This document shows, one piece after another, positions 1-41,445 of a stretch of 41,445 nucleotides of DNA. Under the pieces are notes generated by a model. That model did no database searches, was not told the DNA's origin, and saw nothing but the letters and a program-made list of their open reading frames with translations. Source of the stretch: Streptomyces sp. DvalAA-14 (lineage in GTDB: Bacteria > Actinomycetota > Actinomycetes > Streptomycetales > Streptomycetaceae); NCBI RefSeq assembly GCF_900091855.1, contig NZ_FMCH01000590.1:1-41445 (forward strand). The letters are read 5' to 3'. Positions within the stretch are counted from its first letter, which is position 1. Every line of letters starts with the position of its first letter. The translations under genes were made by a program, and so were the position numbers.

Positions 1-305
1 CGCCGCCGGTGACGGCGACGGGCCGACCGTCCAGCACCACGGCCGCCACCGCCCACACCGCCCTGGTATGGCCGGTAAGGGGGTCGCCGACCGGCTGCCC
101 GCTGGCCAGGGCCCACATCCGCACCGTGCCGTCGCTGCCGCCGGTGACGGCGACGGGCCGACCGTCCAGCACCCCGGCGCCACCGCCCACACCGCGCCCC
201 TGTGGCCGGTGAGGGGGTCGCCGACCAGCTGCCCCGTGACGAGGTCCCAGTCCCACACTGTGCCGTCGCGGCTCCCGGTGACGGCGACGGGCCAACCGTC
301 CAGCA
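1..305 (-). pseudogene. WD40-repeat protein fragment, frameshifted and truncated
   Basis: On the minus strand this stretch encodes tandem WD40-like blades, with the repeated phrases VLDGRPVAVTGG, DGTVWDWDL, GDPLTGH and AVWAVA. Two blades plus part of a third are visible, and the gene runs off the left edge of the window. About one third of the way in, after AVWAVA, the reading frame shifts by one base before VLDGRPVAVTGG resumes. The upstream part of the gene is missing: similarity stops at about position 305, next to the IS630 remnant. WD40 proteins form beta-propeller scaffolds, and in streptomycetes they are often fused to kinases or NACHT/NTPase domains. Which of these this was cannot be seen. 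The frameshift could also be a sequencing error in a G/C run. Confidence 0.7.
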
Positions 306-341
306 CTAAGTGGTCGAGCTCGTAAGTCCTTCGGGGGTTGA

Positions 342-1360
342 TCAGGCTGCCAGCGCGACGGAGGATTCTTCCTGTCGGTCGAGTGTGTGTCGGTCGAGCC
401 GGGTCAGCAGATCGTCCAGGTCGGAGGTGGTGAACCTCCACTGGAACGGCTGTGCCGTGGCGTTGTGGCGGTCTTCGAATGCTCGGAGCCGGTCTCGGAT
501 CTAGTCGAGGTTCGTGAAGTCGTTGGGTGCCACGACTTTGCGTTGGACGACGGAGAAGAAGATCTCGATCTGGTTGGTCCAGGAGGCGTGGATGGGTGTG
601 TGGACCATGACGGCGTTGGGAAACGCCTTGGTCAGGCGGTCGGCGGCGGCCTGACCGCGATGGGAGGAGCCGTTGTCGACGATCCAGAAGACGCGTTTCG
701 CGCTGGCGTAGGGCTCGATGGTCATGACCTGGGTGACCAGGGCCATGAAGGGCACGATGCCGGTGCTGGGCTCACAGCGACCGAAGATGCGGGCGCGGTG
801 GACGTCGTAGGCGGCCAGATAGGCCAGCGCGCCGCCGCGCCGGTACTTGTGGTTGACCCGCATCGCCCGGGCCTGCCCGGGGGCCAAAGTGGGGTGGCAG
901 CGGCAGCGGGCCTGGACCGAGGTCTTCTCGTCGCTGGAGATGACGTACTCGCCCTCGCCCAGCGGGACGCCTTCGAAGGTGCGGGCGTACAGGTCCTTGA
1001 TGCGGGCGGCCTTGGGCCGGAAGTCCGGGTCGCGGATGAAGATCCAGGACTGGTACTGCCAGGGCTTGAGCGCGTCCCGGCGCAGCCAGCGGCGCACGGT
1101 GGAGGCGGAGATCGAGCCAGCGATGCGGCGGGCGACGACCTCGCGCGCCAGCTCCGGGCACGACCAGCGCGACAGCGGGGTGCCGGTCTCGGCGGGCAAC
1201 TGGCAGGCCAGCGCCTTGACCTCGGCGACCTGCACCGGGGTGAAGCGCCGCGGACGCCCGCAGCGCCTGCGGTCGGCCAGGGCGTCCAGGCCGCCGTCGG
1301 CAAAGCGGTCCCGCCAGGTCCGCACGGTGTCCAGGTGCACTCTGCGGGTGCCGGTAATTC
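342..1360 (-). pseudogene. IS630-family transposase, 5'-truncated with internal stop
   Basis: The longest intact piece is 501-1340 (279 aa). It has a helix-turn-helix region near the start (HLDTVRTWRDRFADGG) and an RNase-H-like DDE core with D137 in SSDEKT, D222 in WIVDNGSSHRG and E259 in WTNQIEIFF, as expected for IS630/Tc1-mariner transposases. A TAG at 501-503 cuts the protein. The same frame continues past it (IRDRLRAFEDRHNATAQPFQW and on) to a natural-looking end at 342-344, so the stop is a recent lesion. The first helix-turn-helix of the family is missing and similarity fades near 1360. The left edge abuts the WD40 fragment near a TA dinucleotide at 307-308, the usual IS630 target. Confidence 0.85.
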
Positions 1361-1678
1361 ATCCGTCCGGGTCGGAGCCCTACTTCCCAAGCCCGGCCGT
1401 CTCCTCTGATCGCGGCAAGGCTTCCGCCCGCATCGGCCATCGATGGCATGACGGTCTGTCCGGCTGCAACGCCTGACCTAACTCACGGCCACCAATACCT
1501 CCGCGATCCAGCCCGTGCAGCCGACGAACGGCCGAGTCAAAGACACCGAGATCCATCGCCACCGACAGAAACTACTCGGCCCCGAGATTCCCACAACCGC
1601 CGACTCCGGCAGATGACATGGGTCAAGTGATCTCCGCAGTGCGAGCCGCTGACCTGCGGCGATACCGCCAAAGGGCAG
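1361..1678. other. Gene-free stretch, no recognisable content
   Basis: I see no convincing gene here. Short open frames exist on both strands, but none has a ribosome site, a recognisable domain or consistent codon bias. It separates the broken IS630 gene from the first attachment-site copy. Confidence 0.5.
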
Positions 1679-1696
1679 CCTCTCACAACCTCTCAC
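1679..1696 (+). repeat. Tandem CCTCTCAC octamers left of att copy 1
   Basis: CCTCTCAC occurs at 1679-1686 and 1689-1696, ten bases apart. The same octamer pair recurs in the opposite orientation (GTGAGAGG) at 1922-1940, on the other side of att copy 1. Paired short repeats flanking a core are typical of integrase arm-type binding sites. The role is inferred. Confidence 0.5.
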
Positions 1697-1722
1697 ATCC
1701 GAATCGGACAATCCGGACGCCA

Positions 1723-1755
1723 AAAGCCTGCCTCCGCTCAGCGGAGACAGGCTTT
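1723..1755. terminator. Hairpin terminator next to att copy 1
   Basis: AAAGCCTG (1723-1730) pairs with CAGGCTTT (1748-1755), and inside it CTCCGC (1732-1737) pairs with GCGGAG (1741-1746). The A and T flanks suit termination in either direction. It lies 12 bp from the tRNA-derived core, like the hairpins beside the other two copies, so it probably once terminated tRNA-Pro transcription. Confidence 0.6.
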
Positions 1756-1767
1756 GACCTGCGAAAA

Positions 1768-1814
1768 CACCGTCGTGACGACAGGATTTGAACCTGCGAC
1801 CCCTTGACCCCCAG
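1768..1814 (-). other. Attachment site copy 1 (tRNA-Pro 3' half)
   Basis: These 47 bp match the 3' half of the tRNA-Pro gene at 33480-33526, from the anticodon loop to just past the acceptor end, with a single mismatch at 1776 (T for G). The 5' half of the tRNA is absent on the right. This is therefore an attachment-site duplicate and not a tRNA gene. It marks the left end of island A. Confidence 0.9.
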
Positions 1815-1921
1815 CGTTCGGACAAGGGTCCGACTGGTCCTCACCGGTCCGGGTCATGCAGGTCAGGGCCCACCTCATCCACCCCGCATGACGCCTGGAA
1901 CCACCTCGTGACGCACGGTCC

Positions 1922-1940
1922 GTGAGAGGCGCGTGAGAGG
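1922..1940 (-). repeat. Tandem GTGAGAGG octamers right of att copy 1
   Basis: GTGAGAGG occurs at 1922-1929 and 1933-1940, followed by CTCAC. It is the reverse complement of the octamer pair at 1679-1696. Together the two pairs bracket att copy 1, as arm sites bracket an attP. Confidence 0.5.
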
Positions 1941-2057
1941 CTCACGAATCGGCGGTCAAGCGCAGGCGACACTGCGGGCAGCGTCTCTCGCAGCAGTGCG
2001 GCATGACCGGGTAACAGGTGACATCCGGGCATCTCGGCCGAGGCGGTGCCAACCCAC

Positions 2058-2298
2058 TCTCCCTTCCCTTGTCGGTCAATCCGCCGGGTCCGGGGGTGCT
2101 CTGGCGGCAGACCTGCCAGGTCCATTCCTCGCGGTTGATGTCCTGGACCCGGACTCCGGAGACTTCGCCGATGCGGGTGGCTGTGCATGCCTCGAAGTGG
2201 ACCACGTCGCCCCAGCCCGGGTATTCGCCGGCGGACCGTGCGACGAGTGCGGTGGCGAGCCGGTCCAGGGTGTCCCAGTCGGGCAGTGGCAGCACCCG
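2058..2298 (-). pseudogene. Tyrosine integrase remnant
   Basis: About 80 codons closely match residues 190-265 of the integrase at 16972-18189. Shared blocks include ALVARS, YPGWG, RIGEVSGVRV and PGGLTDK. The first catalytic arginine (in RIGEVSG) is retained. The C-terminal HxxR, second histidine and tyrosine are all missing, and the frame runs into unrelated sequence after GGLTDKG. The N-terminal two thirds are also missing. It points leftward to att copy 1, opposite to the intact integrase relative to its own core. It is probably the scar of an earlier element at this tRNA. Confidence 0.8.
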
Positions 2299-2337
2299 TC
2301 CGCCGACGTTGCCGTCAACTACTGCCGTCAGACACCC

Positions 2338-2375
2338 CGGAAGCCCCATCGGAAACAAATCCGGTGGGGCTTCCG
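2338..2375 (-). terminator. Terminator of the Rhs toxin-immunity unit
   Basis: An 11-bp perfect stem pairs CGGAAGCCCCA (2338-2348) with TGGGGCTTCCG (2365-2375), with four more pairs inside. It starts about 35 bp after the stop of the putative immunity gene, in the right place to end that leftward transcript. Confidence 0.65.
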
Positions 2376-2410
2376 AGGATCGAGAAGGCGGACTTCTGAG
2401 ACGCTCTCCT

Positions 2411-2842
2411 TTACGTGCGGAAAGTCACCTTTGAAAATCCATCAAATTCGCCAAAGCCTCGATAGTGATATCGCGGGACTTCCATGACGAGATCAACTCC
2501 GCAGAAGTATCGAATACCTGGCGCCTTCCAGTAGATGTAATCTAGATTATCCAGTCCATCCCCTGCTGCACAAATTAGCCCTGGCTGTCCCGGAGAGAAG
2601 AGCGCAAGCAAATATGGATACAGAGCCACTCCGCGCTCGGCTGCGGCTGCAGCGAGATTCTTTTCACCCGCCTCGGCGGCATCGATGGTCACGTGCTTGA
2701 CAGTCCTCCAATCGATGCGAGTGGATGTCCAGGGAAATTCAATGAGTGCCTCATGGAAGGCTGAACAAGCACTTGTTGGAGCTACCGACGCACGCCCAGC
2801 GGCCACCCAGTCAACCAAGTGCTCACTGTCGATGTAGTTCAT
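2411..2842 (-). CDS. Putative immunity protein for the adjacent Rhs toxin
   Basis: The gene encodes 143 aa and I cannot assign a named family. The protein is soluble-looking and acidic overall, with no signal peptide, no membrane segment and many aromatic residues near the C-terminus. The function is inferred from position. The start codon lies 8 bp after the stop of the Rhs toxin gene, on the same strand, where cognate immunity genes sit in polymorphic toxin loci. Its GC content is visibly lower than that of the Rhs body and resembles that of the toxin tip, which supports tip and immunity gene having been acquired together. It would protect the producer and kin by binding the toxin domain in the cytoplasm. 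Confidence 0.7.
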   Translation of the reverse strand: MNYIDSEHLVDWVAAGRASVAPTSACSAFHEALIEFPWTSTRIDWRTVKHVTIDAAEAGEKNLAAAAAERGVALYPYLLALFSPGQPGLICAAGDGLDNLDYIYWKAPGIRYFCGVDLVMEVPRYHYRGFGEFDGFSKVTFRT

Positions 2843-2850
2843 AGCTAGGC

Positions 2851-5800
2851 TCAGTTCCCCGGGAAGCGATTGATGATCTGCCGGAAGTCACCTTCAGTGG
2901 ACCCATCCAGGATAACTGCTCCGCCCTTCCATCCAGAATTTCGCTTCGGGCCGCTGGTCCTGTCCCACCAGTTGATGTGAACGCCCTTACCAGAGGCGGG
3001 ATCCGGATCAAAGTCCATCCGCCACCCACGTAGCCCGTCCGGACTCTGCATTCCCGAGTAGTACTTCCCCTTCAGAGGACCAAGCTCTTGGAGGAACGGG
3101 ACGGCGTCATCTCCCAGGCCAGCTGATGTACGAGCCGCGTTGCGAGCCTCATTCATGCTCGTGACGTGAACATGCGGTTCGTGAACAACATCGCAATTAT
3201 GGACCAGGATTGGCGTGGTTCCGGCGAGTACATAGTACGTGTGGAGTTGGTCGACAGTGAGGTTGTACATGTCCGCTTCGCCTGCGACGACTCGGATCGC
3301 CATGACGCGTGCGTGGCTGTTGCTTGCGGTCTCGAGGGCGTGGCCAGGGAGCAGTTGACCGGCGGGCACCCAGGTGTGGGTGGTGTCGTCCCAGAAGGGA
3401 TGCTTGGCGGTGGTGTGCAGGACGCTGTCGTGTCCTGCGGACGTCTCGACGGTGAGGTCGATCAAGTCTTTGTCATGGTTAATGAGCGTTGCGGTGACCG
3501 TATGGCCGCCCTGATTCTTTCCCGTTTCAGGGTTTCCCGACTCGACCTTGTCGCCGGGCTGTATCTTGCCGATCGGTTTGGTGGTGCCGTCGGCCAGGAG
3601 AACAGGGGTTTTCGGGTTGAAACTCAGCAGGCAGGCCCCGTATTTCGCCGCCAGCTTCGTCAGGTCTTCACTCGCCCCCGCTTCGGCCCCGGGTCCGATC
3701 AGTGAAGCGGCAATCCCCATTGCCATTCCGAGTTTATAGGCGGTGGAATCCGGGTCGGCGCCCAGCGCGGAGGGATCATCGAAGGGGAATATGGGCATGC
3801 CGGGCGCTATGGAGCCGCCGCTCCCGCCCGGCATTGACTGGGTGATGCCATTAACGCCGTCGACCAGCGCTGCGGCGGCGCTGGGTACGAAACCGATGGT
3901 TTCCTTGAGGGCTCCTAGTCCGAAATTCTTGAATCCGCCTGATTTCGCCTTTTTCTTGTACGTTGCCCCGTAGACGACTGCGGGCCCGTAAGTGGGGATG
4001 GAGACGACGCTGACGAAGACGTTGTTGTGTTTGGCTTTCTCGTGGACTTCGGTGTACGTCCAGCCGCCACTTTGTGAATCTGTCCAGGTGGCGCCGTGCT
4101 GCTGGTTGTACTGGTCATTGTCATAGGCGCTGTCGGCCGCGCCCAAGGGGCGTTGTCCTGTGGGGTCGCTGAGTGTGGCCGGGTTGTTGTCGGCGTAGGT
4201 GTAGCCGTTGAGGGATTGTGCGTCGCTCGTTTCGAGGACAGGGTCGACGCTGATGAAGCGGCCGGTGGTGGGATCGTATTCGCGGGCGCCGATGTAGGTC
4301 AGGCCGGTGCTGGGGTCGGCGGGGTCTCCGAGGAAGGCTTTGTCGTCGGGCCAGGGGCCGGTGCCGCCGGTGCGGGGCGCGCCGAAGGGCGTGGTGTAGC
4401 GCTTGGTGACGGCTTGGGTGGTGGCGTCGAGAGCGAGGCTGCTGGTGCCGTGCTGGTCGCCGGCGAGCCAGGTGAGGTTGCTGGTGCCGCTCTGGTTGCT
4501 GCGCAGGGCGATGGTGGCGCCGTTGGCGCTGTAGTAGCGCTGTGCCCAGTACTTGGGGGTGCTTGCGGTGTTGAGGTGGACTTCGGTGTCGCCGAGGTAG
4601 AGGACGGTGTCCCCGGTGGTGGTGCGGCGGATGAGGAGGTTGCCGTCGGCATCGTAGACGTGACTGGTGGTGCTCTTGACCGTGCCCGTACTGGTCTTCT
4701 CGGTGATGGTGTCGGGTTGGCCCTGGCTGTTCCAGGTGATGCCCTGGGTGTCAGTTCCGTTGGGTCGGGTGGTGGTGTTGCCGGAGGGGTCGTAGACGTA
4801 CGTGGCGGCTGCACCGGTGCAGGTGGCCGCGGCGGTCAGAACGGTGGTGAGGGCATGCGGGCGCGCGGGGTTGTAGCAGTAGGTGGTGAGGGTGCTGCCG
4901 GCGCTCGTGTGATCGGTCTGGGTCTGCCGCAGCCCAGCGTCGTTGTACGTGTACGAGGTCCAGTAGGGACTGGCGCCGCCGAGGTTACTGACAGTGCGCC
5001 CGGCTGTGGTGCAGTCCGCAGCTGAGGGGGTCCAGGCTTCAGTCAGACGCTGGTAGCCGTCGTAGGCGAAACACTGGTTGTCGGCCTTGCCGGTGGAGCC
5101 GAGGGTGGTGGGGTCGAAGATGCTGGTGACGTTGCCGGCCGTGTCGTAGCCGTAGTTGAGTGCCTGGTCTTGGTAAGGGTGGGTCTGGTCGGTGACCACC
5201 GACTGGGTGAGGCGGTTGGTGCCCTCTTCGTAGGTGTTGGTGATGTAGGCCTTGGGGATGCCTGCCGCGGAAGAGGTGCCGAGGGTGAGCTGCTGGGGCT
5301 GGCCGAGGTTGGTGTAGGCGGCGGCCAGCAGGTAGCTGCTGGTCCCCTGGACGTCGGTGTCCAGCCCGAGGGCGTTGTGGTGGGTGGTGACGTGCTCTGA
5401 GGGCAGGCCGCCGGCGGCCGGGCTGTCGATGAACTGCTGGGTGCCGTCCGGGTTGTAGTAGGTGGAAGTGACCAGTTTCGCGGCGACGGCGCCTGAGGTG
5501 ACCAGGGGGTCCGTGGCCGGCAGGTCCAGTTCGGTGGTGGTCGCCCTGCCCATAGAGTCGTAGGCGGTGGCCTTCTGGGTGTAGGCCGAGCCTGTCGTGC
5601 CGCTGCCGCCTACGTAGCTGGTGGACGAGGCGATCTGCCCCTTGAGCACGGTGTCGTAGGTCCAGTGGCCGAGCTTGTTCGCGTCGGCTTGGGCGGTCTG
5701 CCACAGATCGGTCTGACGCCCGAGGCTGTCGTAGCCGTGCAGCAGTTTCTTGCCGCCTGCGTCGGTGGTCGAATCGATCTGGTCCAGGGTGGTGTAGCCG

Positions 5801-8800
5801 GTCTTTGTCGTCCCGCTGTCCGGGTCCGTCGCTGAGACCTGGCGGCCGAACAGGTCGTAGGTGTAAGACCAGGCGGCGTCGGGTCCGGTGACAGTGTTCG
5901 GCTTGCTGTCGCGGGTGTAGGTGAATCTGGTGGAGGTGTAGGGGGTGCCGACTCCCGCGCCGTATGCGCTGTCGGAGGGGTCGGTTCCGGCGTATTCGCG
6001 CTGTTCGGTGGTACGGCCGAGAACGTCGGTAATGGTGCGGGTGGCGCTGCCGCCAGCCGGGGCGCTGGTGGCGGTGGAGTCGCCGGTGTAGCTGGTGGTG
6101 GTGTTCCAGTTCTGTATGCCGTAGATGGAGAAAGCAGTAATGGTGGGGCGGCCGGCGCCGTCGAAGGTGGTGTCGGTCTGCTTGGGTGCCCGTCCGGACT
6201 CCGCCCGGACGTAGGTGCCCGACGGGGCGGTGGTGTCAAAGATGTCGGCGAAGGTCTCGTCGGCCAGGCCGCGGCTGTCGTAGCGGGTGTCGGTCAGCAG
6301 CCGGCCGCCGTTGGGCGTGGGTGACTGGGTCTGCAGCGGTCGCAGCAGCGAGTCGTAGATCGCATAGCTGGTGTTGTACTGGGTGCCTCCCACGAGCGAG
6401 GAGGTCGACGTCCATGACGGTGCGCTGCTGCTGGCGTGGTACGCGTACGTGTAATTCGCGCCGGCGCCGTCCGGGCGGGACTGGTTTGGCAGCCAGATGG
6501 CGGTGGGCCGGCCCAGCGCGTCGTAGGCCGTCTCGGTGACCTTGTTGTTGACGTCGTTGGCCTTGACGGTGCTGCCGCGGCCGAAGTCCTTGTAGGTGAA
6601 AGTGTTCTGGGCAATCGGGTTGGTGACCTGCACTCGGGTCACGGGGCCCGCACCGGCCGGGAGGTACGCCGTTTTTGTGATGTTTCCGGCCGCGTCCGCC
6701 GCTGACAGCACACGGCCCAGCTTCACGGTGGCGTCGTCGTAGGTGGTCTTGCTCAGGGTCTGCCAGGAGGTGGGGTTGCGTTCCCCGCCGGCGGCGGTCG
6801 CCGGGTAGGCCGAGGCGCGTCCGGTCCAGGTCGCTTCGCCCAGGGTCGGCGTCTGGCTCGCGGTCCACGCGGTGGCGGTGGTGTCGTCGTAGACGATGGC
6901 GCTGTCGGACAGCAGATCCCCGCGGGGCGCGGTGACCGACGCCGGCAGGGTCAGGTCGGTTTCCGCGGTGGAGCAGACATGGCCGGTGGTGCGGGTGCGG
7001 GAGACCAGTGCGGTGATGCCCAGGGTGGTGTTGCGGGCGTACCAGGTGCGGGTGCAGGTCTCGTCACCATCGAGTCCGAGTTGGCCGGAGTCGTTGACCT
7101 GGGTGGGCATGCCGAAGCTGTCGTAGGTGGTGTTGACGCTGTGGGTGCGCCAGGTCCCGGACGCGGTCAGGTACGTGGACGTCTGCGTCTTGGCAGTGCG
7201 GACGTAGTACGCGTCGATGTTGGCGTAGGACTTCTGCTGGGAGGCGGTCTTGCTCGAGAACGGGTCGGTGACAGTGACGCCGATCGGCGTGGCGCCGTTG
7301 TAGGTGATCTGCTCGCGGGTGAACCCGGCGTACTGGTCGCTGTCGGTCACCGCCGGCACCGTCAGTCCGGTGACGCCGATGCCGGCGGCGGATACCGATC
7401 GGGTGGTGCCGTCCTTCTGCTTGTCGCCGTTCATGCCCTGCAGGTACAGGGTTGTCGTCTTGGACTGCGTGCCGGCCCCGGAGCCGGTGGTGGCGGTGAC
7501 GGTGCGGTAACCGCGCCAGAGTGACCAGGTGCGTTCCTTGGCCGGGGTGAACGGGTCGTCGCTGTAGTGCCAGGCCGGCCCGGTGTAGGAGTAGGCAGTC
7601 TCCATGGTGTCGGTGTGGCCAGTGGGGTCGGAGGTGACCACATCCAGCACCCGGTACTTGTGGAACCAGTCCAGCGTCGCCTCGGTCGCGCCGTTGACGT
7701 GCCAGTACACCGGATAGCACGACGCGGTGTCGTTGTCCTCGGCCGCGGGCATGCCGGTCCCGCGCACACACTCCGGGTTGGACAAAGTCACCATCGTGAT
7801 GGCGCCCGTCTCGGAGGTGACCGATGCGATGCGCGGCCGGTTCAGCGGCAGGACGTCGTCAGTCGGGGCATCGACCCGGTCGGGCCGCATCTGGTACGTG
7901 AACGCCACCGGGTCCTCGGCGATGGTGCCGCCGTTCTCCCCGGTGTGCTGGATGCTGCTGAGCACCAGGGTCTGATCGGTGCTGTTGCCGATGTCCCCCG
8001 GGTCGAGGTAATCCTGTTTGAACGTCCAGGCGTCCACCGCGGCGTAGGCAGCCGGACTCGCCGCAGCATTCCAGGCGAATGTCTCGGTCTTCGTCAGGCG
8101 TTTGCGGGTGAAGAACGACGGGCCCGTGGCGGAGCACGTCGCACCGCTCGCGCAGATCGAGTCGAACGGGACGTCGGGCCAGTTCGGCGCGGTGGTCTTG
8201 GTCAGCGAGGAGCAGTCCGCGGCGGTGCACCGCTCGCTGTACGTGAACTGGACCTTGTCGGAGGCCGTGCCGCTGAACAGCGTGTCGGAACGCTGCCCGT
8301 ACAGGATGTGGTCGAGGTAGCCGCCGCGGGTGTAAGTGGCGGTGGCAGTGGTGGCGCCGTCCTTGGCGTAGGAGTTCGTCTCGGGCGTGTACCAGTACGA
8401 CGCCGCGTTCTGGTGCAGGTCCACGACGTAGTCAAGGTTCCACCGCCAGGCCTGCGTGACCGCCCGGCCCGAGAATGTGCTGCCGTTTGTGTAGCCGGGT
8501 TCCCCGGAGTTGTTGCCGAACACCGGTACGGTCCACACCGAGTTGGTGCGCTGGGTGTCCGCGCCGGCCAGTTTGTTCAGGCCGAACACGTACTGGGTAC
8601 CGTCGCCGGTGGTGACGGTCCAGTATTCGCCGTCGTCGTCTCCGTTGGCGGCGCCGGTGGAGTGGGTGACGGTGGACGCGTCGTCGTTCTTCAGCCGCCA
8701 CGTGCCGGTCGTGTCGTCCTTGACCAGCTCGGTGGACTGGCCGTTCAGGACCAGCGAGGCGTTGTCGTACTTCCAGCACAGGTCGTTCTTGCCGGTCTCG

Positions 8801-9888
8801 CCGTCGTCGTCGCAGGTCGCGAACGACCGCTCGACGTAGGACGACGTGGTCAGGTCGAAGCCCTCACCGGCCTGGCTGCCCTGGTTGTTGGTCGACGCGG
8901 TGCGCCCGTCGATGCTGCCCGAGTCGTAGGACAGGGACAGGTCCGGGGCGGGGCCGGCTGCGGCCGGCGGGGTCGCCATCGGATAGGACCAGGTGAAGGA
9001 ACCCGAGGAGCCGCCTGCCGCCCAGGTCGAGGATGAAGCCAGGGGCGAGGCAGAATAGTTACCGGCCCCCGAGGAGGCCTCGCCCGAAGCCGCGGCCACC
9101 GCCAGCACCGTGGCCGAATCAGCGGCGCGGGCCGCCGAGGCGGCCTGGTGCAGGCTGATGTCGGCGCTCACCGTCTGCCGGGCGGTGTCGTTGCTGGACT
9201 TCAGCGGCGTCTGGGTGCGGCACTCGGGCTGGCCCGGGGTGGTCAGCGCGCAGCCGGGCAGTTCGACCAGATGCAGCCGGCCGGACCAGCCGCCTCCGTA
9301 GGCGGAGGCGAACTTCCCGTAGTTCACGCTCACTCGGGCCGAACCAGTGCTGTCCGCGGCCGCGGTCAGCAGCACGCCGTCCACGCCGGCTGCCTGGGCC
9401 TGGTGCTGGTCCGCGACATGCAGCCGCAGGTGTCCGGACGCCGAGTGCGTGCCGGTGTGGGTGACGGCTACCGGCAGGCCGCCGGCTGTCAGGTGCAGCG
9501 TGCCGCCGGCAGGGATGGCACCGGTGGCATCCGCCCTGGCGGGCCAGGTGGCCTTCTGCTCGGAGCGGGCGGTTGTGGCCTGCGCGGTGTTGGCTGCCGC
9601 CAGGTCGGCGACGTGCTTGCGTTCGGCTGCCGCGCCGAGGCCGGTGACCTTGTCAACCCGGTCAGCCTGGGCCTTGGGCAGGGCCGGCCTGCCAAGGCCA
9701 TGGCCACCGGCTGCGAGAGCAGGGGTTGCGGCAACGCCCGTCGGCACGGCGACGGCCAGGCACAGCAGGGCGGCGACGACGGCAGAGTTTCTGCGCCTGC
9801 GTGGGCGGCTGCCGGCGTTCTTCCGGGGGAGCAGGATTCCACGGACAAAGGTGTCCGTGATCCACCTGCTTCCCGTAGGGGGTCTCAC
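2851..9888 (-). CDS. Rhs-repeat polymorphic toxin with Hint domain and C-terminal toxin tip
   Basis: A secreted or surface toxin of 2345 aa. The start is GTG, with GGGAGG 7 bp upstream. Residues 1-60 form a long signal peptide: an arginine-rich n-region, a hydrophobic AVVAALLCLAVAV core and a likely cut after ALA. The body is rich in YD-type repeats (YDSLGRQT, YDAAGN-like phrases) and ends in an Rhs core (LTYIGAREYDPTTGRFISVDP and DPTGQRP, to about residue 1917). After a 170-residue linker, residues 2086-2231 form a Hint/intein-like domain with C2086, the block-B histidine in TTAKHPFW and terminal H2230-N2231 followed by C2232. All residues for self-cleavage or splicing are therefore present. 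The last 114 residues are the toxin tip, with an INWWDRT motif and a GWKGGAVI segment. I do not recognise its activity. The putative immunity gene follows 8 bp downstream. Confidence 0.9.
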   Translation of the reverse strand: MRPPTGSRWITDTFVRGILLPRKNAGSRPRRRRNSAVVAALLCLAVAVPTGVAATPALAAGGHGLGRPALPKAQADRVDKVTGLGAAAERKHVADLAAANTAQATTARSEQKATWPARADATGAIPAGGTLHLTAGGLPVAVTHTGTHSASGHLRLHVADQHQAQAAGVDGVLLTAAADSTGSARVSVNYGKFASAYGGGWSGRLHLVELPGCALTTPGQPECRTQTPLKSSNDTARQTVSADISLHQAASAARAADSATVLAVAAASGEASSGAGNYSASPLASSSTWAAGGSSGSFTWSYPMATPPAAAGPAPDLSLSYDSGSIDGRTASTNNQGSQAGEGFDLTTSSYVERSFATCDDDGETGKNDLCWKYDNASLVLNGQSTELVKDDTTGTWRLKNDDASTVTHSTGAANGDDDGEYWTVTTGDGTQYVFGLNKLAGADTQRTNSVWTVPVFGNNSGEPGYTNGSTFSGRAVTQAWRWNLDYVVDLHQNAASYWYTPETNSYAKDGATTATATYTRGGYLDHILYGQRSDTLFSGTASDKVQFTYSERCTAADCSSLTKTTAPNWPDVPFDSICASGATCSATGPSFFTRKRLTKTETFAWNAAASPAAYAAVDAWTFKQDYLDPGDIGNSTDQTLVLSSIQHTGENGGTIAEDPVAFTYQMRPDRVDAPTDDVLPLNRPRIASVTSETGAITMVTLSNPECVRGTGMPAAEDNDTASCYPVYWHVNGATEATLDWFHKYRVLDVVTSDPTGHTDTMETAYSYTGPAWHYSDDPFTPAKERTWSLWRGYRTVTATTGSGAGTQSKTTTLYLQGMNGDKQKDGTTRSVSAAGIGVTGLTVPAVTDSDQYAGFTREQITYNGATPIGVTVTDPFSSKTASQQKSYANIDAYYVRTAKTQTSTYLTASGTWRTHSVNTTYDSFGMPTQVNDSGQLGLDGDETCTRTWYARNTTLGITALVSRTRTTGHVCSTAETDLTLPASVTAPRGDLLSDSAIVYDDTTATAWTASQTPTLGEATWTGRASAYPATAAGGERNPTSWQTLSKTTYDDATVKLGRVLSAADAAGNITKTAYLPAGAGPVTRVQVTNPIAQNTFTYKDFGRGSTVKANDVNNKVTETAYDALGRPTAIWLPNQSRPDGAGANYTYAYHASSSAPSWTSTSSLVGGTQYNTSYAIYDSLLRPLQTQSPTPNGGRLLTDTRYDSRGLADETFADIFDTTAPSGTYVRAESGRAPKQTDTTFDGAGRPTITAFSIYGIQNWNTTTSYTGDSTATSAPAGGSATRTITDVLGRTTEQREYAGTDPSDSAYGAGVGTPYTSTRFTYTRDSKPNTVTGPDAAWSYTYDLFGRQVSATDPDSGTTKTGYTTLDQIDSTTDAGGKKLLHGYDSLGRQTDLWQTAQADANKLGHWTYDTVLKGQIASSTSYVGGSGTTGSAYTQKATAYDSMGRATTTELDLPATDPLVTSGAVAAKLVTSTYYNPDGTQQFIDSPAAGGLPSEHVTTHHNALGLDTDVQGTSSYLLAAAYTNLGQPQQLTLGTSSAAGIPKAYITNTYEEGTNRLTQSVVTDQTHPYQDQALNYGYDTAGNVTSIFDPTTLGSTGKADNQCFAYDGYQRLTEAWTPSAADCTTAGRTVSNLGGASPYWTSYTYNDAGLRQTQTDHTSAGSTLTTYCYNPARPHALTTVLTAAATCTGAAATYVYDPSGNTTTRPNGTDTQGITWNSQGQPDTITEKTSTGTVKSTTSHVYDADGNLLIRRTTTGDTVLYLGDTEVHLNTASTPKYWAQRYYSANGATIALRSNQSGTSNLTWLAGDQHGTSSLALDATTQAVTKRYTTPFGAPRTGGTGPWPDDKAFLGDPADPSTGLTYIGAREYDPTTGRFISVDPVLETSDAQSLNGYTYADNNPATLSDPTGQRPLGAADSAYDNDQYNQQHGATWTDSQSGGWTYTEVHEKAKHNNVFVSVVSIPTYGPAVVYGATYKKKAKSGGFKNFGLGALKETIGFVPSAAAALVDGVNGITQSMPGGSGGSIAPGMPIFPFDDPSALGADPDSTAYKLGMAMGIAASLIGPGAEAGASEDLTKLAAKYGACLLSFNPKTPVLLADGTTKPIGKIQPGDKVESGNPETGKNQGGHTVTATLINHDKDLIDLTVETSAGHDSVLHTTAKHPFWDDTTHTWVPAGQLLPGHALETASNSHARVMAIRVVAGEADMYNLTVDQLHTYYVLAGTTPILVHNCDVVHEPHVHVTSMNEARNAARTSAGLGDDAVPFLQELGPLKGKYYSGMQSPDGLRGWRMDFDPDPASGKGVHINWWDRTSGPKRNSGWKGGAVILDGSTEGDFRQIINRFPGN

Positions 9889-9990
9889 GACTGGTCCTCC
9901 CAGTGATCAATTGGGCATGGGTGTGTTCGTACGCGGGCCCGCGGCTGTCACCGGCCACAGGGCGCGCACGAGAAAGTGGAGTTCGGTTCC

Positions 9991-10024
9991 GGGCACCCGC
10001 CGGGCATGTGCCCGGCGGGTGCCC
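9991..10024 (-). terminator. Strong hairpin between the LamG and Rhs genes
   Basis: A perfect 15-bp stem with a 4-nt loop (9991-10005 pairs with 10010-10024) begins just after the LamG gene stop. It has no T-tract, as is common in high-GC actinomycetes. It would reduce read-through into the Rhs gene, so that gene probably has its own promoter in 9889-9990. Confidence 0.75.
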
Positions 10025-10030
10025 TGTGCC

Positions 10031-13000
10031 CTAGTCGTCGAGAGAGCCGACTTGTTGGGCGTTCATCGCCCCGGCCCACAGCCGGATGTCGGTGATCTTG
10101 CCGGGCACGTAGTGCCCCCAGTCGGCCTCACCAGCGCGCTGTGCCTCGCTGACCGTGAACGACCCCGTCCCCGGATCGGCTGAGTAGGGGAGGTGGGTGG
10201 TATCGACGGCGTTTTCGGTCCCGCCCACGTACAAGTGGACGGTGTCGGACGGTGCGTCGTAGGTGCCGGTCAGTCGCACCGGGCTGCCCAGGTCCGCCAA
10301 CTCGTCCGATTTGACGCCGGTGAAGCTGTCGTCGGCGTTGAGCCGGCCGAACCACCAGTAGCCGTGCGGGACGGTCAGGTCGGGACCGCCGTCGGGGTCC
10401 GGCTCGGTCTCGACGCTGGTGAGCTGGTACCAGACCCCCCATGATGAGCCGCCGCTGCTGCGCTGACCGATCAGCTGCGCGGTGTAGCCGGCCGGCTTCT
10501 TCGCCAGCGCGGCGCTGTCGAGGTCGGCCAGGGTGGTAGCGGTGAACGAAGCGGTGCCGTCCACCACCGGGCCCGGAGTGGAGGCCGCTCCGCTGGTGCC
10601 GTTAAGGACGAGTGCCTGCCCATCCAGGGACGCCCCGCCGGTCAAGGACAGGGAACGGGCGTAGCCGGAGGTGGTGTCGGCCAGGGTGGTGCCGCTGGCC
10701 CCGTCCGGGTTCCAGTCCGCAACCATCTCCACAGCGGGCGTGTCGGCGGCGTCGTTCATGGCGTCGTCGGTGGCGATCTCGTCATCGGTCAGGGGCCGCT
10801 GCCAGATGGCGGTCTCGTCCACCCGGCCCTGCCAGTAGTCGGTGTAGGTGCCGGGGGTGGTGGTCTGGCGGCGTCCGAACTGCAGTGCGCCGTCGGAAGC
10901 ACCCGCCAGTGCGGTGGTGGACAGGGCCACCGGGCCGCCCTGAGCCTTGCCGTTGACGTACAAGGTGATGGTCTGGTCATCCCTGTCGTAGACGCCGGTC
11001 AGGTGGGTCCATGCCTTCAGCGGCACCGGTGCGCTTCCGTTGGCACCCAGCTGGTGGAGGGTGCCGTTTTCCTTCCAGCTCCACAGGAACACCCACCGCT
11101 GGATGCCCGGGGAGTAGTAGAGGGAGAAGCCCGACCCGTCGCTGGACGTCTGGGACACGGCCGTGCGATACACGGAGTTCTCGGTGAGGTAGGCCCACGT
11201 TGAGACAGTGAACGACGACTGTGTGTTCACCGCCGACTGCGTGGTGGCCGCATAACCGGCCTGGTTTGCCGTGTTGGTGGTGTCGTTCAGCCACAGTGAC
11301 TGGTCGGCGCTGCCCCGGCGGGCGAACGTGGACCAGCCGGCTCCCGCGGTGAACAGGGTCGCGTTGTGGCGGGCTCCCTCGGTGGCGGTGTCCGTCGCGG
11401 TCGTCGTGGCAGATCCGGCGACGCCGTCATCGAAATGCCACAACCCGACCGGGCCCTGGCCCTCCTTGACACTGAACAAGAACGGCTGCGACGCGCCCCA
11501 GCCGGCGCCGTCCTCGGCCCGAACCATCAGCTGCTGGGTTCCGGCCAGCCGCGGAGTGACCGTCACATGCACCGTGGCACCGTTGACCGGCTTCGACCAG
11601 GCGGGGGACGAGGACAGCTTGTACTCGTAGGCGATGTTCGTGGTGTCCCCGGATGCCGGGGCGAAACTGAACGCGGCGCCGGTCCCGGGGCCTCCGGCAG
11701 CGGCACACGCATTCGCCAGGCACTCCGAATACGGGGCGGCGACCGTCACCTTGGGTGCCTTCGGCGCAGTGCTGTCGACGCGGAAGTAACACCATCCCAC
11801 CGTGGCCACGTTGCTGTGCGACTCGACGAAACTCGCGCCGTCGTTGTAGTAGGAGCGGGTGAAGGCCGCCAGGCGGTAGTTGCCGCCATCTGTCAGTGTG
11901 CCCGGGTAGGGATCGGTCTCCGTCGCGCCGACTTTGGTGATGTAACCGCTCATCGGGCGGACCGCCGAGGCGATCTCCGACCAGGTGCTGTCGGGGTTCT
12001 TGTGCTGGACGTCGAAGCGGATCCGCAAGTTCACCTCGGATCCTCCGCCGGGTGCCATCGCGGTCTTCGCGGTCAGCGATGGGGTCGTGTCCCCGATGAC
12101 CTGCGGGTCGGCCGCGTTGGTCTCGCAGCTGACGCCGCTGCCGGCAGGGACCCCGATACCGGTCGGCGCCGCGGGCAGGCCCACATAGGTCACCGACAGG
12201 GACGCATCGTTCCGGAACCTCTTCCAGTCGCTGGTCGCCGATTCGTCCCGCGCCTTGATCAGCAGCGTCAACCGGTCGAAACTCCCCGCCGCGAAGTCCG
12301 CCACCTGCTGCGTCAGCCGGGAGTCGTGGAACTCGATCGGTGCGGCCGGCTGCGAGGGGCTGCACGCCGACCCGCGGCCCGCCGACACGTCCCTGCTCGC
12401 CACCGTGCCCAGGTTGTTCGGCCGTCCCGCCCACGTCGTGGACGAGGTGATGTTGCTGGTGCGCTCCAGGTCCAGCCAGGCCGCATTGCACGTGAACGAC
12501 CAGGACTCGGTGTCGCGGAACGTAGCGTCCAGTACCTTCTTGCCCGCAAGGTTGCTGGGCGAGAACTGGTAATAGATCCGCTCGGTGTAGTCCGTTCCGC
12601 AGTAGACACCGTCGTAGTTCGAGCAGTGGCCCACGCCCTTGCCCTCGTTGTTGCTGCCATTGTCGAACTCGAAGTCGGTGACCCCGTCCGACCGCATCTG
12701 GGTACGGGCGGTCTGGCTCAGCCCGACAGACGGGTCGATGTAGATCGGGAAGGCGCTGCTGTCCGGGTTCGCCAGCAGCCCCGCATCCGGCACCACCGCC
12801 AGGGAGTCCTCGTCAACCTGCACGGGGAGCACCTTGGAGACATCGCCGTCCCCGGGACCGGCCGCCGGATCGTCCGCCCCGCCCGCGGACGGCGCCGGCA
12901 AGCCACCCGCCGCGTCGACTGCAGGGTCCGTGCCCGGGCTAGCGGGGGAAAGGCTCCGGTTGCCAGCGGTCGCTCCCGCGCTCTTCGAGGCAGTCGAACT

Positions 13001-13786
13001 TCCCCGCTGCCCCACCGGGTCGTCGCCCTGGGAGTCCCACATCACCGCCGCGGGCGCGGAGAACACCGCGCGCCCATCGGCATCGACCGCCGTCATCCCG
13101 CCGCCGCCGGACGGCGCGACCGTCAGACCGTCCGCGCTCAGCGCGAACTCGATCCGGCGCAGGCCCGGATCGGCCGCGGCCTGCGGTGTCTTGACCACGA
13201 GCAGTTCGCTGAACCCCTCCGTCGAGGCGGTCAGGCGCAGGTCGACTCCGTCGAAAATGTTCGGGTAGGTGGCACTCGCGCCGTCCAGCACCGGCTTCGG
13301 CAAGCTGCCCGGCCAGCCCAGGGACAACGACTTGCCGCCACGGGAGATACTCACCAGCCCCGAGCCGGCGCCCCCGCCTGAGAACGCCAGGCCCGCCACC
13401 GCCGCCTTCGGCCCGACACTCCCGTCCGAGCGCACCTCAAGCGTCGGATCCGGCGCCGCCCATGAACCGTCCGCCCGCTGCACCCGCACCGGAACCGCCG
13501 ACTGGTCCAACGTGAACGACATACCGTCCGGCTCCGCGTACGTCGTGGAGTACTCGGTGCGCTCACCGACGACCTCGACACGCTCACCGGTCGCAGCAGC
13601 CCGCGCAGCCGCGCTCTGCTCCTGCGTCAGCGTCTTCGCCGCAGCACCGGCGGAATCCGCCAGCGCGACCGGCCCACCCCCCGCCACCGCCGGAAGCGCC
13701 CCCAGCATCACCGCGGATACCGCAGTGACCACCACCCCACGCACGCCGCGCCCCCGCGCACGACGACGCACCCCAGCCCATCCCAT
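10031..13786 (-). CDS. Secreted LamG-domain protein partnered with the Rhs toxin
   Basis: Protein of 1251 aa from the ATG at 13786, with GGGGAT just upstream. A TTG four codons earlier is less likely. An N-terminal signal peptide is visible (arginine-rich start, then VVVTAVSAVMLGALPAVA). Residues of about 350-520 resemble the DNRLRE-type region of secreted actinomycete proteins (WAGRP, TERIYYQFS, cysteine pairs). About 782-1000 and 1020-1251 look like two LamG/concanavalin-like jellyroll domains, with the phrases GLWHFDDG, FTVSTWAYL, LYVNGKAQGG, WQGRVDETAIW and ITDIRLWAGAMN. In streptomycetes such proteins commonly lie directly upstream of Rhs genes. A role in surface display, carbohydrate binding or delivery of the Rhs protein is plausible but unproven. 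It is complete, with no frameshift. Confidence 0.85.
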   Translation of the reverse strand: MGWAGVRRRARGRGVRGVVVTAVSAVMLGALPAVAGGGPVALADSAGAAAKTLTQEQSAAARAAATGERVEVVGERTEYSTTYAEPDGMSFTLDQSAVPVRVQRADGSWAAPDPTLEVRSDGSVGPKAAVAGLAFSGGGAGSGLVSISRGGKSLSLGWPGSLPKPVLDGASATYPNIFDGVDLRLTASTEGFSELLVVKTPQAAADPGLRRIEFALSADGLTVAPSGGGGMTAVDADGRAVFSAPAAVMWDSQGDDPVGQRGSSTASKSAGATAGNRSLSPASPGTDPAVDAAGGLPAPSAGGADDPAAGPGDGDVSKVLPVQVDEDSLAVVPDAGLLANPDSSAFPIYIDPSVGLSQTARTQMRSDGVTDFEFDNGSNNEGKGVGHCSNYDGVYCGTDYTERIYYQFSPSNLAGKKVLDATFRDTESWSFTCNAAWLDLERTSNITSSTTWAGRPNNLGTVASRDVSAGRGSACSPSQPAAPIEFHDSRLTQQVADFAAGSFDRLTLLIKARDESATSDWKRFRNDASLSVTYVGLPAAPTGIGVPAGSGVSCETNAADPQVIGDTTPSLTAKTAMAPGGGSEVNLRIRFDVQHKNPDSTWSEIASAVRPMSGYITKVGATETDPYPGTLTDGGNYRLAAFTRSYYNDGASFVESHSNVATVGWCYFRVDSTAPKAPKVTVAAPYSECLANACAAAGGPGTGAAFSFAPASGDTTNIAYEYKLSSSPAWSKPVNGATVHVTVTPRLAGTQQLMVRAEDGAGWGASQPFLFSVKEGQGPVGLWHFDDGVAGSATTTATDTATEGARHNATLFTAGAGWSTFARRGSADQSLWLNDTTNTANQAGYAATTQSAVNTQSSFTVSTWAYLTENSVYRTAVSQTSSDGSGFSLYYSPGIQRWVFLWSWKENGTLHQLGANGSAPVPLKAWTHLTGVYDRDDQTITLYVNGKAQGGPVALSTTALAGASDGALQFGRRQTTTPGTYTDYWQGRVDETAIWQRPLTDDEIATDDAMNDAADTPAVEMVADWNPDGASGTTLADTTSGYARSLSLTGGASLDGQALVLNGTSGAASTPGPVVDGTASFTATTLADLDSAALAKKPAGYTAQLIGQRSSGGSSWGVWYQLTSVETEPDPDGGPDLTVPHGYWWFGRLNADDSFTGVKSDELADLGSPVRLTGTYDAPSDTVHLYVGGTENAVDTTHLPYSADPGTGSFTVSEAQRAGEADWGHYVPGKITDIRLWAGAMNAQQVGSLDD

Positions 13787-13849
13787 AAATCCCCACAACC
13801 GTAGGCCGCTTCAAGCGATCCATTGAAGATCGCCAACAGAAATTAAAGG

Positions 13850-14010
13850 GGTGGACATGTTCGAATCAAGTCAGTGGATCATGAAACCTTCGCCCGAACG
13901 CGACAAATCCAGCAGATGCCACTGTGATCAAACACACGATTCATTCGGGCAAATCTACATAATTCATATAAATATTATGTATTCTCAATAGTTGGGAATC
14001 GTCCCTGGCG
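13850..14010. promoter_or_regulatory. AT-rich region upstream of the LamG-Rhs locus
   Basis: Positions 13799-14555 hold no convincing gene. Around 13960-13992 the sequence is extremely AT-rich for this genome (TTCATATAAATATTATGTAT), immediately upstream of the leftward LamG gene. It is the likely promoter or silencer-binding region of the toxin locus, for example for an Lsr2-type protein. No individual promoter boxes can be called with confidence. Confidence 0.4.
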
Positions 14011-14555
14011 GCGAGGCAGAAGCGCTGGATGAAGCCTCCTCTGGGCTATCATCAATACGCCGATAGCCGACAAATACGGCGCATCGCCTTCGCCAGCTCC
14101 CCGCCCCGACCACCCTTGCCGCCAATTAGGTTGCGCACCGAAAAGCGAAGCTGCGGCGCCGCAGAAAAATGGGTAGCTGCGTACAACTGATTACCCATCA
14201 GAAAATTGGGTGAGTGCTAACTACGCTGTTTTGAAGGGAAGTTGCTCAGTCATGGGGCGGGAGTGAGTACCGCGACGAGCCTGGGGGATGAAGTTCGTCC
14301 CGCCAGAGGGCAGCGACCAGCGGGGAGTCGACGGCATTGCCCGGACAAGCGGAATTGAACCGGAAGAGACATGTGATCGCGCGTGGGCGGCAGACCAGGG
14401 ACTGGACCGGCACCGGCGAACGCTGGTAACGCAGTAGGTACCCCGGCGGCCAACCGACGAGCGGACTACCGGGCCATTCCTCGTACGCAGCGGCTCCAGC
14501 CACGCCCGGTGGGTGTCCCCCACCGCCTTACTGATCGGTCCCGGCTTCCGGCCGG

Positions 14556-14792
14556 TCACCCGCGCTGCTCCCCGTCCCGCGCGCCGGCCTCTGCCGCCGC
14601 GGCCGGCTCCACCGGCAGGGGTCTGAGGCCCGTTCCGGCGGTCTGGACCGCCTGCGCGATCTGGTGCACGAGCAGTCCGAGGGAGGGGACCAGCGCACCA
14701 ATCGCGGCGATCTGCCCCAGCGCGGTCATCACCGCACTCCACGCCAGGACCGTCATCGCCACGATGACGATCCACACCTGCCTTCGGATCAT
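14556..14792 (-). CDS. Small membrane protein, unknown
   Basis: The protein has 78 aa from the ATG at 14792, which has GGAAGG about 8 bp upstream. An in-frame GTG at 14810 lacks a ribosome site. One clear membrane segment (VWIVIVAMTVLAWSAVMTAL) is followed by a weaker hydrophobic stretch (IAAIGALVPSLGLLVHQIA) and a charged alanine-rich tail. I do not recognise a family. It is divergent from the broken regulator gene to its right and may be what is left of a regulator-controlled pair. Confidence 0.5.
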   Translation of the reverse strand: MIRRQVWIVIVAMTVLAWSAVMTALGQIAAIGALVPSLGLLVHQIAQAVQTAGTGLRPLPVEPAAAAEAGARDGEQRG

Positions 14793-15113
14793 CGCCAGCC
14801 TTCCACTCACGATCAGTCGCCGATCGAATCCGGTAGATATCCGGCTTCCTCAGCGGTGCCGTCGCCTCATCGAGAGCTGGAGCGCCAGCATGGAGCGTGC
14901 GCGCCCGCGCACGCCACGTGATCACCGGATCGCGGAACAACACTGTCGCTGTTGAAGGTTTCGCCGCAGGTCGGCGCACAAGTGTGTGCGAATGATCCCC
15001 TGTTGACTGCTTTTACGGGCGAAGTTCCAGGTTTTCCTTGCCTCCGGGCGCCCCGGAGCGCACATCGGGGGCCGGCGCCACGGCGTCGGCCTTCCATCCG
15101 GTAGGCGTCCCCC

Positions 15114-15935
15114 GTGCCGAGGCCAAAGTGGGGACACACCCTGGTGTCCGGCCCACTTCCCGGGCCGGACACCAGCCCGATACGGCCCTCAGGTCGTGCG
15201 GTGAGCCTCGCCGGCGTCCTCGCCAGCGGCCTGACGGTCGCCGATCTCGCCGAGCAGAGCCACAATTCGAAGTCGAAGATCTCTGTGCTGCTGCGGGGCG
15301 AAGATCTGTACCCGCGCTGGGAGATCATCCACAGTGTCCTGCGAGTGCTGGAGATACCGGCCTGGCCGGTGTGCCGGCTGTGGGTAGCCGCCGCGTTCGA
15401 GGCGAACAAGAAGCAGGAGTGGATCGATGGCTGTATCAGCACCGCGGTGCTGACGATCGCCCCCCAGCGGCCTCCCCTGGACCACCGCGCCTTCGCTCTG
15501 TCCAACACCGGCGCCTACTCCAGTTACGGCGAGGTGTTCCTGCGCGACAGGGCCCAGGTCCGCAGCGCGGTCAGCAACGCCCTCGACATCTTGTGGCTGC
15601 GCTGGGACGAAGCGCTGCGCAGCCCACAGGTCCAGCGGTTCGCCTGGAGGATCTTCCGCCGGATCGTCGGGCGCTGGAGGGCGGCCCGCGGGGCTGGGCC
15701 GGTCGAGGACGCGCAGCCACTGTCGCTGCGGCCCACTGGCTCGACACGGCAGCACAAGTCGCCGCTGACGTCAGGGGACATCCCACCCACGTGGTCCCCG
15801 AAGCCGACAACATCGAAGCGCTCCCCCACGCAAGCCTTCTGTGGTGGTCCTCGGTCTCATTGACGGCGTGTCAGCCCGCACGACGCCGTCACCGACCTCG
15901 TTCGCTACGCCCTGCACCTCGCCGACGGTCTTTGA
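15114..15935 (+). pseudogene. XRE-type helix-turn-helix regulator, frameshifted
   Basis: The N-terminal part reads well in one frame: a helix-turn-helix around TVADLAEQSHNSKSKISVLLRGEDLYPRW, then VLRVLEIPAWPVCRLW, to about 15680. The expected C-terminal part then continues in a second frame (HWLDTAAQVAADV, HVVPEADNIEALPHASLLWW). It ends in a third frame with HDAVTDLVRYALHLADGL and a stop at 15933-15935. At least two frameshifts are therefore needed to read the whole protein, and the gene is very probably dead or badly sequenced. Such DNA-binding proteins regulate cytoplasmic transcription. Its target is not evident. Confidence 0.75.
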
Positions 15936-16339
15936 CTGAGCCCATTGCCCCGCGTGATGGACTCGAGGAGCTGGAGGAGACCGTCGCCAGTACGCGGGTG
16001 ACGAGGAACCCGACCTCAGTAACGTCGCCTTGCGTCTGACCCCTTGGCCCCAAACGCCCCGCCCGTGATCTCCTCGAGGACCTCATCACGGGCATTCAGG
16101 GCTGTTGGCTCCTCTACGACGAATACGCCGGCCATGAGGCAGAGCCGGGCACCGACAACGCGGAGGAATGGGACGACGAGGAAGCCGAACGGCAGCAGAT
16201 CCGCAGCCGTGCACGCTTCGCTCAGCAGGTACGTGTCGTCGCAGACGCCAGCACAATCGGCTCATCTGAGTGCGCTCAGGCCGTAGTAGATAGCACTCGG
16301 GTCCCTGCGGGCGCCGAGGACCTCATCCCTGCCCGGTGA
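15932..16339 (+). pseudogene. Partner gene of the XRE regulator, frameshifted
   Basis: It begins at TTG 15932, overlapping the stop of the regulator remnant, with TEPIAPRDGLEELEETVA. It then shifts frame for GDEEPDLSNVALRL and returns to the first frame after an in-frame TGA at 16037-16039. From there it reads PKRPARDLLEDLITGIQG, CWLLYDEYAGHEAEPGTDN, EEWDDEEAERQQIRSRARFA and VRVVADAST, and stops at 16337-16339. The acidic, helical, non-repetitive composition shows it was a real gene. I do not recognise a named family. The overlap with the regulator suggests one operon. Both genes have decayed together. Confidence 0.6.
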
Positions 16340-16690
16340 CAAGCAGCAACCCTCGGCGTTCGGCCGTGGTTGCCAAGGGAGCCGCTCGCCAGGCTCTATG
16401 CCGATGCCCACCCTGACCGGGTCCGGCGTACCCGCTGTTGGGAATCGAAAAATCCCACCACTACGGCTTTCCCCGCACCCGATAACACGGAAATAACCGT
16501 CAGGCAAACCGGGCTTTCTGAAGATACTGGATCCATCAGCCGCAGAAGACGGGCTGTGTTCTCCGGTGGAGAACTAGCCCCCTGCGACCTGGACTTCGTG
16601 TGTTTTCCGTCCATTGTTGTGTCGAGCCTCGGGGGATTGAACAATCCCACGGATTCAGCCGCCCCTCCATCAATCGAACTCAGGATGTGC
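16340..16690. other. Gene-free stretch before the island A xis gene
   Basis: No convincing coding, RNA or repeat signal. It probably contains the promoter of xis-int. Composition is less GC-rich than in the surrounding genes. Confidence 0.4.
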
Positions 16691-16972
16691 ATGTCGCTGA
16701 GCAACGCGCCGCTGGCCGCCCGGCAGAGAACCCGGGAATCCGGCGCTATACCCGACCCGCCTGGCCACGCGCCGGCGGAAATGCTGACCACGCAGGAAGT
16801 CGCCCGGCTCCTGCGGGTGGACCCCTCCTCCGTCCGCCGCTGGCGCTCCCAGCAGCCGCCGCAGGGACCGCCCTTCGTGCGGCTGTCCCAGCGCAAGGTC
16901 CTCTACGACGCCGCCGACCTCCAGCACTGGCTCGAGCAGCGCCGCACCGACACGGAGCAGGAGGCCGCCTGA
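16691..16972 (+). CDS. xis: Excisionase-like MerR/helix-turn-helix protein (island A)
   Basis: A 93-aa protein from the ATG at 16691, which has AGGA 5 bp upstream. An internal ATG at 16781 (MLTTQEVARLL) is possible but poorly placed for a ribosome. The core LTTQEVARLLRVDPSSVRRW is a winged helix-turn-helix typical of recombination directionality factors. It is followed by a wing-like QRKVLYDAADLQHWLEQRR. Its stop overlaps the integrase start (ATGA), so the two are translationally coupled. It should favour excision of island A over integration. Confidence 0.8.
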   Translation: MSLSNAPLAARQRTRESGAIPDPPGHAPAEMLTTQEVARLLRVDPSSVRRWRSQQPPQGPPFVRLSQRKVLYDAADLQHWLEQRRTDTEQEAA

Positions 16973-18189
16973 TGCCCTATATCCACCAACTCCCCCTCGC
17001 CGTCGAGTTGCGCGAGGACATCGAGCACCGCCCCGGCCGGCCCCTGCCCTACAAAGCCCGCGTGCGATGGACCGATCCGCACAGCCATGAGCGCCGCTCG
17101 CTGTCCCAGTCCCACCCCACACAGGACTCCGCGCAGGAGTGGATCGACTCCCTGCGCGCCTCCGCCGCCCGCGGCATCGACCCATCCGCCTCCACGCAGA
17201 GCCTCGCGGCCTACGGCAACGCCCACATGGAGCTGGCGCTGCGCGGTCTGGAGCCGAAGACCACCGACCCGTATCTGGCCGGGTGGCGGCTGCGGGTGGT
17301 GCCCGCGCTCGGGCACCTGCCCGTCACCATGGTCACCAACGGCGTCGTCGACCGCACCGCCTACGCCTGGATCGCCGACGGCGAAGGCCGCTCCACGGTC
17401 AAGAACACCCTGGCCGTCCTGGTACGCGTGATGGAGCAGGCTGTTCGCGACGGACTGATCACCACCAACCCGGCCCGGATCAGCGGCTGGCAGAAGCAGT
17501 ACAAGCTCGCCGAGGACGAACTCGACGACCCCCGCTCCCTGGCCCTGCGGGACTGGGCCGCGCTGCAGGACCTGTCCGCCGCACTGGTCGCCCGCTCCCA
17601 CGGCCACTACCCCGGCTGGGGCGAGGCGGTCACCTTCGCCGCCTGCACCGCCGCCCGCATCGGCGAAGTCTCCGGCGTCCGCGTCAAAGACATCGACCGC
17701 ACCCACTGGATCTGGACGGTGCGGCGCCAGACCACCCCCTCCCCCGGCGGCCTCACCGACAAGAACACCAAAGGCAAGATCGCCCGCCGCGTGCCCCTCA
17801 TCGAAGAAGTCCGCCCCATGCTCGCCCAGCGCCTGCTGGCGCTGGGGGGCGAGCCCGACGCCCGGCTGTTCACCGGACCCCTCGGGGGACGGATCACCAC
17901 CGCCGTCCTGCGCGACGCCACCCACTGGGACGACGTCATCCGCCACCTCGGCTACCACCACCTGCGCCGCCACGACCTGCGCCACACCGGCCTGACATGG
18001 ATGGCCGACGCCGGCGTCCCCCTGCACGTCCTGCGCCTCATCGCCGGACACGGCTCCCTGCAGACCACCCAGCGCTACCTCCACCCCGACCTGCAGGCCG
18101 TCATCCGCGCCGGCCACTCCCTCACGGCCCACCTGACCCAGGCCCCGCAGCCCACCCCCGGACTCGCCGCGACCCTCACCGCCTTGTAG
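16972..18189 (+). CDS. int: Tyrosine site-specific integrase of island A
   Basis: A 405-aa phage-type integrase. The catalytic set is complete: R229 in ARIGEVSG, H334 and R337 in RRHDLRHTG, H360 in IAGHGS and Y369 in TQRYLHP. An N-terminal arm-binding and core-binding region precedes it. The gene overlaps xis by ATGA and points at att copy 2, about 190 bp downstream, the normal layout for elements integrated in the 3' end of a tRNA. Two TGGTCC hexamers 11 bp apart (18270 and 18281) lie between gene and core and may be arm sites. A decayed close relative lies at 2058-2298. It is not closely similar to the element B integrase, although both use the same tRNA core. Confidence 0.93.
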   Translation: MPYIHQLPLAVELREDIEHRPGRPLPYKARVRWTDPHSHERRSLSQSHPTQDSAQEWIDSLRASAARGIDPSASTQSLAAYGNAHMELALRGLEPKTTDPYLAGWRLRVVPALGHLPVTMVTNGVVDRTAYAWIADGEGRSTVKNTLAVLVRVMEQAVRDGLITTNPARISGWQKQYKLAEDELDDPRSLALRDWAALQDLSAALVARSHGHYPGWGEAVTFAACTAARIGEVSGVRVKDIDRTHWIWTVRRQTTPSPGGLTDKNTKGKIARRVPLIEEVRPMLAQRLLALGGEPDARLFTGPLGGRITTAVLRDATHWDDVIRHLGYHHLRRHDLRHTGLTWMADAGVPLHVLRLIAGHGSLQTTQRYLHPDLQAVIRAGHSLTAHLTQAPQPTPGLAATLTAL

Positions 18190-18333
18190 GAACCCGACAA
18201 GAACAGGACGGAACAAAAACTCCCGGTCCCCGAGAAAACCGACCCTGATCTGCACGTTTCCCCCAGCCCTGGTCCGCAAATGGTCCCCAGAAGCTGACGG
18301 CGCATCAGGTGGAAACCATTGCCGGGAAACGGC

Positions 18334-18378
18334 GAAGGGCCCGCTGACCTGGCCAAATGCCAGTCCAGCGGGCCCTTC
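18334..18378. terminator. Hairpin terminator next to att copy 2
   Basis: GAAGGGCCCGCT (18334-18345) pairs with AGCGGGCCCTTC (18367-18378), and CTGGC pairs with GCCAG inside. It ends 2 bp from the core and can stop the integrase transcript. It is also placed where a tRNA-Pro terminator would be. Confidence 0.7.
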
Positions 18379-18380
18379 AA

Positions 18381-18427
18381 CACCGTCGGGACGACAGGAT
18401 TTGAACCTGCGACCCCTTGACCCCCAG
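18381..18427 (-). other. Attachment site copy 2 (tRNA-Pro 3' half)
   Basis: Identical over 47 bp to 33480-33526 inside the intact tRNA-Pro region. The bases to the right do not continue as tRNA, so this is a duplicate left by integration. It is both the right end of island A and the left end of element B. Confidence 0.93.
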
Positions 18428-18521
18428 GCGCGCGCAGGCAGAGTCGCAGAGCCTCGACGCCACGCCGCTAGCGCCCCCGACGCGGCCGGCGGTGCGTGGC
18501 TATCCCCCGGCATCCATCGGT

Positions 18522-18542
18522 GTTGATGTCAGCCGTTGATGT
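18522..18542 (+). repeat. Left arm-type site of element B integrase
   Basis: Two GTTGATGT octamers 13 bp apart (18522 and 18535). The same 21-bp arrangement with one mismatch recurs at 33422-33442, at the other end of the element. In the excised circle the two pairs flank the core, as integrase arm sites do. Confidence 0.7.
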
Positions 18543-18722
18543 CGCCTGCGGCCTGTTGCGGAGGAACTTGAGCTGTGCCATGTGACCTTCACACCCGCTG
18601 CTCTAACTGCGCTCACTAGCATCAGCAATGGCCTCGTGTCACGAATTTACCTGATCTCTTTCCGATCGCACATCGGACGGGTAAGGTACCACCTCCCAGA
18701 CAAAACGAGGCGTGATACTCCC

Positions 18723-20243
18723 ATGACTTCTACCTTCTTGTCGGCTTTCCCCGGGCACTGGCGGCGACCAGCCGACGATTACAGGGATGCAATTAAGACC
18801 TCTCTCATCGTCCTTGACACCAATATCTTGCTGGGTCTCTATCGATTTACCCCAGCGGCACGCAGCGAACTGTTTGATGTTCTATCGAAGGTGGAAGACC
18901 GCCTCTGGGTTCCAAATCAAGTAGTGGATGAATATTATCAGAGGAGAATCGACGCAGTAAAGGAACACATCGATCTTTACAATGAGGTCCCAAAAGCAAT
19001 ATCGGATCACAAGGCAAAAATACTGTCGGAGATCCGCAATTTCGCCAACCGATGCTCACTTTCTGGTCCCGACAAGAACGAGCTTATCGACCCTGTCGAA
19101 GCATCTATAAAAGATGTGTTGGAAAAGATAAAGATTCACGAAGAGAAATTCGACCTGACCCTAGAGAAAGTCGTTAACGCCGATCCAATCTTGTCAGCCC
19201 TCGCTCAACTACTCGACGGCAAAACGGGTGACCCCTTCAGCGCAGAAGAGAAGGAATCCCTACTGAAGGAGTTCAGTAACAGAGTCGAAACCAAAACGCC
19301 ACCAGGATATCGTGACGCGGGAAAAAAGGAGAATGCCCACGGCGACTACTTTATATGGGAACAAGTGATCCGAGAGTCTAAGGCAAGAAATATGCCCATT
19401 CTCATGGTCACCAATGACGCAAAGGAAGATTGGATTCGCAGAGAAGCTGGGCTAATTGTCGGCGCTCGTCCCGAGCTTATAGAAGAGATGAAAAGCCGAG
19501 CCGATACAGAACTACTAATCACTCAGTTGGGGCTTTTTTTGAAAAGTGCCAAGGCTGAACTCGGCGCCTCGGTTAGCCCGTCCACCGTTGCACAAGCGGA
19601 AAGCCTTAGGAGCAAGTCACCCTCAGCCGCTCGTCGGCTGAGGGTCGGAGTGTACATCCATCCTCAACTGGTCCGCGAGCTGGGCGACCTGCTCAATGCG
19701 AGCACAGCAGAGGTGAATAAACTTGAGCGATTTCTTTCGTCTAAAGAAATCGAGTCGCATGATCTAATCGCCTTGCGAACGATACTTCAGAAGGAATTGA
19801 AGCGTCGCGAATTTCTTTCAACGTCTCTATTTTGCGTGCGCGAGAATATTGTAAGTGAAACGAAACTCGATTACATCATCGGATTTCCAGATGAGGTCAG
19901 TTTCGAACAGGCGCGCTCCGCCTTGCATGCACTCCGCCGCCGTGCACGCCACATGTTGCACACAGGCAGGGCCGAAATACGCAACACTGAGGGAGAAGAC
20001 CCCGCGATCAGGGAACAAATAAACTCCCTACTAATTTCCAAGGGCTTTGCCCACGAGCAAATGGAACGCTTGAACGCCGTCACTATGGAAGCGCATCATC
20101 GGGCAAGAGAAGGCGACCCAAAAGGATACGAGGAATACACTGCAGCCAGGGAAGAGCTGACATCGTCGGAGGTTGCTCTGGCCAATATAGAAGAGCAACT
20201 GCGCGAGCTAATTGCGCGAATGGAAGGCGACCGTGAGAGCTAA
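18723..20243 (+). CDS. PIN-like domain protein, candidate nuclease (AICE cargo)
   Basis: A 506-aa protein. The start is ATG 18723; an in-frame earlier ATG at 18582 falls in non-coding-like sequence. The N-terminal half resembles the PIN-like (DUF4935-type) nuclease fold, with an acidic set D32 in LDTNILLGLYRF, E70 in VVDEYYQRR, D208 in HGDYFIWEQ and D232 in VTNDAKEDW. A helical insertion lies between the second and third. PIN domains cut RNA with metal ions. The C-terminal half is long, charged and helical (coiled-coil-like, for example EVALANIEEQLRELIARM) and unknown to me. GC content is far below that of its neighbours, indicating recent acquisition. It sits alone next to the left end of the element, a usual place for defence or toxin cargo. 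Confidence 0.8.
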   Translation: MTSTFLSAFPGHWRRPADDYRDAIKTSLIVLDTNILLGLYRFTPAARSELFDVLSKVEDRLWVPNQVVDEYYQRRIDAVKEHIDLYNEVPKAISDHKAKILSEIRNFANRCSLSGPDKNELIDPVEASIKDVLEKIKIHEEKFDLTLEKVVNADPILSALAQLLDGKTGDPFSAEEKESLLKEFSNRVETKTPPGYRDAGKKENAHGDYFIWEQVIRESKARNMPILMVTNDAKEDWIRREAGLIVGARPELIEEMKSRADTELLITQLGLFLKSAKAELGASVSPSTVAQAESLRSKSPSAARRLRVGVYIHPQLVRELGDLLNASTAEVNKLERFLSSKEIESHDLIALRTILQKELKRREFLSTSLFCVRENIVSETKLDYIIGFPDEVSFEQARSALHALRRRARHMLHTGRAEIRNTEGEDPAIREQINSLLISKGFAHEQMERLNAVTMEAHHRAREGDPKGYEEYTAAREELTSSEVALANIEEQLRELIARMEGDRES

Positions 20244-20291
20244 AGATGCAACCGGCTAATTCCGAAGAATACTGGCTTGACCTAGATCCGG

Positions 20292-21110
20292 TCATCTCGG
20301 GGTGGGGAGTTCAGTACCAATGGCCAGAAGATGCGAACTTGCAGAAAGCAACTCCGGATGAGGCTCAGCCAAGCGTGCCGCCGCTAGGACCGATTCGAAG
20401 AGTGCATCACCTGGATAATGGCCCTCTCGCTGCTCAACCGCTTTGAGTTGAGACCAGGCAGGCCCCTCGATCCCGAATACCGTTACGTGTTGTAGGCCCG
20501 ATTCAGTCAGTTCAGCGACTAGTTCGGCGGCTCGGTGAAAGTAGGCCAGCGTGAACCCGCGCCTGCCGTCGTAGACAGCGGTGCGGAGGATCTCAGAGAC
20601 GGATGCTTGCATCCGCTCGGTGTGCATGTGGGCCAAGGCCGCATGCTCAAAGAGGGACGCATAGCGGTTGATTGCGGCTGCGGCGACCAAACCGCCGGGG
20701 CGTACGACGCGCCGGGCTTCGGCGAGTGCCTGCCGGCGGTCTGCGGGGTCGGGCAGGTGGTAGAGCGGGCCCAGCAGCAGCACCACGTCGTAGCTGCCGT
20801 CGGCGGCCTGTAGGTATCGCGCGTCACCGATTGAGGCTCGACAGATGCTCGACGCCTGTTCGACGTGGCGCGCGATCGGATCCACCAGGTCGACCTCATA
20901 CCCATCCGCAACGAGCCATCGGGCGTGAGTCCCAGGGCCGCCGCCGACGTCCAGGATCTTGGCAGGCGCCGGCGGGAGGTAGCGGCGCAAGAGTTCCTGT
21001 GTGCGGATCAGTTCGAGTCGTCCGTCTGCCGCAGTGCTCAGGCGCTCGCTCTCATCGATCGTCTCGGAGTAGAAGCGTGCGACCTCGGGTGCCAGCTCTA
21101 GGTTCGACAT
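20292..21110 (-). CDS. Class I SAM-dependent methyltransferase
   Basis: A 272-aa protein with the Rossmann-type SAM motif I (ILDVGGGPGTHA), an acidic residue after the second strand (EVDLVDP), a motif around DVVLLLGPLYHL and the later VRPGGLVAAAAI. It looks like a small-molecule or ubiE-like methyltransferase, and its substrate cannot be read from sequence. It is divergent from the GntR gene. The 60-bp gap between them holds an operator-like site, so the regulator may control it. Its 3' end lies about 50 bp from the end of the PIN-like gene, in convergent orientation. Confidence 0.88.
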   Translation of the reverse strand: MSNLELAPEVARFYSETIDESERLSTAADGRLELIRTQELLRRYLPPAPAKILDVGGGPGTHARWLVADGYEVDLVDPIARHVEQASSICRASIGDARYLQAADGSYDVVLLLGPLYHLPDPADRRQALAEARRVVRPGGLVAAAAINRYASLFEHAALAHMHTERMQASVSEILRTAVYDGRRGFTLAYFHRAAELVAELTESGLQHVTVFGIEGPAWSQLKAVEQREGHYPGDALFESVLAAARLAEPHPELLSASSHLLAIGTELPTPR

Positions 21111-21128
21111 GATGGCAGTATCCTGTGT

Positions 21129-21144
21129 ACCGGTGGACCAGTCC
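21129..21144 (-). promoter_or_regulatory. GntR operator candidate 1
   Basis: On the minus strand it reads GGACTGGTCCACCGGT, matching the consensus GGACYRGTCCACCGGT shared with 21913-21928 and 22016-22031. It lies in the divergent gap between the methyltransferase and the GntR gene, where it could give autoregulation. Confidence 0.6.
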
Positions 21145-21170
21145 AGTACAGATTGCCCTCAGGAGGGCGT

Positions 21171-21887
21171 ATGGCGCTGCTGAAGTACGAGGAAATCGCG
21201 GAGTCGGTGCGCGCACGCGTCGCCAACGGTGAGTTCGCGCCTGGCGACACCGTGCCGTCCACTCGCGAGTTGTCCGAGCAGTGGTCCGTGTCGCGGGCGA
21301 CAGCGATCAAGGCAATGGACGTTCTGCGGGCCGACGGGGTGGTCGAAGCCCGGCAGGGCACCGGGTTCGTTGTCACCGAGGTTCCCATCGCGCGTCCTGC
21401 TGGTGGGCGCCGAGCAGGATCAACCCGAGTGACCGGCGGGATGCCTTTCCTCCGGGTCGGAACGCCGGACTGGGCTACACCGCCAGCACAGGTCGCCGAC
21501 GTGCTCGGGCTGCACGAAGGGGTGCAAGCTCTCCGACGGGTGCGCGTGCTGCAACTGCCGGATGGCAGTCCGCACAGCTACGTCGAGGCATGGTTCCCAC
21601 CAGACATCGCAGAGCAGGCCCCGCGCCTCGGCCACGCTGCCCCACTGGCGGAGGGGACCACCCGGTACGTGCGTCGCTGCACAGGGCGCTTCCCCGTGGA
21701 GGGCCAGGACGTCACCACGGTGCGCCTGGCGACTGAAGTTGAGGCAGACAACCTACGGCTGTCCGAACCAACGGCCGTCGCCGCGGTTCTCCATACCGCC
21801 TACGACCAAGAGCATCGCGCGCTCGTCTGCGAGGAGGGCGCAACGCCTGCGGCCTACTTCGAGCAGGTTGAGACCTACGCCATGTAG
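21171..21887 (+). CDS. GntR-family regulator with UTRA domain (KorSA-like role)
   Basis: The protein has 238 aa from the ATG at 21171, with AGGAGGG 3-9 bp upstream. An ATG six codons earlier would place the ribosome site inside the gene. The N-terminus is a GntR winged helix-turn-helix (KYEEIAESVRARVANGEFAP, PSTRELSEQWSVSRATAIKA, GVVEARQGTGFVV). Residues of about 85-238 form a UTRA ligand-binding domain (LQLPDGSPHSYVEAWFPPDI). In pSAM2-type elements a GntR repressor controls replication and transfer, and this gene occupies the same place. Three matching operator-like sites lie nearby, including one upstream of the transfer operon. The ligand is unknown. Confidence 0.9.
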   Translation: MALLKYEEIAESVRARVANGEFAPGDTVPSTRELSEQWSVSRATAIKAMDVLRADGVVEARQGTGFVVTEVPIARPAGGRRAGSTRVTGGMPFLRVGTPDWATPPAQVADVLGLHEGVQALRRVRVLQLPDGSPHSYVEAWFPPDIAEQAPRLGHAAPLAEGTTRYVRRCTGRFPVEGQDVTTVRLATEVEADNLRLSEPTAVAAVLHTAYDQEHRALVCEEGATPAAYFEQVETYAM

Positions 21888-21908
21888 AGCCGCCGGCTGA
21901 CATAGAAG

Positions 21909-21940
21909 ACCTGGACCAGTCCACCGGTCCAGGTTTTTTT
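21909..21940 (+). terminator. Rho-independent terminator containing an operator copy
   Basis: ACCTGGACC (21909-21917) pairs with GGTCCAGGT (21926-21934), followed by a run of seven T. This is a textbook terminator for the GntR gene. It embeds the operator-like sequence at 21913-21928, so the same bases may be read as DNA operator and as RNA hairpin. Confidence 0.85.
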
Positions 21941-22015
21941 ATTGCCCGTCAGATGCCCAACTACCTGCGCTAACGCCTCTCCGTGGACGCGCCGTTGCCC
22001 ACGAGCGGCTTGACC

Positions 22016-22031
22016 GGACCGGTCCACCGGT
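22016..22031 (+). promoter_or_regulatory. GntR operator candidate 3, upstream of the transfer operon
   Basis: GGACCGGTCCACCGGT, the third copy of the shared consensus. It lies in the gene-free stretch 21942-22420 that precedes the long rightward operon. It is a likely site for repression of transfer functions. Confidence 0.6.
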
Positions 22032-22348
22032 CCAGTCTTCTCTCTGTGGCCACGCGCCGGTCCGGGTCTCTCCGGACGACTGCAAGGCCATGCCTAGGGG
22101 TCCGGGACAGATCGGGCCGAGGTCACCGGCGCCTTGTCAGCCGGATGGCACAAGACCGAAAGGTCACGTCTCTGCCTACAACGGGCTTCGGCGGCTCTTC
22201 CGTAAGACGGGAGCCGCTGTCCCGAAGGAGACATCGCACGTCATCGACTGCCGCAGCGCGTTTGCGTGCTGCGGCCGGTTGCCTCCCCGAGCTGTCTCGC
22301 ATAGCTCGGGCTGAGGGGAGCCGGAGCGAAGCCGACTCGACGTACAGC

Positions 22349-22382
22349 GGCCCCGCACGGTGCGCGAACACCGGACGGGGCC
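22349..22382 (+). promoter_or_regulatory. Leader hairpin before the transfer operon
   Basis: GGCCCCG (22349-22355) pairs with CGGGGCC (22376-22382), and CGGTG (22358-22362) pairs with CACCG (22369-22373). It ends 38 nt before the ATG at 22421, the same spacing as the three related hairpins further down. Its loop differs from theirs, so it is only possibly of the same family. Confidence 0.45.
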
Positions 22383-22420
22383 TTGACCACCTACCTGACG
22401 AACCCAGGAGGCGATCCGCC

Positions 22421-22528
22421 ATGGATCGTATCGACCCCGCTTTACCCCTGACCGACGCCGAACGAGACGAACTGTCGCGGAAGGTCGCCGATGCCAACAA
22501 GCGTTCGGAGAACGGAAGCGGCCGATGA
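22421..22528 (+). CDS. Small protein of 35 aa, first gene of the operon
   Basis: The ORF starts at ATG 22421 with CAGGAGG about 9 bp upstream. Its stop overlaps the next start (ATGA). It is charged and helical (LTDAERDELSRKVADANKR), with no recognised family. The strong ribosome site and overlap indicate a real gene or a translational leader for the next one. Confidence 0.6.
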   Translation: MDRIDPALPLTDAERDELSRKVADANKRSENGSGR

Positions 22529-22977
22529 GTGCCGACCGCACAGACGCCAGTCTGGATGCTGCCCGACTCGACGCGAAGGCGGAGATCGCGCGCACCGATT
22601 CGAAGGTGTCGTTGCTGCTGGCGTTCGTCGGCGCGGTGCTGGCGGGTGTCTGGACCGTTGGTTCAGGGCTTCACCTGCCGGTGCTCGCCGCGGTGCTGGG
22701 CGGTGCCGGAGTGTTGCTGCTGTTGGTCGTGGCCGGTGTGCTGCTGTGGGCAGTCCGTCCGAACCTCGGTGGCGGCCGGCCGGTGGGGTTCCCGCACTGG
22801 GCCACGCTCACCGCCGCGGAGATCCGCAGCGAACTGGCTTGTGAGGACCGAGCCGAGCACATTGCGACCCTGTCGCGGATCGCGGTGCGGAAGTTCACGC
22901 ACCTGCGGCGCGCGGTGGATCTGACCTGTATCGCGCTGGTTCTGCTGGTCGCAGCCCTGCTGACCAGCCTCGTCTGA
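22525..22977 (+). CDS. Pycsar-effector-like (DUF5706-type) membrane protein
   Basis: A 150-aa protein with the layout of Pycsar TM effectors: an N-terminal helix ending in RTDSKVSLLLAF that runs into membrane segment 1 (about residues 28-46), segment 2 (about 52-78), a central soluble stretch (AEIRSELACEDRAEHIATLS, KFTHLRRA) and a terminal segment 3 (IALVLLVAALLTSLV). Pycsar effectors damage membranes in response to cyclic CMP/UMP made by a partner cyclase. No cyclase gene is visible in this window. Inside an AICE operon it may instead act in spreading or pore functions. The domain call is from pattern memory and should be confirmed by profile search. Confidence 0.7.
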   Translation: MSADRTDASLDAARLDAKAEIARTDSKVSLLLAFVGAVLAGVWTVGSGLHLPVLAAVLGGAGVLLLLVVAGVLLWAVRPNLGGGRPVGFPHWATLTAAEIRSELACEDRAEHIATLSRIAVRKFTHLRRAVDLTCIALVLLVAALLTSLV

Positions 22978-22993
22978 CCTTTCACCCCGCGCT

Positions 22994-23032
22994 CGGGACG
23001 GCTGCACATCCGCCAAGACACCGGCCGTCCCG
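22994..23032 (+). promoter_or_regulatory. Intercistronic hairpin, family copy 1
   Basis: CGGGACGGC (22994-23002) pairs with GCCGTCCCG (23024-23032) around a 21-nt loop containing GCACATCCGCCAAGACACC. It starts 16 nt after the preceding stop and ends 34 nt before the next ATG (23067). Copies 2 and 3 lie at 25531-25569 and 29175-29217. Between copies 1 and 2 the loop is 20/21 identical, while two stem pairs change together. Confidence 0.75.
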
Positions 23033-23066
23033 GGCCCCCTTCCCCTTCCGTTCGGAGACGCTTCCC

Positions 23067-23360
23067 ATGCGTGACTACATCGGGCCCCACACGGCCTTGA
23101 CCACTGACGATTTCCTGGAACTCGCCCTGGGCACCCCGCTGGAGCTGTGGCTGGGCACCGACGGCGAGACCGAGCAGGACCGCGCCGCCCGCGAGGCCGC
23201 GGCCCGCGACATCCTCGCCGACGACCCCGCGCTGTTCGACCGCACGACCGCGCTGGCCGTCGAGACCATCGGCCAGACCATGCCGGAGCTGCTGCGCCTG
23301 ACCCCCGCCCCCCGCCCGGCGCCGGTTCGCCGGCCGCGCCGTAAGGGGGTTGCGGCATGA
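23067..23360 (+). CDS. Hypothetical AICE operon protein, 97 aa
   Basis: A soluble, acidic, helical protein (GETEQDRAAREAAARDILAD, FDRTTALAVETIGQTMPELL) with a basic proline-rich tail. GGAG lies 8 bp before the ATG. The stop overlaps the next start (ATGA). I do not recognise the family. It is part of the coupled block with the spread-type genes, so a transfer-associated role is possible. Confidence 0.75.
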   Translation: MRDYIGPHTALTTDDFLELALGTPLELWLGTDGETEQDRAAREAAARDILADDPALFDRTTALAVETIGQTMPELLRLTPAPRPAPVRRPRRKGVAA

Positions 23361-23695
23361 ATAGCGTGACCGCCCCCGCCCCGCTCCCCCTGCATGCGCT
23401 GTCCATCCCGCTGACGGTCCTGCGGCGGCTGGCGGAGGACTTCCCGCACCTGCCCGCCCCGACGGTCGATGTCACGACCATCTACCCGGACCGGCTGACC
23501 CTGACGTTCTTCGACAACCTGCCCGCGTTCGAGGCGTGGCGGGCCGCGCTGCGCATCTCCTGTGAGCAGGTGACCTGCAACATCCAGTCCTCGGGCCGTC
23601 AGTGGCGGCTGAACGCACAGACCGCGTTCGAGGGTGCCACGGTGTGCCTGGTCGGCTACGCCGATGTACCGCAGGCGGGCGGTGAGTCGTCATGA
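23357..23695 (+). CDS. Hypothetical AICE operon protein, 112 aa
   Basis: A soluble protein without membrane segments. The centre (TIYPDRLTLTFFDNLPAFEA, WRLNAQTAFEGATVCLVGYA) suggests an alpha/beta fold. The ATGA overlaps with both neighbours show tight translational coupling. No family recognised. Confidence 0.75.
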   Translation: MNSVTAPAPLPLHALSIPLTVLRRLAEDFPHLPAPTVDVTTIYPDRLTLTFFDNLPAFEAWRAALRISCEQVTCNIQSSGRQWRLNAQTAFEGATVCLVGYADVPQAGGESS

Positions 23696-23916
23696 GCGCC
23701 CACCGTGCGTTACTGCTCGCCGTACGCCGCTTGCGGCTGCTGGCGATCCTGGCCGGTCTGGCCTGGCTGCTGGGTATCGCGCCGCCCGCGCCGTTGCGGC
23801 TGCTGCTGCTCGGGGTGTTCGGCGTCGCGGTGGTGCTCGATCTGCTCGCCGACGCCGGCCTGACCCCGGGCCCGGTCCGGCTGACCGGCTGGGGCCGCCG
23901 CGGGGGTGATGAGTGA
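23692..23916 (+). CDS. Small two-segment membrane protein, 74 aa
   Basis: Two hydrophobic stretches (LLAILAGLAWLLGIA and LRLLLLGVFGVAVVLDLLA) lie between short arginine-rich ends. It overlaps the genes before and after. Small membrane proteins of this kind in streptomycete transfer operons are usually spread (Spd) proteins acting in plasmid movement between mycelial compartments. The specific assignment is inferred. Confidence 0.7.
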   Translation: MSAHRALLLAVRRLRLLAILAGLAWLLGIAPPAPLRLLLLGVFGVAVVLDLLADAGLTPGPVRLTGWGRRGGDE

Positions 23917-24770
23917 TGAACCGCAAGGCCAAAACGCTGCTCGTACTCGCGCTGGTGATTGTGGTCGGTATGGCGTTTCGGGTGTCGTGGAACGCGCTGC
24001 GAGACATCGCCAGCGCGATCGGCGCCGACTCCTCCGCCGCGCTGCTCTACCCGTTCGTGGTCGATGGACTGATGGCGCTGGCGCTGGTGGCCGCGCTCGT
24101 GCTCACCGACGACGATCGCCGTTTCGCGCTGCGCGTGCTCGCCGGGTACACCGCCGCGTCGCTGGTGCTCAACTACGTGCACGGCATGGTGCCCGCACTG
24201 CACACGCACACGGCGGTGCGCATGCATCTGGCCGCGTGGGCGCCCGCCAACTGGGTGCTGGTGCTGCTGGCCACGTCCCTGCCCGTCGGCAGTATCTTCT
24301 TCGGCTCCGATCTGGTGGCCAAGGTGCTGCACCACCGCCCCACACCGGCGTCCGACGCGGCATCCGGCAGCGCCTCGGCGCCCACCGCCGAACGCGGTGA
24401 AGGCGCAGTTCAGCCCGCGTCCGCTCCCGCACCGGATTCCGATCCGGCACCGCTGCCCGGCCCCGCGCCCGCCCGGCCCGCCCGGGTGCGTACGGCGCCG
24501 GGCAAGCCCCGCGCACCGCAGACCCCGGGCACCGGCCGGACCGTGCGTCCGGTGCGCACCGATGCGGAACTGCTGGACGCACTGCGGGACCTGCGCACCG
24601 GCGCGGTCGGGCCGGTCTCGCAGCGCGCCGCGCTGGCCGCGCTCGGCATCGGTGTGCCGCGCCTGCGGGCCCTGCTCGCCGACCACGACCTCACCCTTGA
24701 CCCGATCCCGGCCCCCGCGCCGCTGCACCTGGTCGACACCGACCATGGCGACGGCGCGGCGGCCCTGTGA
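23916..24770 (+). CDS. DUF2637 (SpdB2-like) membrane protein
   Basis: A 284-aa protein from the ATG at 23916, which overlaps the previous stop; an in-frame GTG lies one codon earlier. Four membrane segments occupy the first 130 residues (LLVLALVIVVGMAF, YPFVVDGLMALALVAALVL, LAGYTAASLVLNYVHGMV, WVLVLLATSLPVGSIFF). The motif YPFVVDGLMA is characteristic of DUF2637. A proline/alanine-rich linker leads to a C-terminal helix-turn-helix-like region (SQRAALAALGIGVPRLRALL). Proteins of this type assist intramycelial spread of conjugative elements. Confidence 0.88.
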   Translation: MNRKAKTLLVLALVIVVGMAFRVSWNALRDIASAIGADSSAALLYPFVVDGLMALALVAALVLTDDDRRFALRVLAGYTAASLVLNYVHGMVPALHTHTAVRMHLAAWAPANWVLVLLATSLPVGSIFFGSDLVAKVLHHRPTPASDAASGSASAPTAERGEGAVQPASAPAPDSDPAPLPGPAPARPARVRTAPGKPRAPQTPGTGRTVRPVRTDAELLDALRDLRTGAVGPVSQRAALAALGIGVPRLRALLADHDLTLDPIPAPAPLHLVDTDHGDGAAAL

Positions 24771-24787
24771 GAACGGCAGGCACCCCC

Positions 24788-25105
24788 ATGACCGACCTGT
24801 CCAAAGCATCCGCCGACGCGGTCGAAGCCGCCAGGCAGGGCGAACAGTTCGCCCTCATCCTCGCCGCCGTTCAGGCCGCACAGCTCATACAAGCCCAGCA
24901 GCCCACCCCCGCGCCCCCGCCCGTCGCCGTGCCGCAGCAGTCCAGCGCCGGCGCGGTCGGCAAGTGGCTGGCCATCGGTGCGGGCGCGTCCATGTTCATG
25001 ATCACCGTGGCGTTCGCCGCGGTGGCACTCGCCATCGCGTCCGCGTGCATCGCCCTGGTGGCGCTGGTCGTCTACGGCATCTACCGCGACATCAGGAAGC
25101 GGTGA
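24788..25105 (+). CDS. Small membrane protein of the transfer operon, 105 aa
   Basis: A helical N-terminus (EAARQGEQFALILAAVQAAQ) and a proline-rich linker precede a C-terminal hydrophobic region with two close membrane segments (ASMFMITVAFAAVALAIASA, CIALVALVVYGIY) ending in RDIRKR. The ATG at 24788 is chosen; a GTG at 24767 is in frame. Probably another spread-type protein; no catalytic motif. Confidence 0.7.
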   Translation: MTDLSKASADAVEAARQGEQFALILAAVQAAQLIQAQQPTPAPPPVAVPQQSSAGAVGKWLAIGAGASMFMITVAFAAVALAIASACIALVALVVYGIYRDIRKR

Positions 25106-25157
25106 CCGCCCACCCCCACCCAACGCCCTGACCTTCTGGACCTGGAGGAGGCCCGTC

Positions 25158-25319
25158 CTGTCCACCGCAGCGAACCCGCCCAAGGGCCAGTGCTCCCAGT
25201 GCTGGCAGCACGCCTACACCTCCCGTGAAGCCCACAAGGGACTGGGGCCCCGCGAGGACTGCCCTGCCTGTGTGGACCACATGGTCAAGGGCCACCCTGA
25301 CCACATGATCGTCAAGTGA
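25158..25319 (+). CDS. Zinc-ribbon-like 53-aa protein with apparent CTG start
   Basis: The frame carries two CxxC pairs with following histidines (QCSQCWQHAY and DCPACVDH). This is a likely zinc knuckle. No ATG, GTG or TTG is placed to start it. A strong GGAGGAGG lies 6 bp before CTG 25158, so CTG may be the start, or the genome has a G-to-C change. The stop overlaps a GTG of the next frame. High GC at third positions supports coding. Similar small cysteine-rich proteins accompany transfer genes in streptomycete elements. Confidence 0.55.
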   Translation: MSTAANPPKGQCSQCWQHAYTSREAHKGLGPREDCPACVDHMVKGHPDHMIVK

Positions 25320-25336
25320 CCAACCCCGGAGGCATC

Positions 25337-25522
25337 GTGATCCGCACCCACCCCGACGACCCGCCCCTGACCACCCGCGAGGCCGCCGACATCGCCCGTA
25401 TCACCGCGCTCGCCGCGCTGCGCGGGGGTGTCCTGACCACCCGCCAGGAAAACCGGATCGACCGCATCATCGACGGCGCCCACCAGCGCGCCAACAAGGC
25501 CGCCACCGCGGCCAGCACGTGA
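25337..25522 (+). CDS. Small protein of 61 aa in the transfer operon
   Basis: The start is GTG 25337, with CGGAGG 4 bp upstream; a GTG at 25316 overlaps the previous stop and is an alternative. The protein is helical and charged (LTTREAADIARITALAALRG, RQENRIDRIIDGAHQRANKA), reminiscent of small DNA-associated proteins, but I do not recognise a family. It ends 9 bp before intercistronic hairpin copy 2. Confidence 0.65.
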   Translation: MIRTHPDDPPLTTREAADIARITALAALRGGVLTTRQENRIDRIIDGAHQRANKAATAAST

Positions 25523-25530
25523 CTCCACCC

Positions 25531-25569
25531 CGGGGTGGCCGCACATCCGCCAAGACACCGGCCACCCCG
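25531..25569 (+). promoter_or_regulatory. Intercistronic hairpin, family copy 2
   Basis: CGGGGTGGC (25531-25539) pairs with GCCACCCCG (25561-25569). The 21-nt loop differs from copy 1 at one base only. Relative to copy 1, an A-T pair becomes G-C and a C-G pair becomes T-A, so pairing is kept while sequence changes. It ends 39 nt before the ATG at 25609. Confidence 0.75.
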
Positions 25570-25608
25570 GGCCCCTCACTCCTCATGCAGGAAGAAGGAA
25601 CCACCAGC

Positions 25609-27813
25609 ATGACCGAGATCATCGACCTTAGCGCCCACCGGGCCCGCACCCGCCCGGATGCGCCGATACCCGACTCCGCCCCGGACCTGACCAAGTACGA
25701 TGCGCCGCCCGCACCGCGTGAGGTGCTGGAAGGCGTCGTCATCCCCTCCGGTGTTCCCGCTGGGGGGAAGGCGGCTGCCGGCCGCGCGGCGTTGCGTCGC
25801 AGCGCCCGTGCCGTCGCTGTGACGCGGCACGTCGTGACCCACGACCGCACCAAGAACGGCGCTCGACTGGCCACCCGGCACACCGCCTACGTGGCCGGCG
25901 GCGCCCGCATCCTGGCCAAACGCGCGTGGGACGGCCGGACCACCGCCCGCTACGAACGCATGATGCGATCGGCCGAAGCGGCGGGCCAGCACGAATCCGC
26001 CCTTGAATGGGAGCAGCGCGCGGCGGCGTTCCGTCAGCAGCGTCACCAGCGCCGTATGGACCTGCTGACCGCGCCGCAGCGGCTGGTCAAGGGCGCGGTC
26101 GTGGGCACCGCCGGTACCGCAGGCGGCCTGCTCGGGCTGGGCATCTTGCTGGCGGTTGCCGAGCACAACCCGGACGCGGTGCTGGCGCCGACGATGTTCA
26201 CCATCGACATGATCCGGTGGGCGGTGGTCATCGTGTCGGTGGTGTGGGGCCCGGCGCTGTTCCTGGCCCCGTGGCTGGCGTTCCTCGGGTTGTGGAACAC
26301 CGGACGGCACGGGCAGGCCGCCCCACAGTGGACCCTGCCCGGGGGCGGTCCGGACAAGCGGGACGTGGTGCCGGACGAGGGCGCGATCCTGGACGCGCTG
26401 CGCAACCTGGGCATCCCCGCGCTGAACAAGGCTTTCAAAGACGGGTGGCAGCCCCGCTGGGTCTCGCCGACCGTGCGCCTGGGCAACGGGTACCACACCC
26501 GGTTGCAGCTCCCGATGGGTGTCACGGTGGAGAAGGTCAACGACTGCAAGAAGATCCTCGCCCACAACCTGCTGCGCCTGCCGGTGGAGGTGTGGCCGAC
26601 CGAGCCGCGTGACCAGCCCGGCGTCATCGACTTGTGGGTCGCCGACCAGGGTAGCCTGTCCGGTCCGGTGCCGCCGTGGCCGCTGCTCACCGACGGCACC
26701 GCCGACTACTTCAAGGGCGTGCCCGTCGGGGTTTCGCAGCGCGGGGAGCCGGTGTTCGGCAAGCTCATGGCCGCCAACTACATGATCGGCGGCATCATGG
26801 GCACCGGGAAGTCGTCCCTAACCGTGGGGCTGCTGCTGGGGGCAATGCTCGATCCGCTGGTGGACATCGACGTCTACGTCATGGCCTACAACATCGACTA
26901 CGACCCCATGCGCGAGCGGCTGCGGACCCTGGTCAAGGGCGACGAGGACGAGCAGATCGAAGCCGCCCTCGACGCGCTGCGGGACCTGCGCGACGAGGTC
27001 ACCGAGCGCGGCAAGCTGCTCGCGGAGTTGGGTGGGGACGACCCGAAGCTGACCCGTGAGCTGGCCGAACGCGACCCGCGGATGCGCCCGCGGGTGGTCG
27101 TCTTCGACGAGTGCCACGAGCTGTTCATGCACAAGAAGTACGGCGAGGAAGCCGCTGAACTGGCCATCAAGGTGATGAAGAAGGCCCGCAAGCTGGGCAT
27201 CACCCTGATCTGGGTCACGGTCTCGCCGACCGCGGACAGCATCCCGAAGGACGTCACCCGCAACACCTCCCACCGGGCTGCGTTCGCGGTCGGCGACCAC
27301 GTCGCCAACGACGGACTCTTGGGCACGGGCAAGCACCGCGCGGGCATCACCGCCACCACCCTCAGCCCCGCCGAAGACGTCGGCACGACCCTGACCGTGG
27401 GGTTCACCAAGAACGCGTTCGAGCTTCTGCGCACGTACTACGTGCGCAAGGACGCCAGCACCGACCAGGTCACCCCGGTGGTGGCCAGGGCGCTGGCGCT
27501 GCGCGAAGGGGTCGCACCCTCGGCTCCGGTAGTGCCGACGGGCGCGCCGGTCGATCACCTCGCCGACATCGCAGCCGTGCTCGGGGACCAGGACCTGATG
27601 CGCACGCAGGAGGTGTTGCAGCGCCTCGCCGCGCACAACCTGCGTGAGTACGGCGGCTGGACGTTCACCGAGCTGCGCCGGGTGCTGGACCCGCACGGGG
27701 CGGTCCGCAAGGTCAGCGTCATGGTCGTGGACCGCGCCAAGGTCCGCGAAGCCCTCGCCAACCGGACCACCGACGCGGACGCCACGGACACCGCCGAAGG
27801 TGACTTTGAGTAA
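25609..27813 (+). CDS. traB: TraB/FtsK-SpoIIIE-type DNA translocase
   Basis: A 734-aa membrane-anchored motor. ATG 25609 follows GAAGAAGGA. Two membrane segments lie at about residues 161-188 and 202-230. The FtsK-type ATPase follows, with Walker A GIMGTGKSS near 395-403 and Walker B VVVFDECHEL near 495-505. The C-terminal region (DLMRTQEVLQRL, YGGWTFTELRRVLD, VREAL) looks like the winged-helix DNA-recognition part. Such hexameric pumps move double-stranded DNA between mycelia during streptomycete conjugation without a relaxase. Its recognition repeats (clt) should be nearby; the repeats at 27814-27980 and 31616-31832 are candidates. Confidence 0.93.
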   Translation: MTEIIDLSAHRARTRPDAPIPDSAPDLTKYDAPPAPREVLEGVVIPSGVPAGGKAAAGRAALRRSARAVAVTRHVVTHDRTKNGARLATRHTAYVAGGARILAKRAWDGRTTARYERMMRSAEAAGQHESALEWEQRAAAFRQQRHQRRMDLLTAPQRLVKGAVVGTAGTAGGLLGLGILLAVAEHNPDAVLAPTMFTIDMIRWAVVIVSVVWGPALFLAPWLAFLGLWNTGRHGQAAPQWTLPGGGPDKRDVVPDEGAILDALRNLGIPALNKAFKDGWQPRWVSPTVRLGNGYHTRLQLPMGVTVEKVNDCKKILAHNLLRLPVEVWPTEPRDQPGVIDLWVADQGSLSGPVPPWPLLTDGTADYFKGVPVGVSQRGEPVFGKLMAANYMIGGIMGTGKSSLTVGLLLGAMLDPLVDIDVYVMAYNIDYDPMRERLRTLVKGDEDEQIEAALDALRDLRDEVTERGKLLAELGGDDPKLTRELAERDPRMRPRVVVFDECHELFMHKKYGEEAAELAIKVMKKARKLGITLIWVTVSPTADSIPKDVTRNTSHRAAFAVGDHVANDGLLGTGKHRAGITATTLSPAEDVGTTLTVGFTKNAFELLRTYYVRKDASTDQVTPVVARALALREGVAPSAPVVPTGAPVDHLADIAAVLGDQDLMRTQEVLQRLAAHNLREYGGWTFTELRRVLDPHGAVRKVSVMVVDRAKVREALANRTTDADATDTAEGDFE

Positions 27814-27980
27814 GGGAGGGAGCCAGGGAGGCAGGGAGAACTCCCTGACCCCCTCCCTAACCCCGCCTCCCTGACCTGATCTGCGGCAACACCGCTACAG
27901 GGAGGCAGGGAGGCACATCCTCTGGACCTGCGGAAACCCCGAAAATGGCTACTTCCCGGGGTGAACCCTGCCTCCCTCCC
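27814..27980. repeat. GGGAGG/CCTCCC repeat cluster after traB
   Basis: GGGAGG occurs at 27814, 27826, 27900 and 27908, and CCTCCC at 27852, 27866, 27971 and 27975. The second group forms an 11-bp inverted repeat: GGGAGGCAGGG (27900-27910) with CCCTGCCTCCC (27966-27976). It sits between traB and the cytosine methyltransferase gene. It may be a TraB recognition locus (clt), a replication element or a leader structure. Confidence 0.6.
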
Positions 27981-28021
27981 TGCACTTAGAGTTACCAATG
28001 TTGAGGGGAGAACGCCACCTC

Positions 28022-29167
28022 ATGAATCATCCGGAGACCATCCCGGACGTCCTGCGGCTGGGCTCGCTGTGCACCGGATACGGCGGCCTGGACATGGCCG
28101 TCCAGGCCGTCATCGGCGGGTCGCCGGCGTGGGTCGCCGACAACGACCCCGGCGCCGCCCGCATCCTCGCCCACCACTTCCCGGACGTGCCCAACCTCGG
28201 GGACATCACCGACACCGACTGGACCACTGTTCCGCCCGTGGATGTCGTGCTGGGCGGGTACCCGTGCCAGCCGTTCAGCTCTGCGGGCAAGAGGAAGGGA
28301 ACTGCTGATGCCCGGCATATCTGGCCCCACATCGCCACCGCCCTTCGCGTTCTACGACCCCGTCTCGCGGTCTTTGAGAACGTCGCAGGTCACCTTTCCC
28401 TCGGATTCGACACCGTCCTGTCCGACCTTGCCGCCCTCGGGTTCGATGCGTGCTGGCGCACTCTTCGCGCATCGGATGTCGGCGCCGCCCACCAGCGCAA
28501 CCGCCTGTTCGTCATCGCCTGGCCTGCCGACACCGGCAGCCAGGGACTGGCGCGGCGGCGGCCAGAGGGGGCAACTGCCGACCGCGGTGGGCTCGCTGCT
28601 GCCGACCCCCTCGACGTCGGAGGCGACCGGCGCCGGCCACGCCGCGCAGGGCGGGATGAACCTGCGGCACGTCGTCTCGCTGCTGCCGACCCCGAGAGCG
28701 TCGGAGCGGGAGAACCGGCAGACCAGGCGCACCCCGTCGCAGGAAGCGGGACGGCACGGCCTGTGCCTGGCAGCCGAGGTGTGCGAACTGCTGCCGACCC
28801 CGGTCGTGGGGGACTCCAAGGGAGCCCGGCAGGCGACCGCACCCAACCCGCGCAGCACCTCGCCGACGCTGACCGATCTGACATTCACCGGCCTGGCTGG
28901 GGCCGCTACGCCGCCGCGATCCAGCGGTGGGAAGCGGTCATCGGACGTCCCGCCCCCGGGCCAGTTGACGCTCTGGGACGCCTGAACCCGCCCCTCGTCG
29001 AGTGGCTGATGGGCCTGCCCGAAGGGCACGTCACCGCCGTGCCCGGCCTGTCGCGCACCGCGCAGCTCAAAGCCCTCGGCAACGGCGTCGTCCCCCACCA
29101 GGCCACCGCCGCACTCCGCACCCTGCTCGCCGCAGCACATCCCCACACTGCGGCACACGCCGCCTGA
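28022..29167 (+). CDS. C5-cytosine DNA methyltransferase with frame-discordant centre
   Basis: The protein has 381 aa. An ATG at 27998 is also in frame. Family motifs are clear: LCTGYGGLDMA (SAM binding), PCQPFS with catalytic C82, ENVAGH, HQRNRLFVIA and the final GNGVVPHQA. The middle, about 28520-28895, is the target-recognition part. In the called frame it is an arginine/alanine-rich string with poor third-position GC. The next frame over reads LPTPAARDWRGGG, MNLRHVVSLLPTPRASE and CELLPTPVVGDSKG with high third-position GC, the style I know from this family. Two compensating frameshifts are therefore likely, and target recognition may be altered. No restriction endonuclease lies beside it, so it would serve self-protection or anti-restriction. 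Confidence 0.88.
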   Translation: MNHPETIPDVLRLGSLCTGYGGLDMAVQAVIGGSPAWVADNDPGAARILAHHFPDVPNLGDITDTDWTTVPPVDVVLGGYPCQPFSSAGKRKGTADARHIWPHIATALRVLRPRLAVFENVAGHLSLGFDTVLSDLAALGFDACWRTLRASDVGAAHQRNRLFVIAWPADTGSQGLARRRPEGATADRGGLAAADPLDVGGDRRRPRRAGRDEPAARRLAAADPESVGAGEPADQAHPVAGSGTARPVPGSRGVRTAADPGRGGLQGSPAGDRTQPAQHLADADRSDIHRPGWGRYAAAIQRWEAVIGRPAPGPVDALGRLNPPLVEWLMGLPEGHVTAVPGLSRTAQLKALGNGVVPHQATAALRTLLAAAHPHTAAHAA

Positions 29168-29174
29168 ATCCGCC

Positions 29175-29217
29175 CGGGGCGGCCGCCGCATCTCGCCAAA
29201 GAACCGCGGCCGTCCCG
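29175..29217 (+). promoter_or_regulatory. Intercistronic hairpin, family copy 3
   Basis: CGGGGCGGC (29175-29183) pairs with GCCGTCCCG (29209-29217), with one G-U pair. The 25-nt loop is a lengthened variant sharing GCA, TC, CGCCAA, GA and ACC in the same order as copies 1 and 2. It begins 8 bp after the preceding stop and ends 37 nt before the ATG at 29255. Confidence 0.65.
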
Positions 29218-29254
29218 GTACCAGCACCCATCAAGGAACCGGAGACCACCCAGC

Positions 29255-30160
29255 ATGACCCATCCCACCCCATCCCCGCTGCTGTCCGCAGCACTGGCCG
29301 CAGCCGCCCGCGGCTGGCCCGTCATCCCACTGCACCCCGGCGGGAAGGTCCCCGCGCTGCACGGGGAACGCCGCTGCCCCCGTACCGGCGACTGCGCCGA
29401 CGGACACCGCACGTTCGAGCAGCGCGCCACCACCGACCCCGACCGCATCCAGAGCTGCTGGACCTCGGGCCCGTTCAACGTCGGTATCGCCACCGGCCCC
29501 GCCGGACTGCTGGTGGTCGATCTCGACACGCTCAAGCCGACAGACGAAAAGGGCACGCCTGACGGCGTGGAAACCTTCTCTGCGCTCTGCGAGCGCGCCG
29601 GGAAGCCCGCACCGGTCACCCGCCGCATCCGGACCGCAAGCGGCGGGCAGCACCTGTACTTCAGCGTCCCGCCCGGCATCCGGCTCGGCAACACCGCCGG
29701 AACCGTCGCCCGGAAGGTGGACACCCGCGCATGGGGCGGACAAGTCGTCGCCCCCGGCAGCCGAACCCCTGTGGGCCCGTACACGGTCCTGGACGACTCC
29801 CCCGTTGCAAACCTACCCGAATGGCTCCAAACAGCTCTGACGGCCCCTCAGAAGCCCGTGGCGGCCACCATCCGGCCCGTGGCCACCCGCGACGCCTCCC
29901 GTCTCGCCACGGTGGTCCTCGAACGCGAAACCGCCGCAGTCGCCATGGCCGTTGAGGGCGGGCGCAACGCCGAACTGCTGCGCGCCGTGCGGGCGGTGGG
30001 CCGGTTCGTGGCGTGGGGGGACCTTGACCGCGCCACCGTAGAAGCGGCTTTTCAGGCGGGGGGCGAAACCGCCGGACTGCCAGCGTCCGAGTGCCGCGCC
30101 ACCATCCGCAGCGCCCTGGACTACTCCATCCGCACCGCCCGACCCCGGGAGGCGGCATGA
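29255..30160 (+). CDS. Bifunctional DNA primase/polymerase (Prim-Pol)
   Basis: A 301-aa protein with the archaeo-eukaryotic-primase-like fold of mobile elements: AAARGWPVIPLHPGGKVPAL at the start, an acidic VVDLDTLKPTDEKG motif near residue 90, a histidine motif SGGQHLYFSVP near 130 and a later RAWGGQVVAPGSRTPVG. These are the expected metal- and nucleotide-binding residues. It makes primers or initiates replication of the excised element. It is followed by a DUF3631 ATPase, giving the Prim-Pol type of AICE replication module and not the RepSA type. Confidence 0.9.
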   Translation: MTHPTPSPLLSAALAAAARGWPVIPLHPGGKVPALHGERRCPRTGDCADGHRTFEQRATTDPDRIQSCWTSGPFNVGIATGPAGLLVVDLDTLKPTDEKGTPDGVETFSALCERAGKPAPVTRRIRTASGGQHLYFSVPPGIRLGNTAGTVARKVDTRAWGGQVVAPGSRTPVGPYTVLDDSPVANLPEWLQTALTAPQKPVAATIRPVATRDASRLATVVLERETAAVAMAVEGGRNAELLRAVRAVGRFVAWGDLDRATVEAAFQAGGETAGLPASECRATIRSALDYSIRTARPREAA

Positions 30161-30300
30161 ACCCCGGACCCCGCCCCGCCCTGAAAAGCCTCACCCCCAC
30201 CCCCGACCACCCCCACCCCGCCGGACCTGGCCGCAAGGTCCACCGGCCGTGGTGCGCCGAAGGTCGCCGCCGAAGGCGCCCCTTCTGCCGTTGGTCCTGA
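30157..30300 (+). CDS. Possible small basic protein, 47 aa
   Basis: It starts at an ATGA overlap with the primase stop and has GC-rich third positions. The sequence is proline-rich then arginine-rich (KVHRPWCAEGRRRRRPF). There is no family match. It may be a real coupled gene or chance coding in GC-rich DNA. Confidence 0.35.
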   Translation: MNPGPRPALKSLTPTPDHPHPAGPGRKVHRPWCAEGRRRRRPFCRWS

Positions 30301-30325
30301 CCCCGGCGCCGGCAACGGACCCCAG

Positions 30326-30517
30326 GTGATCGCATGGCTCCACATCGTGGCCCCCTCGGACTGGCGGGCCACCCCCCGGGCCACCTCGCACTGCCTGTGC
30401 GGGCGCCACGTCACCGCCAAGGGACGTGACGTCGTGCTCGCCCTGGTCGCCGACCACGCCGACCACCGCACCCTGTGCACGCTGCACACCGCACCGGAAA
30501 GGAGGCAGGCGGCATGA
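30326..30517 (+). CDS. Small Cys/His-rich protein, 63 aa
   Basis: It begins at GTG 30326 and ends in an ATGA overlap with the DUF3631 gene. The motif CLCGRH, then LVADHADHRTLCTLH, suggests a single zinc site. It has good codon bias and coupling to the next gene. Such small zinc proteins recur in AICE replication modules; the function is unknown. Confidence 0.6.
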   Translation: MIAWLHIVAPSDWRATPRATSHCLCGRHVTAKGRDVVLALVADHADHRTLCTLHTAPERRQAA

Positions 30518-31689
30518 CCACCGAGAACGGCGCCACCCTGCTGGACGAGATCGAGGGCTTTCACCGCCGCTTCAACGCCTTCCCCACCCAAGCCGCCTAC
30601 GTCGCCGTAGTCCTCTGGAACGCCCACTCCCACCTGCTGGACTGCTTCGACTCCACACCCCGCCTCGCCTTCCTCTCACCGGAACCGGGGTCGGGCAAGA
30701 CGCGCGGACTGGAGATCTGCGGAACCCTGGTTCCCAACCCGATGGCAGCGGTCAACGCCTCTCCGGCCGCGCTGTTCCGCGCGGTGTCGATGGAGTCGGG
30801 CCGCCCGACGATCCTGTTTGACGAGATCGACACCGTATTCGGCCCCAAAGCCGGCGACAACGAGGAACTGCGCGGACTGATCAACGCCGGACACCGCCGC
30901 ATCGGGGTGTCCTACCGGTGCGTGAGCGTCGGGGATCAGCAGGTCGTCCAGCCCTTCCCCGTCTACGCCGCGGTAGCCATGGCCGGTCTCGGGTGGCTAC
31001 CCGACACCATCCTTCACCGCTCCGTCGTCATCCGCATGCGGCGCCGGGCACCCAACGAGCACGTGGAAGCCTTCCGGGCCCGCATCCACGAACCGGAAGG
31101 CCACGAACTGCGCGACCGCCTCGCCGCATGGGCCGACGCTGTCCGCGACCGCGTGGCCGGCGCGTTCCCCGCCATGCCCGAAGGCGTCAACGACCGCCCC
31201 GCCGATGTCTGGGAACCCCTGCTCGCCGTCGCCGACGCTGCCGGCGGCACCTGGCCCGATCGGGCCCGCAACGCGTGCGTGGAACTCGTCACCGCCGCCG
31301 CCGAAGGCAGCAAAGCCTCCCTCGGAATCGGCCTGCTGACCGACCTTCGCACCGTGTTCAACGGCGCCGACCGGATGCCCACCGCGCAGATCGTCGCGGC
31401 CCTGACCGACATGGACGAAGCGCCCTGGGCCGACGTGGACGGCAAACCGCTGAACTCCCGGCTGCTGTCTAAGCACCTCGCCGAATACGTCACCGCCGAC
31501 AACCAGCCCATCAAAGCCCGCAACATCCGGCTTGGCGGAGGAGTCGTCAAGGGCTACTACGCCACCGACCTCCGCGACGCATGGGCCCGCTACTGCCCCC
31601 CTCCCCCCGGAAAATCCGCTACATCCGCTACACACCCCGAAAAACTGCCCCTGACCAGCCATGACGCTGTAGCGGACACGACCCGCTGA
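30514..31689 (+). CDS. DUF3631-type P-loop ATPase of the replication module
   Basis: The protein has 391 aa from ATG 30514, with GGAGG about 10 bp upstream; a GTG at 30475 lacks a ribosome site. It carries Walker A EPGSGKTRGLE, Walker B TILFDEIDTVFG and an arginine-rich IRMRRRAPNE downstream, then the DUF3631 C-terminal region (LLTDLRTVFNGADRMPTAQI, LRDAWARYCPP). With the upstream Prim-Pol it probably forms a primase-helicase unit that replicates the excised AICE. Its 3' end already contains three of the CCGCTACA iterons. Confidence 0.85.
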   Translation: MTTENGATLLDEIEGFHRRFNAFPTQAAYVAVVLWNAHSHLLDCFDSTPRLAFLSPEPGSGKTRGLEICGTLVPNPMAAVNASPAALFRAVSMESGRPTILFDEIDTVFGPKAGDNEELRGLINAGHRRIGVSYRCVSVGDQQVVQPFPVYAAVAMAGLGWLPDTILHRSVVIRMRRRAPNEHVEAFRARIHEPEGHELRDRLAAWADAVRDRVAGAFPAMPEGVNDRPADVWEPLLAVADAAGGTWPDRARNACVELVTAAAEGSKASLGIGLLTDLRTVFNGADRMPTAQIVAALTDMDEAPWADVDGKPLNSRLLSKHLAEYVTADNQPIKARNIRLGGGVVKGYYATDLRDAWARYCPPPPGKSATSATHPEKLPLTSHDAVADTTR

Positions 31690-31832
31690 GCCGCTACACA
31701 GCCGCTACACCAGCCCCAATCCGCTACACCCCCACCCCGGGGGTGTAGCGGACCCATCCGCTACACCCCAAAAATCCGCTACACAAAACAGGCCCCTGAC
31801 CTGCGATGTAGCGGATGTAGCGGATGTAGCGG
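31616..31832. repeat. CCGCTACA iteron cluster, candidate origin
   Basis: The octamer CCGCTACA or its complement occurs 12 times in 217 bp: forward at 31616, 31625, 31691, 31702, 31721, 31758 and 31776; reverse at 31668, 31744, 31807, 31816 and 31825. Several are spaced exactly 9 bp apart. The cluster starts inside the 3' end of the DUF3631 gene and fills the gap after it. Such iterons typically bind a replication initiator, or a TraB hexamer at clt. Confidence 0.85.
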
Positions 31833-31880
31833 ACCTACAGGGGGAGGGGGGGTTCCCTCCCCCGAGCCTCACCACCCTCG

Positions 31881-31916
31881 CCGTGCCCCCGCAGCGCCGC
31901 CGCTGCGGGGGCACGG
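31881..31916 (+). terminator. Perfect hairpin between the replication module and xis
   Basis: A 16-bp perfect stem with a 4-nt loop: CCGTGCCCCCGCAGCG (31881-31896) pairs with CGCTGCGGGGGCACGG (31901-31916). It separates the rep module from xis-int and lies 25 nt before the xis start. Probably a terminator, possibly also a leader control. Confidence 0.75.
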
Positions 31917-31941
31917 TTCACGTCTGGACCAGGAGGACACG

Positions 31942-32130
31942 GTGACCACCGCCCCGCCGCAAGCCCTGACCGTCCCCGAAGTCATGACCGCCCTACGAAT
32001 CAGCCGCAGCAAGGTCTACGACCTGTTCCGCGCCCGCGAACTCCCCAGCTTCACCGTCGGCCGCTCTCGCCGCGTCGCCGAAACCGCCCTGACCGCGTAC
32101 ATGCAGCACCGAACTGAGGAGAACAACTGA
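31942..32130 (+). CDS. xis: Excisionase (element B)
   Basis: A 62-aa protein from GTG 31942, with AGGAGG 5 bp upstream. The whole protein is a MerR-like helix-turn-helix (LTVPEVMTALRISRSKVYDL) with a wing (FTVGRSRRVAETALTAYM), the standard AICE excisionase. The stop overlaps the integrase start (ATGA), so both are made together. It directs excision from tRNA-Pro. Confidence 0.9.
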   Translation: MTTAPPQALTVPEVMTALRISRSKVYDLFRARELPSFTVGRSRRVAETALTAYMQHRTEENN

Positions 32131-33413
32131 TGGCCAAACGCCGCGCCAACGGTGAGGGCACGATCACCAAACGCGCTGACGGCCGGTACCAGGCTGCCGC
32201 GTACGTCTTCCGTCCCGACGGAACCCGGGTCCGCAAATTCGCCTACGGCAAGACTCGCGCGGAAGTCGCCGAAAAGCTCACCGCCATGCAGGAGCAGACC
32301 CGGCAGGGCATTCCCGCCGCCACGTCGGCCATGTGCCTGACGGACTTCCTCACCTACTGGCTGGTGGCCGTCGCCGCGGTCCGGCTCAAACCCTCGACGC
32401 TCATGAGCTACGAGGTCATGTCCCGCGTCTACATCGAACCGAAGCTCGGCAGGAAGAAGCTCAACCGCCTGTCTCCCGCCGACATCCGGCTGTTCCTCGC
32501 CGAATTCAAGAACGGCTGCCTGTGCTGCCTGCGGGGCCTGGACAGCGACCGCCCGGAGGAAGACCGAACGTGCTGCGCGGTCGGGAAGTGCTGCAAGCGC
32601 CGGCCGTCCGCCCGCACCGTCCAGTACGCGCATTCCGTACTCCGCTCGGCACTGCAACAGGCAGTCCGCGAAGAACTCATCACCCGCAACGTCGCGCGGA
32701 TCGTGGAAACCCCCACGGTGCCGCGGGAGGAGGTACGCCCCCTGGACAGGACCGAAGCCAAGATGCTGCTCAAGACCGCGAAGGGGCACCGCCTCTACGC
32801 CCTGTGGCTGCTGCTCGTCTCCACCGGCCTGCGCCGCGGCGAAGTGCTGGCCCTGACCTGGGACGACATCGACCTTGACCGCGGACAGCTCCGGGTCCGC
32901 CGGAACCTCCAGCGGATCAAGAAAGAGCTGCTGTTCGGCACTCCGAAGACGGCCCGTTCCCTCCGCACGATCTCGCTGCCCCAGGGATGCGTGACCGCGC
33001 TCAAGGCACACCGCACCACCCACCAGGCGGAGCGCGCCGCCGCTGGCCAGCACTGGACCCCGCTCGCGTCGCAGCCCGCGGGGCTCGTCTTCACCACCAG
33101 CACCGGCAGGCCGACCGACCCGCGCAGCCTGAACCGGATGCTGACCGTGCTGTGCCGGGAGGCCAAGGTCCGACAGGTCCGCGTGCACGACCTCCGGCAC
33201 ACCTGCGCCTCGCTGCTGCTCGCACAGGGAGTGGACGCCCGGACCATCATGGAAACGCTCGGGCACAGCACCATCACCATGACCCTGGACACCTACGCGC
33301 ACGTGATGGACTCGACGCTCAGGAAGGCCGCAGACCGCATGGACGACGCGCTGTCGCTGGACGACGGAGAGGAGGGCGACGACGGAGCTGCGGGAGTGCC
33401 TGCGAGGGTCTGA
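32130..33413 (+). CDS. int: Tyrosine integrase of element B
   Basis: A 427-aa pSAM2-like integrase. The N-terminus is an arm-binding AP2-like domain (GEGTITKRADGRYQAAAYV). Residues of about 70-190 form the core-binding domain, with a cysteine-rich insertion at 130-155 holding seven cysteines. The catalytic domain has R235 in TGLRRGEVL, H353 and R356 in HDLRHTC, H379 in LGHS and Y389 in DTYAHV, so it should be active. The gene ends 67 bp before the tRNA core. It recombines the tRNA 3' half with attP. Confidence 0.95.
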   Translation: MAKRRANGEGTITKRADGRYQAAAYVFRPDGTRVRKFAYGKTRAEVAEKLTAMQEQTRQGIPAATSAMCLTDFLTYWLVAVAAVRLKPSTLMSYEVMSRVYIEPKLGRKKLNRLSPADIRLFLAEFKNGCLCCLRGLDSDRPEEDRTCCAVGKCCKRRPSARTVQYAHSVLRSALQQAVREELITRNVARIVETPTVPREEVRPLDRTEAKMLLKTAKGHRLYALWLLLVSTGLRRGEVLALTWDDIDLDRGQLRVRRNLQRIKKELLFGTPKTARSLRTISLPQGCVTALKAHRTTHQAERAAAGQHWTPLASQPAGLVFTTSTGRPTDPRSLNRMLTVLCREAKVRQVRVHDLRHTCASLLLAQGVDARTIMETLGHSTITMTLDTYAHVMDSTLRKAADRMDDALSLDDGEEGDDGAAGVPARV

Positions 33414-33421
33414 CGCTCGGG

Positions 33422-33442
33422 GTTGATGTCACCCGTTGATGT
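33422..33442 (+). repeat. Right arm-type site of element B integrase
   Basis: GTTGATGT at 33422 and 33435, matching the pair at 18522-18542 with one difference in the spacer. It lies 38 bp from the core. Confidence 0.7.
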
Positions 33443-33444
33443 AC

Positions 33445-33475
33445 GAAGCCCTCTGGGATGCTCCCAGAGGGCTTC
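33445..33475. terminator. Hairpin between int and tRNA-Pro
   Basis: GAAGCCCTCTGGGA (33445-33458) pairs with TCCCAGAGGGCTTC (33462-33475) around TGC. It can terminate int from the left and the tRNA from the right. It belongs to the element, so integration supplied the tRNA with a new terminator. Confidence 0.8.
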
Positions 33476-33479
33476 TGAG

Positions 33480-33558
<79 letters not shown>

Positions 33559-33724
33559 GTGCTTGGTCGGCCCGGGGTGGTGGGTCCGGGTGACCGTGCA
33601 CGAGAAGAATAGCGCACCTCGGGGGGTGGTCGCTCGCGAGGCGCGGGGGGTCGGCGTGGGGAGGGGCGCCGGGGTGAGGGGTGGGCGGGGATCCGGGCGG
33701 GCTCAGGGCGGGCTCAGGGTGGGG

Positions 33725-33742
33725 ATGAGTAGGGGTACTCAT
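33725..33742. promoter_or_regulatory. Inverted repeat upstream of the YiaA-like gene
   Basis: ATGAGTA and TACTCAT flank GGGG, a perfect 7-bp inverted repeat 34 bp before the gene start. A possible operator or promoter element; the regulator is unknown. Confidence 0.4.
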
Positions 33743-33775
33743 GTGGGGGCGGTCACAGCGGGGGATCGTGGGGGC

Positions 33776-34068
33776 ATGGCGAAGGTGATGACGCAGCAGA
33801 CGACAGCGGCTTATGCCGCGCAGGCAGTGATCTCGTTCGGGGTGGCGCTCGGGGCGATGGTGGTGGGGGTGGCCTATTTGCCGGAGGGGGGATGGGGTGC
33901 GGGCGTTCCGTGGGGGTGGGATTGCTGTATGTGGTGACCTCGACGTTCACGCTGGCCAAGGTGGTACGGGACCGCCAGGAGGTCGGGCAGATGGTGAGCC
34001 GGGTGGATCAGGCCCGCCTGGACAAGCTGCTCACCGAGCATGATCCGTTCAAGGTGGACGGGATCTGA
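33776..34068 (+). pseudogene. YiaA/YiaB-family membrane protein gene, two frameshifts
   Basis: Reading starts with TQQTTAAYAAQAVISFGVA, a membrane segment typical of the YiaA/YiaB family. It must shift frame near 33890 (VRAF) and again near 33910 to give VGLLYVVTSTFTLAKVVRD, then SRVDQARLDKLLTEHDPF and a stop at 34066-34068. Both shifts fall at G-rich runs (GGATGGGGTG, CGTGGGGGTG) and equal one extra base each. Either the gene is dead or the assembly has homopolymer errors. The intact protein would be a small inner-membrane protein of unknown function. Confidence 0.75.
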
Positions 34069-34365
34069 CCGGGCGCCCGCACCCCCGGCGCGTCGCTGCG
34101 GGAGTGCGGGCGAAGGCGGGGCCGTTCCTCAGCCGCGACGGCCCCGCGCACGTCCCGAACCGCGACAAGAACCCGCCGGGGACGGGGATGCCTCGGCGCG
34201 GAGATGTCGCGGGGGCGAAGACACCCCCGGGCCCGGAGTCGGCCCGGGCCGCGGTCCGGGCCCGGAATCGGCCCCGGGCCCGGCCCCGGACCGGCATACG
34301 GAGCCGGCCCGCGCGCAGAAGCGGCCCGGGTACGAAGAGCCGATGGCCCCGCGCGAGCGGCCCCG

Positions 34366-35004
34366 CTACTTCGGCGCCGGGCCCGGAGCTCCCGCGGGTG
34401 GGGCCCCGGCTTCCGGGGACGGTTCGACGGAGGCGTCGGCGGCCGTGTCTCCGGACGGGTCGACGCCCGCGCCCGCTGAGGCGGTCTCGCCCGCCCCGGG
34501 CGCGGCCGTGACCGTCGCCACGCTGCGGGCGGCCGACTGGCGGCGGGCGTCCTCCGCGCTGTTCTGGGCGCCGAGGCTGCCGAAGTAGAAGCCGGCCACG
34601 GTGGCGAGCACCGTCATCAGCGAGGTGACGATGGTCTTGCGCAGATCACCCGAGTCGGTGCCGGACGACAGCATCGCCACCGCGAGAGCGAAGCCCACCA
34701 GGGCCAGGATGAGGACGGCGATGATGCTGCGGGTCAGACCGCGGACGCCGCGCGGCTCGCGCAGGTCGCGCAGGAAGTCCCGTACGTCCTGGTCGTCGGC
34801 GGCCCGGTCGATCAGCCGGTCGGTGAGCTGCTGCCGCCAGGCCGTGGCCCGGCGGACGTCCAGGAGCAGCGGAGCCACCGCGATGGCGGCGATGGCCACC
34901 ACCACGATGGCGATCAGGACGAAGGCGGTCCGGCCGCCGAGGCCGGGGATCGGTTGGGCGGAGGCCGTCGTCCCCGCGGCCGTCAGGATCACGGTGTGCG
35001 CCAT
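34366..35004 (-). CDS. Membrane protein with three TM segments, unknown
   Basis: A 212-aa protein from the ATG at 35004 (MAHTVILTAAGTT). The frame is open further upstream into the MITE-like repeat, but that part is not coding-like. Segments: TAFVLIAIVVVAIAAIAVAP, then SIIAVLILALVGFALAVAML and MTVLATVAGFYFGSLGA. Between the first two lies a charged helical loop (DRLIDRAADDQDVRDFLRDL). The last 60 residues are an alanine/proline-rich tail. The tandem last two segments resemble pore-forming or sensor membrane proteins, but I cannot name a family. Confidence 0.75.
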   Translation of the reverse strand: MAHTVILTAAGTTASAQPIPGLGGRTAFVLIAIVVVAIAAIAVAPLLLDVRRATAWRQQLTDRLIDRAADDQDVRDFLRDLREPRGVRGLTRSIIAVLILALVGFALAVAMLSSGTDSGDLRKTIVTSLMTVLATVAGFYFGSLGAQNSAEDARRQSAARSVATVTAAPGAGETASAGAGVDPSGDTAADASVEPSPEAGAPPAGAPGPAPK

Positions 35005-35022
35005 GGCGGAATCCCCCCATAG

Positions 35023-39229
<4,207 letters not shown>

Positions 39230-39254
<25 letters not shown>

Positions 39255-40477
39255 CCGCCCTCGCGCTCGTCCTCGCCGGCGGCGGCCCCGGCGGCGGCCC
39301 CGGCTGCTGCCCCGGCGGCGGCCTCCTGCGAGCCGACGGTCGCCGTCGGCTCGGCCGGCCAGCCGCCCGCCGGGCGGACCGCGACCTCGCGCCACCACCA
39401 GTCGTCCGGCTGCGGGTCGGCGGGCTCGAAGGGAGCGCCGACCCGCGGGGTGGCGATCTTGGCGCCGGCCTCGCGGGCGGCGGCCACGGTGCCCTCCCCC
39501 GGTTCGGCCCACGGGTGCTGGGCGAGGTTGAAGGTGCCCCAGTGGATGGGCATCATCGTCCCGGCCGGCTCGCCGCCGGACAGGTCGAGGTGGGCCCGGA
39601 TGCCCTCGGCCGGGGTCATGTGGATGTCGGGCCAGAACTCGCTGTAGGCGCCGATCTGGATCATTGTGGCGTCGAACGGGCCGTGCTGGGCGCCGATGTC
39701 GGCGAAGCCGGGGAAGTAGCCGGTGTCGCCGCTGTGGTAGATGCGGTGGGTGCCGTCGGTGACCGCCCAGGACGCCCACAGGGTCTGCTGGCGGCCGCGC
39801 AGGCCGCGGCCGCAGAAGTGCCGGGCCGGGGTGGCGGTCAGGGTCAGGCCGGCCACGTCGGTGGACTCGTTCCAGTCCAGTTCGCGCAGCCGCTCCGGCG
39901 GCACGCCCCAGTGCTCCAGGTGCGAGCCGACGCCCAGCGGCACCGCGAAGACCACGCCGGTGCGCAGCAGCGCGGTGATGGTCGGCATGTCGAGGTGGTC
40001 GTAGTGGTCGTGGGAGATGACCACGACGTCCAGGCCGGTCAGGGAGGCCAGCGGCACCGGGGTGGGGTGGATGCGGCGGGGGCCGACGAAGGTGAAGGGT
40101 GAGCAGCGCTCGCCCCACACCGGGTCGAAGAGCACCCGCCGGCCGCCGATCTCGGCCAGGACCGAGGAATGGCCCATCCAGGTCAGCCGGAGGCCGGAGG
40201 CGGGCGGGACGGCGAGGTCGGTGAGGGTGGTGGGGTGGATCGGGACCGGGCGGGCCGGCTTGCGCGACAGCCGGGCCTCCTTGCGGAGGTTGGCGGGCAG
40301 CGACTTGATCAGGCCGCCGCTGGGGACGTCACGGGCTCCGACGGGGTTGGCGAAGGCGCCGTTCGCCCAGTTCGGCGACCGGAGGATGCGCTCCAGCCGG
40401 GCGCCGGCGGGGTCCGAGCCGAAAGGTGCGGGGCGCAGCTTCACGAGGCGGGAGGGCAGTCGGCCGGTTCCGGTCAC
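39230..40477 (-). CDS. MBL-fold metal-dependent hydrolase (NAPE-PLD/UlaG-like)
   Basis: The protein has 415 aa from GTG 40477, with TGGAGG 5 bp upstream; an ATG at 40525 has no such site. Metal ligands are clear: HDHYDHLD (HxHxDH), TPARHFCGRG, HSGDTGYF and the late PIHWGTFNL histidine. The family includes N-acyl-phosphatidylethanolamine phospholipase D-like and lactonase-like enzymes, and the substrate here is unknown. The C-terminus has an unusual low-complexity tail of repeated AAAGAAAG units before GEDEREGGYEVARPK. Confidence 0.9.
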
Positions 40478-40571
40478 GGGACCTCCAGGCGGGATCGTTG
40501 GTCGGCGGGTTTTCGCCGGTCCCATTATGCGACGGGAGTGCCGTTCGGGTGGGCCCTGGCGTCGCTGAGCG

Positions 40572-41445
40572 TCAGGTGTCCCGCAGGGCTTGCCGGCCGG
40601 GGTCGGCCCGGGCGGCGGTGGGCCGGGCGGCGGACGGGTCGGCCGGCGCCGCGGTGAAGGTGATCGACACCAGGTCCCGCACCGGGACGTAGCCGAGCCG
40701 CTGGTAGAGGCCCGTGCTGACCGGGTTGGCCAGGTCGGCGGACAGCAGTACGTGCTCGGCGCCGGCCGCGAGCGCCGCCCGGGAGACGGCGGCGGTGACG
40801 GCTCCGGCGTAGCCCCGGCCGCGCAGCGCTTGCGGGGTGTAGACGGCGACGACCCGTACGGCGCCGTCCGCCGGGGCGGTGGATCCGGCCATCGCGACCG
40901 GTTCGCCGTCCACCTCCCACAGGGTGCGCAGGCCGCGGCCGAGGGCGTCGTCCACGGCCCCCTCGCCGCCCGGCAGGGGCTCGCCGATGTCCCGGGCGAA
41001 CTCCTCGTGCCAGCGCAGCAGCAGTGCGCGGTCGGCGGGGCCGGCGACCCGGGGGCGGCCGGGCGGGGCGGGCCGGTGCGGGGTGAGGGCGCCCAGGCGG
41101 AAGATCCGCAGTTCGCGGTCGGTGCGGAGCGCGGCTCCGGTGCGCTCTTGCCATGCCCGGGCGAAGTCCCGGGCGGCCTCGCGGTCGCCGCGTACCCCGG
41201 GCAGCGGGGCGGCCAGCCGGTCCGCGAGGCCGCGGGACGTCCCGGGCGCGCCCCGGGTCAGCAGCGGCGGGTGGGGCGGGGTGCGCAGGAAGGCGGCGGC
41301 CACCTCTCCCCCGCCGTCCGGCCGCCACCAGCCGAAGACGGGTGGCTCGGCGCCGTAGGCGTGCGGGCCGCGCCGGCCCAGGGTTGCGCAGATGGTGCGG
41401 GGGACCGAGTTCTCCACCGGTCGGCGCGCCAGGAAGGGGCCGGCC
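40572..41445 (-). CDS. GNAT acetyltransferase, 5' end beyond the window
   Basis: At least 290 residues are visible. The frame is open to the window edge, reading GPFLARRPVENSVPRTI, a normal internal sequence for this family, so the true start lies outside; the GTG at 41417 is not needed. The GNAT core has RVVAVYTPQALRGRGYAGAV for acetyl-CoA binding and NPVSTGLYQRLGYVPV at the end. The N-terminal half (residues before 120) resembles a second, degenerate GNAT-like domain, as in many streptomycete acetyltransferases. Substrate unknown. The tail is alanine/arginine-rich. Confidence 0.85.
   Translation of the reverse strand, partial: AGPFLARRPVENSVPRTICATLGRRGPHAYGAEPPVFGWWRPDGGGEVAAAFLRTPPHPPLLTRGAPGTSRGLADRLAAPLPGVRGDREAARDFARAWQERTGAALRTDRELRIFRLGALTPHRPAPPGRPRVAGPADRALLLRWHEEFARDIGEPLPGGEGAVDDALGRGLRTLWEVDGEPVAMAGSTAPADGAVRVVAVYTPQALRGRGYAGAVTAAVSRAALAAGAEHVLLSADLANPVSTGLYQRLGYVPVRDLVSITFTAAPADPSAARPTAARADPGRQALRDT

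Follow-up and report, generated by a model that had tools for sequence, protein, structure and literature searches.

The closest known system to the hairpin described here, as far as the published accounts cited go, is formed by the ESAS repeats that accompany the SAS in cluster K mycobacteriophages. These are repeated inverted repeats, several per genome, lying intergenically upstream of the starts of selected genes, most with 17 bp arms and a 4-13 bp spacer, and of unclear function (PMC3203893, PMC11373665, PMC12699233). Departures in the arms generally do not favour RNA pairing, according to their authors (PMC3203893), and later work places a putative SigA-like promoter inside the ESAS (PMC3203893, PMC11373665, PMC12699233). 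Cluster EF Microbacterium phages carry SAS/ESAS-like repeats at or just upstream of starts, weakly conserved around a GTAGAG core (PMC7302621), and in Gram-positive conjugation operons of the pLS20 family, conAn antitermination is described as one bipartite system at the operon start together with ordinary internal terminators (PMC8955417).

Three hairpins in a probable Streptomyces integrative element

The window, a stretch of 41,445 nt from Streptomyces sp. DvalAA-14 (contig NZ_FMCH01000590.1), reads as an actinomycete integrative conjugative element (AICE), the setting proposed in a preliminary description, with a TraB-like translocase, a Prim-Pol, a DUF3631 gene and a tyrosine integrase beside tRNA-Pro, which is likely the attachment site of the element. 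The features around the hairpins are as follows.

22349..22382, forward strand: fourth hairpin, hexaloop CGCGAA, 5-bp apical helix, 38 nt before the ATG at 22421
22525..22977, forward strand: gene before copy 1, PycTM domain
22993..23033, forward strand: hairpin copy 1, 12-bp stem, internal loop CACA/CAC, apical helix UC/GA, hexaloop CGCCAA
23067..25105, forward strand: block of five ORFs with 4-nt overlaps, at 23067, 23357, 23692, 23913 (DUF2637) and 24767
25316..25522, forward strand: DUF6257 gene before copy 2
25529..25571 (core 25530-25570), forward strand: hairpin copy 2, 13-bp stem counting the flanking C-G pair
25609..27813, forward strand: TraB-like translocase of FtsK/SpoIIIE type after copy 2; its Pfam FtsK_SpoIIIE score of 21.1 bits is just under the cut-off of 24
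27998..29167, forward strand: C5 cytosine methylase before copy 3
29174..29218, forward strand: hairpin copy 3, 13-bp stem, internal loop CGCA/ACC, apical helix UCU/AGA, hexaloop CGCCAA
29255..30160, forward strand: bifunctional primase/polymerase (Prim-Pol) after copy 3
30475..31689, forward strand: DUF3631 gene, start codon uncertain
32130..33413, forward strand: tyrosine integrase
33484..33558, reverse strand: tRNA-Pro adjoining the integrase

All three hairpins first described are present, on stronger evidence than was claimed for them, and they have one fold in common: a GC-rich stem of 12-13 bp (rather than 9 bp), a 4/3 internal loop, an apical helix of 2-3 bp, and a CGCCAA hexaloop. The core of the 21-nt loop said to be shared by copies 1 and 2 does recur in both, but that 'loop' holds the internal loop, the apical helix and the hexaloop; a 19-nt loop core, allowing up to 3 mismatches, occurs exactly twice in the window, with 0.00 occurrences expected from shuffles. 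Two stem pairs change together between copies 1 and 2 (A-T to G-C, and C-G to T-A), as had been noticed. Copy 3 has one additional apical pair (UCU/AGA) and one additional stem pair and is otherwise the same; a covariance model built without it finds it in the window (E 8.3e-6). Folded with ~10 nt of flanking sequence on either side, copies 1, 2 and 3 are all more stable than their shuffles (z -3.4, -4.4 and -3.1); the margin is smaller when the whole gap is folded (z -1.8, -3.9 and -2.6, with 11, 1 and 2 of 200 shuffles as good).

The hairpins do lie between a stop and a start codon, at distances that differ from the 8-16 and 34-39 nt initially given: by the boundaries of this analysis, 6 unpaired nt separate the stems of copies 2 and 3 from their stop codons (25520-25522 and 29165-29167), 13-15 unpaired nt separate stop and stem at copy 1, and the start codons follow copies 1, 2 and 3 after 33, 38 and 36 nt. 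The fourth hairpin keeps the spacing ascribed to it and does have another loop, though also a hexaloop; it is not reported by covariance models R1 and R2, and is possibly a divergent relative of copies 1-3.

Rfam 15 at gathering score returns only the tRNA across the window, and relaxing E to 5 gives no family overlapping any hairpin between 22200 and 29400, in agreement with the earlier failure to name a matching family; apart from tRNA, the sub-cut-off matches comprise microRNA-like ones, one ftsZ-DE over the repeats at 27.8 kb and one snoRNA-like at 23.1 kb, and were discarded. We recognised no earlier description of the hairpin in open PMC articles, taken without their supplements. A strict consensus match found zero sigma-70-like sites in 22300-29300 of the window, and the 13-bp SAS GGGATAGGAGCCC is absent next to the start codon from the leaders read by eye, where AGGAG-like sites appear and the ATG is often preceded by CAGC or CATC. 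A terminator scan is silent on the hairpins, but says little because it admits only 3-8 nt loops.

Spread, covariation and spacing

Covariance-model searches, which the preliminary description had proposed, find relatives in 29 of the 35 genomes covered within the genus and in 134 of 297 within the family (own genome included in both), and in plasmids and phages. One of the models, R3, was built on an alignment holding one antisense row (L322). Among the viral loci, L261 is a tailed phage by its terminase and portal matches, and a role limited to conjugation is less likely given such phage copies. Some matches resemble chance: five of 14 genome contigs in which the loop pattern is matched exactly (L080, L083, L085, L086 and L091), and four of the 45 viral matches found in 112 stretches, which lack a leader (L286, L269, L253 and L210). 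The expected position before tra and rep genes is seen again in other elements, and placement is gene-specific (before traB, Prim-Pol and others) in counts for which start codons were chosen with a preference for ~38 nt. A cluster of seven proteins that start much like MTHQAFLRR seemed methylase-like; that name was dropped, the one member tested yielding nothing in Pfam with E as high as 1e-3.

Across 102 distinct sequences, 99.0% of pair cells pair, and 11 of the 14 pairs show double changes, with 169 double-change cells in all where shuffling gives a mean of 33; slid controls fail. Seven of the 14 pairs covary significantly against a tree-based null (our own script), and no non-structure pair does (best E ~33). 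These figures uphold the proposal of a selected structure rather than a repeat copied by chance, and of the findings named beforehand as fatal to it (no further copies, stems that do not pair, identity with a known terminator or repeat family) we encountered none. Hairpin length ranges from 37 to 46 nt, except for one 33-nt loopless case. The hexaloop reads (C/G)GCCAA at 169 of 183 distinct sites, a count biased by the models' preference for this loop, and the two adjoining apical pairs occur in six Watson-Crick versions among these sites. A sample in which leaders were picked without regard to loop is provided by 30 fetched traB loci: ten leaders have CGCCAA and six CGGCAA, three (L341, L343 and L345) have same-place hairpins with unrelated loops, and four loci (L324, L340, L342 and L344) are uninformative, their start codon being misplaced. 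At L050:107, the stem is kept and the loop lacks the hexaloop.

At 84 of 127 distinct sites, exactly 6 nt separate the stop codon from the stem, and at 101 the distance is 5-7 nt; among other post-stop hairpins, used as a control, 16 of 376 lie at 6 nt, with a weak mode at 7 nt (26 of 376). Exceptions to the 6-nt spacing are copy 1 and many of the phage copies. A start codon follows 27-51 nt downstream at 101 of the 127 sites (median 39), these distances coming from counts in which no distance was preferred. Its fold, covariation, position and distribution show the hairpin to be genuine, a structured element found widely in the mobile DNA of Streptomyces relatives.

Orientation relative to the genes, again with start codons chosen by preference for ~38 nt, is forward at 158 of the 183 distinct sites, flipped at seven (about five events by our grouping) and undecided at 18. 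REP- or MITE-like repeats would occur in both orientations without a fixed relation to genes, whereas these copies are mostly forward and keep fixed spacings to stop and start. Flipped hairpins keep their place, with the apical helix and hexaloop retained; their mRNA loop reads UUGGCG or UUGGCC, and one flipped lineage is retained in three genomes. Two traB leaders (L332 and L336) are flipped, as is the viral locus L301, read by eye. Given these flipped copies, it is less certain that the mRNA strand is what functions.

Known signals and possible roles

Iron-responsive elements are hexaloop operator hairpins in a leader, and the RNase III sites of T7 early mRNAs are intergenic hairpins with an internal loop, longer irregular stems and no fixed hexaloop. 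The present hairpin resembles the former in having a fixed hexaloop, a short upper helix that covaries, an unpaired interruption, a lower stem that varies and a position in a leader, although there is no sequence relation and it belongs to bacterial mobile elements; it resembles the latter in placing an internal-loop hairpin between genes of a polycistronic mRNA, but has a shorter stem and a fixed hexaloop. With ESAS, as published, it shares a repeated intergenic inverted repeat, several per genome, before the starts of selected genes in actinobacterial mobile elements; unlike the ESAS arms, whose departures are described as generally not favouring pairing, its arms covary with compensating changes, and its hexaloop is fixed. 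The cluster EF repeats are likewise conserved near start codons of an actinobacterial phage, but the passages on them in PMC7302621 describe no covarying hairpin. The conAn system also places hairpin signals along a conjugation operon, there controlling operon expression, but its account in PMC8955417 includes no shared intercistronic hexaloop hairpin.

The reading we favour, tentatively, is that of an intercistronic mRNA leader hairpin which may separate independently translated gene blocks and whose hexaloop may dock a putative factor. We infer that it forms in RNA: in a polycistronic transcript, it would fold directly behind the stop of one gene block, whose members overlap by 4 nt in the window, and be separated by ~38 nt from the start of a following gene that is initiated independently. 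With a gap of 6 nt, a terminating ribosome could reach the stop with the stem nearly intact, and the stem would isolate the two messages, stopping ribosome run-on and exonucleases and leaving the downstream gene a clean leader that has a ribosome-binding site of its own. The apical helix and (C/G)GCCAA hexaloop would be the docking site of a putative trans-acting factor, host- or element-encoded, which might set processing, stability or translation of the hairpin-bearing genes together. In four of five elements, the hairpin preceding the first small gene is more like a second hairpin from that element than like its positional counterpart in other elements, which speaks for this reading; against it, each of the window copies 1, 2 and 3 is matched more closely by a hairpin outside the element than by one within it. 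A bolder version, which we think rather unlikely, is a new regulatory RNA class, a regulon of transfer, replication and accessory genes across unrelated AICEs, plasmids and tailed phages of Streptomycetaceae and some other actinobacteria, in which one dedicated putative factor (perhaps a hairpin-specific endonuclease or processing protein) would read the (C/G)GCCAA apex and cut or mark the mRNA between gene blocks. The hairpin is strongly supported, widespread, without an Rfam match in the window, and common to three kinds of mobile DNA in Streptomyces and relatives; it lends itself to testing by what means adjoining genes on a single transcript stay independent in compact conjugative elements and phages, and to finding the putative nucleic-acid-binding factor, and the 6-nt stop distance makes a link to ribosome termination directly testable.

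Attenuator, terminator and mRNA-end hairpins of a type free of U-tracts occur in actinomycetes, and the hairpin could be such plain punctuation (an attenuator, a weak terminator or an mRNA-end protector) with no trans factor, its hexaloop inherited or a folding aid. The very stable stems, the persistence of flipped hairpins in place, the unrelated loops at the same place in some divergent traB leaders, and the stem kept without the hexaloop at L050:107 all agree with this. We nonetheless consider it somewhat unlikely: it accounts neither for the constancy of the hexaloop next to an apical helix that covaries freely nor for a gap of exactly 6 nt, which other post-stop hairpins do not show, and the U-tract of an intrinsic terminator is missing, with at most two T in the next 10 nt at 136 of 176 unflipped sites and five T at only five of the 176. 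Tolerance and inheritance of flipped copies, with the apex retained through flips, would suit a DNA-level element, a cruciform or single-strand DNA hairpin read on either strand by a protein and serving as a binding, replication or transfer site that lies between genes by chance; Streptomyces plasmid transfer loci (clt) are reported to have inverted repeats (PMC3583192). Outer-stem mismatches in 152 distinct sequences number 24 A-C, 13 G-T and 24 others, similar for A-C and G-T and without the surplus of G-U that an RNA helix should show, but control post-stop hairpins from the same loci give 23, 13 and 21 and so look no different; a smaller count of G-T than A-C (8 to 14) had been taken as a sign of DNA and was withdrawn because the controls show a like ratio. 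The spacings of 6 nt to the stop and ~38 nt to the start have no evident reason in DNA, forward copies far outnumber flipped ones, and the copies in tailed phages tell against a conjugation-only role, all of which makes such an element improbable.

Other possibilities were discarded: loop-loop kissing within the window element, because all three loops read CGCCAA and are not complementary (both loop forms occur together only in L050); a ribosomal RNA partner, on the argument that the loop is flanked by variable pairs; and a double-stranded DNA operator, because the arms covary and hairpin length varies. We regard it as highly improbable that hairpin and leader form a repeated unit for gain and loss of accessory genes by recombination, loosely like integron attC sites, in which an integron integrase acts on paired R and L cores. 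At L108, L146 and L171, a gene is indeed flanked by near-identical copies (hairpin identity 1.00, 0.98 and 0.93; leader identity 0.89, 0.92 and 0.97), yet these are the only three of 37 within-locus pairs with leader identity of at least 0.85, hairpins elsewhere can match while leaders differ, and capture does not readily explain why the gap should be exactly 6 nt after genes that are unrelated.

Hairpins within a putative conjugative element

The window is one entire contig out of 669 in a 7.9-Mb genome, and the segment at 22.5-33.6 kb looks, on its gene content, like an integrative conjugative element of actinomycetes, with genes for a PycTM protein, small proteins, DUF2637 and DUF6257 proteins, a TraB-like FtsK/SpoIIIE protein, a C5 methylase, Prim-Pol, DUF3631 and a tyrosine integrase, together with tRNA-Pro. 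The three hairpins claimed in the preliminary description are present (forward-strand coordinates):

22993-23033, hairpin copy 1
25530-25570, hairpin copy 2
29174-29218, hairpin copy 3

All three fold alike: a stem of 12-13 bp leads to an internal loop with 4 nt on one side and 3 on the other, and the apical helix above it (two pairs in copies 1 and 2, three in copy 3) is capped by a CGCCAA hexaloop. Copy 3, thought to have a longer version of the same loop, does keep the fold, but its extra length is one added apical pair and one added stem pair. Relative to shuffles, copies 1, 2 and 3 fold with z of -3.36, -4.40 and -3.11 with short flanks, and by a smaller margin (-1.75, -3.93 and -2.57) as whole gaps. 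Copies 1 and 2 have a loop core that occurs nowhere else in the window (expected count 0.00). The window hairpins lie at non-overlapping junctions, yet not at every one, with none in 25105-25316 or 27813-27998; in the block 23067-25105 the ORFs are joined by 4-nt overlaps.

A fourth hairpin (22349-22382) has a CGCGAA hexaloop with an ATG 38 nt away, and is possibly a divergent relative missed by the models. The PycTM protein gene (22525-22977; Pfam, Pycsar effector protein), part of the conjugative element, directly precedes the first hairpin. Between traB and the methylase gene, the intergenic stretch 27811-27990 is crowded with short inverted and direct repeats of the AGGGAGGCAGGGA type, and a 50-nt piece of it with TGATCTGCGGCAAC recurs in a second element (L053, near 1421); this stretch could be an origin or transfer site.

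Relatives and stem covariation

Searching the host genome by pattern turned up the loop, with a single mismatch, in a further contig (C382), where the stem is different yet fully paired and a second traB-like gene follows. The first covariance model, built from copies 1 and 2 and the C382 hairpin, recovered the unseen copy 3 in the window at E 8.3e-6 and, at E up to 0.1, detected hairpins in 32/61 genomes. A second model (R2, from 34 sequences) matched 29/35 genomes of the genus (E up to 1e-3), 134/297 of the family and 14/296 of the class (both E up to 1e-4); a broader one (R3) matched 117/197 of the order and 25/296 of the class (both E up to 1e-3), five of these 25 being outside the family. 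All these counts include the genome of the window itself. Leaders were also found by exact loop pattern in Herbidospora and Nocardiopsis, with nine of 14 contigs looking real. Further copies exist in many actinomycete genomes.

The stem covariation proposed from the window copies is also borne out. An alignment was made of 118 matches, 102 of them distinct. Its pair cells are paired in 99.0% of cases, and 11 of the 14 pairs have changed on both sides; there are 169 double-change cells where shuffling gives a mean of 33, and the signal is lost on sliding the partner. Against a tree-based null, computed with an R-scape-like script of our own, seven of 14 pairs have E below 0.05 and three are invariant, while the best non-structure pair has E of about 33. 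Six forms are seen for the apical pairs adjoining the loop: UC-GA, CU-AG, GC-GC, CC-GG, AC-GU and GU-AC. At L050:107-139, a hairpin in the same place and with the same stem has just UGCACACAC as its loop, the stem being kept without the hexaloop.

Placement, downstream genes and carriers

Of 127 distinct sites, 84 have a stop codon exactly 6 nt ahead of the first paired base, and 101 have one at 5-7 nt. Among other post-stop hairpins of the same loci the distance varies widely: 16/376 stand at 6 nt, and a weak mode at 7 nt holds 26. Family-like hairpins in the same comparison are at 6 nt in 56/104. Stops at 6 or 7 nt are TGA (57), TAG (29) and TAA (7). Exceptions to the 6-nt rule are copy 1, many phage copies and several hairpins at operon heads. 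With no preferred distance imposed, the start codon picked is 27-51 nt downstream at 101/127 sites (34-42 nt at 78; median 39), further at 25 and nearer at one; scripted picking weighted towards about 38 nt gives 27-51 nt with a median of 38 (n=148). Position before tra and rep genes holds elsewhere too, Prim-Pol and TraB being the largest downstream clusters.

Protein clusters downstream of the hairpins (the names Prim-Pol and TraB are taken from window members)
Prim-Pol, 33
TraB, 32
Phage protein of at most 63 aa, 27
Small CxxC protein, 11
85-aa protein, 10
An unnamed cluster, 7
Small gene after copy 1 and relatives, 5
Remainder, pairs and singletons

In the 85-aa cluster the start is 67-74 nt from the hairpin in nine of ten. 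At three such loci, L058 (4632), L121 (3774) and L134 (2976), the 85-aa-type protein starts 67-72 nt past the hairpin. Where a start would normally stand, these loci have GGAGG...CATCCTCC, a sequence that could conceal a ribosome-binding site within a second, small hairpin.

A 38-nt form with a shorter stem is common in Streptomyces, and in the window's own genome it occurs (L055) within an element carrying FtsK, DUF2637, RepSA (pSAM2 type) and an integrase. Two circular records have the hairpin; one is a 13.5-kb element from Streptomyces sp. NBC_00859 and the other a plasmid of 27.9 kb. Viral contigs yielded 45 hairpins across 112 stretches, four of these hairpins being doubtful; one of the contigs, L261, shows matches to terminase and portal. 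In the right-hand stretches examined, OnionKnight and Kromp, both Streptomyces phages, have one copy each. The single OnionKnight hairpin (38972-39012; L347:18973-19013) is near the right genome end, preceded by a series of genes with membrane-protein annotations and followed by a tiny gene; L261, which is related to OnionKnight, has a DUF2637 protein upstream.

Possible roles and known systems

With a stop codon in the ribosomal A site, a stem starting 6 nt beyond would begin about at the ribosome's mRNA entry, and the 6-nt gap would place the stem as near to the stop as possible without melting. We favour, short of an even chance, an mRNA hairpin that would end one translational block and open the following one, with the hexaloop serving as a docking site. 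A plain structural hairpin is a possible but less probable reading. While the adjoining apical pairs vary, the hexaloop (C/G)GCCAA is present at 169/183 distinct sites, a count biased by models that favour that loop. A loop-independent sample of 30 traB loci, fetched from 96 matching genomes among 200 and holding the nearest relatives of the window TraB, has by eye CGCCAA in ten, CGGCAA in six, the flipped form of CGGCAA, UUGCCG, in two, and GGCCAA, CUGGCA, CUGCCA, CGGCCA and CACCAA in one apiece; three hairpins have unrelated loops and four loci have misplaced starts.

An element acting at the DNA level is unlikely, although flipped copies count against an RNA reading: scripted orientation of 183 distinct sites gave 158 forward, seven flipped and 18 undecided, and in the flipped sites the leader is kept, the stop is still 5-7 nt off in six of seven, and one lineage persists in three genomes. 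That the hairpin marks a cassette boundary seems quite improbable. The entire hairpin and leader are duplicated around a gene at three loci, and four hairpins of plasmid L058 are 0.93-0.98 alike while their leaders are 0.48-0.64.

Mean hairpin likeness is 0.77 for within-locus pairs (n=37) versus 0.71 between loci, and in four of five elements compared (omitting the loopless L050 hairpin, and with the L052 first gene from a different protein cluster) the hairpin before the first small gene is nearer to another of its own element than to same-position hairpins elsewhere. Copies 1, 2 and 3 each match closer outside their element than inside (0.88 vs 0.85, 0.88 vs 0.85 and 0.98 vs 0.69), which argues that gene type also shapes the hairpin.

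We recognised no prior description of the hairpin in the literature searched, and none of the motifs described in the portion seen of a screen of 50 bacterial genomes with Streptomyces motifs, supplements aside, matches it (PMC11109978). Judged from excerpts of the source papers, the nearest known elements are the ESAS/SAS of cluster K mycobacteriophages, which are similarly placed but differ in having a putative promoter and no support for pairing (PMC3203893, PMC11373665, PMC12699233); excerpts likewise describe comparable repeats in cluster EF Microbacterium phages (PMC7302621), inverted repeats in Streptomyces clt loci (PMC3583192), and conAn, where RNA signals can govern conjugation operons (PMC8955417).

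Outer-stem mismatches in 152 distinct sequences comprise 24 A-C, 13 G-T and 24 others, most of these others occurring where the stem of the 38-nt form is shorter. A missing G-U excess was dropped as a sign of DNA-level action because control hairpins are alike (23, 13 and 21). In related elements, the whole hairpin is inverted between similar flanks in L332 and L336 relative to L331, L333 and L334, a naturally occurring inversion of a short palindrome.
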